Of a DNA stretch of 53,424 bases, positions 1 to 53,424 are shown one piece after another. Position numbers and translations under genes: made by a program. Within the stretch, counting starts at the first letter, position 1, and the number at the start of each line of letters is the position of its first letter. Under the pieces are notes generated by a model. That model ran no database searches. It saw only the letters and a list, made by a program, of their open reading frames with translations, and was not told the origin of the DNA. Where the stretch lies: contig DATHUY010000052.1 in the NCBI GenBank assembly GCA_035461765.1, forward strand, positions 1-53,424, read 5' to 3'. The DNA is from Longimicrobiales bacterium. GTDB taxonomy: Bacteria > Gemmatimonadota > Gemmatimonadetes > Longimicrobiales > RSA9.

Positions 1-15
1 TCGGGGGGGCGCCGC

Positions 16-3000
16 CTACGTCGTGATGTCGTCGCGTCGCTCGACCCGGATCACCGGCAGGCCGTTCTCCTGGAGGAGCCGGTTCAGCTCGGCGAGGTCC
101 GTGGCGATGATGGCGTTCAGGGCGTCGAGCTCCGTCGTCAGCTGGCCGGACAGGAGGTTGAACACCTCGTACGACTGGTCGGTCGGCCGGTACTCGCCAC
201 GCTCGATGATGCCGAGCAGTGCGGCGAGCTTGTTGTTGAGCATGATCGGATAGTTGAGCGGATCCTGACTGCTCTGGTTGCGCACCTGATAGATCCGTCC
301 CTCGACCTCGCCCATCCTGGACTTCACGCGGGTGCCGAGCGCCTCGATGCGCGCGTCGTCGGTGTCTTCGAGCCGGTCGTCCACCTGCTCCTTGACGTCG
401 CGCACCATGATGACGGCGTTGTTGGCGTCGTTCACCCGCTCGACCACCTGCTGCGCCAGGTCGAACCGCGCAGCCAGATCATCGAGCGTGACCTGGCCCT
501 CCAGGCGCGGATCGATGCCGATCCGGAGCGGCGCGGTGCGCGTGGTGCCGTCCGCGGTGAGGCGCACGGTGTACTCACCCGGCAGTGCCACGGGTCCGCG
601 GTTGCCCGCCGCCCACATGATCATGCCCTCGAACGTCGTGAAGCCGGGGTGCCGCAGATCCCAGCTGAACTGGTTCAGTCCCGCATCGAGCGACAGGCGT
701 CCGCCGCCTCCGCCGAAGCGGCCGCCGCCCTGTCCGCCCTCCTCGTCGCGATCGTTGCGCGTGGTGTCGGCCTCCGCCTCGTACGTGCGGATGACGCTGC
801 CATCCCGGTCGACGATTTCCAGCGAGATCTTCTGTGCGTCCTCCGGCAGGTAGTAGTAGATGGTGGCGCCGTTGTCGACGCCGCGCTCGGCGCTGGACGG
901 CTCGAACAGCGTGACGCCCGCGACGCGTCCGTTGTTGCGGGCCATCTCACGGAGCGGCGCAACGTCGTACATGATGTAGAACGAGCGGCCGTGCGTCGCG
1001 ATCGCGATGTCCTCGCGCGTGGAAGCGATGTCGGCGATCTGCACGACGGGCATGTCCTGCTGCAGCGAGCGCCAGCTCGCGCCGTTGTCGAACGAGACCC
1101 AGACGCGCTTCTCGGTGCCGAGATAGAGCAGGCCGGGCTGCACGACGTCCTCACGGATGGTCAGCGCGAAGTCGCCCTCCGGGATGCCGTTCGTGATGCT
1201 GGTCCACGTCCGGCCGTAGTCCTCGGTGCGGAACGCGTACGGCATGTAGTCGCCGAGCAGCATGCGATGGCCGGCGACGTACGCGCGTCCGGGCACGTGC
1301 GGCGATGCCTCGACCGTGAAGACCTTGGTGAACTCCGGCAGTCCGGGCGGTGTCACGTTCTGCCAGGACGCGCCGCCGTCGCGGGTGATCTGAACGACAC
1401 CGTCATCGGTGCCCGCCCACATCACGTCCGCCTCGTGCGGTGACGGTGCGAGCGCGAACACCGTCGGATACGTCTCGACGCCCGTCTGGTCGAGCGTGAT
1501 CGGGCCGCCCGACGCCTCCATCGTGGCCGGCTCGGCGCGCGTGAGGTCCGGGCTGATCCGCTCCCAGCTCTGTCCCTCGTTCGTGCTGCGCCAGACGTGC
1601 TGCGACGTCGTATAGAGCACCTTCGGGCCCGTGCGCGAGAACACGATCGGGAACGTCCACTGCACCCGTTCCTTTATGTCCTTCGCCGACCATCCCATCG
1701 GGTTGTCGGGCCAGACATTCACGGCGCGGCGCTGCCCCGTGCCGTAATCGAAGCGATCGAGCGCGCCGCCGTAGCAGCCCGCATAGAAAATGTCGATCTG
1801 ATCCGGGTCGTTGCTGACGTAGCCGCTCTCGCAGCCGCCGGGCGCATAGAAGAATTGCCCACCCGTGGCCAGGTGGCCCCAGCCGCGTGACGGCACGCAC
1901 ACGGTGCTGTTGTCCTGCTGGCCGCCGCACACGTGGTACGGCTCGTGAGCCGTGAGGCCGATGCGGTAGATCTGCGCAGTCGGATAGTCCTGCTCGGTCC
2001 ACGTGCGGCCGCCGTTCACGCTGACGTTGCCGCCGCCATCGTTCGCGTTGATCATCCGCTCGTTGTTCGATGGCGATATCCACAGGTCGTGGTTGTCGCC
2101 GTGCGGCGGACGCAGCTGTGTGTCGAACGTCTCGCCGCCATCGTCGGAGCGCCAGAACTGCACGTTCACGACGTACACCCGGTCCGCATCAACCGGGTCC
2201 GCGTAGATGCGCGTGTAATAGAACGCGCGCTGCCGCAGCTTCCGCTCCGTGTTCATGAGCTGCCACGTGGCACCACCGTCATCGGAGCGGAACACACCGC
2301 CGCTGTCCGCCTCGATGATCGCGTAGACGCGGTTCGGGTCGGCGCGCGACACCGAAACGCCGATCTTGCCGACCGGCTGATTCTGCGGCAGGCCCGGGTT
2401 GCGCGTGAGCTCCGTCCATGTGCTGCCGCCATCGGTGCTCTTGAACAGGCCGCTGCCATCGCCGCCGCTCGACATCGCCCATGGCCTGCGGAACGCGTCC
2501 CACAGTGCAGCATAGATGACGTTCGGGTTCGTCTCGTCGATCGAAACGTCCACACCGCCCGTCTTCGCGTCGCGATACAGCACGCGTGTCCACGTCGCAC
2601 CGCCATCCGTGCTGCGGTAGATGCCGCGCTCCTCGTTCTCCGCGCCGTACTCGCCGAACGCGCCCGCGAACACGACATCGCAGTTCGTCGGATGCACGCG
2701 CACACGCGAGAAGTTGCGCGCTTCGCGAAGGCCGATGTGCTGCCAGGTCTCGCCGGCATCGGTCGTCCTGTAGAGGCCATCGCCCGCCTGGATGTTGCCG
2801 CGCAGCTGTGTCTCACCCGTGCCGATGTAGACGACGTCCGGGTTCGCGGCACACACGCCGATCGAGCCGACCGACGCTGACGTGATCTGACCATCCGTGA
2901 CGGGGTTCCACGTCGTCCCGCCGTCCGTCGTCTTCCACAGGCCGCCGCCCGTCGCACCGAAATAATACTCGAGCGGCCGCGCATCGCTGCCGCCGACCGC

Positions 3001-3162
3001 GATCGACCGCCCGCCGCGATCTGGACCGATGTTCTCCCAGCTCAATGCCGCGAACGGATCGGGTGTGGCGGCCTCCTGCGCCGGCAGCAGCCGGGGCGCG
3101 GCGGACAGGAACACGGTGGTGAGCGTCAGCGTACGAGCAGCTGCGCGTGTGATACTACGCAT
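16..3162 (-). CDS. Secreted sortilin/VPS10-type beta-propeller protein (BNR repeats)
   Basis: Predicted exported protein of about 1048 residues. It opens with a signal peptide (MRSITRAAARTL, then a hydrophobic stretch ending in LLPAQ) followed by many BNR-type blades of the form S-x-D-x-G-x-T-W, for example KTTDGGTTW, RTTDAGETW and KSTDGGSTW. These repeats fill roughly residues 40-750 and are typical of the VPS10/sortilin and xyloglucanase-like propeller fold. A Gly-rich insert (GGGRFGGGGGR) near residue 830 precedes a C-terminal region with an Ig-like stretch and a long helical segment. The start is set at the ATG whose GGAGG Shine-Dalgarno lies at 3170-3174; the reading frame extends further upstream but that part looks non-coding. 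Members are common in Gemmatimonadota and Bacteroidota, usually annotated as glycosyl hydrolase without proven activity. The substrate is unknown. Confidence 0.9.
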   Translation of the reverse strand: MRSITRAAARTLTLTTVFLSAAPRLLPAQEAATPDPFAALSWENIGPDRGGRSIAVGGSDARPLEYYFGATGGGLWKTTDGGTTWNPVTDGQITSASVGSIGVCAANPDVVYIGTGETQLRGNIQAGDGLYRTTDAGETWQHIGLREARNFSRVRVHPTNCDVVFAGAFGEYGAENEERGIYRSTDGGATWTRVLYRDAKTGGVDVSIDETNPNVIYAALWDAFRRPWAMSSGGDGSGLFKSTDGGSTWTELTRNPGLPQNQPVGKIGVSVSRADPNRVYAIIEADSGGVFRSDDGGATWQLMNTERKLRQRAFYYTRIYADPVDADRVYVVNVQFWRSDDGGETFDTQLRPPHGDNHDLWISPSNNERMINANDGGGNVSVNGGRTWTEQDYPTAQIYRIGLTAHEPYHVCGGQQDNSTVCVPSRGWGHLATGGQFFYAPGGCESGYVSNDPDQIDIFYAGCYGGALDRFDYGTGQRRAVNVWPDNPMGWSAKDIKERVQWTFPIVFSRTGPKVLYTTSQHVWRSTNEGQSWERISPDLTRAEPATMEASGGPITLDQTGVETYPTVFALAPSPHEADVMWAGTDDGVVQITRDGGASWQNVTPPGLPEFTKVFTVEASPHVPGRAYVAGHRMLLGDYMPYAFRTEDYGRTWTSITNGIPEGDFALTIREDVVQPGLLYLGTEKRVWVSFDNGASWRSLQQDMPVVQIADIASTREDIAIATHGRSFYIMYDVAPLREMARNNGRVAGVTLFEPSSAERGVDNGATIYYYLPEDAQKISLEIVDRDGSVIRTYEAEADTTRNDRDEEGGQGGGRFGGGGGRLSLDAGLNQFSWDLRHPGFTTFEGMIMWAAGNRGPVALPGEYTVRLTADGTTRTAPLRIGIDPRLEGQVTLDDLAARFDLAQQVVERVNDANNAVIMVRDVKEQVDDRLEDTDDARIEALGTRVKSRMGEVEGRIYQVRNQSSQDPLNYPIMLNNKLAALLGIIERGEYRPTDQSYEVFNLLSGQLTTELDALNAIIATDLAELNRLLQENGLPVIRVERRDDITT

Positions 3163-3268
3163 GGCGTCGCCTCCAGAAACACGTCGGCCGGGATGGGTGG
3201 AGAGGCCCGCGGCGGAGCGCGGGTGAGAGCCGATTGTATCCATTCGGCGGCGTTCGCGCGAGTCACCA

Positions 3269-3297
3269 TTGTCAAACGGCTGCCGCGCTTGTACTTA
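3269..3297 (+). promoter_or_regulatory. Possible sigma70-type promoter for the M23 peptidase gene
   Basis: TTGTCA at 3269-3274 and TACTTA at 3292-3297 are separated by 17 bp, about 100 bp upstream of the M23 gene start. The -35 box is good and the -10 box is weak, so this is a tentative call. Confidence 0.25.
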
Positions 3298-3396
3298 TGA
3301 AGCGACCGCCACGGTCGCCCTCCGTCTCCCCGACGATTCGCGCTGCCGGCTCACCAGCCGGCACGCACTGGCTCACATGCATCCCATGGAAATGCC

Positions 3397-4551
3397 ATGA
3401 AGCTGGCGACGTGCATACTCACGGGGACCGTGCTGCTGCTGGGCGGCTGTACGGCAGGTGAACGGAGTGTATCACCGCGACCGACTGCGGTGCGTTCTGA
3501 ACGCGACATTCACGCGGCAGCCGCCCGGTCGCATCCGGGCCGGCGCGCGTGGGAGGATGCCAGTCGGCGCGCACTGCGGTCGGGGCTGGAGATCGCGCCA
3601 TCGTTCCGCGAGCGCGTCGCGTTCCAGGGAGGCGATGCGCAGGCCGTGGCCTACCGCTTCACGCTGGTGCGAGGTCAGTCGCTGCGCGTGCAGGTGGCCC
3701 CCGTGACGGGTTCGGCCACGATATTCGCAGACATGTTCCAGTTCGTGGGTGGCGACATGTTCCGGCCGGTGCACTGGGCGGAGAAGTCGGCGCGGAGCGG
3801 GCGGTTCGTCGCGCGCGGCGACGGCGAGTATGTGCTCCGTGTGCAGCCGCCGGTCGGCGCGCGCGGCACGGTCGATGTCTCGGTGCTGAGCGAGGCATCG
3901 CTGGTGTTCCCCGTCGAAGATGCGGATCACTCCGCGATCGGCAGCGTGATCGGTGATCCGCGCGACAATGGCGCGCGCTCGCACGAGGGCGTCGACATCT
4001 TCGCGCCGCGCGGCACCGCGGTCGTGGCCGTCGCCGACGGCCGCGTCGAGAAGGCGCGCAACACGCCCACCGGCGGGCTCGTGATATGGCAGGCCGATGC
4101 GGCTTCATCGCTGACCTACTATTACGCCCACCTCGATGAGCTGATCGCGCGCGAGGGCACGTATGTGCGCGCCGGTGATGTGATCGGCAGGGTCGGCAAC
4201 ACGGGCAACGCGCGCGGCACCCGCCCGCACCTTCACTTTGCCGTTTACCGCCCCGGCACGGTGCCCGTGGATCCCGTGCCCATGCTCGCCGCGCGTCACT
4301 CGCAGCCCGGTCCCGGCCTGGGGCCTGTGGACGGCCGCGGCCTCGGCACGCTCGCGCGCGTGAGCAGCGATGGGGTCCGGCTGCGCCGCTCGCCGTCGAT
4401 CGCAGGTGCCGTCATCGGCGAGCTGTCGACCGGCACGCAGCTGCGCGTCATTGGCGCGACCGGCGCATGGCAGCGGGTTCTGCTCGCGGACGGCACGAGC
4501 GGATTCGTGGCCGCGGGCACGGTCGAGTCGTCGTACGCGGGCACGCGCTGA
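3397..4551 (+). CDS. M23 family metallopeptidase lipoprotein with C-terminal SH3 domain
   Basis: Predicted peptidoglycan endopeptidase of the LytM/M23 family, anchored as a lipoprotein (lipobox LLGGC near residue 17). Residues about 40-165 form a beta-rich domain of unknown role. The catalytic domain follows: HEGVD supplies zinc ligands H196 and D200, and the HLH motif at 278-280 supplies the second zinc ligand and the general base; H245 sits in YYYAHLDEL. All expected zinc and catalytic positions are present, so it should be active on peptidoglycan cross-bridges. Residues about 316-380 look like a bacterial SH3 domain (DGVRLRRSPS, TGTQLRVIG) that would bind the wall. It is transcribed alone, divergent from the sortilin-like gene and upstream of pal. 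It may open the wall during growth or be an M23-fold regulator, but the intact site favours an enzyme. Confidence 0.93.
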   Translation: MKLATCILTGTVLLLGGCTAGERSVSPRPTAVRSERDIHAAAARSHPGRRAWEDASRRALRSGLEIAPSFRERVAFQGGDAQAVAYRFTLVRGQSLRVQVAPVTGSATIFADMFQFVGGDMFRPVHWAEKSARSGRFVARGDGEYVLRVQPPVGARGTVDVSVLSEASLVFPVEDADHSAIGSVIGDPRDNGARSHEGVDIFAPRGTAVVAVADGRVEKARNTPTGGLVIWQADAASSLTYYYAHLDELIAREGTYVRAGDVIGRVGNTGNARGTRPHLHFAVYRPGTVPVDPVPMLAARHSQPGPGLGPVDGRGLGTLARVSSDGVRLRRSPSIAGAVIGELSTGTQLRVIGATGAWQRVLLADGTSGFVAAGTVESSYAGTR

Positions 4552-4808
4552 TTTTCGCGCCAATGTGCAGCACTGGCGGTCTTCCCGAAGTATGCAGTGC
4601 CCGCACATTTGTATCGGCCGCGGATCGTCCGTCGTCGTATCCATCGGGGCCAAGTGGTTGCAGGCGCGCAAGTTCGCGAAAACGCTCGAACTGGTCCGTC
4701 GATTGCCTTTCCGTGCAGCAAGTCCGCGGCGACTAGCCGCAGCTGGACGCGGCCGGCCGCGATGGGGCGACGGCGAGCGAATCGAAACAGAAGAAGAGGG
4801 TGAACGCG

Positions 4809-5342
4809 ATGAAGCGGAATGTGTGGCTGGTAGCGCTCGTGATGGTCGCCGCGACGGCGGCGTGCGGCAAGCGTCAGGCACCGGTGCAGCCGGAGCCGCA
4901 GACGCCGCCGCCCGTGCAGGCCCCGCCGCCGGCGCGTCCGGCACCGACCCCGACCAACGATGACGCCGCTGCGCGTGAAGCGGAGCGTCGTCGAATCATC
5001 TCGATCCTGGAGCAGGTCGTCCACTTCGATTACGACGAGGCGACGATCCGTTCGGATGCGCAGGCGCTGCTGGCCGCCAAGGTGCCGGTGCTGCGTGCGA
5101 ACCCGGGCATCCGGATCCGTCTCGAGGGACACGCGGACGATCGCGGCTCGGTCGAGTACAACCTCGCGCTCGGCATGCGCCGCGCGAACGCAGTGCGTCA
5201 GTACCTGATGGAGTTCGGCATCGACGGCTCGCGCTTCGAGACGTTCAGCTACGGTGAGGATCGTCCGTCCGTGCAGGGAGGGACGGAGTCCGCATGGTCG
5301 CAGAACCGGCGCGCGGAATTCCGTATCACGACGGGTATCTGA
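4809..5342 (+). CDS. pal: Peptidoglycan-associated lipoprotein (Pal/OmpA-like)
   Basis: Predicted outer-membrane lipoprotein that binds diaminopimelate in peptidoglycan and works with the Tol system. A signal peptide ending in TAACG gives the lipidated Cys at about residue 19. A Pro-rich linker follows (QTPPPVQAPPPARPAP) and then an OmpA-like domain from about residue 65 to the end, with the family signature around EGHADDRGSVEYN (the D and R that contact peptidoglycan) and a C-terminal SQNRRAEF. About 177 residues is normal for Pal. ATG at 4809 was chosen over GTG at 4800 because GAGGG lies 8 nt upstream. The other tol genes are not in this window. The gene stands alone, with a strong hairpin about 150 bp downstream. 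Confidence 0.93.
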   Translation: MKRNVWLVALVMVAATAACGKRQAPVQPEPQTPPPVQAPPPARPAPTPTNDDAAAREAERRRIISILEQVVHFDYDEATIRSDAQALLAAKVPVLRANPGIRIRLEGHADDRGSVEYNLALGMRRANAVRQYLMEFGIDGSRFETFSYGEDRPSVQGGTESAWSQNRRAEFRITTGI

Positions 5343-5495
5343 TAGGAACGGGACGGGTTTCAGCGGCGGCGCAGAGAAGGTGGCGGCCCCTCCTTCTCTC
5401 CACCCCGGGTGGTCGACCACCGCTCCCAGCGCGTTCCTCCGACTCGCTGGAGGTCGCATGCGCTCCCGCTGAACCCGGCCAACCTCCCTCACGAC

Positions 5496-5528
5496 AGAGG
5501 CGCGCGGATCACTGATCCGGGCGCCTCT
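5496..5528. terminator. Hairpin between convergent genes
   Basis: AGAGGCGC (5496-5503) pairs with GCGCCTCT (5521-5528), and CGGATC (5505-5510) pairs with GATCCG (5514-5519) around an ACT loop. This gives a 14-bp stem with one mismatch. There is no clear T-tract, so it may be a bidirectional terminator serving pal (+) and the small gene ending at 5536 (-). Confidence 0.5.
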
Positions 5529-5535
5529 CTGCTTC

Positions 5536-5811
5536 TCACGGCTCCATGCGCGGGTGTCGTTCCCGGTCCAGCGTATCGGGGTCGCGGCTGCCGGGGCGCG
5601 CTTCAGGCGTGTTCTGGCTGATGACCTTCTGCTTCCCCTCGCGCTTCAGGTCGATGCGCTCCTGGTGTGTGGCGTTCTCGTCGGCCTCGGTGCGCTGCTT
5701 CGATGAGCCGGTCGTCGCGCCCACCTCGCTCGCCTTGCTGCCATGCTCACGCGCTTCGCGCGCGGCCGCACGCCGCTGCTTGTTGTCGCCTTCCATCTGC
5801 TTGCCTGACAT
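5536..5811 (-). CDS. Small hydrophilic conserved hypothetical protein
   Basis: A 91-residue, highly charged protein beginning MSGKQMEGDNKQRRAAARE. It has no hydrophobic segment, is rich in Lys, Arg, Glu, Gln and Asp, and ends with RDPDTLDRERHPRME. The start is set by AGGAGA at about 5819-5824, 7 nt upstream of the ATG; a longer frame extends into the inverted-repeat element and is not believable. Composition resembles small hydrophilic stress-type or disordered proteins, but I do not recognise a named family. It is encoded convergently to pal, with a shared hairpin between them. Confidence 0.7.
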   Translation of the reverse strand: MSGKQMEGDNKQRRAAAREAREHGSKASEVGATTGSSKQRTEADENATHQERIDLKREGKQKVISQNTPEARPGSRDPDTLDRERHPRMEP

Positions 5812-5893
5812 CTCGTTATCTCCTGATGCAATCAATAGGTGCAGCACGATGGGGCAATGCCCGTGCCGGCGGTTGGGTGCAGAGGCTCCTTCT

Positions 5894-6051
5894 TTCACCA
5901 CAGAGCACGCAGAGCACACGGAGGGCGGTTTCGGGTAATCTGGATGGCCAGTAAGGCCGGCTCCTTGTTTTGTTTATAACAAAGGAAATTCGGCTACGCA
6001 GGAGCGCTACTCCGCGCTGCCCTCTGTGTGCTCTGAGTGCTCTGTGGTGAA
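5894..6051. repeat. 158-bp element with 33-bp terminal inverted repeats (CACAGAG family)
   Basis: The left arm (5894-5926) begins TTCACCACAGAGCAC and the right arm (6019-6051) ends GTGCTCTGTGGTGAA. They are inverted copies with 31 of 33 positions matching. The core of about 92 bp is less GC-rich and holds a smaller inverted repeat (CCTTGTT ... AACAAAGG, about 5961-5986). The ACCACAGAG-type repeat is a known sort of dispersed intergenic repeat in many soil bacteria. No coding capacity or transposase is seen. It sits between a minus-strand gene start and the plus-strand S9 gene, so it may also affect their transcription. Confidence 0.8.
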
Positions 6052-6170
6052 TATTCCGTTCGCCGGCTGCACCTGGCAGCGCAGCGCCACGCCGCGCCGG
6101 TTGCGGGCGTGCGCGGGGCCAACCATCTTGCATACACCGCAATCCAATCCCACATGGTCGGAGGCCCGTA

Positions 6171-8759
6171 ATGCCGCTTGCACTGATCACCCGTGCGCGT
6201 CGCCGCGGAATAATCGTCGCGTTGTGGCTCGCCGTCGCGCCCGCTGCCGTGCTCGGACAGGAGGCGCCGCTCGGACAGGAGGCGCCGCTCGCGGCGGAAG
6301 GGTGGTCGCGCCCGCCCGAGCCCATTGCCCGCGCCGTCCTCGCGCCGCGCCACGAGAACATCACGCTCAGCAACGCGAGCCCGGACCAGCGTTACTTCCT
6401 CCGCACGGAGAGCGACGGTCTGCCGTCCATGGCGTCATTCGCCCGCCAGCACATGTGGCTGGGCGGGCTCCAGATCGATCCGCGCGCGAACCGCGCCCGC
6501 ACGTTCACGACGCGCGGCTCGGCAGGCCTGTCGGTGGTGGAATGGGAGAGCAACCGGACCATCGACATCCAGGTGCCGCGTGGGGCGACGGTCAGCGGCC
6601 CGAGCTGGTCGCCCGACGGCAGCCGCATCGCGTTCTTCGCGAACACGGATGATGCGACCCACATCTACGTCGCGGAGCTGCCGCGCGGCACGTCGCGCCA
6701 GATCACGCGCACACCGGTGCTCGCCACGATCAACACGCGCATCGAGTGGACGTCCGACGGCAGCGGCATCGTGACTGTGCTGGTGCCGGGCAGTCGCGGC
6801 GCACCGCCCGCCGTGCCCGCCGTGCCGCAGGGACCGCTGGTGCGGCACACGAGTGAGGGGGAGAACCGGCTGCGGACGTATGCGAGTCTGCTGGAGTGGC
6901 CGCACGAGATGGCCCTGCTCGAATACTACACCACCGGTCAGCTCGCACTCATCGATGTCGCCTCACGCTCCGTGAAGACGATCGGTGCACCAGCCATGAT
7001 CCGGAGTGTCGATGTCGGTCCGCGCGGCGAGTACATGCGCGTCACGACGATGCAGAAGCCGTTCAGCTATATCGTACCGGTCAACAACTTCGGCACGAAG
7101 GAAGAGCTCTGGTCCAGCGATGGCCGCGTGCTGGCCGAGCTGTCGGATCGGCCGCTCAACGTCGGCGTGCGCTCCGCCGGTGCGGGCAACGGCCGGGGCG
7201 GCGCTGACGACGATCAGGCCACGATGCGTAACATCACCTGGCGGCCGGATGGTGCCGGGCTGAGCTACCTGGAGCAGGAGCCCGCGCCCGACAGCACCGC
7301 CGCCGACAGTGCCGCGGCGGACCGCCCGCGGTCGGACACCACGGGCGCGCGTGCATCGAGCCGGCGCAAGGACCGTGTGATGCTCTGGGCGCCGCCGTTC
7401 AACGACGCAAGCCGCTCGATCGTCTACGAGAGCAATGCGCGCATGTCCAACGTGCGGTATTCGGCGGATGGCAGTGTGCTCTTCATCACGGAGGGCTCCG
7501 GTGACAACCAGCACCAGTACGCCGTGTTCCTGAGCGATCCTGCGACGAAGCACACGATCGTGCGTGGCCGCAGCGACGATTTCTACGATAATCCGGGTTC
7601 TCTCATGACGACGGCCGGCCCGCTCGGCTACGAGGTCGTGCGCACGTCGCCGGACAACCGCAGCGTCTACCTCAGCGGGACCCAGTACTTCAAGGACCCG
7701 CAGGAGCAGGCACCCCGGCCGTTCATTGACCGGCTCGAGCTTGCGACCGGCACGAAGACACGGGTCTACGAAGGCGAGAACGCGACCACATCCGAGCGCG
7801 TGGTCGCGGTGCTGGATGCCGACGCCCCCCGTCTCATCATCACGCGCGAGTCGCCGACCGATGTCCCGGACGCGTTCGTGCGCGAGCCGAACGGGCAGGT
7901 GCGTCAGATCACGAACAACCGCGATTACAACCCCGAGATCACGAACGCGCAGCGTCGGCGCTATACGGTGGCGCGCGCGGACGGCCTGACGTTCAAGGTC
8001 GATGTGACCCTGCCCGCCGACTACCGGGCCGGGACGCGACTGCCCGGCATGTTCTGGTTCTATCCGCGCGAGTACACGGACCAGGAGGACTACGACGAGA
8101 CGCTGCGCACGTACAACAGGAACCGGTTCCCGTCGGTCGGCGTGCGCTCGATGGAGTTCCTGACGATGGCCGGATATGCCGTCATTCAGCCGGACGCGCC
8201 GATCATTGGTGAGAGCGGCCGGATGAACGACAACTATGAGCACGACCTGCGTAACAACCTGGCCGCGGTGATCGACCATCTCGACCAGGAAGGCATCATC
8301 GATCGCAATCGTCTCGCCGTCGGCGGTCACAGCTACGGCGCGTTCTCCACGGTCAATGCCATGGTACACACGCCGTTCTTCAAGGCCGGCATTGCCGGCG
8401 ACGGCAACTACAACCGCACGCTCACACCGCTCGGGTTCCAGACGGAGCGTCGCGACCTGTACGCGGGACGCGACACGTACCTGTCCATGTCGCCGTACCT
8501 GTTCGCGAACAACCTGACGGGTGCACTGCTGATGTACCACGGCATGGACGATCAGAACGTCGGTACTGCGCCGGATCACTCCCGGCGACTGTTCCACGTC
8601 CTGAACGGTCTCGGCAAGACCGCAGCGCTGTACATGTATCCGTATGAGGATCATGGCCCGGCCACTGAGGAGACGATCCTCGATCTGTGGGCGCGGTGGA
8701 TCGCGTGGCTCGATACGCACGTGAAGAACGGCGGCAATGCGGGCGTGACGACGAACTGA
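6171..8759 (+). CDS. S9 family serine peptidase, glutamyl-endopeptidase-like (S9D)
   Basis: Predicted exported prolyl-oligopeptidase-family enzyme of 862 residues. A signal peptide (about residues 1-28) is followed by a beta-propeller (about 60-580) and an alpha/beta-hydrolase domain (about 610-850). The nucleophile is S721 in GGHSYGAF; the acid is D793 or D794 in GMDDQN; the base is H828 in YEDHGP. The stretches WFYPREY, IGESGRMNDN and LTPLGFQTE match the arrangement in chloroplast/bacterial glutamyl endopeptidases (S9D), which cleave after Glu. GGAGG lies about 8 nt upstream of the ATG. At the mature N-terminus an 18-bp segment is duplicated in tandem (6252-6269 and 6270-6287), giving GQEAPLGQEAPL. 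It probably degrades peptides in the periplasm. Confidence 0.93.
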   Translation: MPLALITRARRRGIIVALWLAVAPAAVLGQEAPLGQEAPLAAEGWSRPPEPIARAVLAPRHENITLSNASPDQRYFLRTESDGLPSMASFARQHMWLGGLQIDPRANRARTFTTRGSAGLSVVEWESNRTIDIQVPRGATVSGPSWSPDGSRIAFFANTDDATHIYVAELPRGTSRQITRTPVLATINTRIEWTSDGSGIVTVLVPGSRGAPPAVPAVPQGPLVRHTSEGENRLRTYASLLEWPHEMALLEYYTTGQLALIDVASRSVKTIGAPAMIRSVDVGPRGEYMRVTTMQKPFSYIVPVNNFGTKEELWSSDGRVLAELSDRPLNVGVRSAGAGNGRGGADDDQATMRNITWRPDGAGLSYLEQEPAPDSTAADSAAADRPRSDTTGARASSRRKDRVMLWAPPFNDASRSIVYESNARMSNVRYSADGSVLFITEGSGDNQHQYAVFLSDPATKHTIVRGRSDDFYDNPGSLMTTAGPLGYEVVRTSPDNRSVYLSGTQYFKDPQEQAPRPFIDRLELATGTKTRVYEGENATTSERVVAVLDADAPRLIITRESPTDVPDAFVREPNGQVRQITNNRDYNPEITNAQRRRYTVARADGLTFKVDVTLPADYRAGTRLPGMFWFYPREYTDQEDYDETLRTYNRNRFPSVGVRSMEFLTMAGYAVIQPDAPIIGESGRMNDNYEHDLRNNLAAVIDHLDQEGIIDRNRLAVGGHSYGAFSTVNAMVHTPFFKAGIAGDGNYNRTLTPLGFQTERRDLYAGRDTYLSMSPYLFANNLTGALLMYHGMDDQNVGTAPDHSRRLFHVLNGLGKTAALYMYPYEDHGPATEETILDLWARWIAWLDTHVKNGGNAGVTTN

Positions 8760-8782
8760 GCGTCGGCGCGTGAAGTCTGAAC

Positions 8783-8826
8783 GGGGCTGCCGGCTGTCAC
8801 TGACGGCTGGCAGCCCCGCCGGTTTT
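8783..8826 (+). terminator. Intrinsic terminator after the S9 peptidase gene
   Basis: GGGGCTGCC (8783-8791) pairs with GGCAGCCCC (8809-8817), with an inner GTCA/TGAC pairing, followed by GCCGGTTTT. It lies between the convergent S9 peptidase and anti-sigma genes. Confidence 0.6.
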
Positions 8827-8875
8827 CAGACGGCGTCGTTGTTGCGGCGGCCGGCGGCGGCGCGGTGTATCCGGT

Positions 8876-9115
8876 TCAGCCGCCTTCCTCCAGCAGTCGC
8901 ATGAACACCTTCCGGCGCAGCTCCGGCGGCGCCTTCTCGCGGCACTGACTCGCGACGAGCTCGCGGTACGCGCGCTGGAAGTCGTACTGCGGATAACAGC
9001 GGGCACAGCGATCGAGATGTTCCTGGACGCGCGCTGCATCCTCGGTGCACAGCTCCTGATCGATCAGCGCCCAGAGCTGTTCGAGCGCGTCGCTACAGCT
9101 CATGTGCTCGCTCAT
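8876..9115 (-). CDS. rsrA: Zinc-binding anti-sigma factor, RsrA-like
   Basis: A 79-residue ZAS anti-sigma factor. C7, H33, C37 and C40 (HLDRCARC) have the same spacing as the redox zinc site of Streptomyces RsrA (C-x25-H-x3-C-x2-C), and the C-terminal CREKAPPELRRKV matches the family. In RsrA, thiol oxidation forms a disulfide, releases zinc and frees the sigma factor. The start overlaps the end of the upstream sigma gene by 4 bp (9112-9115), so the two are translationally coupled. The ligand set predicts sensing of disulfide stress, as opposed to the plain housekeeping role of many other zf-HC2 proteins. The symbol is by homology; function is inferred. Confidence 0.88.
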   Translation of the reverse strand: MSEHMSCSDALEQLWALIDQELCTEDAARVQEHLDRCARCYPQYDFQRAYRELVASQCREKAPPELRRKVFMRLLEEGG

Positions 9116-9771
9116 GTCGTGCTCCCGCGCAGATAACCCATCTCTTGTGCGTAGTCGTACAGCGCCCGCTGGAGCAGGCGGCGGCCGCGGTAGAGCCGGC
9201 TCTTCACCGTGCCCAGCGGCACGCCGACGATCTCTGCGATCTCGCCGTAGCCGAGACCTTCGACATCGCTCAGTACCACGACTTCCCGGAACTCGGTCGG
9301 CAGCTGCTCTACGGCGCGCGTGACCTCCTCATCGATGAACGACGCGAAGAACCCCTCCTCGGGGTCCGGCTGCGTCACGTCGCGCAGCGCGTCCCCGCCT
9401 GCAAATGCAGCAAGGTCATGGTCCAGCTCGCTCTGGAGCGTCTCCGGCCGCCGCGCCTGCCGCTCGCGCGCGCGGAGGAACACGTTGCGCGTGATTGTGA
9501 ACAGCCACGCCCGTGCGCTGGTGCCGCGCTGGAACGTGTGCCAGTGACGGTAGGCTCGCAGGAAGGTTTCCTGGACGATGTCGTCCGCCTCCGCCCGGTT
9601 GCCGGCCGTGAGGCGGATGGCGTAACGGTAGACGGCGTCGAGCCAGGGGATCGCCTCTTCGGCAAATCCCTCCTTCGGCAGCCGCCCGGCGGGCGGGCTG
9701 TCATCACCGGCAGATCCGGACCCGTCGGCCTGTGCCGTTCCCTCGCCCGGCATCTCCATGGCTCTGCTCAC
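9112..9771 (-). CDS. sigR: ECF RNA polymerase sigma factor, SigR-like
   Basis: ECF sigma factor of about 219 residues. Region 2 lies around residues 40-110 (VYRYAIRLTAGNRAEADDIVQ, with the -10-recognising helix ARAWLFTITRNVF). Region 4 lies around 150-205, with the helix-turn-helix YGEIAEIVGVPLGTVKSRL. The C-terminus YDYAQEMGYLRG resembles the SigR/SigH group of oxidative-stress sigma factors. Its partner is the RsrA-like protein encoded immediately downstream with a 4-bp overlap. A start at the second ATG (MEMPGEG) is also possible; the N-terminal 35 residues are low-complexity. I did not find a convincing GGGAAT-GTT autoregulatory promoter upstream. Targets would include thiol-redox genes elsewhere. 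Confidence 0.92.
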   Translation of the reverse strand: MSRAMEMPGEGTAQADGSGSAGDDSPPAGRLPKEGFAEEAIPWLDAVYRYAIRLTAGNRAEADDIVQETFLRAYRHWHTFQRGTSARAWLFTITRNVFLRARERQARRPETLQSELDHDLAAFAGGDALRDVTQPDPEEGFFASFIDEEVTRAVEQLPTEFREVVVLSDVEGLGYGEIAEIVGVPLGTVKSRLYRGRRLLQRALYDYAQEMGYLRGSTT

Positions 9772-9970
9772 ATCCCTGCAAATCCGCGCGGCGGCCCGGC
9801 GGTTCCCCCGGTGGCCCGGGCACCGGCCGGGAGCGGTGGCACGTCAGCGTAAGCGTGATCCCGCCCCGCCGCAACGAGCCCGGACCCCGCTCGGCCAACA
9901 TAACCGGGTGGCTGAGTGTCCTATATGCAACGAACCTGCGGCAACCCTGAACATTCCGAGCGAGCCGAGC

Positions 9971-12900
9971 ATGCGCAGCATCCGATGGATATGTGTCCTC
10001 TTCCTCCTGGCGCTGGCGCTGCCGGCATCGGCACAGGAAGCCGATATTCTGACCGGCCGCGTACTGGGCGCGGACGGGAAGCCGATCATTGGCGCGCGCG
10101 TGGAGGTCGTTTCGGCGGAGACCGAAATCACGCGATCGGTGCTGACGGACCAGAACGGCCGGTACCTGCTCCAGTTCCCGGACGGCGGCGGCCGCTACCT
10201 GGTGCGGATCACGTACATCGGGCTGGGCGACATCGTGCAGGCGGTCGTCCGCAATGCGGAAGAGGAGCTGCTGCTGACCGACTTCGTGATGCGGCCGCAG
10301 GCGATCGCGCTGGATGCCATCAATGTGGCCGCGCAGCGACCGCCGCCGAGCCAGGCGGGGGCGGGCGATCAGTCCACGGCGCTGTCGCAGGAGATGGCGA
10401 ACCGGCTGCCGCTGCCGGACCTGGACCCGAACACGCTCGCACTGCTGGCCGCGGGCGTGGTGGGTACTTCCGCGGATTCGCTCAGCGGCCGCATGGGCTT
10501 CTCCGTGGCCGGCATGAGCGACCTGCTCAACCAGATCACGCTCGATGGTGTCGTGCTCGGCGAGGAGTCTCTCGGCGTGCCCGAGGAGGGAGTGCGCCGC
10601 ACGCAGGTGACCACGAGCACGTTCGACGCGTCGCGCGGCGGGTTCGCGGGCGGTCAGGTCAGCATGACCACGGCGCGCGGCAACAACCGCTCGGGCGGTG
10701 CGCTGTCCTATCGCCTCGACGATGATGCGCTCCAGATGAGCTCCGCCGCATCGACCAACCCGTTCACGCGCCACAACCTCGGCGGCTCGTGGGGTGGCCC
10801 GATCATCCGTAACCGGCTGTTCTACAACGGCTCGTTCCAGGTCGGTCGCAACACCAATTACCTGTTCGCGCTCGCTGCCGACGACCCGCTCGCGGCCCAG
10901 AGGTCGGGTGTGGCACCCGATTCCATCGGGCGCTTCCTCGACATTCTCCAGACGGGGCTCAACTTCCCCGTCGACGGCCAGACGGGTGCGTACACGCAGC
11001 TCAACCGCGACTACCGCCTCCAGGGACGGATGGACTGGAACGCCATGCAGCGGCAGGGACAGTCGCACACGATCTCGCTCAGCGGGAACACGAACATCAA
11101 CGACCAGGACAGCACGCGGATCCGCTCGCTCGATCTGGCGCAGCACGGCGGCGATGTCGAGCGCAACAGCCAGCTCGTGCGGCTCGGCGTGATCTCGCGG
11201 TTCGGCACCACCTGGACGAACAACCTGGCGTTCTCGTTCTCTGAGAACTGGAGCGCTCAGACGCCGTTCGTCGAGATGCCGGAAGGCCAGGTGCGCGTCA
11301 CGTCCGAGTTCGAGGATGGCACGCGCGGCACCAGCAGCCTGGTGTTCGGCGGGAACCGCAGCATGCCGCAGGAGGCATACAGCCGGAACCTGCAGGCGTC
11401 CAACGATGTGTCGTTCCTGCTGCCGGTCGGCGGGCAGCTGCACCGGCTCAAGGTCGGCGGCCGTTTCGACATCAGCAAGAATATCGACCGCTCGACCGAC
11501 AACCTGTACGGCACGTTCACGTTCGCTTCGCTCGAGGACTTCGAGGCGAATCTGCCCGAGCGGTTCGACCGGTCGCTGACGGAGCGGCGCACCCGCACCG
11601 GTTCCCTCAACGGCGGCCTGTACGTCGGTGACACGTGGCGCGTCAGCATGCCGCTCGAGGTTACGCTCGGCCTGCGCTGGGACTATTCCCGGCTCGATCA
11701 GAAGCCCGACTACAACCCGGCCGTGGAGGCCGCGTTCGGACGGCGCACCGACATCACGCCGGACGCGATGGGGTTCAGCCCCCGCGTCGGCTTCAGCTAC
11801 CGGCTGAACGCGCAGGGTGAGCCGCCCAAGTCGCTGAGCGGCGGCATCGGTCTCTTCGCGGGTCGCTCGCCGATCAACATCTACTCGACGGCCGTGCGCC
11901 AGACGGGTCTGCCGAATGCCGAGCAGCGTCTGACCTGCATCGGTGATGCGACGCCCGTCCCCGACTGGGACCTCTATCTCCAGGATCCCGGTGCCGTGCC
12001 GGACATGTGCGCCGATGGCGGCATGGGCGCGGGCGATCCGTTCTCGCTGCGCGCGCCGACGGTCACGCTGATCGATCCCGATCAGTCGCTGCCCTCATCG
12101 CTGCGGCTGGACCTGGGGTACCGTACGCAGCTTCCGAAGAACTTCACGGGCAACTTCCGTTACACGTACTCGCTCGGTCGCGGCCTGTGGGGCTATCGCG
12201 ACATCAACCTGGATGAGGCGAACACGTTCGCACTCGGCGGCGACGGCCGTCCGTTCTTCGGCGATCCGAGCGCCATCGTGACGCAGAGCGGCGCGGTGTC
12301 CTACGGCGCGTCGCGCATCAACCCGGAGTTCGGGAGCGTGTTCGACGTGGTGTCGGGGCGCGAGTCGAAGGCTCATCAGATCACCGCGCAGATCAGCGGG
12401 CAGCTGCCGCCGAAGCTGTTCCTGAACGTCAACTACACACTGGGCTTCGCACGCGATCAGGCGTCGGGGTCCTTCGGGCAGGCAACGACCGCGGGTAACC
12501 CGAACGAGGAGGAGTGGGGCACGTCGAGCAACGATCGCCGGCACACCATCAACCTCATGACGTCGTACGCTGTAACGGAATGGATCGAGCTGTCGGCGAC
12601 GACGCGTCTCTCGTCCGGTACACCGTTCACGCCGATGGTGAACCGCGACATCAACGGAGATGGCGCGCGCAACGACCGCGCGTTCGTGTTCGATCCGGCG
12701 GACGCGACGGATCCGGCGATCGCGGACGGCATGAGCCGGCTCATGAGCAACGTGCCGGGGAACATCGCGGACTGCCTGCGCTCGCAGCTCGGTCAGATCG
12801 CGGATCGCAACAGCTGCCGCAACGGGTGGACGGAGTCGCTCGACATGCGGCTGAGCCTGCGACCGAATCTGCCGACGCTCCAGCGGCGCCTCACGCTGTC

Positions 12901-14062
12901 CCTCGACACGCGCAACATGCTCACAGGCATCGACCAGCTCGTGAACGGGAAGAACGACCTGAAGGGCTGGGGCGCCGGACAGCGCGCGGACGCGACGCTG
13001 CTGGAGGTGAACGGCTTCGACCCGGTCACGAACAGCTTCATCTATCAGGTCAACGAAGGATTCGGACAAACACGGCGCGGTCCCAACTCGTTCCGTACAC
13101 CGTTCTCCATCACGCTGTCCGGCCGCATCGCCATCGGCGGCCAGCCGCAGATGAACAACCGTGGCTTCGGCACGCGCGGCATGGGCGGTGGCTTCGCCGG
13201 CGACTTCGGTGGCGGCGGGCGCATGGGTGGCGGCGACATGGGCGGGATGCGAGGGGCCATGGGCGGCGCACCGGGCATGGACATCGGTGCACTGATGCGT
13301 GGCACGGCGAATGTCGACTCCATCCTGGACGCAGCACTGCGCAATCCGGTGAAGGATGTGCTCGCGCTGCGTGACTCGCTCGGCATGACCGCAGAGCAGG
13401 TGACGAGCATCCAGCTGCTCGCGGACACGGTGGATGCGCAGCATGCGCGCAGGCGCGCCGATCTGGAGCCCGCGCTCCAGCAGGTGGCAGCCTCCGTGGG
13501 GGCCGGTCGCCCGAATCCGCAGGAGCTCCAGCAGCAGTTCCAGCTCCAGATCCAGCCGCATCTGAGCGGTGCGCAGCGTGAGGTCGCGGAGGCCATGACG
13601 CTGGTGCAGCGCGAGCTCAGCCCGGAACAGTGGGAGAAGGTGCCGGCGTCGCTGCGTCAGACCCAGCAGCAGCAGCAGCGTGGCAGCTTCAACGCGGTGG
13701 GATTCATCGACCGCATGCTGGCCAATCCGCTGCCGGTCCTGCTCGAGCTCAGGGATACGCTGCGCATGACGCCGGAGCAGATCGCACAGATCGAGAAGAT
13801 CTCGACGGACCTCCAGGTCAGCCTGGCGCAGCGGCGCGAGGCTCTCGGTCGGCGTTTCGACAACGTTCAGCCCGGCGCCGAACAGGGCCGGATCTTCCAG
13901 GAGCTCCAGCCGGAGATCGAGAAGACACGCAGCGAGATCAGCGACGCGCTGAAGGCGGCGGAGAAGGTGCTGACGCCGGAGCAATGGAAGCAGGTACCGG
14001 AACAGATCCGCAATCCGTTCCAGCCACAACAGCGCGGCCAGCGCAGGGGAGGCGGCGAGTAG
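9971..14062 (+). CDS. Carboxypeptidase-regulatory/TonB-dependent receptor with a C-terminal Spy-like helical extension
   Basis: Outer-membrane receptor of about 1363 residues. Signal peptide MRSIRWICVLFLLALALPAS is followed by a carboxypeptidase-regulatory-like domain (about 25-115: TGRVLGADGKPIIGARVEV ... GRYLL), a plug region (about 130-270) and an Oar-type beta-barrel to about residue 1055, whose last strand is FSITLSGRIAIGG. A Gly/Met-rich linker (about 1058-1105) then joins two related helical repeats: LRDSLGMTAEQ (near 1130) and LRDTLRMTPEQ (near 1257), each ending in a PEQW motif (SPEQWEKVP, TPEQWKQVP). These resemble periplasmic LTxxQ/Spy-type domains. Barrel C-termini face the periplasm, so the tail should lie there. 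The ATG at 9971 was chosen because the signal peptide starts there; 71 upstream codons are non-coding in character. The substrate is unknown. Confidence 0.9.
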   Translation: MRSIRWICVLFLLALALPASAQEADILTGRVLGADGKPIIGARVEVVSAETEITRSVLTDQNGRYLLQFPDGGGRYLVRITYIGLGDIVQAVVRNAEEELLLTDFVMRPQAIALDAINVAAQRPPPSQAGAGDQSTALSQEMANRLPLPDLDPNTLALLAAGVVGTSADSLSGRMGFSVAGMSDLLNQITLDGVVLGEESLGVPEEGVRRTQVTTSTFDASRGGFAGGQVSMTTARGNNRSGGALSYRLDDDALQMSSAASTNPFTRHNLGGSWGGPIIRNRLFYNGSFQVGRNTNYLFALAADDPLAAQRSGVAPDSIGRFLDILQTGLNFPVDGQTGAYTQLNRDYRLQGRMDWNAMQRQGQSHTISLSGNTNINDQDSTRIRSLDLAQHGGDVERNSQLVRLGVISRFGTTWTNNLAFSFSENWSAQTPFVEMPEGQVRVTSEFEDGTRGTSSLVFGGNRSMPQEAYSRNLQASNDVSFLLPVGGQLHRLKVGGRFDISKNIDRSTDNLYGTFTFASLEDFEANLPERFDRSLTERRTRTGSLNGGLYVGDTWRVSMPLEVTLGLRWDYSRLDQKPDYNPAVEAAFGRRTDITPDAMGFSPRVGFSYRLNAQGEPPKSLSGGIGLFAGRSPINIYSTAVRQTGLPNAEQRLTCIGDATPVPDWDLYLQDPGAVPDMCADGGMGAGDPFSLRAPTVTLIDPDQSLPSSLRLDLGYRTQLPKNFTGNFRYTYSLGRGLWGYRDINLDEANTFALGGDGRPFFGDPSAIVTQSGAVSYGASRINPEFGSVFDVVSGRESKAHQITAQISGQLPPKLFLNVNYTLGFARDQASGSFGQATTAGNPNEEEWGTSSNDRRHTINLMTSYAVTEWIELSATTRLSSGTPFTPMVNRDINGDGARNDRAFVFDPADATDPAIADGMSRLMSNVPGNIADCLRSQLGQIADRNSCRNGWTESLDMRLSLRPNLPTLQRRLTLSLDTRNMLTGIDQLVNGKNDLKGWGAGQRADATLLEVNGFDPVTNSFIYQVNEGFGQTRRGPNSFRTPFSITLSGRIAIGGQPQMNNRGFGTRGMGGGFAGDFGGGGRMGGGDMGGMRGAMGGAPGMDIGALMRGTANVDSILDAALRNPVKDVLALRDSLGMTAEQVTSIQLLADTVDAQHARRRADLEPALQQVAASVGAGRPNPQELQQQFQLQIQPHLSGAQREVAEAMTLVQRELSPEQWEKVPASLRQTQQQQQRGSFNAVGFIDRMLANPLPVLLELRDTLRMTPEQIAQIEKISTDLQVSLAQRREALGRRFDNVQPGAEQGRIFQELQPEIEKTRSEISDALKAAEKVLTPEQWKQVPEQIRNPFQPQQRGQRRGGGE

Positions 14063-14108
14063 ATCCTGCGAGTCCCCGGGTGCGCCTCCCGATCCCTACG
14101 AATGCGGG

Positions 14109-14147
14109 ACCGGGAGCGGCATCGTGTTCGTGTGCGGGATCGGGAAC
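14109..14147 (+). repeat. Single copy of the GATCGGGA-type dispersed repeat
   Basis: About 39 bp of CGGGAGCGGCATCGTGTTCG type followed by TGCGGGATCGGGAAC. It matches the minus-strand sequence of 19097-19136 at most positions (my alignment differs at roughly five). It lies just after the TonB receptor gene. Confidence 0.65.
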
Positions 14148-14205
14148 GGCACGAGTCGGGGGGCGCCCGCTCTTGACGGGAGCGGGGCGGCCGGCTGACC
14201 TTGGC

Positions 14206-14961
14206 ATGATGCGAGCACGTCTGATCTCCGTCTGCCTGCTGGTGGTGGCATGCGCTTCACCGCGCGCCGCGGCACCGCAGGGAGATGCCGGCAGTCCTCT
14301 CGTCTCGATCAGCGATGTCGATCCGACGATCATGGTAGAGGCGCGTTATCACGGGTCGCACAACTTCATCGGTCGTCCGATCACGGGGTACGAGGCCCCG
14401 AAATGCCTGCTCACGCCGCAGGCCGCGCGCGCACTCGCGGCCGTGCAGGCGGAGCTCCGGCCCTGGGGCCTCTCGCTCAAGACCTATGACTGCTACCGCC
14501 CGCAGCGGGCTGTCGACGACTTCGTGGCGTGGGCGCGCGCGCCCGGCGACACGGCGATGAAGGCGGAGTTCTATCCCGATGTCGATAAGACCAACCTGTT
14601 CAGCGACGGGTACATCGCAGAGCGATCCGGGCACAGCCGCGGCAGCACCGTGGATCTCACAATCGTCGCGCTGCCGGCCGCGACGCAGCCGCAATTCACC
14701 ACCGGAGAGCCGCTGACCGACTGCCGCGCGGAGCGGCGCTTCGCCGACAACACGCTCGACATGGGAACCGGCTATGACTGCTTCGACCCCCTGTCCCATA
14801 CGGCGAACCCGGCGGTCGGGCCGGCGGCGGGCGGGAACCGGCTGCTGCTGAAGCTGGCGATGGAGAAGCACGGCTTCAATAATTACGCGAACGAGTGGTG
14901 GCATTACACGTTGCGCAACGAGCCGTACCCGGACACGTATTTCGACATTGTGGTCCGCTGA
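14206..14961 (+). CDS. D-alanyl-D-alanine dipeptidase, VanX/DdpX-like (M15D)
   Basis: Predicted zinc dipeptidase of about 251 residues that cleaves D-Ala-D-Ala. The family signature is complete: SGHSRGSTVD gives zinc ligands H143 and D150, and EWWHY gives the catalytic base E230 and third ligand H233, with the same internal spacings as VanX (H116, D123, E181, H184). A short hydrophobic N-terminus ending in VVACAS suggests export, probably as a lipoprotein. That fits a role in recycling wall peptides in the periplasm, not glycopeptide resistance. There are two adjacent ATG codons (14206 and 14209) and no strong Shine-Dalgarno. No vanH or vanA neighbours are present, which also argues against a resistance cluster. 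Confidence 0.92.
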   Translation: MMRARLISVCLLVVACASPRAAAPQGDAGSPLVSISDVDPTIMVEARYHGSHNFIGRPITGYEAPKCLLTPQAARALAAVQAELRPWGLSLKTYDCYRPQRAVDDFVAWARAPGDTAMKAEFYPDVDKTNLFSDGYIAERSGHSRGSTVDLTIVALPAATQPQFTTGEPLTDCRAERRFADNTLDMGTGYDCFDPLSHTANPAVGPAAGGNRLLLKLAMEKHGFNNYANEWWHYTLRNEPYPDTYFDIVVR

Positions 14962-15095
14962 GCGGGCCCGGATGGGTGAACACCTGTTGCCCTGAGCGGC
15001 TCGTCGTTCTACCCTGTAGCGCAGCGTAGTACCTGTCGCAGCCCCAGCACGAACGCAGTCCCTCACAGGAACGTGCGCAGCCATGCGCGCGGTGG

Positions 15096-15126
15096 CCCCG
15101 GCGTTGCCGGGGTCCGATCGATTTTT
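15096..15126 (+). terminator. Hairpin with delayed T-tract ahead of the GntR gene
   Basis: CCCCGGC (15096-15102) pairs with GCCGGGG (15106-15112) around GTT, and a TTTTT run lies at 15122-15126. It may terminate the dipeptidase transcript or act as a leader hairpin, since the GntR start is only 14 nt further on. Confidence 0.35.
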
Positions 15127-15140
15127 CTGACGGAGACCGG

Positions 15141-15884
15141 ATGGCCGAGCAAAGTGAAATCAGGCCCGGGGGGGCTGGCGACATGCGGTCGCCCCCTCAT
15201 CGCGGCGATCGTGTCTCACTCGCGTACCGCCGTCTGCGCGAGCTGATCGTGACGGGCAAGCTCGCGCCGGGCTCGCGCATCATCGAGACGTCGGTGGCAA
15301 CGCGTCTGGGTGTCAGCCGCACTCCCGTCCGCGCGGCACTCCAGCGCCTGCAGCAGGAGGGCTACGTGGTGGTCTCGAGCCCCGGGCAGCAGTCGCGCAT
15401 GGCCGTGGCGCCGCTGACGCAGGAGGACGCGATCGAGCTCTTCGGCATGGTGTCGGCCGTGGAAGGGCTGGCGGCCAACGGGGCGGCACGACGCCCGGCC
15501 GAGCTGCGGGAGCGCGCGGTCGATGAGCTGCGCGCACTGAACGCCGACCTGTTGACGGCATCCACGCCTGATGAGCACGACGTCAATCGCGTCTTCACGC
15601 TCGATGAGCGGTTCCATCGTCGCGTGGTTGAGTTCGGTGCGGGGCCGCGGCTGCTCGCGCTGCACAAGTCGATCAAGCCGCAGTCCGAGCGCTACGGCCG
15701 GATCTACAGCAGCGCACTGATCGATGAGATGGTCCGGTCCGTCACCGAGCATGAGGCGGTTGTCGGCGCGATCGAGTCGGGCGATCCGGACGCGGCCGAG
15801 TCGGCGATGCGACGCAACTGGATCAACGCTTCGCAGCGCCTCGCCAACGTCATCGACACGCTGGGCGAGCGCGGCACCTGGTAA
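15141..15884 (+). CDS. GntR family transcriptional regulator, FadR/FCD subfamily
   Basis: Regulator of 247 residues. An N-terminal winged helix occupies about residues 24-90 (LAYRRLRELIVTGKLAPGSR ... LGVSRTPVRAALQRLQQEGY). An all-helical FCD ligand-binding domain covers about 95-235, in which D (LDERFH) and the His residues of ERFHRRV and TEHEAV are the usual metal and carboxylate ligands. FCD regulators generally respond to organic acids. GGAGA precedes the ATG. It converges with the menC-like enolase 27 bp away; GntR/FCD proteins often control neighbouring enolase-superfamily genes, so this may be its target, but no operator was identified. Confidence 0.92.
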   Translation: MAEQSEIRPGGAGDMRSPPHRGDRVSLAYRRLRELIVTGKLAPGSRIIETSVATRLGVSRTPVRAALQRLQQEGYVVVSSPGQQSRMAVAPLTQEDAIELFGMVSAVEGLAANGAARRPAELRERAVDELRALNADLLTASTPDEHDVNRVFTLDERFHRRVVEFGAGPRLLALHKSIKPQSERYGRIYSSALIDEMVRSVTEHEAVVGAIESGDPDAAESAMRRNWINASQRLANVIDTLGERGTW

Positions 15885-15911
15885 CCCGCCGCTGGGCAGG
15901 AGCCCGGCCGC

Positions 15912-17036
15912 TCAGCCGGCGCGCAGGGCCTCGACGCACACGGTCAGATCGTCGATCCGGTCCACATCCACGTCAACGCCGATACCGGGTGCCGCAGGCA
16001 CGCTCATTGAGCCCCGGGCCATCGTCCACTCGGGCATCACCACGTCGCGCTCCCAGTAACGCGAGCTCGGCGAGATGTCGCCGGCAATGCTGAAGTTTGG
16101 CAGTGATGCCAGCGCGACGTTGTACGCCCTGCCGATCCCGCTCTCCAGCATGCCGCCACACCATACGGGCACCGCGTGACTCGCGCACAGATCGTGGATG
16201 GCGATTGCTGATGTGAAACCGCCGACGCGGCCGGGCTTGATGTTCACGATGCGCCCGCTGCCGAGCGTGATCATGTCGCGGGCACGATCGACGGACGTGA
16301 TCGACTCATCCAGGCAGAGCGGGGTGCGCAGCGAGCGCTGGAGCTCCGCATGACTCACGATGTCCTCATGATCGAGCGGCTGCTCGATCATGAGGAGGTC
16401 GAACGCATCGAGCCGTGTCAGCGTCGGTGTGTCAGCGAGAGTGTACGCGTTGTTCGCGTCGACCATGAGCGGCGCGGCGGCGCCAAGCACGTCACGCACG
16501 GCTGCGACAAACTCGATGTCGGCGCCCGGTGCGATCTTGAGCTTGATCTTCCGGTACCCGGCCTCGAGCGCGGCGCGTGCGCGATCGACGAGATCCGAAG
16601 GCGACGCCTGAATGCCGATCGATATCCCGACGTCGACGTGAGCGCGAGTGCCGCCGATGGCGTGCGCCAGCGGCACGCCGGCGCGCTCCGACTCGAGCGC
16701 CCACATGGCCATCTCCAGAGTGGCGCGCGCCATCCGGTGGCCCCGCACACCGCTGGCAAGGACGGCATCCGCGGCCGCCGCTCCGGGGATCGTGCGGCCG
16801 AACAGCCGGGGGGCGAACCACTCCCGCAGCGCCAGCCACGCCGTGTCGATCGTCTCGGGGCTGTAATTCGGATACTCGCCGGCAACACACTCCGACCAGG
16901 CGACGAATCCATCGACGTCGGTGACGCGCGCAAGCAGGATGCGGCGCTCCGTGACTTCACCGGAGGAGATGCGGAAAGGGTCGCGCAGCGGGAGCCTGAT
17001 CTCCCTCAGCTCGATGCCGGTCAGTCGCAACGTCAC
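15912..17036 (-). CDS. menC: Enolase-superfamily protein: o-succinylbenzoate synthase / N-acylamino acid racemase
   Basis: Protein of 374 residues in the OSBS/NSAR branch of the muconate-lactonising subgroup. Catalytic residues are visible: the KxK motif (K165, K167), metal ligands D193 (MVDANN), E218 (IEQP) and D243 (CLDES), and the opposite-face lysine K267 (NIKPGRVGG). The reaction is either dehydration of SHCHC to o-succinylbenzoate in menaquinone synthesis or racemisation of N-acylamino acids; many members do both. No other men gene is in the window, and the nearby dipeptidase and GntR regulator keep the racemase role open. It starts at GTG with a weak ribosome site. The end is 27 bp from the convergent GntR gene, and it follows the sialidase-like lipoprotein gene on the same strand after a 39-bp gap. 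Confidence 0.88.
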   Translation of the reverse strand: MTLRLTGIELREIRLPLRDPFRISSGEVTERRILLARVTDVDGFVAWSECVAGEYPNYSPETIDTAWLALREWFAPRLFGRTIPGAAAADAVLASGVRGHRMARATLEMAMWALESERAGVPLAHAIGGTRAHVDVGISIGIQASPSDLVDRARAALEAGYRKIKLKIAPGADIEFVAAVRDVLGAAAPLMVDANNAYTLADTPTLTRLDAFDLLMIEQPLDHEDIVSHAELQRSLRTPLCLDESITSVDRARDMITLGSGRIVNIKPGRVGGFTSAIAIHDLCASHAVPVWCGGMLESGIGRAYNVALASLPNFSIAGDISPSSRYWERDVVMPEWTMARGSMSVPAAPGIGVDVDVDRIDDLTVCVEALRAG

Positions 17037-17075
17037 CGAAGAGTTGCGGGCGCGTTCACGGCGCCGGCCGGTGGA

Positions 17076-18302
17076 TCATCGACCGCCCGTATCCAGCGTG
17101 GCCGCGAGCACGCGTGAAGGGTCTCCGGGCTCCGTCCAGGCCAGCAGCACGTCGTCGCCGAAGCGACCCATCCGCGGGAAGCCGCTCGGCCGCTGCGCCA
17201 GCGTCTGCGCGACGGCCATCGGCTCGCCCGCGCGGCCGTCCGCGGAAACGATGCGGGCCGTCACCTGCCCGCCGTCAGCCGTGCGCTCCAGCCACAGCAC
17301 GAGCGCGCGCGTGTCATCGAGCAGCAGGACGTCCACCCGGCCGACCGGGTTGCCGCCGTCGATGCGGACGGGCGCGCCGAACGTCTCACCGGCATCGCCG
17401 GAGAACGCCACCTGCACGCGCGGCGTGTCGCGCGCGGCGGTGAACCAGGCGACGACGACATCGTCACCGTCGGCGTCGGCCTGCGGTCCGTTCACGGGGC
17501 AGGCATCGATCTCCCAGTCGTCAGCGTGCAGCGTCCGCGGCTCCGTCCAGGCGCCGTCCACGAGGCGGGTCACGGCGATGTCCCGTATCTCGGCGTTGGA
17601 CCGGTCGCGATAGGCGATGAGCGGGCCGCGGCCGGTGATCGCGATCGCCGTCTGGCAGCAGTCGCATGCCCGCTCGTCCAGCACCGCCTCGGCCGCAGGT
17701 GCACCGTCGCGCAGCGCAGCGTACCGCACTGTCATTTCGTTCGTCGCGGGCGCAGCGGCGCTCTCGGCGAACTTCCTGCCATCCAGCCACACGACACCGA
17801 CCCCTTCGGTGACCGGGAACATGGAGACGAAGCCGTGCTCCGTGGGCGTACCGTCGGAATGCGGGCGTACCGGTTCCGTCCACGTCATGCCGCCATCTGC
17901 TGAGCGCGATACCATCACGTCGTATGCGTACGTGCTCGCTGCACTGCGCTGCAGCCAGTGGGCGGCGAGCTCATCGCCGCCGAGCGAGATGACCGACGGG
18001 AAGTCCGCCCAGTTGACGAACCAGCCGGTGCCCGCGGCGACATCGCGTGGCTCCGACCACGCCGCACCGTCCCAGCGCGCGAAGCGCAGAACGTGCCCGG
18101 AATCCGCGGGCTCCACCCAGCTCAGGAGCGCCGCGTCCCCCGCGTCCGCCACGTGCGGCAGCGATGCGCCGGCGCCGGCGGGCACCTCGATCGGCGTGGC
18201 TGCCCCGGGCTCGAGGTCGGGCGCGGACTCGCAGGCCGTGAGTCCGGCAGCGAGCGCGACGATCGCCAGGCGGGCCGGGAGTGCTGCAAGAGGAAGTCGC
18301 AT
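17076..18302 (-). CDS. Sialidase-like propeller lipoprotein
   Basis: Predicted lipoprotein of about 408 residues. The signal peptide ends at lipobox GLTACES (Cys about residue 23). The rest is repetitive beta structure with sialidase-type blades (SRSADGGMTWTEP, FSGDAGETFGAP) and a CDCC cluster in DERACDCCQTAI in the middle of the protein. Such exo-sialidase-like proteins are frequent in environmental bacteria and their enzymatic role is usually unproven; the Arg triad and Asp-box count were not checked. The start was moved to the ATG opening the signal peptide, 38 codons into the open frame. It is divergent from the beta-barrel gene at 18444. Confidence 0.85.
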   Translation of the reverse strand: MRLPLAALPARLAIVALAAGLTACESAPDLEPGAATPIEVPAGAGASLPHVADAGDAALLSWVEPADSGHVLRFARWDGAAWSEPRDVAAGTGWFVNWADFPSVISLGGDELAAHWLQRSAASTYAYDVMVSRSADGGMTWTEPVRPHSDGTPTEHGFVSMFPVTEGVGVVWLDGRKFAESAAAPATNEMTVRYAALRDGAPAAEAVLDERACDCCQTAIAITGRGPLIAYRDRSNAEIRDIAVTRLVDGAWTEPRTLHADDWEIDACPVNGPQADADGDDVVVAWFTAARDTPRVQVAFSGDAGETFGAPVRIDGGNPVGRVDVLLLDDTRALVLWLERTADGGQVTARIVSADGRAGEPMAVAQTLAQRPSGFPRMGRFGDDVLLAWTEPGDPSRVLAATLDTGGR

Positions 18303-18443
18303 AACGTATTGGCTCGATGATGGGTGGGGCGGGGGTGCGCCGGCCGCGCGCCGGCAGACGAACATAGAATGGCGCATCGGGAAACCAGCCGCCAGCCGTG
18401 CGTGTAGGAGGGGCACCGTTCAACCTGTTAAAGGAGTACGCAC

Positions 18444-19037
18444 ATGAGGCGTTCATTGTTCGCAGCAGCCGTCGTGGGCGGGCTGCTCGCCCTGCAGGCC
18501 GTGCCTGCGGCCGCGCAGGTCTACATCACGCCGTCAATCGGCGTTTTCATCCCCGCCAGCGACCTCGAGGACCTGGAAGGTCAGGCGGAGCAGACGCGCT
18601 TCGACCGTTCAGGCACGCTCGGCCTGGGCCTGAACATCGAGCTGGGCTGGCTGCGTGGCAGCGTCGCGTACGCCACGGGCGCGACGATCTCCGACGATGG
18701 AGTGAGCGGCGAGGACGAGATCGGCGATGGCTCCGTCCTGGCTGCTGCCGCGGACCTCGTAATCCGGCCGCTGCCGCGGCTGTTCGTGCAGCCGTACCTG
18801 CTCGGCGGACTCGGCCTCAAGCGCCAGGATTTCTCGTACGACGATGAGGGCGTGAGCACCAACCCGCTGCCGTCCGACAAGACGGACCTGGCCGTACACG
18901 CGGGTGTGGGCGCGGACCTGATGTTCGGCCGGTTCGGCATCATGGCCGAGGTCACCGACTACATCACACGCAACGACGACAACTCCTTCGGCCAGCACGA
19001 CGCATTCGCCATGGTCGGCCTGCGGGTACGCATGTAA
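18444..19037 (+). CDS. Small outer-membrane beta-barrel protein
   Basis: Protein of 197 residues with a clear signal peptide (MRRSLFAAAVVGG ... PAAAQ) and alternating hydrophobic strands typical of an 8-stranded barrel, ending in AMVGLRVRM. AAAGGAG lies 8 nt ahead of the ATG, a strong start. The specific role (adhesin, stability barrel or channel) cannot be told. Its stop codon overlaps the left end of a 100-nt hairpin that probably ends transcription. Confidence 0.88.
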   Translation: MRRSLFAAAVVGGLLALQAVPAAAQVYITPSIGVFIPASDLEDLEGQAEQTRFDRSGTLGLGLNIELGWLRGSVAYATGATISDDGVSGEDEIGDGSVLAAAADLVIRPLPRLFVQPYLLGGLGLKRQDFSYDDEGVSTNPLPSDKTDLAVHAGVGADLMFGRFGIMAEVTDYITRNDDNSFGQHDAFAMVGLRVRM

Positions 19038-19136
19038 AACGAAGTCGGGAGCGGGATCGTGTCCGGGATCGGGATCGGGAACAACGTCTGTAACCCGATC
19101 CCGCACTCGAACACGATCCCGCTCCCGACTTCGTTT
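19037..19136. repeat. 100-nt inverted repeat of the GATCGGGA family; probable bidirectional terminator
   Basis: A 26-bp arm (19037-19062, beginning AAACGAAGTCGGGAGC) is repeated perfectly in inverted orientation at 19111-19136. An inner CGGGATCGGG/CCCGATCCCG pairing extends the stem. The left arm starts inside the stop codon of the barrel gene. It lies between two convergent genes, where such a hairpin would stop both transcripts. Each half resembles the single copy at 14109-14147. Confidence 0.85.
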
Positions 19137-19172
19137 ACGGGCAGTTCATCGCGCAGGCGCGACTGCCGGAGT

Positions 19173-20447
19173 CTAGCTGACCACGTACTTCCAGCCGGCG
19201 ACCTCGCCCTCCGCCGTGGTCGTCGCCTCGAACGGCACGCTCATGTCCGCAGCCGGGAGCGTGACGGTAATGTCCTGCTGGCCGACGGCCGCGCCGTCGC
19301 TGTCGAGTAGCGTGAAGCGCAGCGTGACGTTCGAGCCCTCGGTGCCCTTCACGTTCTTGACCACGCCGCGGATCTGGATGTTGCCTTCCGCATCCGGCAG
19401 CGCGGCGACCTCATCGACCAGGACCGTGAGCGCATCGTGCGCCTCGAGCAGCTTGAGCGCCGCCTGGTGACCGGCCTCCTTCTTCGCCTCATCACCGCTG
19501 AAGTCGCCGCCCATGCGGTGCGTGCGTGCCTCCATCAGGTAGAGCACTTCGTTGTTCGGGTCGAATTCGCGCGACTTCTGAGCGGCCGCCTGGATCTTCC
19601 CGTACAGTTCCGTCAGCTGCGCACCGATGCGCGCCGAGTCGGCCGCCGTCGCCGTCGCCAGTGATTCCTCCAGCGGCGTCGTCATGGCCCACAGGGCCTG
19701 GCCGTAGTTGAACCAGTAGTCGCGCGCCTGCGGGTTGGTCTCAGCAGCACGGAGGAAGCGCGCCGCGGCCGAGTCGAACTGCTCCGCCTCGAAGCTCTCG
19801 ATCCCCTGCTGCGCCTGGATCTGGCCGATGTTGGTCTGCGCCATCGAACGGAAGCGCACCCACTCCGCCTGCTGCTCCGGCTCGAGCTGCTCGAACAGCG
19901 GGCCGTGCGTCGCTTCGATCGCCTCGCGGAGCGCCTGCTCGGCCTTCATGTGCTCGCCCGCGTTCGCATAGAGAGCGCCCAGATTCATCAGCGCCTCGGG
20001 ACGCATTGTATAAATGCTCTGTGCGGCCTCGAGCGCGGCGATCGCCTCCGGGTACTGCTGCTGGTCCATCAGCTGGATGCCCTCGTTGAACGCGACCACC
20101 CAGGCCGACTCCCGCTCCGCCATGATCTGGTCGGCGTACTCGGGGTTCAGCTGCTGCGCGCGGATGAATGCCTGGTCGGCCTCCTCGATCTCGCCCAGCG
20201 CGGCCAGTGCGGTACCCGCCAGCAGCCACACCTTCGCGTTCTCCGCATCGGACGTCATCGCCGGCCGCAGATGCTCCATCGCCTGCCGGTACATGTCCGC
20301 CTGTTCCGCGGGCTCCTGCTTGGTCATCGCGAGCCCGATATACTTGCTCGCTTCCCGCGTCTCCTTCGTGTCGCGCTGCGCGAACGCGATCCCGGGCATC
20401 AGCAGGAGCAGGAGGAGGACCAGGTTGATTCTCCCTGTTTGCTTCAT
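19173..20447 (-). CDS. Exported tetratricopeptide-repeat protein with C-terminal FxLYD-like domain
   Basis: Protein of about 424 residues. Signal peptide MKQTGRINLVLLLLLLMPG ends at AFAQ, then TPR repeats cover about residues 25-300 (AKVWLLAGTALAALGEIEEADQ, PEALMNLGALYANAGEHMKA). From about residue 345 there is a beta domain of FxLYD type (IQIRGVVKNVKGTEGSNVTL). GGAGG about 9 nt upstream supports the ATG at 20447. TPRs imply protein binding in the periplasm; the partner is unknown. It is monocistronic and convergent to the beta-barrel gene. Confidence 0.87.
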   Translation of the reverse strand: MKQTGRINLVLLLLLLMPGIAFAQRDTKETREASKYIGLAMTKQEPAEQADMYRQAMEHLRPAMTSDAENAKVWLLAGTALAALGEIEEADQAFIRAQQLNPEYADQIMAERESAWVVAFNEGIQLMDQQQYPEAIAALEAAQSIYTMRPEALMNLGALYANAGEHMKAEQALREAIEATHGPLFEQLEPEQQAEWVRFRSMAQTNIGQIQAQQGIESFEAEQFDSAAARFLRAAETNPQARDYWFNYGQALWAMTTPLEESLATATAADSARIGAQLTELYGKIQAAAQKSREFDPNNEVLYLMEARTHRMGGDFSGDEAKKEAGHQAALKLLEAHDALTVLVDEVAALPDAEGNIQIRGVVKNVKGTEGSNVTLRFTLLDSDGAAVGQQDITVTLPAADMSVPFEATTTAEGEVAGWKYVVS

Positions 20448-20697
20448 CGGTCGAGCCTCCGAGTAAATTGGCGCGATGCGCCCGGTGGACGGCGGTGTGA
20501 GCGTCATTCGTGCGGGCCATATCTTGCACGGCCGCATTTCGTAACCTCTTGCGGGGCACAGGTTCCGGCGGACTCTCAGGAATCGCGGAAGCTAATGTCT
20601 GCGGCGGCCGGCAGCAATGCGGCCACCGGCCGCGGTTTCCGGCCATGGGTGGCTGTCCCGGTGGGCGCTGTCGCACGCCCGGGCCCCGCTGCCGTCC

Positions 20698-22065
20698 TCA
20701 GGCTCCGGCGCCGACGTCGCCGTCCTCCTCAATATCGTCGTCGCTCTCCGGCGTCGCCTGGTGGGTCGCGGCCTGGATCCCGCGCGCGACCTCGGGCAGT
20801 ATGCCCATGCGCGCGTATATGGGGCGGACGATCCCGCGCAGGATCGGCAGCCGGGAGCCGAAGAACAGCGAGGCGCACAGGCTGAGCCCGCCGCCGATCC
20901 CGATCGCGGCCGGCGCACCGACCCGCGCGGCGACCCAGCCGATCAGGAGGCTGCCGAGCGGCGCGGTGCCGGTGAAGGCCATGGTGTACAGGCTCATGAC
21001 CCGGCCGCGCTTGTCGTCGTCGACCAGCGTCTGGAGCACGGTGTTGCTCGACGCCATCTGCGTCATCATGCCGAAGCCCGCGAGCACGAGCAGCGGCAGC
21101 GCGACGGTGAGCGTGCGCGCGAACGAGAACAGCACGAGCGAGGTGCCGAACAGGGTCGCCGAGATGACGATCAGCCGCCCGAGCCCCACGACGGTGCGGC
21201 GCGAGGCGAGGAAAAGCGCGCCGGAGAGTGCACCGAAACCCATCGCCGCCATCAGGATGCCGAGCGTCTGCGGTCCGCCGCCGAGCACGTCCGTCGCAAC
21301 GACAGGCAGCAGGATGCTGAACGGCACCGCGACCAGGCTGACGAACGCCACCAGACCGAGGATCGCACGGATCGGCTGGAAACCGTATGCGTAGCGGAAC
21401 CCCTCCCGCACCCGACGCAGCACAGCGCCGCGGCCGCGATGTCGGGGCCGCGGCTTCAGCCGCATCGCGAACAGTCCCGCCAGCACGAAGATGTAGCTCA
21501 CCCCGTTCAGCAGGATTACCCAGCCCTCGCCTACTGCCGCGATCGCGAAGCCTGCCGCAGCCGGCCCGACCAGCCGCGCCGCGTTGAAGATCGATGAGTT
21601 CAACGCGATGGCGTTCGGCAGGTCCTCCCGGTCCCCGACCATCTCGATCAGGAACGACTGCCGCGCCGGAATGTCGAAGCCGGTTGCCGCGCCCAGCACC
21701 CCCATGAGCACCAGGATCCAGCCGACGGTCACATGGTCCGTGAGGACGAGCGTCCCGAGCACCAGCGCCTGCACCATCATCACCATCTGCGTGATGATCA
21801 CGATCCGGTGCCGGCTGTACCGGTCCGCCAGCTCGCCCGCGAACGGCGCCAGCACGAAGCCGGGCCCCTGCGCCACGAAGCCGACCAGCCCGAGCAGGAA
21901 GGCGGAGCCGGTGAGGCGGTAGACGAGCCAGCCGATCGCCACCTGCTGCATCCACGTGCCGATCAGCGAGAGCGACTGGCCCATGGTGAACAACCGGAAG
22001 TTCCGGTGTCGGAGGGCGCGGAGCGCGAGCGCGAATCGGCTGCGGTTGTCGTCGGGTGGCGGCAT
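20698..22065 (-). CDS. MFS transporter, enterobactin-exporter (EntS)-like
   Basis: Membrane protein of about 455 residues with about 12 hydrophobic segments. FALALRHRNFRLF-type N-terminus, SLIGTWMQQVAIGWLVYRLTG and the loop LADRYSRHRIVI are typical of the EntS/MFS_3 group that exports small molecules such as siderophores or drugs. The C-terminus is an acidic tail (ESDDDIEEDGDVGAGA). The ATG at 22065 begins the first conserved cytoplasmic segment; the upstream extension is rejected. No siderophore biosynthesis genes lie nearby, so the substrate is open. Confidence 0.88.
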   Translation of the reverse strand: MPPPDDNRSRFALALRALRHRNFRLFTMGQSLSLIGTWMQQVAIGWLVYRLTGSAFLLGLVGFVAQGPGFVLAPFAGELADRYSRHRIVIITQMVMMVQALVLGTLVLTDHVTVGWILVLMGVLGAATGFDIPARQSFLIEMVGDREDLPNAIALNSSIFNAARLVGPAAAGFAIAAVGEGWVILLNGVSYIFVLAGLFAMRLKPRPRHRGRGAVLRRVREGFRYAYGFQPIRAILGLVAFVSLVAVPFSILLPVVATDVLGGGPQTLGILMAAMGFGALSGALFLASRRTVVGLGRLIVISATLFGTSLVLFSFARTLTVALPLLVLAGFGMMTQMASSNTVLQTLVDDDKRGRVMSLYTMAFTGTAPLGSLLIGWVAARVGAPAAIGIGGGLSLCASLFFGSRLPILRGIVRPIYARMGILPEVARGIQAATHQATPESDDDIEEDGDVGAGA

Positions 22066-22140
22066 GGCGCGAATGGTACCGGGAAACGGTACGTTTCGAA
22101 ACTCGGGCGGGGCGGGCAAGCGGCATAGCGGAGATAATGG

Positions 22141-22169
22141 TTGACGCGGCAGGAGGTTATGTCTATATA
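22141..22169 (+). promoter_or_regulatory. Probable sigma70-type promoter for the DUF5715-LysM gene
   Basis: TTGACG (22141-22146), a 17-bp spacer and TATATA (22164-22169) form a good housekeeping-type promoter about 150 bp ahead of the start at 22321, in the region shared with the divergent MFS gene. Confidence 0.5.
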
Positions 22170-22320
22170 GGTGAGACCGAGAATGAAGGGGCCGACGGAC
22201 GGCCCTGGCGCGGCGGTTCCCCCCGTCTGCGTTCGAGCAGTTCAATCAGGTGTCGGTGCGACTCCTCCCCGGGTCATGCACTGCCACCGGAATCGTCATT
22301 GCAGACGAAGTCTCTGAGTC

Positions 22321-23268
22321 ATGGAACGAGCTTCAGCAGCCGCGATCGCGGCCGTTCTGGTCCTGTCCGCAGGAAGCGCCGCCGAGGCGCAGACGATGCG
22401 CGGATCGACGACCACCATGCAGCGGCAGAATCGCATCGCACAGCAGCACGACTACACGTTCCTGCGGACGTCCTCACAGGTGCGCCGATTCGTCTCGTCG
22501 GGTTATCTCGAGCATCTGGCCGGCAACTCCGATTATGAGCTCGCGGGCGTGTCGCATCCGTATGCGCGGCCCGCGGTGCGACTGTTCGTGGAGCGGCTGG
22601 CGTCGCAGTACAGATCGGCGTGCGGCGAGAAGCTGGTGGTGACGAGTCTGACGCGCCCCGTCCTCGAGCAGCCGCGCAACGCCTCTGACCTGTCGGTCCA
22701 TCCGGCGGGCATGGCCGTCGATCTGCGTATCAGCCGGAAATCCGCATGCGTCCGCTGGCTGGAGAAGACGCTGCTGTCGCTGGAGAAGCAGGGCGTGCTG
22801 GACGCGACGCGCGAACGCCGTCCACCGCACTATCACGTCGCGCTGTTCCCTGATCCCTATACGCGTTATGTGACGAAGATCGCCGGCCCATCGGCCGTGA
22901 AGGTCGCATCCGCGCAGGCGAAGCAGGCCGGTCCGAAGCCGGCGGCCGCACCCGCGCAGGTGGCGACTGTCGGGGAGGCCGATGACGCGGCGGACCTCCA
23001 GGAGCAGCTGGATGCTGCGCTCGGCGGCGATGAGCCGGGTCCGAAGCGCCTGGTGACGGCGAACGTCGCCGCTGATTCCGACGCGGGGTCCGAGATGGAG
23101 CTGGAGACCTACCGCGTGAACCGTGGCGACTCGCTGTGGTCGATCGCGCGTCGCCACAACACGACGGTCGATACGCTCAAGGACCTGAACAGCCTGAGCG
23201 GCACGCGTATCGTCGCAGGGCAGACCATCACGGTTCCCGCCGTCGCATCCGGCGCCGACGACTCCTGA
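22321..23268 (+). CDS. DUF5715 family protein with C-terminal LysM domain
   Basis: Exported protein of 315 residues. A signal peptide precedes a DUF5715 region (about 50-180), where SVHPAGMAVDLRI is an S-x-H-x2-G-x-A-x-D motif and PPHYHVALFP supplies a second His pair, as in M15-type zinc DD-carboxypeptidase/muralytic folds. After an Ala-rich linker, a LysM domain (about 262-308: YRVNRGDSLWSIARRHNTT) should bind peptidoglycan. The predicted role is a wall-bound amidase or peptidase; the activity of DUF5715 is not established. A promoter lies at 22141-22169 and a strong terminator follows the gene. Confidence 0.87.
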   Translation: MERASAAAIAAVLVLSAGSAAEAQTMRGSTTTMQRQNRIAQQHDYTFLRTSSQVRRFVSSGYLEHLAGNSDYELAGVSHPYARPAVRLFVERLASQYRSACGEKLVVTSLTRPVLEQPRNASDLSVHPAGMAVDLRISRKSACVRWLEKTLLSLEKQGVLDATRERRPPHYHVALFPDPYTRYVTKIAGPSAVKVASAQAKQAGPKPAAAPAQVATVGEADDAADLQEQLDAALGGDEPGPKRLVTANVAADSDAGSEMELETYRVNRGDSLWSIARRHNTTVDTLKDLNSLSGTRIVAGQTITVPAVASGADDS

Positions 23269-23293
23269 CATTCCGAGTCCTGAATGACAGCCT

Positions 23294-23330
23294 GCCGGCG
23301 CGCCTCCTGAGGTGCGCCGGCTTTGTTTTG
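23294..23330 (+). terminator. Intrinsic terminator after the DUF5715-LysM gene
   Basis: A GC-rich stem from GCCGGCGC (23294 onward) pairs with GTGCGCCGGC (ending 23321), then TTTGTTTTG. It is a strong canonical terminator 25 bp after the stop codon. Confidence 0.8.
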
Positions 23331-23395
23331 GAGGCACTCGAATTGCACTTCCGGAGGACGCGATTCAACGAATCCCCGGAATCAGGAGCATTCAT

Positions 23396-23899
23396 ATGTC
23401 GATGGAATCAATGCAGGATCTCTATCTCCACGAGCTCAAGGATCTCTACAGCGCGGAGAAGCAGATTCTCGAGGCGCTGCCGAAGATGGCGGAGAAGGCC
23501 AACCACCAGGAGCTGCGCAAGGCGTTCGAGGAGCACAGGACGATGACGGAGGAGCAGGTCCGCCGCCTCGACACGATCTTCGACGACCTCAAGCAGAACC
23601 CCGGCAACAAGAAGTGCAAGGGCATGGAGGGCCTGATCGAGGAAGGCGAGGAGATCCTGAAGGAGGACGCGGATCCCGACGTCCGCGATGCCGCGCTGAT
23701 CGGCGCCGCGCAGCGGGTCGAGCACTACGAGATCGCCGGCTACGGCACGGCGCGCACGTATGCGCGGCAGCTCGGGTTCAACAACCACGTCGAGCTGCTC
23801 CAGCGCACGCTCGAGGAGGAAGGTCAGACGGACGAGCGCCTGACGAAGCTCGCCGAGAGCCGCATCAACCGGGAAGCCGAGGTCGGTCGCGATCGCTGA
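23396..23899 (+). CDS. YciE/DUF892 family ferritin-like protein
   Basis: Protein of 167 residues, almost all helical: MQDLYLHELKDLYSAEKQI, then EEHRTMTEEQVRRLD, and ALIGAAQRVEHYEIAGYGT. The Glu and His positions in YSAEKQ, EEH, RVEHYE and LEEE form the usual di-iron ferritin-like ligands of the YciE group, a stress-associated cytosolic family. AGGAG lies 8 nt upstream of ATG 23396. A small perfect palindrome GATTCAACGAATC (23362-23374) is just upstream and could be an operator. The gene sits between two strong terminators, so it is a single-gene unit. Confidence 0.9.
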   Translation: MSMESMQDLYLHELKDLYSAEKQILEALPKMAEKANHQELRKAFEEHRTMTEEQVRRLDTIFDDLKQNPGNKKCKGMEGLIEEGEEILKEDADPDVRDAALIGAAQRVEHYEIAGYGTARTYARQLGFNNHVELLQRTLEEEGQTDERLTKLAESRINREAEVGRDR

Positions 23900-23925
23900 G
23901 CGACGCGCGGGCCTGGTCTTGGGAA

Positions 23926-23951
23926 ACGGGCGGCTTCGGCCGCCCGTTTTT
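23926..23951 (+). terminator. Intrinsic terminator with UUCG tetraloop
   Basis: ACGGGCGGC (23926-23934), loop TTCG, GCCGCCCGT (23939-23947), then a T run to 23951. A textbook rho-independent terminator after the YciE-like gene. Confidence 0.9.
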
Positions 23952-24154
23952 CTTGTCACCACCTCCGCGGTCGGGCCTGACGCGGTGGGAACGGATCGCA
24001 CGCGGACGCGCACTCGCACGCGCACGCGGGAACGGCGGCAACTGACCGGGGTGGTTCGCCGCTGTCAGCGAGCGCGGGAGGGGACTTGTCCGGATGAGGG
24101 CGTGCCGTTTTCGTTATGATACCCGGTATCACAGCATCACATGACGAGTCGATA

Positions 24155-25261
24155 ATGCGCAGCTGGCTGATTGTACTTGCAGGGGTTCTCGCGGCATGCG
24201 GATCGGACGGAACGCAGCAGAGCGCAGCGGTGACGGACACGTTGCGCGCAGGCAATGCCCCCGCGGCGGATGCAGCGGCGGCAGATGCCACTGCGCCGGA
24301 TGATTCTGCGCGGGTCAATGACGCCTCCGGCGGAAGCCCAGCGGTCGGAACACGCGCTGCGACACGCACTGATGACGGCCCGCGCACGGACCTGCCGCCG
24401 AACGAGCTCGGGCGTTTTCCCGTCGTCGAATACCACCTGATCGGCGCTGAGGAAGGCCGGTGGACGCGCACGCCGGAGAACTTCCGGCGCGATCTCGAGC
24501 TGCTCTACAGCCGCGGCTATCGCCCCGTGTCGCTGCGCGATGTCGCCGCCAGGAAGATCGATCTGCCGGCCGGGACTTCGCCCGTAGTCTTCACGTTCGA
24601 TGACGCATCGCCCGGTCAGTTCAGCTACATCGAGCAGAACGGCGAGCTGCGCATCGATCCGCGCAGTGCAGTCGGCATTTGGCTCGACTTCGCGAAGGAG
24701 CACGACGGCTGGGAGAACAAGGCCGTGTTCTGCATGCTCTCCGGAGCGGAAGCCGGTCGCGCGTTCTTCGGCAACAAGGACATCGCCGGTCAGAAGACCG
24801 AGTGGCGCCACCGCAAGGTGAAGTTCCTCGCCGAGCAGGGCTTCGAGCTGTGCAACCACACGCTGTGGCACGCGACGCTGTCGAAGTACGACGACGGGAC
24901 GTTCGTACAGGAACAGATCGCGCGGCTCCAGCTCGCTGTCGATTCCGCCGTCCCCGGCTACCGCATCGGATCGTTCGCGCTGCCGCTCGGCGAGTGGCCG
25001 AAGAACACCGAGCTGGCGCGACGCGGCTCCTGGACGGATCCCGCGACCGGCAGGACCACCACGTACGAGCACGACATCGTTCTGCTGGTCGCCGGCGGAC
25101 CCGCACGCAGTCCGCACGATCCGGAATTCGACGGCATGCACGTGCGCCGAGTGCAGGTGTTCGGCAATGAGCTGGTGAATACGCTCGATCGGCTGGACCG
25201 CGAGAAGAACCGGTACGTGAGCGACGGCAACCCGAGCGTCGTGGCGAAGCCGGCGAACTGA
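24155..25261 (+). CDS. Polysaccharide deacetylase (CE4) family lipoprotein
   Basis: Lipoprotein of about 368 residues: signal MRSWLIVLAGVLAAC, lipidated Cys at residue 15, then a long Ala/Asp-rich linker to about residue 85. The NodB-type fold follows, with motif 1 FTFDDAS (Asp pair; most relatives have TFDDG) and motif 2 CNHTLWHA (H-x3-H zinc site), about 95 residues later. The order and spacing fit a zinc-dependent deacetylase of wall or extracellular polysaccharide, acting outside the inner membrane. Start chosen at the signal-peptide ATG. A repeat-rich non-coding stretch of 676 bp follows. Confidence 0.85.
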   Translation: MRSWLIVLAGVLAACGSDGTQQSAAVTDTLRAGNAPAADAAAADATAPDDSARVNDASGGSPAVGTRAATRTDDGPRTDLPPNELGRFPVVEYHLIGAEEGRWTRTPENFRRDLELLYSRGYRPVSLRDVAARKIDLPAGTSPVVFTFDDASPGQFSYIEQNGELRIDPRSAVGIWLDFAKEHDGWENKAVFCMLSGAEAGRAFFGNKDIAGQKTEWRHRKVKFLAEQGFELCNHTLWHATLSKYDDGTFVQEQIARLQLAVDSAVPGYRIGSFALPLGEWPKNTELARRGSWTDPATGRTTTYEHDIVLLVAGGPARSPHDPEFDGMHVRRVQVFGNELVNTLDRLDREKNRYVSDGNPSVVAKPAN

Positions 25262-25263
25262 GA

Positions 25264-25533
25264 GCGCTCTGCGGGGGGTCGCTGAGCGACGCGTGCGCTG
25301 TGCGAGGGGTCGCTGATCGTCAGAGCGCCGCGCTGTGCGAGGGGTGGCGAGTCGTCGCGCGCGCTGTGCGAGGGGGCGCGAATCGTCTGAGCGCCGCGCT
25401 GTGTGAGGGGGTCGCTCATCGTCTGAGCGCCGCGCTGTGCGAGGGTCGCTGATCGTCTGGGCGCCGCGGTCTGCGAGGGTCGCTGATCGTCTGGGCGCCG
25501 CGGTCTGCGAGGGGTCGCCAATCTTCCATTCCG
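25264..25533 (+). repeat. Degenerate tandem array, eight units of 31-36 bp
   Basis: Units begin at about 25264, 25295, 25330, 25361, 25396, 25432, 25466 and 25500, with a core like GCGCTGTGCGAGGGGTCGCT followed by GATCGTCTGAGCGCC. Lengths are 31, 35, 31, 35, 36, 34 and 34 bp, with the last unit diverging. The sequence between cores is also repeated, so these are not CRISPR spacers. It lies right after the CE4 gene stop. Confidence 0.85.
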
Positions 25534-25688
25534 CGGCCTCGATTTCTGCGAATGGAGGATTGAGCGCGCGTGGCGCGCTCAACTTACCATTAAGGGAGCC
25601 GCTGGCGCGGCCGATGGAGGATTGAGTGTCCGATGCGCGGCGAATCGTCCACTGAGGCGATGCGCACGCACCCAATGGAGGATTGGAA
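25519..25688 (+). repeat. Three evenly spaced ATGGAGGATTG repeats with an inverted partner
   Basis: ATGGAGGATTG occurs near 25552, 25613 and 25675, about 61-62 bp apart. An inverted partner CAATCTTCCATTC (25519-25531) faces GAATGGAGGATTG (25550-25562), 12 of 13 positions. The first two copies read ATG GAG GAT TGA; they look like repeat cores, not gene starts. Confidence 0.6.
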
Positions 25689-25705
25689 GCGCTTGGGGCG
25701 CCCGG

Positions 25706-25830
25706 CCGCCGCCTGCGCGCCCCGCCGCCGCCTGCGCGCCCCGCCGCCGCCTCCGCCCCGCCGCCGTCTCCGCCCCCGCTGCCGTCTCCGCCCCCGCTGC
25801 CGCCTCCGCCCACTGCCGCCCCGCTGCCCC
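25706..25830. repeat. C-rich direct-repeat tract (G-rich on the minus strand)
   Basis: Six to seven imperfect copies of a 17-19 bp unit (GCCGCCTGCGCGCCCCGCC, later GCCGTCTCCGCCCCCGCT). The plus strand is strongly C-rich and G-poor in its second half, so the minus strand has many runs of 3-5 G and could form G-quadruplexes. It lies 108 bp ahead of the NDH-2-like gene. Confidence 0.75.
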
Positions 25831-25937
25831 AGCCGCTCTGCGAGCTCCGGCCGCAACGCCCACGTCCACCAGATTCCTGCATTTCCGGGGCGTCGGGGGT
25901 AGTATGCGGAGATGACGTTCAAGCGGGGAGGGGAGCG

Positions 25938-27248
25938 ATGGGTGATACACCTCATGTAGTGATAGTCGGCGGTGGGTTCGCGGGTCTCGATGCGGCGCGC
26001 GCGCTGCGGAAGGCGCCGGTACGGGTCACGGTGATCGACCGTCGGAATTTCCACCTGTTCCAGCCGCTGCTGTACCAGGTGGCGACGGCCTCGCTGTCGC
26101 CAGCGGACATTGCGAGTCCGATCCGGACGATCCTGCGTGGCCAGGCGAACACGCAGGTCTGGATGGGCGAGGTAGCGGATGTGGACACGGCCGCGCGAGA
26201 AGTGCGGCTGGAGGATGGAACGGTCGCGCACTACGACTATCTGATTCTGGCCACGGGTGCGACGCACGCCTATTTCGGTCATGACGAATGGGCGGTCCAC
26301 GCGCCCGGCCTCAAGACGATTGATGACGCGACGGAGTTGCGACGCCGGTTCCTGCTCGCGTTCGAGTCGGCGGAGCGCGAGGCGGATGCGGCGGCGCGGC
26401 GGCGGCTGCTGACGTTCGTGATCGTTGGTGCGGGTCCGACCGGTGTAGAGCTGGCGGGTGCGATGGCGGAGATCGCGCGTCAGGTGATGCCGCAGGATTT
26501 CCGTGCGATCGACACGAAGGCGACGCGCATTCTGCTGCTGGAGGGAGTGAACCGGGTGCTGCCGACGTATCCGCCGGAGCTGTCGGCAAAGGCGCAGCGG
26601 CAGCTGGAGAAGCTGGGCGTGGAGGTGCGCACGGGAGCGATGGTGACGGATATAGGCGGTGACCACGTCAACATCGGGGATGAACGGATCGACGCGGAGA
26701 ACGTGTTCTGGGCGGCGGGCGTCTCGGCGTCGAAACTGGGTGCGCGGCTCGGCGTAGAGACCGACAAGGCCGGTCGCGTGCTGGTGCGGCCGGACTGCTC
26801 GGTGCCGGGCCATCCGGAAGTGTTCGTCGCCGGTGACCTGGCGTCACTGAAGCGGGAGGACGGGTCGCCGGTGCCGGGTGTCGCCCAGGGCGCGATGCAG
26901 ATGGGAAAGCACGCGGCGCGTCAGATCCTGCGTGATCTCGAGCAGAAGCCGCGCGCTAGCTTCCATTACGTCGACAAGGGCGATCTCGCGACGATCGGCC
27001 GTGCGGCCGCGGTCGCCCGGATCGGCGGCGTCAAGCTGTCCGGGTTCATCGCGTGGATGATCTGGGTGGTGGTGCACATCATGTATCTGATCGGCTTCCG
27101 CAACCGCGTGCTGGTGATGATGCAGTGGGCGTGGGCATACCTGACGTATCACCGCGGCATCCGCCTGATCACGGGAGACCGGCAGGTGGAATTGCAGCGG
27201 GCCCGCAGTGCGGAAGAGCAGGCATTGAGCGGCGCGCGACGAACCTGA
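25938..27248 (+). CDS. ndh: NAD(P)/FAD-dependent oxidoreductase, type II NADH dehydrogenase-like
   Basis: Flavoprotein of about 436 residues. FAD-binding Rossmann motif VVIVGGGFAGLDAAR lies at the N-terminus and the NADH-binding motif FVIVGAGPTGVELAG at about residue 160. The FAD pyrophosphate signature VFVAGDLA lies near 300, and two short C-terminal hydrophobic/amphipathic stretches (FIAWMIWVVVHIMYLIGF, VLVMMQWAWAYLTY) should attach it to the inner membrane. NDH-2 passes electrons from NADH to quinone without pumping protons. The start is fixed by GGGGAGGGGAG just before ATG; the open frame runs upstream through the C-rich tract as a Pro/Arg-rich peptide, which is rejected. It is followed after 32 bp by a DUF456 gene, probably in the same transcript. 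Confidence 0.93.
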   Translation: MGDTPHVVIVGGGFAGLDAARALRKAPVRVTVIDRRNFHLFQPLLYQVATASLSPADIASPIRTILRGQANTQVWMGEVADVDTAAREVRLEDGTVAHYDYLILATGATHAYFGHDEWAVHAPGLKTIDDATELRRRFLLAFESAEREADAAARRRLLTFVIVGAGPTGVELAGAMAEIARQVMPQDFRAIDTKATRILLLEGVNRVLPTYPPELSAKAQRQLEKLGVEVRTGAMVTDIGGDHVNIGDERIDAENVFWAAGVSASKLGARLGVETDKAGRVLVRPDCSVPGHPEVFVAGDLASLKREDGSPVPGVAQGAMQMGKHAARQILRDLEQKPRASFHYVDKGDLATIGRAAAVARIGGVKLSGFIAWMIWVVVHIMYLIGFRNRVLVMMQWAWAYLTYHRGIRLITGDRQVELQRARSAEEQALSGARRT

Positions 27249-27280
27249 CGTACCAGGCGAGTGCCGGAGAGAGGACCTGA

Positions 27281-27763
27281 ATGCTGTCGATACTGGGCGT
27301 ACTGATCATGGGGGTCGCGCTGTTCCTGACTCCGCTCGGCGTTCCCGGGCTGTGGGTCATGGTCGGTGTGCTCGCCATTGGCGCGATCGCGGGCGATGTC
27401 GGCGTCCTCGTCATCGTGACCTGCCTGGTCATCGCACTCGCGGCGGAGCTGCTCGAGTTCCTGATCGTACAGAAGCTGAACGTCCGCTACGGCGGTTCCC
27501 GGCTCGCGTTCTGGGGCGCGATATTCGGTGGAGTGGCCGGTGTGATCATCGGCATGCCGATCCCGATCATCGGCTCCCTGATCGCCGGCTTCCTCGGGAC
27601 GTTCGCCGGCGCGATGGCCGCGACGCTCTACGAGACGAAGCGGTTCGATTCAGCCGCGCGCGTGGGCTGGGGCGTGCTGATCGGCCGCATGTGGGCGGCC
27701 GCGACGAAGGTGGCCGCGGGGATCGTCATCTTCGTGCTGGGGTCGGCTGCGCTGCTGCTCTGA
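27281..27763 (+). CDS. DUF456 family membrane protein
   Basis: Protein of 160 residues with about five hydrophobic segments: MLSILGVLIMGVALFL, LWVMVGVLAIGAIAG, VLVIVTCLVIALAAELLEF, the glycine-rich GAIFGGVAGVIIGMPIPIIG and AGIVIFVLGSAALLL. The layout and the G-rich pair of helices match DUF456, a family without known function. It probably shares a transcript with the NDH-2-like gene 32 bp upstream. Confidence 0.85.
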   Translation: MLSILGVLIMGVALFLTPLGVPGLWVMVGVLAIGAIAGDVGVLVIVTCLVIALAAELLEFLIVQKLNVRYGGSRLAFWGAIFGGVAGVIIGMPIPIIGSLIAGFLGTFAGAMAATLYETKRFDSAARVGWGVLIGRMWAAATKVAAGIVIFVLGSAALLL

Positions 27764-28017
27764 ATCCGGGCGGAGCTCACGGAGTCATCCGCGCCTCCAC
27801 CTCATCGAGCAAGGCGATCGCCCGCCTCTGCACTTCTGCCTGGCTGCGGCTCGCGAACCGCGCGAAGTTTTCTTCCGCCTGCACCAGGTCCACAAGGACG
27901 GTGAGCAGTCCTCCGTCGGATCCAGCGAAGCTTCCGAGCGAGCCGGCCTCACGCTTTGACCGATTCAGTCCCGTTCCAACGCGAGCTCGAGCCCGCGAGC
28001 ACGTCCACAACCAGCGC
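27764..28017. other. Intergenic stretch with one doubtful minus-strand frame
   Basis: A 77-codon minus-strand frame (27777-28010) reads SDGGLLTVLVDLVQAEENF and then ALLDEVEARMTP at its end. It could start only at TTG, with no ribosome site. The C-terminal part looks helical and might be a remnant, but I do not call a gene. Nothing else is seen here. Confidence 0.3.
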
Positions 28018-28527
28018 CTACGATCCCCGGCTCACCGGGTTGCCTTTCCCCTTCGACTTCGGGCGGCGGCGCCCCAATGCCCGGGCCATCACCTCCGTTG
28101 GCCGGGCAATCACATCCTCCACGTCCAGCTCCGATTCGCAGTGATCGCAGCGCAGAACGGACCGGACGTGACCGCCGCATGATTCGTGTTGGTACTCGAT
28201 CGGCGGCCCTTCGGGTGCCGCCCACCGGTCTCCCCATTCGGTAAGGGCGATGATAACCGGCTTGATATCGAGCCCCTTCTCCGTGAGTTGGTACTCACCG
28301 TACCCCGTTGGAGCCGGTGATACCATCATCAGTCCTTCCGCGACGAACAGCTCGAGCCGCGCAGCCAGGACGTTCGGCGCAATTCCCAGACGCTGCTGAA
28401 AATCCGTGAACCGGGTTACACCCGCAAACGCCGCGTTCCTGAGGATCAGCAGGCTCCAGCGCTCGCCCACCACCTCCAGGGCTCGCGCCGCCGAGCAGAC
28501 TTCCCGGTCATAGGTTCTTCCGAGCAT
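28018..28527 (-). CDS. HxlR family winged-helix transcriptional regulator
   Basis: Regulator of 169 residues. The HxlR HTH fills residues about 8-100 (CSAARALEVVGERWSLLILR, FTDFQQRLGIAPNVLAARL, then the wing YGEYQLTEKG). Most HxlR proteins stop near 110 residues; this one has a tail with H-x-S-C and C-x2-C (ESCGGHVRSVLRCDHCESEL, about 125-145) that could bind zinc, then a basic end. It is divergent from an SRPBCC gene across 95 bp holding palindromes, a common arrangement in which the regulator controls both genes. Confidence 0.9.
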   Translation of the reverse strand: MLGRTYDREVCSAARALEVVGERWSLLILRNAAFAGVTRFTDFQQRLGIAPNVLAARLELFVAEGLMMVSPAPTGYGEYQLTEKGLDIKPVIIALTEWGDRWAAPEGPPIEYQHESCGGHVRSVLRCDHCESELDVEDVIARPTEVMARALGRRRPKSKGKGNPVSRGS

Positions 28528-28546
28528 GCCTCGATGCTAACGGGGC

Positions 28547-28591
28547 TACTTGCGTGACGCAAGCAAACAATACTATCTTCATGCAAGTATT
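28547..28591. promoter_or_regulatory. Probable HxlR operator region
   Basis: CTTGCGTGACGCAAG (28549-28563) is a 7-1-7 perfect palindrome. TACTTGC (28547-28553) recurs inverted as GCAAGTA (28583-28589), and AATACT/AGTATT (28569-28574 / 28586-28591) form a second dyad. TACTT-type half-sites are typical of HxlR operators. The region lies between the divergent regulator and SRPBCC genes. Confidence 0.55.
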
Positions 28592-28622
28592 GCGACGGTA
28601 CTTTCACGCGGAGGATCTGCAC

Positions 28623-29078
28623 ATGGTCGACATCATTCACCGGATCGGTATCAGGGCGCCCGTCGCGGAAGTCTACCGCGCGGTCGCGTCCGTCGACGGA
28701 GTAGCGGGCTGGTGGACGAAGGACACGACGGGCGACGCGAGCGCGGGAGCCACCATCCACGTGTGTTTTCGTGACGACGGCGTCGTGAAGGGGGAGATGG
28801 ATCTCGAGGTGCTCGAGCTGAGCCCTGAAGAGGCGGTACGTTGGCGGGTGACGGCCGGACCGCCAGAGTGGATCGGCACCGACGTAACGTTCAGCCTCTC
28901 GCAGCAGGGGGATTTCACGATACTCCTGTTCGGCCACCGCAACTGGCGCGAGGCGGTCGAGTTCATGGCGCACTGCAGCATGAAGTGGGCGACGTTCCTT
29001 CTGAGCCTCAGGGCGCTGGTGGAAAATGGCGAGGGCAGTCCTTCACCTGACGATCTGAAGATCGATAACTGGAACTGA
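28623..29078 (+). CDS. SRPBCC (AHSA1-like) domain protein
   Basis: Protein of about 151 residues with the START-like fold: IIHRIGIRAPVAEVYRAVAS, then VAGWWTKDTTGDA, and C-terminal NWREAVEFMAHCSMKWATFL. This is the AHSA1/SRPBCC arrangement, a hydrophobic cavity that binds small ligands. GGAGGA lies ahead of ATG 28623, and the 23 codons upstream are in operator DNA. It is divergent from the HxlR regulator and probably controlled by it. The ligand is unknown. Confidence 0.87.
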   Translation: MVDIIHRIGIRAPVAEVYRAVASVDGVAGWWTKDTTGDASAGATIHVCFRDDGVVKGEMDLEVLELSPEEAVRWRVTAGPPEWIGTDVTFSLSQQGDFTILLFGHRNWREAVEFMAHCSMKWATFLLSLRALVENGEGSPSPDDLKIDNWN

Positions 29079-29098
29079 CGGCAAGGTTCGATTCGTGA

Positions 29099-30229
29099 TC
29101 AGTTCCCCTCGCGGCGTAGCGAGACCTCGTGGATCCGGAGGACGGGAACTCCGTCTTCCGTTTCCACAAACGATGCGAGTCGCTGGTCCGGCAGTATATC
29201 GATGATATAGCCATCGAAGGTGTGGCGGGTCAGGACGCGACGCTCTGTCAGATCGATCACTTCGACGACGGTCCTGTTCAGCTTGTAGTCGGCCGGCAGC
29301 GAGGCGACCCGTACCTCGCGCGCTCCCTCGAAGGAGGGCATGTCCTTCCAGACGTCCCTCGTATCCAGCCGGGGCTGCGACGCGAGCACCCAGAGCAGTC
29401 CTCCCTCATCCATCCAGCTCCCGAGCATGTGCGGGGTAGTTGGCTCGGTCGGGCTGCCCAGGCGCGCCGGCTCGCCTCCAGGGAACCAGTCGGGACGCCG
29501 CATGATGGAGTCTACCGGCTCGCCGTCCCTGTACTGAACCAGGCGATAGGTGTTGTAATCGGAGATCCACACGCCGCCATCATCGGCAACCTCGCCCAGC
29601 ATTCGGATCGCACTGATCCAGCTCGCATCGCCACCCGATATCATCTCGCTCATCAGCAGCGTGTCGCGCACCTGGACGGCTTCGCCGGACATGTCGTACT
29701 CGGCAGCAAACCACTGTATCATCCCGCTCGCGCGATCGAAGCTGTGACCCGTCGCGGTCACGCGACCCGGCCAGTCGACCACAGCTATCGAGGGCAGATC
29801 AGCTCCTACCGTGACAGAGCGCGCGACCGTGAGGTCCGGAGCAACCACATGGTAGGTGACGCCGTCAGTGACCAGGAGAGAGTCGCCGGGGAGGAGCGCC
29901 CGAATGGTCGGGTGCCGAAACTCTCCGGGCCCGCCGCCCTGCCGTCCGAAGTCATCCAGCACGCCGGTGTCGGGGTGGTACACCATCGGGAATGCGTCGA
30001 GCACATTGATGAAGTATCGCCCCGTCTCATCCTGCCACACTGCAAACGGGCGCCCTGCAAGCGAGCGGTCGTCAGTTGTATCGCCGATCACGGCGACATC
30101 TTCGATGACGATCTCGCATTCCGCGCAGCTGACCCGTTCGGGGATCACGTCCGTTGATGTTCGTCCACAGCCCGCGGCCGCGAGGGCGACAGCGACACAC
30201 ATGCATGGTGATGCAGTCACGCGTGTCAT
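29099..30229 (-). CDS. 6-bladed beta-propeller lipoprotein
   Basis: Protein of 376 residues. Lipoprotein signal peptide ends in AAAGC (lipidated Cys about 21); SCAECEIVIED follows and then propeller repeats. The phrase DDFGRQGGGPGEFRHP is the hallmark of the NHL/6-bladed family, in which DRFLRVFDLDG-type blades are common. GGAGG 6 nt before the ATG gives a firm start. Its paralogue lies at 40432-41595. Such proteins are widespread in Gemmatimonadota and Bacteroidota with no assigned function. Confidence 0.85.
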   Translation of the reverse strand: MTRVTASPCMCVAVALAAAGCGRTSTDVIPERVSCAECEIVIEDVAVIGDTTDDRSLAGRPFAVWQDETGRYFINVLDAFPMVYHPDTGVLDDFGRQGGGPGEFRHPTIRALLPGDSLLVTDGVTYHVVAPDLTVARSVTVGADLPSIAVVDWPGRVTATGHSFDRASGMIQWFAAEYDMSGEAVQVRDTLLMSEMISGGDASWISAIRMLGEVADDGGVWISDYNTYRLVQYRDGEPVDSIMRRPDWFPGGEPARLGSPTEPTTPHMLGSWMDEGGLLWVLASQPRLDTRDVWKDMPSFEGAREVRVASLPADYKLNRTVVEVIDLTERRVLTRHTFDGYIIDILPDQRLASFVETEDGVPVLRIHEVSLRREGN

Positions 30230-30350
30230 CGGCAGCCTCCGATCAGAAGGATCGCAGAAAGATCACGTTGAATGCGATGCACAGCCCGAATGAAGAGAGC
30301 AGCAGAGCGGCTTGCGCCCGGCGCCGACGGTCGCCGCGTCGAGCCCCTGT

Positions 30351-30527
30351 CTAGTCCTTCGATTCTTCCCGCGTCGTCCCGAACGACGCGCCGATAACGA
30401 CGAAGGCGATGCCGAGAACGAAGTAGACCACATTCAGCCCGTTCCCCCGAACTGCGTCAATGAGTCCGGCCAGCAGGAAGAGAAGGCCCGCGATCGTGAA
30501 CAGGACGACAGTCAATCGTCTGGACAT
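30351..30527 (-). CDS. Small membrane protein (58 aa)
   Basis: A 58-residue protein too short for most gene finders. It begins MSRRLTVVLFTIAGLLFLL and has two hydrophobic helices (LTVVLFTIAGLLFLLAGLI and VVYFVLGIAFVVIGASF) separated by DAVRGNGLN, ending with a charged tail TTREESKD. The ribosome site is AGGGG, 8 nt upstream of ATG. Both helices are complete and positive residues are at the N-terminus. It lies between a propeller lipoprotein and a TPR gene on the same strand. Function unknown. Confidence 0.65.
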   Translation of the reverse strand: MSRRLTVVLFTIAGLLFLLAGLIDAVRGNGLNVVYFVLGIAFVVIGASFGTTREESKD

Positions 30528-30597
30528 CGGTTAACCCCTGCAGAATGAAAGCAGCGTGTCGTTGAAGCTGCGCTGCCGGCGTCCGGGCGTCGGGCAG

Positions 30598-32229
30598 TCA
30601 TCGTCGAAGATATGTCCTTGCTTCGTCGACCGCCTCGTGCCGGGTGCCGCTGCCGGCGGTTTCGAGCAACTGCTCGTAGTAGAGCCTGGCAACGGTCTCG
30701 TTGCCGGAAGCCGCGGCGGCTCGAGCCGCTCCGAGAAGGCTGTTGAGGCGCAGCGGGTGATGCTGCAGAGAACGGATGTATGACGCGAGCGCATCAGCGG
30801 GCCGGCCCTGTTCCATGAACAGGTCTCCCAACAGTTCGAATGCGGGAAGCGTGGGTGCGGGTGTGACGGCATGCTTGGGAGTGGCCACCTCGAGCTCAGC
30901 CGCGCGCATCAGAAGGTCGACACTGGAGATGCCGTCTCCCTCCGTGTGGGCGCGCCATGCCTGCACTTCAAGACGAAGTGTTTGAATGTTGGCTGCGAAC
31001 AACGACTCGCCGCTTTCCCGTGCCACTCCCTCGAGCACGCCCAGGCGCTCTTCGGAGGCTTGAAGCTCGTCCCGTTGACCAAGATGAGCGGCGCCGAGAC
31101 CTCTCGCATACCAGGTGATGGCTTCCGGCCATGCAAAACGGTCCCAGTCCAATGCCGCGGGCTCACGCGGTGAAAGCGCCACCGCCTCCTCCCACGCGCG
31201 CCGCTCCAGCACATACCGCGCACGCGTTGATGCCATGTGGAATGCGGTCTTGAACGACGGCTGCAAAGGACCGGCCTCCCTCAGGCGATTCAGCTCAGCC
31301 GATGCGCTGTCATCCTGCCCCTGCTGAAGGAATGCATAGATCAGATACTCCACGGCATGGGGAAACTCATCCCATATGAACTGTCCGCTGTCGCCCGCGG
31401 GGTGCGCCAGCGCCGCCTCCGCCGCGAGCCTGTTGCCGGTGATAACGGCCTCCCAGTCACCGAGCCGCGTGTGAATGTGGGTCGGCATGTGGAGTGCGTG
31501 GGGATTACTCGGCGCGGACGACTCGTATTTGCGCGTGACATCCAGTGATATGCCTTCGCGACCGGGTGCATCGTTGGCGTGCACGAGGTAATGCATTGCG
31601 CCCGGATGATCCGGGTCCTCGGCGTATACCTGCAACAGAATCTCCGCGGCGCGGCTCGAATGCTCGAGCACCGAGTCCTGGGGCGCCGCGGCCAGGTGCG
31701 CCAGCGCATAGAACGTCGCGACCTCATGATCGCGAGGGAAAGCCGCGTATGCTCGAGCCATCGCGTCTTCCCAACGTCGGATGCGGACCCAGTAGTCTGT
31801 AGAGCCAGGATCCCGGAAGAACTCCGTTGCGGCATCGACCATGAGTCGTTCCGTTGGACTCAGGCCGGAAGCGGCACCGGCAGACCGGGTTGCCTCCCAG
31901 CCCCGCTGAAGGTCCGCGGGCGTCGGACGCGTCGGCCACAATGGCTGAAACAGCGTCATCGCAAGACCCCAATGACCCATCGCGCACCGAGGGTCCACCT
32001 TGAGCACGCCCTCGAAGGCTTCACGCGCACGGGGATACGTCATGTGGTGCAACAGGGTGACACCCCGGGTGAACTCGCGTTGAGCCTCAGCCGAGCAGGA
32101 AATCGGCAGGCTGATCCGGGAGTTTGCTGAGCCCGGCACCTGGGCGCTGCCGATGGCAGCACCTCCGAACAGAAGCAGCACGGAGAAGAACACCGACACC
32201 ACTCCGCCGCCCGCATCGTGATGAGTCAT
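30598..32229 (-). CDS. Exported TPR-repeat protein
   Basis: Protein of about 543 residues, with signal peptide MTHHDAGGGVVSVFFSVLLL and then helical repeats: AQREFTRGVTLLHHMTYPRA, MHYLVHANDAPGREG, HALHMPTHIHTRLGDW, PTLPAFELLGDLFMEQGRP. The HxxMPxHIHxRLG segment is a conserved feature of a family of secreted TPR proteins. A GAGG ribosome site supports the ATG at 32229. The partner is unknown. Confidence 0.85.
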   Translation of the reverse strand: MTHHDAGGGVVSVFFSVLLLFGGAAIGSAQVPGSANSRISLPISCSAEAQREFTRGVTLLHHMTYPRAREAFEGVLKVDPRCAMGHWGLAMTLFQPLWPTRPTPADLQRGWEATRSAGAASGLSPTERLMVDAATEFFRDPGSTDYWVRIRRWEDAMARAYAAFPRDHEVATFYALAHLAAAPQDSVLEHSSRAAEILLQVYAEDPDHPGAMHYLVHANDAPGREGISLDVTRKYESSAPSNPHALHMPTHIHTRLGDWEAVITGNRLAAEAALAHPAGDSGQFIWDEFPHAVEYLIYAFLQQGQDDSASAELNRLREAGPLQPSFKTAFHMASTRARYVLERRAWEEAVALSPREPAALDWDRFAWPEAITWYARGLGAAHLGQRDELQASEERLGVLEGVARESGESLFAANIQTLRLEVQAWRAHTEGDGISSVDLLMRAAELEVATPKHAVTPAPTLPAFELLGDLFMEQGRPADALASYIRSLQHHPLRLNSLLGAARAAAASGNETVARLYYEQLLETAGSGTRHEAVDEARTYLRR

Positions 32230-32349
32230 TCCGGCCTCGCCCTGTCCGAGTGATTGAAACGCTGGCTTGTATCTAACGAAGGCAGGTCCCGGGCGTATAG
32301 CTCCGGGTGTACACCGGCATGTGCCGCCGGGCATCGAGGGCGCGTTGAT

Positions 32350-32613
32350 TCACATCGGGATCTGACGGATCGCGTACAGCACGGCAACGCTGCACAGGCC
32401 GGCTGCTGCGCACAGGGCGATTGAGAAACCCGGCCGGTCGCGTTCCGGCTCCGCAACGAACCATGTGACTACTGCGACGGTGAGCGCAAAGCCAGCGTAG
32501 TCAGCAATGACCGAACCGACCACATCACGAAGCAGCATGTTGCTCGCAAGACCGACCAGGACGGCCAGTGGTATCCCCGGCCGGAGGAGGCGGCTGCCAA
32601 TGAACTGAGGCAT
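32350..32613 (-). CDS. Small multi-helix membrane protein
   Basis: Protein of about 87 residues with three hydrophobic stretches: GIPLAVLVGLASNMLL, GFALTVAVVTWFVA and FSIALCAAAGLCSVAVLYAI. GGAG with 5 nt spacing supports ATG 32613; an upstream ATG at 32667 adds a hydrophilic MNHEQRAVNAQPP segment. No family recognised. It lies on the same strand as the coiled-coil protein and the kinase upstream. Confidence 0.55.
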   Translation of the reverse strand: MPQFIGSRLLRPGIPLAVLVGLASNMLLRDVVGSVIADYAGFALTVAVVTWFVAEPERDRPGFSIALCAAAGLCSVAVLYAIRQIPM

Positions 32614-32709
32614 AAGTTCTCCGCGGGTGGGTGGCTGAGCATTCACAGCGCGTTGCTCGTGATTCATTCCTGTAGCTGGCGTTGCCAGCGCCCATCGTAT
32701 ACCGCCACG

Positions 32710-32985
32710 TCAGCGCGTCTGATCCGGTGCAGGAGAGCGCAGGGCGCGGTCGAACTCCGCGTCACGCTCCAATGTCTCCAGCCTGTCCTGCAGCTGCGTC
32801 ACGCTCGAGACCAACCGGTCGATGTCATCCCGCGCCGCTCCGCGCCCGCGCTGCACCTGGAGCTCCGCGAGTATCTGGCCGAGCTGCTTCGTGAGAGGGC
32901 GAAGGATCATCACGGCCGTCACACACACGATGAGTGTCATCGGGACCATCATGATCACGAGGCGATCGAGCGTTCCGAATGCCAT
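32710..32985 (-). CDS. Single-pass membrane protein with coiled-coil tail
   Basis: Protein of 91 residues. One transmembrane helix (LVIMMVPMTLIVCVTAVMIL) is followed by a helical tail with heptad pattern (LGQILAELQVQ ... DDIDRLVSSVTQLQDRLETLERDAEF). GGGAG lies about 8 nt before the ATG. This resembles small inner-membrane proteins that bind a partner through the coiled coil. It lies between the kinase and the small membrane protein, all on the minus strand. Confidence 0.65.
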   Translation of the reverse strand: MAFGTLDRLVIMMVPMTLIVCVTAVMILRPLTKQLGQILAELQVQRGRGAARDDIDRLVSSVTQLQDRLETLERDAEFDRALRSPAPDQTR

Positions 32986-33065
32986 GAAAGTATCTCCCGT
33001 GTTTCAAGAGTTCTCGTTGCGGCACGGCAATTGACCCTCTCGTACCTTACGATTGAGTTGAAGCA

Positions 33066-34643
33066 TCACGACTCCGGCGGGGAATGCCGGTCCCACCATT
33101 CGCGAGCGCGACGCGACGTCCATGCGGTGCGTGTCGGGATGGCACCGAGCGCCTCGGCCAGCGCATCGGCCGAGCCTGGGCGGTCGTCGGGGCTCTTGGC
33201 GAGGCATGCCAGTATCAGATGATCGAGCGCGGAGGGAATCTCCATCGCCGATCTCGTCGACGGCGGTACCGGTTCCGCATGTGCGTGCTGCATCATTGTC
33301 TCCATGGTAGTCCGGCCCTTGAACACCAGCCTGCCGGTGACCAGCCAGTACGCCACACAGCCAACGGCGTAGAGGTCGGTGCACGCGTCGAGCGGCCGGT
33401 TGCCAAGCACCTGCTCGGGTGAAATGTACGCCGGCGTGCCCCAGACGGCGTGAGCGCGCGTGAGCTGCATCCCGGCGTGCGCACTGTCGCCGCGGGACTT
33501 TACCATGCCGAAGTCGAGCACCTTCACGAAGTCTACTTCACGGCCGTAGCGGCAGGCGACGATGTTGGCGGGTTTGATATCGCGGTGGACCAGCCCGCGG
33601 TCGTGTGCCTCGCCGAGCGAGTGGCACACCTGGATCAGCATGTGGATCGCCCGCTCCGGCGGCACGGGTCCGAACTGCTCGACGAGGCGTCCCAGATCGA
33701 AGCCGTCCAGCAACTCCATCACGTAGTAGAACGTACCATCGTTCGCCAGCCCGAAATCGTAGAGCTCGATCGTGTGCGGTGAGCGCAGCGACGCCGTCGC
33801 TTCGGCCTCGCGCCGGAACCGTTCCTGCAGCTGCCGCTTCGGGATGGTGTCGGACGAGTCGGGGAGCTCGTGCCGCACGAGCTTGATGGCTGCGGGCCGC
33901 GCCAGCAGGTAGTGTTCGGCGCGCCACACTTCACCCATGCCTCCGGCGCCGAGCCGCTCGACGAGGCGGTAGCCTCCCAGTTCACGCGCGCGCGTCACTT
34001 CCCTGCCGAGTGCGTAAATGACGCGAGAGCCGACATACGCCATTACAGCAACCAGAAGATACGGGAAGACGAGCCCGAAGAAGAAGCGTGATGGGCCCAA
34101 CCCGAGTTCCGGGCTGGTGGCGAGGACGTAACCGATCACGATCGGGACCGCGCTGACCGATGCCAGCGTCGCGATGACTGTCCGTCGCGGCGGACCCGGA
34201 ACCACGATTGTGAACAGAAGCGACCAGGGGGCCACCCATGAGAGTCCGACCCAGCGCGCGTTGACGTCGATCACATTCGGACTCAGGAACTCTGCGGCCG
34301 CGATGCCGAAGCTGCTGGCCACCTGGAATCCGAGACCGATGTAACCGATCAGACGGAGCGGTACGGGCGGACTTCTGGACAGGACGGCAACGACGAGGGC
34401 GACGGCGATGGAGATCGCTCCGGGCCCCCACACAGTGAAACTCGAGAACAGATCCGCTCTGTCTGAGCGACTCAGCAACGAGGGGAAGAACCCGGACAGG
34501 AAGAAGACGATCGCGTAGAGCAGCGCGAGGATGCGCAGTCGGCGCGCCGACTGTTCGACGACGTCCGACGGCAGGCCGGTCGCGTGCGCGCGTCGACCTT
34601 CGTCCGGCAGGAAGAGCGTTTCACCGGAATCCGGAGCGTTCAT
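33066..34643 (-). CDS. Membrane-anchored serine/threonine protein kinase with N-terminal multi-helix domain
   Basis: Protein of about 525 residues with an inverted layout. About five or six hydrophobic helices fill residues 36-215, then a Hanks-type kinase domain follows from about 223. The glycine loop is LGAGGMGEVW (231-240), the ATP lysine K254 (AAIKLV), catalytic loop HRDIKPAN with D355, DFGM with D377, and the APE position reads SPEQ. All key residues are present, so an active kinase is expected. Most bacterial kinases have the kinase at the N-terminus and one helix. ATG 34643 is chosen; an upstream GTG at 34724 would add 27 residues, and neither has a good ribosome site. The membrane domain may sense an envelope signal. 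Confidence 0.9.
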   Translation of the reverse strand: MNAPDSGETLFLPDEGRRAHATGLPSDVVEQSARRLRILALLYAIVFFLSGFFPSLLSRSDRADLFSSFTVWGPGAISIAVALVVAVLSRSPPVPLRLIGYIGLGFQVASSFGIAAAEFLSPNVIDVNARWVGLSWVAPWSLLFTIVVPGPPRRTVIATLASVSAVPIVIGYVLATSPELGLGPSRFFFGLVFPYLLVAVMAYVGSRVIYALGREVTRARELGGYRLVERLGAGGMGEVWRAEHYLLARPAAIKLVRHELPDSSDTIPKRQLQERFRREAEATASLRSPHTIELYDFGLANDGTFYYVMELLDGFDLGRLVEQFGPVPPERAIHMLIQVCHSLGEAHDRGLVHRDIKPANIVACRYGREVDFVKVLDFGMVKSRGDSAHAGMQLTRAHAVWGTPAYISPEQVLGNRPLDACTDLYAVGCVAYWLVTGRLVFKGRTTMETMMQHAHAEPVPPSTRSAMEIPSALDHLILACLAKSPDDRPGSADALAEALGAIPTRTAWTSRRAREWWDRHSPPES

Positions 34644-34778
34644 GCCAGACACACTACTGTAGCGTCGGGTCGTCGTTTCGATCGGCTGAGTGTCAAGGTT
34701 ACTCAATCGAGCGAGCGGAGCCACCGATCAAGAAGAAGAGCTGCATGGATCAAACGGCGCGCCGCCGCCGCGCCGCCG

Positions 34779-35018
34779 TCAGAGGTCGCCAGTGTCACGA
34801 TCCGCGCCTTCACGTGCCGATGCCGGCGATTCTTCCGGGGTGCGTACCGAGAGCAGCAGGGCAACGATCAGTGTCCCCCACCCTGGAAGGAGCCACACAG
34901 CGAGCTGCTCGCGATCGGGTACCGCAGCATAGAGGCCGAGGCCAAAGCCGCCGAGGACGGCTCCCACGCAGAGCAGGATAACTCCGGACGTCGTGAACTC
35001 CCACGCAAGACGCTTCAA
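34779..35018 (-). CDS. Small membrane protein
   Basis: Protein of 79 residues with two hydrophobic helices (SGVILLCVGAVLGGFGLGLYAAV; LAVWLLPGWGTLIVALLLSV) and a charged Glu/Asp/Arg tail (RTPEESPASAREGADRD). It starts at TTG in a weak ribosome-site context, so the start is uncertain. It lies 22 bp downstream of the 353-residue CxxC protein on the same strand and may be co-transcribed. No family recognised. Confidence 0.55.
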   Translation of the reverse strand: MKRLAWEFTTSGVILLCVGAVLGGFGLGLYAAVPDREQLAVWLLPGWGTLIVALLLSVRTPEESPASAREGADRDTGDL

Positions 35019-35040
35019 TGCTGTACCGTTCGCCGTGCCT

Positions 35041-36102
35041 TCATTGAGTGAGACGCCGGAGCTTGTTCAGCGCAGACTGGACCGGCGATGGTGTCAGGAT
35101 CCCGTCGGCGATCGCCGCGATCTCTTCCGCATCGCGCCAGGCGCGTTCCAGGCCGTGCAGCTCGCCCTGCAGCGCACGCATCTCAACGTCCTCGTGCAGA
35201 GCCATCTCGAGGGCCAGGCGATCCTCGTATCTCAGGCCGAACAGGCCGCTGGTGTACGCCTGCGTCCAGCCTGACTGCTGCGGTCGCCGTTTCCTGGAAT
35301 TCGGTTTGAACACCACGTGCGTGGCGGCCGGAGCGTACCTGCTGAGGCGTTCGAGATAGGCCTCAGTGCCCCCGGACCTATCGAGCATGCCGACGGCGGA
35401 CTTTACGATCTCGGGCTTGGCGCCGAACCGGTTCACGTGTGGCATGAGCTGCCCTGCGATTCGCAGGGCCTCAGCACCTTCCACGTGCGTTTCGCCCCCC
35501 TTGAAGCGAAGATCGAGTGCAATCGGCGAATCGATACCCCTGATGAGCTGCGTTTCGGCGAGGTGTCTGCGTCGCACAGCAACTGTACCTGAAGAATCCG
35601 TCCGCAGGCGAGCGATAATCTGATCAGGGCTTCCGTTCACAATGGAGCTGACGCCGTTCATGATAAGGCCGCCAAACGCAGCGATGCTCACCCCCGCTAC
35701 GGCTCCGCCGGCGATCAATGCGCCGAACGCGCCGAGCCCTCCTCCCGCGATCAGCATCTGGCGCCGTCTGCGCCGGCCGAACTGGTCACCATAACGCCAG
35801 GCGGCGAATTCCGGCCGCAGGGGTGCACCGATCCTTACGAGCTCGGTCCCATCCGCCAACCGGCTCAGGCCGATGTGCTCCGTGGAGGCTCGCTGCCGGG
35901 TGGAGCGGAACTGGCGCTCCGCCTGCTCGATCGCCTCCCAACGCTCCTCGAGGGGCGTGAGGTTCCAGCGCTCACACCGGCGACACACGACCCAGAGTCG
36001 GCCCTTACGACTGTCAAACGCGAGACGACGTCCAACCGGGAAGTCGTAAAGCGCCTCATTGCGCCCGAGATCGGAGTTACAGAAAAGACATGTGGAATAC
36101 AT
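35041..36102 (-). CDS. Conserved hypothetical protein with N-terminal CxxC pairs and a central Gly/Ala membrane segment
   Basis: Protein of 353 residues. The N-terminus has two cysteine pairs (CLFCNSDLG and VCRRCERW) that look like a zinc ribbon, with the conserved phrases FPVGRRLAFD and RWNLTPLEERWEAI. A glycine-rich hydrophobic stretch (GGGLGAFGALIAGGAVAG, about 119-150) is probably membrane-spanning or membrane-associated. The C-terminal half (ERLSRYAPAATHVVF ... LALEMALHEDVEMRALQGEL) is mostly helical. I recognise this as a conserved bacterial protein of unknown function. Confidence 0.7.
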   Translation of the reverse strand: MYSTCLFCNSDLGRNEALYDFPVGRRLAFDSRKGRLWVVCRRCERWNLTPLEERWEAIEQAERQFRSTRQRASTEHIGLSRLADGTELVRIGAPLRPEFAAWRYGDQFGRRRRRQMLIAGGGLGAFGALIAGGAVAGVSIAAFGGLIMNGVSSIVNGSPDQIIARLRTDSSGTVAVRRRHLAETQLIRGIDSPIALDLRFKGGETHVEGAEALRIAGQLMPHVNRFGAKPEIVKSAVGMLDRSGGTEAYLERLSRYAPAATHVVFKPNSRKRRPQQSGWTQAYTSGLFGLRYEDRLALEMALHEDVEMRALQGELHGLERAWRDAEEIAAIADGILTPSPVQSALNKLRRLTQ

Positions 36103-36119
36103 CTGCGATGCGACGGGGC

Positions 36120-36578
36120 CTAGGGCACGTCGCCGACTATCCAGTAGCGCCCCGGGCAGTGGGTCTGTGCGCGCTGCCGGTCGGCTGCGCTCATGGCCGC
36201 GCCCTGCAACGATGTCACTTCGCCGCCGCCGAGGCGGAACGTACCGCCGACTCGGCCGATCTCACGACCTGTCGCATCGCGCACGACCATCTCGTCGCCG
36301 CTCTGGACCATCGTGAAGCCATTCGGCCACACCACCGTGGCCGGGTCGGGCGAATCGAAGCGCAGGCAGCCCGCCGCATCCGCGACCACCCGGCCCTCGA
36401 ACAACGCTTCCATCACCGCGGTCGGAGTCGCGTTCTGCCGGACGAACACAATTCCGGTCCGCTCCTGGAAGTTGAGCGGATCGAACGAAAGCACGTCTTC
36501 CGGGGATGAGCAGGCCGCGGCCAGCAGGGCCGTCGCGGCGACGGCCACACGGCGACAGAGGGGGGAGGAGGTCATCAT
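36120..36578 (-). CDS. Hypothetical lipoprotein
   Basis: Protein of about 152 residues. The signal peptide ends at lipobox LAAACS (Cys about 23). The remaining beta-rich domain contains one further cysteine pair (AAGCLRFD and AQTHCPGR). AAAGGG upstream favours the ATG at 36578; the frame also has an upstream TTG. No family recognised. It is 17 bp from the CxxC protein gene and likely co-transcribed. Confidence 0.65.
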   Translation of the reverse strand: MMTSSPLCRRVAVAATALLAAACSSPEDVLSFDPLNFQERTGIVFVRQNATPTAVMEALFEGRVVADAAGCLRFDSPDPATVVWPNGFTMVQSGDEMVVRDATGREIGRVGGTFRLGGGEVTSLQGAAMSAADRQRAQTHCPGRYWIVGDVP

Positions 36579-36650
36579 GGTCAACGCCCTTTCGCTGTCA
36601 GTGCCACAAGAGGAACGCGCGAGCCGGCTGAGCCGTGGCAGCCGCGCGCG

Positions 36651-37088
36651 TCAGCTCCGAGGGCCCCTCCTCGTCGTGATGACAATGACTCCGTACGCTC
36701 CGTCGATCCCGTAGCGTGCAGCCTCACTTCCTTTCAGGACCCGGATCGATTCGATATTGAACGGATCCACGGCCGGGACGGCACCCTCGGGGCCCGTCGG
36801 GATCGGCGACCCATCCAGTATGTACAGTGGGAAGGCATCGCGTTCCGTGAGTGATGCGGTGCCGCGAATGCGCAGAGCGACGCCGCCATCCGACGTGCGC
36901 GTCAGTACGATTCCGGGGACGAAGCGTTCCAGTACCCGTTCCAGCGGTTCACCGGGTCTGCTGGCCAGCTGTTCACGCGTGACCAGTGTCCCCGACGTCT
37001 GGTCCTGTCGTGCTGCCGCGGAGGCGCAGCCAGCGGCAGTGATTGCGACGACGGACAACAGCGTTGCGACGCGAAGCACGATGCGCAT
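36651..37088 (-). CDS. Stand-alone TonB-plug domain lipoprotein
   Basis: Protein of 145 residues. Lipobox TAAGC gives a lipid anchor at residue 21. The rest is a TonB-dependent-receptor plug-like domain: LERVLERFVPGIVLT, ALRIRGTASL, PLYILDGSPI, IESIRVLKGSEAARYGI and GVIVITTRRG. These match plug domains of SusC-type receptors, but no barrel follows; the frame ends at 36651. A GAGG site lies about 8 nt upstream. The same type of stand-alone plug protein occurs in Gemmatimonadota and could interact with a TonB complex or receptor. Function is inferred from the fold only. Confidence 0.8.
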   Translation of the reverse strand: MRIVLRVATLLSVVAITAAGCASAAARQDQTSGTLVTREQLASRPGEPLERVLERFVPGIVLTRTSDGGVALRIRGTASLTERDAFPLYILDGSPIPTGPEGAVPAVDPFNIESIRVLKGSEAARYGIDGAYGVIVITTRRGPRS

Positions 37089-37129
37089 GGGGACCTCGCC
37101 TGGTGGGGGTTACGAGGCACGATACCCGT

Positions 37130-37837
37130 TCATTCTGGCGGTGCGGAGCTCAGCCGGAAAGGGATGGATGCCAGGAAGGTGCGGTTGAGACTTGCGCTAT
37201 AGGGGCCCAGCGCAATGGCGGACGACACTCTGCCATCCACACGCAGTATACCTTCGCTCACTTCAAGTGGAAACAGTGATGTTGGAATGGAAAATCGGCC
37301 GTCTGGCACCGCTCTACCGGAGACTGACAGGACGCTTTGCTCCGCCGTAATTACCGTCCACGACCAGTTCACCGTCTGACCTGATATGCTGTCCGCGAAT
37401 CCGGCCAGTTCCACATGGGCGATGTCGCCGCGGGCGGCTACCAGTGTGTCGCTGGCCATGACTCCAATCGGAGTCGAAGTCAATTTCGGAACGATCGGCT
37501 CTGATACGGTACCTGGTACTTGGATCTCGAGAGGGATGCCGGGTGTTCCGATATCCGGGACAAGGTACCGGCGTTCGCCGCTCGGGGACGTCTTGTCCGC
37601 ACCGTACATGTCACCGGTAACGAGGATCGAGTCGGATACGAGTGGCGTTGCAGCTCCGGAGGGGTCGGTACCGGGATCAATCCAGAGAACCAGTTCGACC
37701 TGATTCTCCGGGCTCGTGTGGAGTGATACGTATATTCTGGGCTCGCGCGGTGTTGTCTCCACCGCGGTGAGCTCGAAACAGCCCGTCAGTACGAGCAGCC
37801 CCGCAATCTTCCAGGTGTGACAGCGCCGTCTGGTCAC
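37130..37837 (-). CDS. Hypothetical lipoprotein
   Basis: Protein of 235 residues. The signal peptide ends in LVLTGC (Cys about 20), then beta-rich sequence (RIYVSLHTSPENQVELVLW, ILRVDGRVSSAIALG). No domain recognised. It starts at GTG 37837, overlapping the stop of the HExxH protein gene by 4 bp (GTGA), so both are probably translated together. Confidence 0.65.
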   Translation of the reverse strand: MTRRRCHTWKIAGLLVLTGCFELTAVETTPREPRIYVSLHTSPENQVELVLWIDPGTDPSGAATPLVSDSILVTGDMYGADKTSPSGERRYLVPDIGTPGIPLEIQVPGTVSEPIVPKLTSTPIGVMASDTLVAARGDIAHVELAGFADSISGQTVNWSWTVITAEQSVLSVSGRAVPDGRFSIPTSLFPLEVSEGILRVDGRVSSAIALGPYSASLNRTFLASIPFRLSSAPPE

Positions 37838-38688
37838 CGTCTGCCCAGAAAGTCTGCTTCCGATTCCCAGAAATCCCTAATGCTGGGCACAGTCCAGTCC
37901 ACGCCGTCGGAAACGGCCGGTCCGATCACGCCCACACGCGCAACGGAGCCCAGGCTCTTCCCGAGGGCGAACCAGCCAAGCAGATACTCCTCGGCAGGGT
38001 CGTTGAAGACAAGCTGGGCGAAGTCGTATTGAAGGACATGCGCCCGCTCATGACCGAGCGTCTCGCCGTCATCGTCCGCACTTACGGCTCGATCCAGCAG
38101 GATCAGTCCGGCTACGGACGCTCCGTTCAGGGGTCGGCCATCGTGACGGAGACGGTGCTGGTGTGCCTGAAACACTGGCGCGCCGGATGAGATCGAAGCG
38201 CGTCCGTCCAGCTCCAATCGCTCGTCGAATCCGGCAGCAGTCAGCCACGCGAGGGCGTAGAGATCGATGACGGGACGCACCGACACGCGGTCCCCGTAGT
38301 CAACACGAAGTAGCATCGGGCCCAGCGGCAGCCAGATGCGGGACAAGACAGGTTTGCCATCACCGGCATTACGTGTAAAGGAAGAGCCGACGGCCGATAT
38401 CTGTCGTCCCATGAGGCCGGCCCCCCAGAAATCCTCGACAGCCACTCTGCGGCCAGTGTAGACGACAGCTCCCCCGAGGGCCCCGGTCGCAAAGCCGTGC
38501 TTGAAGGATCCCTTCCGGATGACTTGCAGCAGGCCGGCCGATAATCCGGCGACGAGCGCGTTCGCACTCGCGAACGTGACTTCGCCCATCCAATCCTCCG
38601 AAGCCCAGTGACCGGAAGGGGGATCCTGGGCTTTCAGCGGCTGCGCGATTGCCGCCGCGATCAGCAGTGTGACGAGAACTCTCGTCAT
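37834..38688 (-). CDS. Exported protein with HExxH motif
   Basis: Protein of about 284 residues. Signal peptide MTRVLVTLLIAAAIAQPL (mature start after KAQ) is followed by a Gly-rich hydrophobic part (AGLSAGLLQVIRKG ... GALGGAVVYTG), then beta structure. HERAH at residues 213-217 within ETLGHERAHVLQYDF has the HExxH form of zinc metalloproteases, and WESEADFLG at the end supplies acidic residues. Whether it is a peptidase is unproven; the fold is not one I recognise. The ATG was chosen at the signal peptide start. It is coupled by a 4-bp overlap to the next lipoprotein gene. Confidence 0.7.
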   Translation of the reverse strand: MTRVLVTLLIAAAIAQPLKAQDPPSGHWASEDWMGEVTFASANALVAGLSAGLLQVIRKGSFKHGFATGALGGAVVYTGRRVAVEDFWGAGLMGRQISAVGSSFTRNAGDGKPVLSRIWLPLGPMLLRVDYGDRVSVRPVIDLYALAWLTAAGFDERLELDGRASISSGAPVFQAHQHRLRHDGRPLNGASVAGLILLDRAVSADDDGETLGHERAHVLQYDFAQLVFNDPAEEYLLGWFALGKSLGSVARVGVIGPAVSDGVDWTVPSIRDFWESEADFLGRR

Positions 38689-38699
38689 TCGGGGCCGTG

Positions 38700-39275
38700 T
38701 CAGGCGAGGCGCGGGGGGCGTGGATCGCCCGGGCTGCCGATATAGCGCCTCGACACCCGAAGGGTTCCCCAGCGGATGACGAACGCCAGGGGCACCGCCC
38801 ACACCATGGTGAAGCACACGAAGATGCCCGTAGCGACAGCGCTATCGGCAATGCTGCCCGCCGACCCTGCAGCGATCAGGACTCCAACAGGAATGCCTGC
38901 ACCGAGGCCCATCAGGAAGCCGAGCCGAAGCGTGCGACGGACCCAGCCATGACTGGTCTGCGCCAGCACGCCAGCCTCGAGTTTCGCCGCTGCTGCTTCA
39001 GGATCACGAAGCGTCTTCCTGGCGACATGATCGCCGTAACCGATACTGCCCACGGCCAGCAGGAGAGCGCCCATGCAACGTATCCAGAATGCCGGCTGGA
39101 GCGGATAGAACGCGAGGGTTCCTTCCACAATCACAGATGGGATCACGACAATCAACAGCACTGCCATGAAGAGAGTTCTGAGCCAGAGTCCGATGCGGTG
39201 CGCTCCAGCCATGGGATGCCGGTTTGCGGCACGGCGAAGACGCTCGGCGGTGTCAGCGATTCTGTTCTCCTGCAT
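38700..39275 (-). CDS. Hypothetical membrane protein
   Basis: Protein of about 191 residues: MQENRIADTAERLRRAANRH, then hydrophobic segments LFMAVLLIVVIPSVIV, CMGALLLAVGSIGYGD, LGFLMGLGAGIPVGVLIAAG and ATGIFVCFTMVWAVPLAFVI. The C-terminus is basic. The ATG at 39275 is preceded by CGGAG. It ends 11 bp before the HExxH protein's start and may be co-transcribed. Family unknown. Confidence 0.6.
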   Translation of the reverse strand: MQENRIADTAERLRRAANRHPMAGAHRIGLWLRTLFMAVLLIVVIPSVIVEGTLAFYPLQPAFWIRCMGALLLAVGSIGYGDHVARKTLRDPEAAAAKLEAGVLAQTSHGWVRRTLRLGFLMGLGAGIPVGVLIAAGSAGSIADSAVATGIFVCFTMVWAVPLAFVIRWGTLRVSRRYIGSPGDPRPPRLA

Positions 39276-39318
39276 GAGGCTCCGCTCTCCAGGGAATGTG
39301 GAGTGATCGCTTCTGCCG

Positions 39319-39960
39319 TCAGGCAGCGGAATGAATGCGCGCCGTGCGGACATCGGGATCATCGCGCAGAACATTTGCAATCGCGTCTGCGATCTTCCTG
39401 GCACCCCGCGCGGAGGGCTCGATCTGCATGACGAAGTCGGAAGCCGACGTACACACGTCCCGAAGCTCGAGCACTTCCAGCCCGAGGCGGGTTGCAATTC
39501 TGATGATACGATCGTTCAGGACCGCGAGCGGTACACGCGCCAGCTCCGCAAAATGCCGCGGTTCCAGTTGCACTTCGTAGATGGTGCAGAGCACCGTGCG
39601 CTCCGCCGCGGCGGCGACGGAGCGCGCCACCTCGTCATACCTCGCGGAGAATCGATCGGCAATCGCGAGGAGCTCTCCGAGGACAGCTGCGGCGCTTGTC
39701 GAGGATCTGGCGAGAAGTTCAATTTGCTGCGTGAGGTCATTGCCTCCAATGCTCAAGAACGCGACCGCATCGCGCGTGGGCATCCGTCGGATCTGGCCCG
39801 GTACGTCCGACATGATCGCACCGTCGCGGGCGAGCAGATCTACCGTCCATTCAGCGCCCAGGACCGATCGCAAGTGCGTTGCCGTGTCAGGCGCGCCCCC
39901 CGTATACGGCTGATTGTCGAGGATCGAGTCTCCCAGCAGGAGTACCGTTTGCCGCGCCAT
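39319..39960 (-). CDS. SGNH/GDSL-type hydrolase with altered block V
   Basis: Protein of about 213 residues, probably cytosolic (no signal peptide). Block I GDSILDN gives the Ser nucleophile S12, the block II Gly lies in LLARDGA, and block III is GGND (71-74). Block V, usually DxxHPS, reads IEPSARG near residue 180: a Glu stands where the catalytic His normally is. The rest of the C-terminal helix (KIADAI) is intact. The substituted residue may still act as a base in this subfamily, or the enzyme may be inactive. GGGAG lies upstream of the ATG. Confidence 0.82.
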   Translation of the reverse strand: MARQTVLLLGDSILDNQPYTGGAPDTATHLRSVLGAEWTVDLLARDGAIMSDVPGQIRRMPTRDAVAFLSIGGNDLTQQIELLARSSTSAAAVLGELLAIADRFSARYDEVARSVAAAAERTVLCTIYEVQLEPRHFAELARVPLAVLNDRIIRIATRLGLEVLELRDVCTSASDFVMQIEPSARGARKIADAIANVLRDDPDVRTARIHSAA

Positions 39961-39997
39961 GCCTGCTCCCCATCGTTGCGCTCGCCCCCCGAACGAG

Positions 39998-40435
39998 TCA
40001 GAGGATCTGCTCGTAGAGCAGAAGAACGCGTCCCTCATGATCTGTTTGACCAAACCGCCGATACCCGAGGCGCTCGTAGATGCGCCGGGCACGAGCATTG
40101 TCCTCGAATACATCGAGCCACAGTCGTGCCCGCCCGAGATCGTGCCGGGCAACGTCGCTGATCATGCTGACGACCATGCTTCCGTAGCCTCGTCCGGCAT
40201 CAGCGATGACAATGCGTCGGAATTCGACGCTGCAGCCGTCCGGGTCAAGCACGAGAATGGCGAACCCGATCAGGTCGCTGCCTCGGTAAACGGATTTGTA
40301 CAACACCTCCGGCCGATCGAGCTCGCGGTAGTGTCGTTCGAGCGAGTAGGGCATCACGAAATTGTCGCCATGGGCCGACTCGAGCGCGGCAATGTGCGGA
40401 ATGTCGTCTGCAATGGTATCGCGAAGCTCGATCAC
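39998..40435 (-). CDS. GNAT family N-acetyltransferase
   Basis: Protein of 145 residues with the acetyl-CoA-binding signature RGYGS in VIADAGRGYGSMVVSMI and the C-terminal beta strand LWLDVFEDNARARRIYERLG typical of GNAT enzymes. The acceptor is unknown. It starts at GTG 40435, overlapping the upstream propeller gene by 4 bp (GTGA), a translationally coupled pair. Confidence 0.85.
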   Translation of the reverse strand: MIELRDTIADDIPHIAALESAHGDNFVMPYSLERHYRELDRPEVLYKSVYRGSDLIGFAILVLDPDGCSVEFRRIVIADAGRGYGSMVVSMISDVARHDLGRARLWLDVFEDNARARRIYERLGYRRFGQTDHEGRVLLLYEQIL

Positions 40436-41595
40436 GTTCTGTCGAGGCGATAGACGGCAACGTACTGGACACCGTCTTCATCCACTTCTACCTGGTACAG
40501 ACTATCGCCCCTCACGTATACGGGCACGCTCGCACCTCGCGGAGGCGCAGCGGCTCGCCCGAGCAGGGCACCGCTCTGCGCGAAGATGTCCCAGGCGAAA
40601 CCAGAGGGAGTCGCGGCCTCGACCCACATGCGGCCCGTGTCGTCGAAGAGGAGGTCACGCATTGCAGAACGGCTTTCAGGCCGCTCCAGAGCCTCCGGTT
40701 CACACCGCGATCCGGGGAATCGCTCACGCATCTGATCATATGGCTCCACCGCGGCACGCCAGAGCGAATCGGGATAGGGAACCGCCGCCTGCTCGCGGTG
40801 GATGACGGCAAGGGTATCACCCTTCGGATCCAGCCGGGCGATCCGATACTGCTCCGACCACGCAACCGCGATCTGGCCGCCGGGGGGAGGATACGAGAAC
40901 AGTGTAGTCGGAGCGTCCGGTATGCTTATGAACTGAATACCACCATCAGGCCGGTCACACCGAAGGCCGTAGGCCTCGACGCTCTCGGGGGCGGCGGGCA
41001 CGGCAATCGTATCGGCCGGGCCTGTCGGCGTGATCCTCACGAAGGGCAGCCGATCGTGTCCTGGCGCAATGACCGGGACATAGAACCCCTGGTCGCCAAG
41101 CGGATGCATTCGAACGAATGTACCTGGCCCCGTGATCGGGTAGTGTCGGATCCCGTCGATCCATGTCCCCTGCCGGGTGAAGCGACCGATTCTGGCGTTG
41201 CTCGGGTCCATCGCCACCAGTTCGTCGCCCAGCCATGCCAGGCTGTAGAGATCACCGAACTCACCGGGGCCGCCCCCGCGTCTGCCGATCGTGTGCAGCC
41301 AGGACCCGTCGACGTCGAAGACTCGAATTTCGCTGGCCATGTTGTCGGCGACATAGATCCTGCCTTCTCCGTCTGCCACGACGGAGCGGATACGACCGAA
41401 GGCAGCGGGACCTGAGTCGACGGCGCCGATCCGAGTCACGGGCGTCAGCGACCATGCAGGAGCCTCACCGACGTTACGCACGTGCTCTACACCGCCCACA
41501 GTGTCGATACGCGTCTCGAGGTTCGCTGCCGGGTCATCCGCCGCATCGCAGGATACGGCTAGCAGCACGGCGGCGGTGACGGTGAGTCTTCTCAT
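40432..41595 (-). CDS. 6-bladed beta-propeller lipoprotein
   Basis: Protein of about 387 residues: signal MRRLTVTAAVLLAVSC (lipidated Cys at 16), then DRVEHVRN-type start and propeller blades. The hallmark reads TIGRRGGGPGEFGDL, as in the propeller gene at 29099-30229; SEIRVFDVDGSWLHT and ARIGRFTRQGTWIDG are other blades. The open frame extends far upstream but the signal peptide sets the ATG. Its stop overlaps the GNAT gene. Function unknown. Confidence 0.84.
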   Translation of the reverse strand: MRRLTVTAAVLLAVSCDAADDPAANLETRIDTVGGVEHVRNVGEAPAWSLTPVTRIGAVDSGPAAFGRIRSVVADGEGRIYVADNMASEIRVFDVDGSWLHTIGRRGGGPGEFGDLYSLAWLGDELVAMDPSNARIGRFTRQGTWIDGIRHYPITGPGTFVRMHPLGDQGFYVPVIAPGHDRLPFVRITPTGPADTIAVPAAPESVEAYGLRCDRPDGGIQFISIPDAPTTLFSYPPPGGQIAVAWSEQYRIARLDPKGDTLAVIHREQAAVPYPDSLWRAAVEPYDQMRERFPGSRCEPEALERPESRSAMRDLLFDDTGRMWVEAATPSGFAWDIFAQSGALLGRAAAPPRGASVPVYVRGDSLYQVEVDEDGVQYVAVYRLDRT

Positions 41596-41621
41596 GGTGG
41601 CAGGTCCAGGGGATGACTGGA

Positions 41622-42269
41622 TCAGAGTTCGGGCGTCCGCTCGGCACGACGGTGGCTTTGCCATAGAAGTGCCCGGCGCAAACGCGAAAGTCCCGTTCCA
41701 CCCCACGGCAGGCGGCGACCGCGCGTTCTGACAGGGTGCGAAAGCAACTGGCTCAGCCTGGTCTCGGTTACAAACATGCCTCCGGGGACCAGGACGCGTT
41801 CGATTTCGCGGAGCGCGTTCCCCGGGCGTGCGATGTGATAACAAGTGCCGAAATCAATCACGATGTCGAAGGCCGCGTCCCGGAATGGCAGACGACGGAC
41901 ATCCGCCTGTACGAGCCCGGTACCAGGGGTGTTTCGAGGTAGCCGCTCCTGCGCCTGCGCGAGGAGCGTTGCGTCAAGATCGAGGCCGACGAGGTGCGCC
42001 GGGGCGAGGTGACGCAGGAACACCGGGAGCGCGACGCCGCGCCCACACCCCACCTCGAGCACGCGAGCGCCGCGGGGTAATCCGAGCATCGTGAGCATGA
42101 TTGGGATCTCGAGATGCTCCTGGAGCCAGTTTCGGCGGCCGATGTCGGGAAATACGCGGTATTCGGACTCGGTGTTCCGCAGAACATGAGCAGCAGGAAA
42201 CTGGAAGTCAGGCACCGGGTGACGCTTCGTGCCAAACACGGGCCCGGCTCTGTCTGCTAGTCCGGCCAT
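41622..42269 (-). CDS. SAM-dependent methyltransferase (class I)
   Basis: Protein of 215 residues with the SAM motif VLEVGCGRGVALPVF (about 70-84), the acidic Asp after the second strand (LVGLDLDATLLAQA) and motif FDIVIDFGTCYHI. The N-terminal part (NTESEYRVFPDIGRRNWLQE) resembles that of methyltransferases acting on small molecules or lipids. It lies downstream of the VOC remnant and its start lies inside that remnant's end; ATG 42269 has no good ribosome site, so a later start is possible. Confidence 0.83.
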   Translation of the reverse strand: MAGLADRAGPVFGTKRHPVPDFQFPAAHVLRNTESEYRVFPDIGRRNWLQEHLEIPIMLTMLGLPRGARVLEVGCGRGVALPVFLRHLAPAHLVGLDLDATLLAQAQERLPRNTPGTGLVQADVRRLPFRDAAFDIVIDFGTCYHIARPGNALREIERVLVPGGMFVTETRLSQLLSHPVRTRGRRLPWGGTGLSRLRRALLWQSHRRAERTPEL

Positions 42270-42390
42270 TTGAGGATCGCGCCGCGAAAGTCTTCGAGGT
42301 GTATGGCCAGAGGGAATACCAAGCTCCCAGTGCCGTGTTGCCGCCCGTGCTCTTGAAGAACACGCCGCCGATTCCGGTTACCTTCGCCAT
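42257..42390 (-). pseudogene. Truncated, frameshifted VOC (glyoxalase-fold) gene
   Basis: A perfect ribosome site (GGGAGG) and ATG at 42390 open a frame reading MAKVTGIGGVFFKS and then ALGAWY, the conserved start of VOC/glyoxalase-fold proteins. The frame then shifts near 42320, and LEDFRGAILKWPD continues in another frame to a stop at 42257. Intact relatives are about 120-130 residues, so more than half is missing. The methyltransferase start (42269) lies within the broken end, suggesting a deletion fused the remnant to it. Confidence 0.8.
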
Positions 42391-42443
42391 CGGTGCCTCC
42401 CGGGTATGTACGACACGCTAGTGAACGCCGTCCATCACCTGTG

Positions 42444-44441
42444 TCAGCGCCCGCCGGGGCCGTCCGGGACGCCGCCAGCGGGCCAGTCACCGGGCCGTTC
42501 GGGGTGCCCCGTCTCCAACCACGCGTGTGGAATCAGGGCACCGTACGCGTGCGTACTGCTGCCCGCAGCGCCCGCCAGATCACGGGTCTCGCCGGGATCC
42601 GTGCTGAGATCGTAAAGCTCCTCGTTGCCCTGCTCGTAATAGATGTAGTGGTGCCCGTCGAGCACGACCGACGCGAGTCGCCGCGAGCCACTCCAGCGCT
42701 CCACGCCATTCCTGTCCAGCTGGAGCGATGAGAGCACCGGCGTGACGCGCTCGGCCGTGCCGTTCGCCTCCCAGAAGCGGGCCAGCGAGTGCCCCGGGAT
42801 GGGCTGACCGGTGCTCGGCTCGCTGCGACCCGACTGCGACGCCGTTGGGCTCAAGCCCCGCCGCGACGTGAGGTCCAGCACCGTGGCGGCGACGTCCTGA
42901 AGGGTAACCTCCCGCCCGACTCGAACGTCCGCCGGAACTCCGCGAGGCCACGAGATCACCAGTGGCACGTGCAGGGCAGGGAGGTACAGGCTGTGCGCGT
43001 GCCACCATAACCCGTGCTCCCCGAACTCCTCGCCATGATCGGACGTGATGATGACCACGGTGTTGTCCAGCACCCCATCCGCCTCCAGCTCCTCGAGCAG
43101 GTGGCCGACGTGTGAGTCGAGGTAGCGCAGCGCGGCTTCGTACCGGCCCACCGCACGCCGGGTCCGCTCCACCTGTTGGGGTGGCGCGGGCATCAGCCGG
43201 TCTTGCTCCAGCGTGTTGACTGGTAACGCGGAGCGTCGGGGCAGCCCTTCCATCAGCGTGAGCAGCGTATCCGGCGCGATGTACGGATCGTGCGCATCGA
43301 AGTAATTCACGAACGCAAAGAAGGGGCGCTCGCGATCACTCCGGATCCAGCCCAGCAGGTCATCAGTAATTTCGGCGGCGGTCCGGCGACGGTCGAAATC
43401 TTCGAACTCGAAGTCGTTCCCGTACCACCGGCTGCGCACCTCGTTCAGCAGGATCCCGCCGGGATAGGTTGCACGTATGAGGGCTGCCCAGTCCACGGTG
43501 AAATCGGTGTAGCGGTCGAAACCTCGCGCGAGTCCCATGGCCGAGTTCGCGTTGAACAGGTTGGCCACCAGGCCCGCGGTCCGGTATCCCCGACTGGAGA
43601 GCACTTCGGCAAGAGTGGGCTGGGAGTCATCCAGCGGCGTGCGCCAGGTCGCGTTCAGCTCGTGCGCCGCACGGCCCGTGAACAGCGACGCGTGCGAGGG
43701 CAGCGTCCATGGCGAGGGCGCGATCGCCAGGTCGAACGTCACGCCCGTGGCGGCGAATGCGTCGATCGCCGGGGTGGTGGGGCGCTCGTTGCCATAGAGT
43801 CCCATACTGAGCGCGCGCACCGTGTCCAGGATGATCAGGACCACGTTCGGGCGGCCGGGCGCCGCGAACGGCCGCCCGCGCTGCGCCCACCGCTCACCGA
43901 GAGAGGGTGCTGCGATGAGGCCGGCCGCGGTGACCGCCACCAGGCCGACGGCCACGAGCGTGCCTCGCTTCAGCAGGGGCGCGAGGCGTGCCGGGTCGTG
44001 GAACCTGCGCCACTGCGAGGCCCGGGTCGCGACGCCCAGGGTTATGAGGGCCGCCGCCCACTTCTCCAGCTCCTCCCAGTAGACGCGCAGCACGCCGTAC
44101 AGCAGCACCGCAACGACCAGGAACACGACCACACGCACCGAAATGAGGCGCGGGAATCGCTTGTGGATCGTACCCAGGATCAGGGCGCACGGCACGGCCC
44201 AGAGCGCGTGGCTGACCGGAGACATCCAGAGGACATTCGGGTCGTACCACACCAGCCGTGACAGCACCGCCGCCTTGATCACCATGAGGGACCCGCCGAA
44301 CAGGCCCACCAGCAACGCGAGCACGAACGCGAGCCGTACGGTGGTGGCCAGCGGATAGGTTACTGTGCCGCCGCCGTCGGGGGACCGGGGCTGCCCGGGC
44401 GCGGACACGTGATCCGGTGATACCTGTGCGGGTGACACCAT
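42444..44441 (-). CDS. Membrane-bound sulfatase-fold hydrolase/transferase with Thr nucleophile
   Basis: Protein of 665 residues. The N-terminal quarter has about four to five hydrophobic helices; a periplasmic alkaline-phosphatase-superfamily domain runs from about residue 200. VVLIILDTVRA provides the metal Asp pair, and the nucleophile region reads SPWTLPSHASLFTG with T246. True sulfatases need a Cys or Ser here for formylglycine, whereas LtaS- and EptA-type enzymes use Thr. SDHGEEFGEHGLWWH is the second metal motif. The reaction is probably phosphate-ester transfer or hydrolysis, not sulfate removal. It ends 54 bp before the VOC remnant. Confidence 0.85.
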   Translation of the reverse strand: MVSPAQVSPDHVSAPGQPRSPDGGGTVTYPLATTVRLAFVLALLVGLFGGSLMVIKAAVLSRLVWYDPNVLWMSPVSHALWAVPCALILGTIHKRFPRLISVRVVVFLVVAVLLYGVLRVYWEELEKWAAALITLGVATRASQWRRFHDPARLAPLLKRGTLVAVGLVAVTAAGLIAAPSLGERWAQRGRPFAAPGRPNVVLIILDTVRALSMGLYGNERPTTPAIDAFAATGVTFDLAIAPSPWTLPSHASLFTGRAAHELNATWRTPLDDSQPTLAEVLSSRGYRTAGLVANLFNANSAMGLARGFDRYTDFTVDWAALIRATYPGGILLNEVRSRWYGNDFEFEDFDRRRTAAEITDDLLGWIRSDRERPFFAFVNYFDAHDPYIAPDTLLTLMEGLPRRSALPVNTLEQDRLMPAPPQQVERTRRAVGRYEAALRYLDSHVGHLLEELEADGVLDNTVVIITSDHGEEFGEHGLWWHAHSLYLPALHVPLVISWPRGVPADVRVGREVTLQDVAATVLDLTSRRGLSPTASQSGRSEPSTGQPIPGHSLARFWEANGTAERVTPVLSSLQLDRNGVERWSGSRRLASVVLDGHHYIYYEQGNEELYDLSTDPGETRDLAGAAGSSTHAYGALIPHAWLETGHPERPGDWPAGGVPDGPGGR

Positions 44442-44842
44442 GAAAGGCCGTCCTGGGGTGGAGGGTGCGCTCTACTCCTGGAATCGAACCGATATTCACA
44501 ACTCAGCTCAGATGGGATTTCGAGGACCGAGCTCCAGTGTCACAGGAAGCCGGAAATCGTAGCCGCTGCCGACGCTCGAGCAGTCCCGCTATCCGTTCAA
44601 GTTGATCGACGCGGTCGGCAGAGCTCGTCAGGTGGATTCGTCGCATGTGATCCCCCTGGGCTCGGACGCAACCGTTCCACGCGGGGTTCGGGGCGTCTCA
44701 GCGACTTCCCCGATATGGATGACGCGCGCGGCTGTGGACATCACCACCGCTGCGCAGGCTGCGAGAACGAGCTCGTGACCGATCATGTATCCTCCCGGCT
44801 CGAGAACACGTCATGCCTGACCCGCGGCATCGCTCGTCAGCG
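44442..44842. other. 401-bp intergenic stretch; two doubtful small minus-strand frames
   Basis: The minus strand holds a 52-codon frame (44628-44786) with GGGAGG ahead of ATG and the start MIGHELVLAACAAVVMSTAA, and an overlapping 47-codon frame (44503-44646). The first is the better candidate because of its ribosome site and hydrophobic start. No homology is recognised for either. Nothing else is clear here. Confidence 0.4.
44628..44786 (-). CDS. Possible 52-residue small exported or membrane protein
   Basis: Starts MIGHELVLAACAAVVMST, a short hydrophobic segment, followed by a hydrophilic tail ending in GITCDEST. GGGAGG lies a few bases upstream of the ATG (44786). It lies between the sulfatase-fold gene and the DUF4126 gene, on the same strand. 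Only the ribosome site and the hydrophobic start support it. Confidence 0.35.
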   Translation of the reverse strand: MIGHELVLAACAAVVMSTAARVIHIGEVAETPRTPRGTVASEPRGITCDEST

Positions 44843-45352
44843 TCAGGGCCCCGTCGCAGCCTGGTTGCCCTCCGCAGTCGAAATCAGAATGTGGCCAATT
44901 GCCAATGCAAGGCAATCCTCGGCCAGACCGACGAGCGGATCCGGGATGTCGAGCCGGCGGCCGATCGCCGTCCGCAGCCGCACCATCACGTGCGCAGATC
45001 CGATCGCGCCAACCGACCCCAGCACAGCGGCGGGCACTGCCGCTTCACTGTTCCATGAGGCGATGACCGTCGCAGCGAATCCGCCTGAAACGGCTCGCGC
45101 AGCGAGCGAAGGCACCTCTGTGCGATCAGGTGCCATGGGCAGCTTGTCGCCGATGAGCTCGCCCAAAGACGCGAGTGCAAGTGCGTTGGACACGGCGGGT
45201 GATCGCAGTAGATGAGCTGCCCCGTTTGCGGACGAAGTTCCTGGAGGCGCTGGTGAAGCACGGCTCAGAAGCGCAGGCATCAGGAACGTACGCATTCCCG
45301 AGACGACTCCGACGCCCAGAGCTCCGAAAAACACAGACCTGATCCGGGACAT
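44843..45352 (-). CDS. DUF4126 family membrane protein
   Basis: Protein of 169 residues. The first helix and loop read SVFFGALGVGVVSGMRTFLMPALL, with the G-x-R-x5-P-A pattern of DUF4126; GELIGDKLPMAPDRT is the second conserved segment. Helices follow (VSGGFAATVIASW; AVPAAVLGSVGAIGSAHVMV; VGLAEDCLALAIGHILI). It is an inner-membrane family of unknown function. Start at ATG 45352. Confidence 0.82.
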   Translation of the reverse strand: MSRIRSVFFGALGVGVVSGMRTFLMPALLSRASPAPPGTSSANGAAHLLRSPAVSNALALASLGELIGDKLPMAPDRTEVPSLAARAVSGGFAATVIASWNSEAAVPAAVLGSVGAIGSAHVMVRLRTAIGRRLDIPDPLVGLAEDCLALAIGHILISTAEGNQAATGP

Positions 45353-45446
45353 TGGTCGCTCCTGTAGAATCGTTCATCCACCGGGAGCGAAGTGCGAGAA
45401 GCACGCCATGATGTCGGCGGCTGTCACCGCCCGCAGCGGCCGCCCG

Positions 45447-47420
45447 TCACCGGGTACGCTGCGAGGGGACCCCGCCGAGTCGCTTCTGCAGATCAGCGAA
45501 ACGCGGGTCATCCTGCGCGTATGCGAATAGAGGATTGAGCACTTGAGTGTGCGGAACGCCGCCCGGCAGGCCGCTGAGCGAGCGGTCCTGCAGTGCACGA
45601 TTCAGCCACACATAGGATTCATCCAGCTGATCTGAACCGACGAACTGCAGCGCGACATCGTAAGCGTCAGCTTCACCGCGCTGCCACCGTTCCAGCAGCT
45701 GCTCACGGATCTCGAGCGCTTCGCTCTGTCGTCCGGCTCGGCCGAGTATGAAGCCGATGAGGCTCGTGCTTGACCCGCTCGCATCAGGAGGCGCCGCGCG
45801 GAGGATTGCGATAGCGTTGTCCCACTGCTCCAGGCGCGCGTGGCACAGCGCGGCAATGCTCGACACGCGCAGCAATGGCGGCCGCACGGACTCCAGCTTC
45901 CTGAGCTGCTCGATCGCCTCCGGGCAGCGGTCGTTGCCCGCGAGGGCGCGCGCGAGCTCGGCATTCGCTCGCGGCGAGAGCGGCTCCAGCTCCAGCGCGC
46001 GCTGAGCATGAACGAGTGCCTGGTGCGGACGACTCATCCAGAGGTGTAGCGTGACGAGCCACTCGTGCGTGTTCGCATGGTCCGGATCGAGCGCGAGTGC
46101 ACTATTCAAATGCGCTTCGGCCGACACGAAGTCGAACGTACCCATCAGCAGGATGCCCAGCGTAGCGTGGGCGTCAGCCAGGCGGTCGTCGAGGGCGAGC
46201 GCCCGCTCGGCAGCCTGCAGACCGAGCGTGAAATAACGATCGCGCTCCTGCCGCGGCGCCGACGTCGCAGCTCTGCCGTACATCTTGCCGAGACCGGCCC
46301 ATGCGAGGGCGTAATCCGGGTCCAGCGCTACTGAACTCTGCAAGTGCTCGATCCCCGCGTGCACGCCGCTGTCGCTCCGCAGCAGAGCGCTGTCGCTGCC
46401 GCGCAGGTAATGCTCATATGCGGCGATGCTTCGCGTTCCGCGCAGCGCGTCATCCGCTTCCGTTGCACGTGAGACCGCGCTGCGGTGCGCCACGACGGCA
46501 ATCACCACGCCCGTGGTGACTACGGCAACTGCGGCCAGGGCCAGCCGCAGCGTCGACCTGCTCCGGCGAGGCCGCGACGAGATGTGCGCACCCGACGCAG
46601 TTGTGCGCCCGGGATGTGCCGCCGCCGCTGCCGCATCGACCGCACTCTCCAGCGGAGTCGGCGACGTGACTGAGTCGACGACGACCGGCCGCGGCGTGCT
46701 GCGCAGTCGATCCGCGAGTGCCATCAACTCCGGCACCGGCTCCGTGCCGAACTCGTCGCGCAGCAACTGCTCGTGGAGGCGCGCCTGCGTCAGCGCACCC
46801 GCGCGGTTGCCGAGCGCGTCGAGCGCCAGCATCAACCGAATCGTGGCGCCGGAGTCAGCCGGATCGTGCGCGACGCGGGCTCTCCACCAGTCGGCGGCAG
46901 CGGCGCGGTCTCCGGCCGCTTCGGCTGCTTCGGCCAGTCGCTCCAGTGCCTTCGCATACATGCCGGCCAGACGGTCTCGCTCGCGATCTGCCCAATCCCC
47001 GAAATCCGGGGCGCCGGTCACGAAGAACGCGTCCAGAAACGCGCCCGAGTACAGCGAGGCAGCACGCTCGTCTTCGCCCTGAGCGATGGCGGTGCGGAAT
47101 TCCACGACATCGATCGTCAGGAACGCCGTGTCCAGGCGGAGCTCATCGAAGTCGGAGACGATGGCGTCGTCGCCGAGCGTCCTCCTGAGAACGTAGACCG
47201 ACTGGTTGAGCAGCTTGCGCGCACTGACCGTATCGTGATCGGGCCAGAGCATGGCCATGACGGCTTCGCGCGCACGGCCCCGGGGGTACGCGCTCGCCAG
47301 CAGTGCGAGCAGGCCGATGCGGTGCCGCTGAACGGCCCGGCCGGTCAACGGACTGCCGTCCGGGCGTGAAAAACGGGGGGATCCGAAAAGCGTAAGTGAG
47401 GCTACCGCTTTGTCTTGCAT
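45447..47420 (-). CDS. SARP/BTAD-type membrane-anchored transcriptional regulator with TPR domain
   Basis: Protein of 657 residues. An N-terminal winged helix of OmpR/SARP type (about 1-100: LTLFGSPRFSRPDGSPL, SARKLLNQSVYVLRRTL) is followed by a bacterial transcriptional activator (BTAD) domain (about 105-245). A Ser/Arg linker leads to one transmembrane helix (291-311), then TPR repeats (about 335-640: YALAWAGLGKMYGRA, ADAHATLGILLMGTFDFVSA) outside the membrane. The layout suggests a one-component receptor that binds DNA inside and senses proteins or peptides in the periplasm. It is divergent from the Ig-like lipoprotein gene, a possible target. This architecture is well represented in Gemmatimonadota. 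Confidence 0.87.
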   Translation of the reverse strand: MQDKAVASLTLFGSPRFSRPDGSPLTGRAVQRHRIGLLALLASAYPRGRAREAVMAMLWPDHDTVSARKLLNQSVYVLRRTLGDDAIVSDFDELRLDTAFLTIDVVEFRTAIAQGEDERAASLYSGAFLDAFFVTGAPDFGDWADRERDRLAGMYAKALERLAEAAEAAGDRAAAADWWRARVAHDPADSGATIRLMLALDALGNRAGALTQARLHEQLLRDEFGTEPVPELMALADRLRSTPRPVVVDSVTSPTPLESAVDAAAAAAHPGRTTASGAHISSRPRRSRSTLRLALAAVAVVTTGVVIAVVAHRSAVSRATEADDALRGTRSIAAYEHYLRGSDSALLRSDSGVHAGIEHLQSSVALDPDYALAWAGLGKMYGRAATSAPRQERDRYFTLGLQAAERALALDDRLADAHATLGILLMGTFDFVSAEAHLNSALALDPDHANTHEWLVTLHLWMSRPHQALVHAQRALELEPLSPRANAELARALAGNDRCPEAIEQLRKLESVRPPLLRVSSIAALCHARLEQWDNAIAILRAAPPDASGSSTSLIGFILGRAGRQSEALEIREQLLERWQRGEADAYDVALQFVGSDQLDESYVWLNRALQDRSLSGLPGGVPHTQVLNPLFAYAQDDPRFADLQKRLGGVPSQRTR

Positions 47421-47571
47421 GCGAGTTGACCAGCGGTGATCGGCAGTTCACAGGCGCGGAGTAACGTCCGTTTCGAATGTAATTACGGGCTCCAGGAATG
47501 ACCAGCACGGAGCTCCGGACACCGCCACGCCGATTCCCCGTTTCGAACGCCCCGCCGACATGGAGCACAAC

Positions 47572-48921
47572 ATGACCGCAACCATCGGGCACACCTTAAC
47601 GCGAGCGACGCCGCGCGGCACGCCACTGTTTGCATGTCTGATGCTGGTCGTGGCGGCATGCGGTGATCCGCCGACCGCGACCAGTCCGTTCCAGATCCAG
47701 ATCGTGTCCGGCGATTCACAGACCGCCGAGATCGGATCCGTCCTGCCGAGCCCGCTGGTCGTCCGGGTCCTCCGGGGAGGGGTCGGTGCCAAAGGCGTCG
47801 AGATCGGGTGGAACGTCGAGGAAACGGGCGGTCGCGTGGCCTCCGCGGCGGCGCCATCGGTAACGGACGCGAACGGTTACGCGCAGGTGCAACGCACGCT
47901 CGGCACCCGCGCCGGGCCGCATCGTACCACCGCGGCCATCGTGGGCAGCCTGGCCGCGACCGTACGATTCACGTCGATTGCCCAGGTATCGGGAGCAGTG
48001 CGCATCGCTCCGCATCCGGACGGCAGTGGAACCGCGCAGACGGATACGGTGATGGCCACGTTGCGACCCTATCGCGTACTCGTCACGGACCACTTCGACC
48101 AGCCGGTAGCAGGAGTCGCCGTGCGCTGGTGGCCGGACAGCGTTGTGACGATCACCGACGCGAGCGGTGTGGCGGCGCATGCAGCAACACTTGGCATTGT
48201 CCCCGGCCCGCAGGTGACCTGGGCATTGGTGTCAGGGCTACCCGGGTCGCCGGTCGAATTCAGCGCCGTCGCGCGCCCCGGCAACCCGGTTGCCCTCGAG
48301 GTCATCGAAGGGAATGGCCAGATCGGCGTTATTGGCCGGCCGCTGGGTCGATACCGCGTTGAGGCGGTCGATATGCACGACAACGCAGTGGCGGGGGTGC
48401 TCGTGGAATGGGCCACCACGCCCGGGACCGGCACCCTCGACACGCCGCGGGGCTTCACGGCAGCCGATCCGCAGACGGGCGTGCTCCGACCCGCGGCGAT
48501 GGCGGTGCACACCCTCGCGGACGCCCAGGGCGCGGTCGTAGCCACGGCCACGGCCCCCGACCTCCCCGGCGCACCGCAGGTGACGTTCACATCGACTGCA
48601 GTGTCGGCGAGGGTAATCCTGATCACTCCGGAAGGGACCTGCGTCGGCTGCTGGGATTACAACGACGACAACAACGGGGTGCCGCGCTTCGAGCCCCAGG
48701 CCGCCGAGATCGCACCAGGCGGGACGGTTGCCTGGCTGTGGGACGGTGGAGTGTGCGACGTGACCTTCGAGGACGATCCGCAGCCGCCGGTCAGCGCGCC
48801 GGCCCGTACTACCGGAGTGCACACTCGGACGTTCGACGCGCCGGGCTCATACCGCTACCGCTGCACGGCCCGTTCGGCCGGCTTCGCGACAGGCATGGCA
48901 GGCGTGGTCATCGTTCGCTGA
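47572..48921 (+). CDS. Ig-like repeat lipoprotein with C-terminal cupredoxin-like domain
   Basis: Protein of about 449 residues. Lipobox LVVAAC gives the lipid anchor at residue 30. Three bacterial Ig-like (Big_1) repeats follow, the last with AVDMHDNAVAGVLVEW. The C-terminal about 110 residues look like a cupredoxin (VAWLWDGGVCDVTFED ... GSYRYRCTARSAGFATGM): the Cys and Met ligand positions are visible, but the His after the Cys is replaced by Ser/Ala, so copper binding is doubtful. GGAG 6 nt upstream of ATG 47572 favours this start over the ATG at 47560. It is divergent from the BTAD regulator. Confidence 0.82.
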   Translation: MTATIGHTLTRATPRGTPLFACLMLVVAACGDPPTATSPFQIQIVSGDSQTAEIGSVLPSPLVVRVLRGGVGAKGVEIGWNVEETGGRVASAAAPSVTDANGYAQVQRTLGTRAGPHRTTAAIVGSLAATVRFTSIAQVSGAVRIAPHPDGSGTAQTDTVMATLRPYRVLVTDHFDQPVAGVAVRWWPDSVVTITDASGVAAHAATLGIVPGPQVTWALVSGLPGSPVEFSAVARPGNPVALEVIEGNGQIGVIGRPLGRYRVEAVDMHDNAVAGVLVEWATTPGTGTLDTPRGFTAADPQTGVLRPAAMAVHTLADAQGAVVATATAPDLPGAPQVTFTSTAVSARVILITPEGTCVGCWDYNDDNNGVPRFEPQAAEIAPGGTVAWLWDGGVCDVTFEDDPQPPVSAPARTTGVHTRTFDAPGSYRYRCTARSAGFATGMAGVVIVR

Positions 48922-49023
48922 GCGCACGTCGATCGTGGGACGCGGTTGGGAGACCACCTCCCATGGTGCGCGGGTCGAAGCGGGGATCGATGTCGCAGGC
49001 CGGGTGCTGACGTGCGTCAAGCG

Positions 49024-49845
49024 TCAGTCCCGTCCTGCATCCCGCCGCGTCAGCCGCAGCGATGCTGCGGGATAGGTCGGCGGATACAGTACGATCATGT
49101 CCGGCTGAAGATACAGGCCGTAGTATACCAATCCGCCCTTGTCCAGCCATTCGAGCCAGACCTTGACCCGACCGTCCTCGGCCAGTTCGAAATGGTGCCG
49201 CCTGTAGTCGCCCGACGTATCGCGGAACACGGCGAGGTGCGCGCGATTCCGCTCGAAGTAGACCCGCTCGATTTCATGCGGAGTCGTGCCCGGCTCCACT
49301 TCCCACACTCCATCGATCGCAGTAGGCGCTCGATTGTTATGATGCGCGATCCAGTAAGTGACTGAGAACGCAACGAGACAGAGGACCAGTGCGGGGAATA
49401 CGGCAGTAAGCCGATCCGGCGTCGGCCGGCCGGGCCCGAGGACCACACGGATGAGATCCGTCCGGTAAGGCCAGATGATGCTTACGACGAGGACGAGCAG
49501 GACTGCGGCAGCCATCAGCCCGCCAGCGTCCACGCCATAGAAGATGTCGACCAGGACGATGTTCGCCGCGATTGGCAGCAGGAGCAACGCGCCAGCGAGC
49601 GCGAGCCGCTCCTGCGTCAGGCACAGGCCGGCGATGATCTGAGCCAGCGCGATCAGATTGCCGTACACCCACGAGTAGCCGAAGTAATACCAGGTCAGCC
49701 AGAAGCCGCTCACCTCCCGCAGGGGCCGATCGAGCTCAGATTCCAGTACGGTGAACTGCGCGCCGTTCAGCTTCGCGAATCCATAGAATATCGCGATGGC
49801 AGCCGCTGACCACCGCACGAGCGGGCCCGCACCTCGAGTCGTCAC
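49024..49845 (-). CDS. DoxX-like membrane protein
   Basis: Protein of 273 residues. About five hydrophobic helices fill the first 170 residues (RWSAAAIAIFYGFAKLNGAQ, FGYSWVYGNLIALAQIIAGL, LALAGALLLLPIAANIVLV), giving a DoxX/SURF4-like bundle. The last 100 residues form a soluble domain (WEVEPGTTPHEIERVYFERN, HFELAEDGRVKVWLEW). It starts at GTG and no better ATG is available. Related small-helix bundles act in respiratory or thiol chemistry, but the role here is open. Confidence 0.72.
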   Translation of the reverse strand: MTTRGAGPLVRWSAAAIAIFYGFAKLNGAQFTVLESELDRPLREVSGFWLTWYYFGYSWVYGNLIALAQIIAGLCLTQERLALAGALLLLPIAANIVLVDIFYGVDAGGLMAAAVLLVLVVSIIWPYRTDLIRVVLGPGRPTPDRLTAVFPALVLCLVAFSVTYWIAHHNNRAPTAIDGVWEVEPGTTPHEIERVYFERNRAHLAVFRDTSGDYRRHHFELAEDGRVKVWLEWLDKGGLVYYGLYLQPDMIVLYPPTYPAASLRLTRRDAGRD

Positions 49846-49872
49846 CGTGTGGTTACTAAGACCGTGCGTCGG

Positions 49873-51036
49873 TCAGGGGCAGTATGCGTAGGGCGGCGGC
49901 CCGGCTGGCGCCTGCGAGCGGAGTTGCAGCTGGAGCCGGTACGTCGCAAGCACCTGGTTCGTCTGCACGAACGTGGGGTCGGTGATGTTGCCCCAGAGGT
50001 AGAAGATCGTCCAGTCGCTGTTTGTCAGCGTTGCGCCGGGGTTGTTCTGGGCGGCCTTCCACGCCGCCTTCGTCACCGGCGTCGTGAACAGTGCGGGATC
50101 GATGACCATCTCCTGCGACCACGGGCAGAACCACCAGCGCCGACGCCGCACGCAGACGGTTGGTGCGACGTGCCAGTTCCACTCGACGAAGCAGTTCGGG
50201 TTGTTGCGAGTGTCCACGTGCAGATAGCCCGGCGCCACCCTCTGGATCCAGACCTTCTTCGGTGACACGCCCATGAGAGTCATGAGGCGACACATCTCGT
50301 GGGCGCGGCCCCAGCAGCCATCGTCGGGATACATGAACGGAATACACGGTGGCGGGACGGTGAGCGGAGCGCAGGTCGTGGCGGCCATGGCGTCGAAGAC
50401 CTGTTGCGCGTACGCGGCCGACATGCAGCGCCAGTGGAACCACCGCCAGGGCCAGCACGGCCACCACCAGATGCGCAGCAGCAGGTCTCGCAACCAGCCG
50501 AACGGCCACGGCCACTTCGGCAGCTCTCGTCGCGGGAACGGCGGGAGCGGTGGCAGCGGCGAGTCCGGACCCGGCGTGAAGCCGCGGACATCGATGATGT
50601 TGTGGCTGTCATCCTCGGTCAGGATGACGACGCTGCCGCCCTGCAGCGACTCGCGCAGCCGCGCCTGGAGCTCGGCGAAATCGGAGCTGTCGGTCCGGAG
50701 CACATGACGCGCGTGCGACATTTCGATTTCGACGTCGATGCCGTTCGGACCCGTCGACATCGCGACCACGCGCGTGACGTGCGGGATCAGCACGTTCGTG
50801 ATGTGCGTCGTCGCCGGATCCACTTCGACATAGACCGGGCGCTGCTGCCGGCTGAGACCATCCAGCACCTGGGCGAATCCGGGCGAGCGAGGATCCGCAG
50901 GATCGAGTCGGACGCGGCGCCCTCCGTCGAGCACCACCGAGATGCCGCGTTCCTCGCGCAACATTTCCGCGGCCCCGCGCTCGAGCGGCGGATCCAGGCG
51001 TACTGTGCTGGAAACGATCGCGTTAGGATTCTGCAT
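49873..51036 (-). CDS. Protein-glutaminase-like protein with Trp/Pro-rich linker
   Basis: Protein of 387 residues. The C-terminal domain (about 225-345) follows the protein-glutamine glutaminase pattern: DGCWGRAHEMC with Cys C241, WNWHVAP with H289, VIDPALF with D313, then PVTKAAWKAA. Such enzymes deamidate glutamine side chains in proteins. Between the N-terminal about 155 residues (unknown fold) and this domain lies a segment packed with Trp, Pro and Cys (WPWPFGWLRDLLLRIWWWPCWPW), about 165-204. No signal peptide is visible, unlike the secreted Chryseobacterium enzyme. The next gene upstream on this strand encodes an MBL-fold hydrolase, with about 120 bp between. It could be an effector or processing enzyme; substrate and secretion are unknown. 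Confidence 0.75.
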   Translation of the reverse strand: MQNPNAIVSSTVRLDPPLERGAAEMLREERGISVVLDGGRRVRLDPADPRSPGFAQVLDGLSRQQRPVYVEVDPATTHITNVLIPHVTRVVAMSTGPNGIDVEIEMSHARHVLRTDSSDFAELQARLRESLQGGSVVILTEDDSHNIIDVRGFTPGPDSPLPPLPPFPRRELPKWPWPFGWLRDLLLRIWWWPCWPWRWFHWRCMSAAYAQQVFDAMAATTCAPLTVPPPCIPFMYPDDGCWGRAHEMCRLMTLMGVSPKKVWIQRVAPGYLHVDTRNNPNCFVEWNWHVAPTVCVRRRRWWFCPWSQEMVIDPALFTTPVTKAAWKAAQNNPGATLTNSDWTIFYLWGNITDPTFVQTNQVLATYRLQLQLRSQAPAGPPPYAYCP

Positions 51037-51159
51037 CGCAACCTCCTCCGTGGCTCAACGTGAGTGGTGAGGAAACGAATTCCCAATCGGGACTGTCAGC
51101 GCTGTTCATAGTTCACGAGCAACTGGAAGGGCTCATCGGCAGGTTCCGCAACGTCCGCC

Positions 51160-52737
51160 TCATCGCGACTCGACGTTCTCGAATGCGACCTGCCGCTCGT
51201 CCGCGACCATTGTCACGCGAAACCGGTAGGCCTCGTTCAGGTCCTCGCGGCCGCTGTGCGTGAAGACGAGGACCCGCTCGCCATCGGTCCGGATGTGGAT
51301 GATGCCGAAGTTGGTACGCTCGAAGCCGAAGAAGGAGCCGGCCGGACCCTCGGCCTTCGGCTTACCGGCGAACAGCTTCCGCAGCTGCTCGCCGGTGAAC
51401 GTCTCGTCCTTCCGCTGCCTGAAGAAAGCCGCCAGATCCTCGCGGCTATGGCAGTCGCGACGGACTGTGAAGAACGCAGCGAGCTCGGTGACGAGTACGA
51501 TCCCGGTCCGGTCGCGCATGCACTTGCCGAGCGCAGCCATCAGCGTCGCGCGCGGGTGCACGTACTCCTTCATTGCGTTCTCATCGCCCGACGACACGAT
51601 GGCGACCACCGGGCGCATCGCTTCGAGCGCGCGGAAATCGAAGTCGGAGGAGCCGTGGTGCGGCGCCTTCACGATCTCCGCTTCGAGCTGCGCCGGCGTG
51701 AGGTGGTCCAGCATCCGGTCCATCGACTCCTGATTCAGGTCCCCCGTGAACCCGAAGCGCACGTTGCCGAACGTGAGCCGGAACGCGATCGAATGCCCGT
51801 TGATGGTGTGCGACGCGGACGGGTCGCCGCCGCCCGTCGCGGCGCCCAGATGCGGCTCCGGCGACTTGCTCGCCTCGTGGAAGTACGGCAGCGCGGGGAC
51901 CATCGCTCCGCTCTCCGGGTCCTCGACGTCGGTCGTGAAGGGACCCTGGAGCTCCACCTCGATCCCCTCGTCATGCAGGAAGTCGAAGATCTCCGCGGCG
52001 TCCATCCCGAATGCGACGCGGCGCACGTCGATCGGACCCCGCGTCTCCCAGTGGTCCAGCGACTTCCGCCACCGCTTGAACGGCTCGTTCGCCATGTCCT
52101 CGTCGGCGTCGCGCGGGTCGTCGTACAGGTCGAGGGCCAGCAGCTCGTCGCCGACCTCCATTGAACGACCGAACTTGTCCTCGTCCCTGATGCGCTTGCG
52201 CTGCGCGTCCTTGGTGGGACGAGTCACGAGCCCGCTGTGGCAGACTCGCCGCGGATGGATGAACAGCCGCTTGCGCGCGGCGATGCTCGAATCGGTCTCC
52301 GACCGGACGATGTCGTTAAGCCCGTCATAGTGGTCCGCATCGCCGTGCGTGACCACGATCGCAGCCACCTCCAGCGGCTCGGCGGCGCTGCCCTGCCGGT
52401 AGCGGAAACGAGCAGCCGCATGGCGCGCGAAGAGCTGGTTGTCGCCGCCGTCCACGAACATTATGCGACCCGCCGGCGTCTCGATGATCATGCCATCCCC
52501 CTGCTGCACGTCGATCATCGAGAAGCGCAGGACACCCTCGTCGCGGACGCGGGGCGAACCCCTGATGAAGCCAACATCCGCGCCTTCCCACCGTTCGACC
52601 AGCCGGACCTCCGTCCAGCCGTCCTGCTCTCCCAGCACGTCGACCCGGTCGCCGAACGCCAGCACCGTCTTGCGGCGCGACTTCGCGCTCCGTTCGGCCC
52701 GGACCACCACCAGGTCCTCGTCAATGTAGGTAGCCAT
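51160..52737 (-). CDS. ComEC-type metallo-beta-lactamase-fold hydrolase with N-terminal SH3-like domain
   Basis: Protein of 525 residues without signal peptide. About residues 1-65 look SH3-like (KTVLAFGDRVDVLGEQDGWTE). The MBL fold begins near 70 (FSMIDVQQGDGMII, VDGGDNQ). Metal motifs are THGDADHYDG (H131, D133, D135, H136; the HxDxDH form usual in ComEC/Rec2 C-terminal domains), GFTGDLNQ and KAPHHGSSD. All expected metal ligands appear present. It is free of the ComEC membrane channel, so nucleic-acid or phosphodiester hydrolysis is plausible but unproven. The start is at ATG 52737. It lies upstream of the protein-glutaminase-like gene on the same strand. Confidence 0.85.
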   Translation of the reverse strand: MATYIDEDLVVVRAERSAKSRRKTVLAFGDRVDVLGEQDGWTEVRLVERWEGADVGFIRGSPRVRDEGVLRFSMIDVQQGDGMIIETPAGRIMFVDGGDNQLFARHAAARFRYRQGSAAEPLEVAAIVVTHGDADHYDGLNDIVRSETDSSIAARKRLFIHPRRVCHSGLVTRPTKDAQRKRIRDEDKFGRSMEVGDELLALDLYDDPRDADEDMANEPFKRWRKSLDHWETRGPIDVRRVAFGMDAAEIFDFLHDEGIEVELQGPFTTDVEDPESGAMVPALPYFHEASKSPEPHLGAATGGGDPSASHTINGHSIAFRLTFGNVRFGFTGDLNQESMDRMLDHLTPAQLEAEIVKAPHHGSSDFDFRALEAMRPVVAIVSSGDENAMKEYVHPRATLMAALGKCMRDRTGIVLVTELAAFFTVRRDCHSREDLAAFFRQRKDETFTGEQLRKLFAGKPKAEGPAGSFFGFERTNFGIIHIRTDGERVLVFTHSGREDLNEAYRFRVTMVADERQVAFENVESR

Positions 52738-52858
52738 CGCTGGAGCTCCTGATCAGCAGTATGCGACGATCCCGGCGAACTTCCGGGTCGCGCGAAGACC
52801 ACGCGCCGCCGTCAAGCGTCGCGCAGTGCATCCCGAAGTCTGGCGCCTCTTGAAGGCA

Positions 52859-53158
52859 TCACCACGCCAGCTGAAGCCGAAGCGTGGCGTACATGAAGTC
52901 GGTCGGCTCGGAACGGTACTCGCGCCCGCGCCACGTGAGCTCATACTCCATGCACCGCAGTCTGGAGCTCCTCGCCGAAGGCCGGCGGACCCACAATGCC
53001 GATCTGGACACGGAAGGTTGTGACGGCTCGCGGATCGATACGACTTGTCTCGATGGATGTGTGAAGCCAAACAGCATGGGGACGTTCGTGGCCTGGCCAT
53101 GCAATGGTGTCGCTGCAACGACCAGCAGAACCGGCAGCAGCACGCGGGTGGCAATCAT
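52859..53158 (-). pseudogene. Frameshifted small exported protein (possible beta-barrel remnant)
   Basis: ATG 53158 opens a clear signal peptide (MIATRVLLPVLLVVAATPL, then HGQ) followed by NVPMLFGF. The most protein-like continuation, IETSRIDPRAVTTFRVQIGI and then VGPPAFGEEL, is in another frame; the last part, MEYELTWRGREY ... DFMYATLRLQLAW, returns to the first frame and ends in an aromatic residue like an outer-membrane strand. Two compensating shifts would join them. It could be a pseudogene, a remnant with the middle deleted, or sequencing error. Confidence 0.5.
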
Positions 53159-53216
53159 TACATAATGTCTACACGCGCTTGTGGTCCTGATCACGCAATC
53201 CGGCAGCGGGGCTTCG

Positions 53217-53424
53217 TCAGCGATTCACCCGTCGTGAAAGCACGTGAGTTCGATAGAGACGCTTCCACATGTCGTCTTCCATCAGTCCCAGGCTCATCAC
53301 GACGAACGTGAATGAGGGACAGTGGAGTTCCCCCTTCCCGAATGCAAAACGCCTGTCCACGACACCAGATTCGTTCGGCAGGTGGTATTCGAAGAAGATC
53401 AGAAACCCCACGCCGTTTCGCTCG
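53217..53424 (-). CDS. Partial gene at the right edge, product unknown
   Basis: A minus-strand open frame enters from beyond the window end and stops at 53217. It encodes at least 68 residues, including GFLIFFEYHLPNESG, then FAFGKGELHCPSF and FVVMSLGLMEDDMWKRLYRT. The sequence is plausible protein but too short to place in a family, and its start lies outside the window. Confidence 0.45.
   Translation of the reverse strand, partial: ERNGVGFLIFFEYHLPNESGVVDRRFAFGKGELHCPSFTFVVMSLGLMEDDMWKRLYRTHVLSRRVNR

Follow-up and report, generated by a model that had tools for sequence, protein, structure and literature searches.

An Oar-like TonB-dependent receptor of Gemmatimonadota with a C-terminal LTXXQ/Spy-like double unit

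Introduction

In TonB-dependent receptors, the last strand of the 22-strand barrel terminates on the periplasmic side and, to our knowledge, the known accessory domains of these receptors are located at the N-terminus. The periplasm also harbours small helical proteins, among them CpxP, which is a regulator of the LTXXQ type, and CnrX and NccX, which likewise belong to the helical-hairpin type. Spy is a dimer shaped like a cradle, the concave face of which is positively charged (PMC8144458); it binds unfolded outer-membrane proteins (PMC8546600) and holds further clients as well (PMC8546600, PMC8144458). With regard to the receptors of the Oar type, Oar of Myxococcus is needed for the secretion of PopC, the passage of this protein through the barrel not being demonstrated in that work (PMC6434023).

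The receptor described here is encoded in a 53,424-nucleotide stretch of DNA from a Longimicrobiales bacterium, which is referred to as the window. Behind its barrel the chain continues with a linker and two helical units related to the LTXXQ family. This fusion is confirmed as a real receptor architecture, and it is standard, usually with one unit, in a large clade of Gemmatimonadota receptors.

Gene layout and predicted structure

The reading frame at 9971-14062 on the forward strand is open throughout its 1363 codons, and its parts are arranged as follows.

9971..14062, + strand: whole gene, Oar-like TonB-dependent receptor with a C-terminal LTXXQ/Spy-like double unit (1363 aa)
9971..10036, + strand: signal peptide, residues ~1-22, recognised by eye from the sequence
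10049..10261, + strand: CarboxypepD_reg N-terminal domain, residues 27-97 (Pfam PF13620, E 8e-12)
10301..10660, + strand: putative plug region, residues ~111-230, from sequence motifs by eye; the whole model matches TonB-dependent receptors of the PDB
10661..13135, + strand: beta-barrel, residues ~231-1055 (PF25183 at 345-979; AlphaFold model)
Residues 1046-1055, + strand: last barrel strand, SITLSGRIAI (full-length AlphaFold model)
13136..13282, + strand: Gly/Met-rich disordered linker, residues ~1056-1104 (pLDDT 22-32)
13283..13660, + strand: unit 1, residues 1105-1230, LTXXQ-like helical unit, a lineage-specific duplicate that is less constrained
13685..14020, + strand: unit 2, residues 1239-1350, LTXXQ-like helical unit, strongly constrained

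The Pfam matches over the cut-off were CarboxypepD_reg (E 8e-12), OMP_b-brl_4 (PF25183, E 8e-52) and the TonB_dep_Rec barrel (E 9e-10). The Pfam Plug family gave no match in the receptor up to E 10, and the plug-like sequence at about residues 111-230 was recognised by eye. An antisense frame of 644 aa (12095-14029, minus strand) overlies the tail and is probably a shadow of the codon bias of high-GC DNA.

The full-length AlphaFold model covers residues 170-1363 and was built from 12 sequences, with a mean pLDDT of 69. It contains a barrel of about 22-23 strands that ends at residue 1055, followed by a low-confidence linker at about 1057-1113 and then by helices. Its matches in the PDB are TonB-dependent receptors with a probability of 1.00, the ferredoxin receptor FusA being at the top, followed by YddB. 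The initial annotation, made from the sequence alone, had proposed that a Gly/Met linker and two related helical repeats, together about 260 residues, follow the last barrel strand, and the model bears this out: about 305 residues lie beyond the barrel, of which some 250-260 form the two helical units, and the linker holds 20 Gly and 7 Met within residues 1058-1104, with a pLDDT of 22-32.

When the tail was modelled on its own, the pLDDT rose to 87.8. Each unit in this model begins with short helices, turns at the LTxxQ motif into two long helices and closes with a short helix at EQW; the helical hairpin with two long helices that marks the LTXXQ family is thus present in the units. The pTM of this model is 0.54, and the mutual arrangement of the two units is unreliable. 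The structure prediction that had been suggested as a check on the tail thus returned hairpins of the LTxxQ type and not an unrelated fold. Foldseek searches against the PDB gave three matches with a probability above 0.5, namely CnrX (0.87, with a TM-score of 0.66 on the target), NccX (0.57) and the helical flavoprotein Rv3094c, all with E-values above 0.1. CnrX and NccX are the best compact fold matches of the tail, with weak Foldseek E-values. In a 22-strand barrel the final strand comes out on the periplasmic face, which would place the tail in the periplasm, hanging beside the plug exit.

Relationship of the helical units to the LTXXQ family

The units are about 115 residues long, with an LTxxQ-type motif at the start and (S/T)PEQW at the end. 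The motifs quoted in the initial annotation, LRDxLxMTxEQ and PEQW, are present in both of them, as LRDSLGMTAEQ and SPEQW in unit 1 and as LRDTLRMTPEQ and TPEQW in unit 2, and LTxxQ-type motifs are found near both ends of each unit (MTAEQ and LSPEQ in unit 1, MTPEQ and LTPEQ in unit 2). The two units share 33% identity, each forms a helical hairpin and both match the family profile strongly; their profile scores are 1e-40 and 7e-50, both units being among the rows from which the profile was built. In an alignment of 23 units, L and Q are invariant in the first motif, as are L and W in the second, and across the aligned units from relatives the invariant residues are L, Q, P, L, W and P. Moreover, the NP and EQWxxxP motifs are strongly conserved among the units.

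Membership of the LTXXQ superfamily is well supported through intermediate sequences. Pfam LTXXQ was matched at E <= 0.01 by 18 of the 23 units from relatives, with a best value of 1.5e-9. The units of the window reach at most 21.9 bits against this family (PF07813), for which the curated cut-off is 24.3, and LTXXQ ranks as the first or second Pfam match when each of them is searched alone. Furthermore, the unit profile aligned to one built from six stand-alone Gemmatimonadota proteins with an hhalign probability of 99.3 (E 7.3e-21); most of these six have a visible signal peptide, and all six match LTXXQ. Comparison of the unit profile with the single E. coli sequences of Spy, CpxP and ZraP was not significant (probability about 2%), and a sequence search of the PDB with the same profile was uninformative, yielding designed repeat proteins and weak matches such as NccX (E 0.88). 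The units thus appear, on sequence grounds, to be homologues of the LTXXQ family, while their identity as a Spy is not established. Together with the AlphaFold hairpins and the barrel topology, this homology upholds the earlier description of the tail as a periplasmic, Spy/LTxxQ-like double extension.

With regard to composition, the net charge of the units of the window is -2 and 0, compared with +5 for Spy, while that of single-unit receptors in relatives ranges from 0 to +5; judged on net charge, the positive charge of Spy is absent from the units of the window. Cys is absent from all 28 units analysed, which hold 11 His in 3608 residues, and unit 2 of the window is devoid of His. Metal_resist gave weak matches in 2 of the 23 units.

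Distribution and history of the tail

A search for the same extension in receptors of the phylum, proposed at the outset, was productive: the profile found matches at E <= 1e-6 in 189 of 395 Gemmatimonadota genomes, and among 61 close genomes the tail was matched in 23 at E <= 0.001, in a few cases through stand-alone proteins only. Among the matches listed, which come from 125 genomes, 107 genomes have a match in a frame of at least 900 aa, the frame length serving as a proxy for the fusion. Direct reading of about 40 receptor loci showed the tail behind the barrel end, and relatives retain it in frame with an identity of 25-76%. A scan of the genomes of 84,980 species from all phyla returned 13 loci, 12 of them fused (all in Gemmatimonadota) and one a stand-alone protein of Campylobacterales; the pattern used caught only a fraction of the known members, and absence elsewhere is weak evidence. 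The initial remark that no standard receptor architecture of this kind is known needs correction, as the architecture is standard in a large receptor clade of the phylum and not unique to this gene. The tailed receptors are apparently new to the literature, no description having come up in its open-licence portion for TonB-dependent proteins with LTXXQ or a C-terminal extension, an absence that is not proof.

Besides the receptor described here, the genome of the window encodes one more whose tail has diverged (G000:C170, profile E 7e-9). It also carries a relative that has no tail (G000:C48), together with several LTXXQ proteins that stand alone. One stand-alone Met/His-rich protein of this genome (L106, G000:C56) matches both Metal_resist and LTXXQ over the cut-off and is possibly a metal-binding cousin of the tail. 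Elsewhere, two tailed receptors lie tail to tail at one locus (L124, 3995-7852 on the plus strand and 7898-11830 on the minus strand, with about 45 bases between them), and in one genus (L011, L013 and L016) a Pro-rich low-complexity extension continues beyond the helical unit.

A tree of the barrel region, calculated without the tail columns and rooted at the midpoint, contains one branch with a support of 100 that splits 47 tailed receptors and one tail-less receptor from nine tail-less ones. The tail is thus restricted to one receptor clade, and a single gain would be the simplest reading, although it is not proven under midpoint rooting. Within the tailed clade, a single receptor (L021, G051) terminates immediately after the barrel; it has probably lost its tail and lends itself to comparison. 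Receptor subfamilies with strongly diverged tails, in which the LTxxQ and EQW motifs are eroded (L135, L138, L139, L142 and L145), form one group with other diverged-tail receptors in this tree.

One unit is the common state among the tailed receptors, and by its position unit 2 of the window is the counterpart of that single unit. In a tree of the units, the unit 1 sequences of the two-unit receptors cluster together (bootstrap 98) beside the cluster of unit 2, and the duplication therefore took place once, in the subclade of the window. A receptor of G011 that is nested among the two-unit receptors has a single unit, probably through loss, and a two-unit receptor from a genome labelled as family f2 (L006, G046) nests in the family of the window, which may reflect transfer or misplacement. 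Comparison of the window with a congener indicates purifying selection, with a dN/dS of 0.11 in both unit 2 and the barrel, compared with 0.29 in the linker and 0.37 in unit 1. Unit 2 is the most strictly held part, since its dN/dS is the lowest and equal to that of the barrel, and unit 1 evolves faster than both (0.37 vs 0.11).

Gene neighbourhood

Across 20 loci that were compared, the receptor is the only generally conserved gene, with no conserved transport or cargo gene beside it. In the window, an ECF sigma factor followed by a zf-HC2 anti-sigma factor is encoded at 8876-9771 on the minus strand, divergent from the receptor; the anti-sigma factor has 79 aa and no apparent membrane or periplasmic part. 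Regulation through this sigma factor was considered and rejected, as the pair is not conserved beside other tailed receptors at the 20 loci. At three loci from three genomes of one other family (L119, L120 and L122), an OmpR-type response regulator and a HAMP/PAS sensor kinase adjoin the tailed receptor. Downstream of the receptor, the window carries at 14200-17036 genes for an M15 D-Ala-D-Ala dipeptidase, a GntR/FCD regulator and an enzyme of the MR_MLE type that may be a dipeptide epimerase. Their order is the same in the congener L112, the other genome of the genus, which would point to a locus for the use of peptides. A role of the tail tied to these neighbours was likewise rejected, since the order is kept within the genus and was not found at the other loci read.

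Possible functions of the tail

The most likely reading, which we favour tentatively, is that the tail works as a tethered, holdase-like module that binds polypeptides where the receptor opens into the periplasm. An LTXXQ-family unit was fused behind the last barrel strand of an Oar-like receptor, probably once, in a Gemmatimonadota ancestor, and was later doubled in the subclade of the window. Hanging on a flexible Gly-rich tether beside the plug exit, the unit would bind polypeptide that is exposed or partly unfolded close to this opening, acting as a local holdase in the way that free Spy does in E. coli; candidates for the bound polypeptide are cargo on its way through the barrel, a partner of the receptor or neighbouring proteins under stress. 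The clients of Spy and the part of Oar in PopC secretion agree with this reading, as do the profile homology and the selection on unit 2; the sub-threshold LTXXQ scores of the window, the comparison with single E. coli sequences, the weak Foldseek E-values, the net charge and the lack of a conserved transport or cargo neighbour count against it. A role in what the receptor does is favoured because the tail is tied to one receptor clade and not to barrels in general. Since the units of the window have no net positive charge, the mode of client binding may differ from that of Spy.

It is rather unlikely that the tail is instead a chaperone in cis, keeping the unfolded receptor in solution in the periplasm ahead of its insertion by the BAM complex. 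The barrel is large and no longer has its beta-signal at the very C-terminus, the tail is joined on directly after the last strand, and Spy does bind unfolded outer-membrane proteins (PMC8546600). However, equally large Oar-like receptors in the same genomes, including G000:C48, end at the barrel, and the tail follows one receptor clade. Less probable still would be a periplasmic sensor in the manner of CpxP, which would signal to a kinase or an anti-sigma factor at the inner membrane that the receptor is occupied or the envelope under stress. The regulatory role of CpxP within the LTXXQ type, the divergent sigma and anti-sigma genes of the window and the OmpR/kinase pair at the three loci would agree with it, but neither set of neighbours is conserved across the clade, and the small anti-sigma factor of the window has no apparent membrane or periplasmic part. 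A dedicated co-encoded signalling partner is disfavoured because there are no conserved neighbours. Of lower probability again is a structural tether or docking arm for peptidoglycan, TonB or a receptor partner, in which the LTXXQ fold would merely be a binding scaffold; the long flexible Gly-rich linker before a compact helical unit and the strongly conserved NP and EQWxxxP motifs fit such an arm, whereas no known peptidoglycan- or TonB-binding family was matched in Pfam.

A metal-sensing unit like CnrX or NccX, placed on a metal receptor, is disfavoured and seems very improbable: these two proteins are the best compact fold matches and Metal_resist is weakly matched by two units, but the units are free of Cys and nearly so of His. 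That two adjacent genes have been read as one, or that the fusion is a frameshift artefact, can practically be dismissed. High-GC DNA does carry long shadow frames, such as the antisense frame over the tail, but the frame is continuous in about a hundred genomes and its codons are constrained. The possibility of separate genes had been raised from the start, and in the relatives read in detail receptor and tail form one uninterrupted frame, the few exceptions being contig ends or single frameshifts or stops in draft assemblies.

Returning to the tethered holdase-like module, a wider and rather doubtful extension would be a class of TonB-dependent transporters, found across the phylum and each fitted with a periplasmic module for handling polypeptides, that moves or matures protein or peptide cargo across the outer membrane. 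If true, a transporter and its chaperone would be joined in one chain. A C-terminal helical domain from a chaperone and stress-protein family that is kept throughout a clade is new for these receptors both in its position and in its kind. It offers a handle on what the many Oar-like receptors do, for most of which no substrate is known, and on a possible handling of polypeptides by some of them, as well as a clean test of how an LTXXQ unit behaves when tethered.

Comparison with known systems

By its Pfam domains, the receptor shares the N-terminal domain order and the barrel family of Oar of Myxococcus xanthus and the Oar-like receptors, which have CarboxypepD_reg, a plug and a barrel of the PF25183 type. 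The tail-less paralogues end at the last barrel strand, whereas the receptor of the window continues with the linker and the helical units. These units resemble the LTXXQ family (PF07813; Spy, CpxP) in having the motif at both ends and the helical hairpin, and in profile homology through family members. Nevertheless, Spy and CpxP are free periplasmic proteins, while the unit described here is covalently joined to an outer-membrane receptor and ends in a conserved EQWxxxP, and the units of the window do not have the positive charge of Spy. The units also have fold similarity to CnrX and NccX (PF13801 group); unlike these metal sensors, they have no Cys or conserved His ligands and are joined to an outer-membrane barrel.
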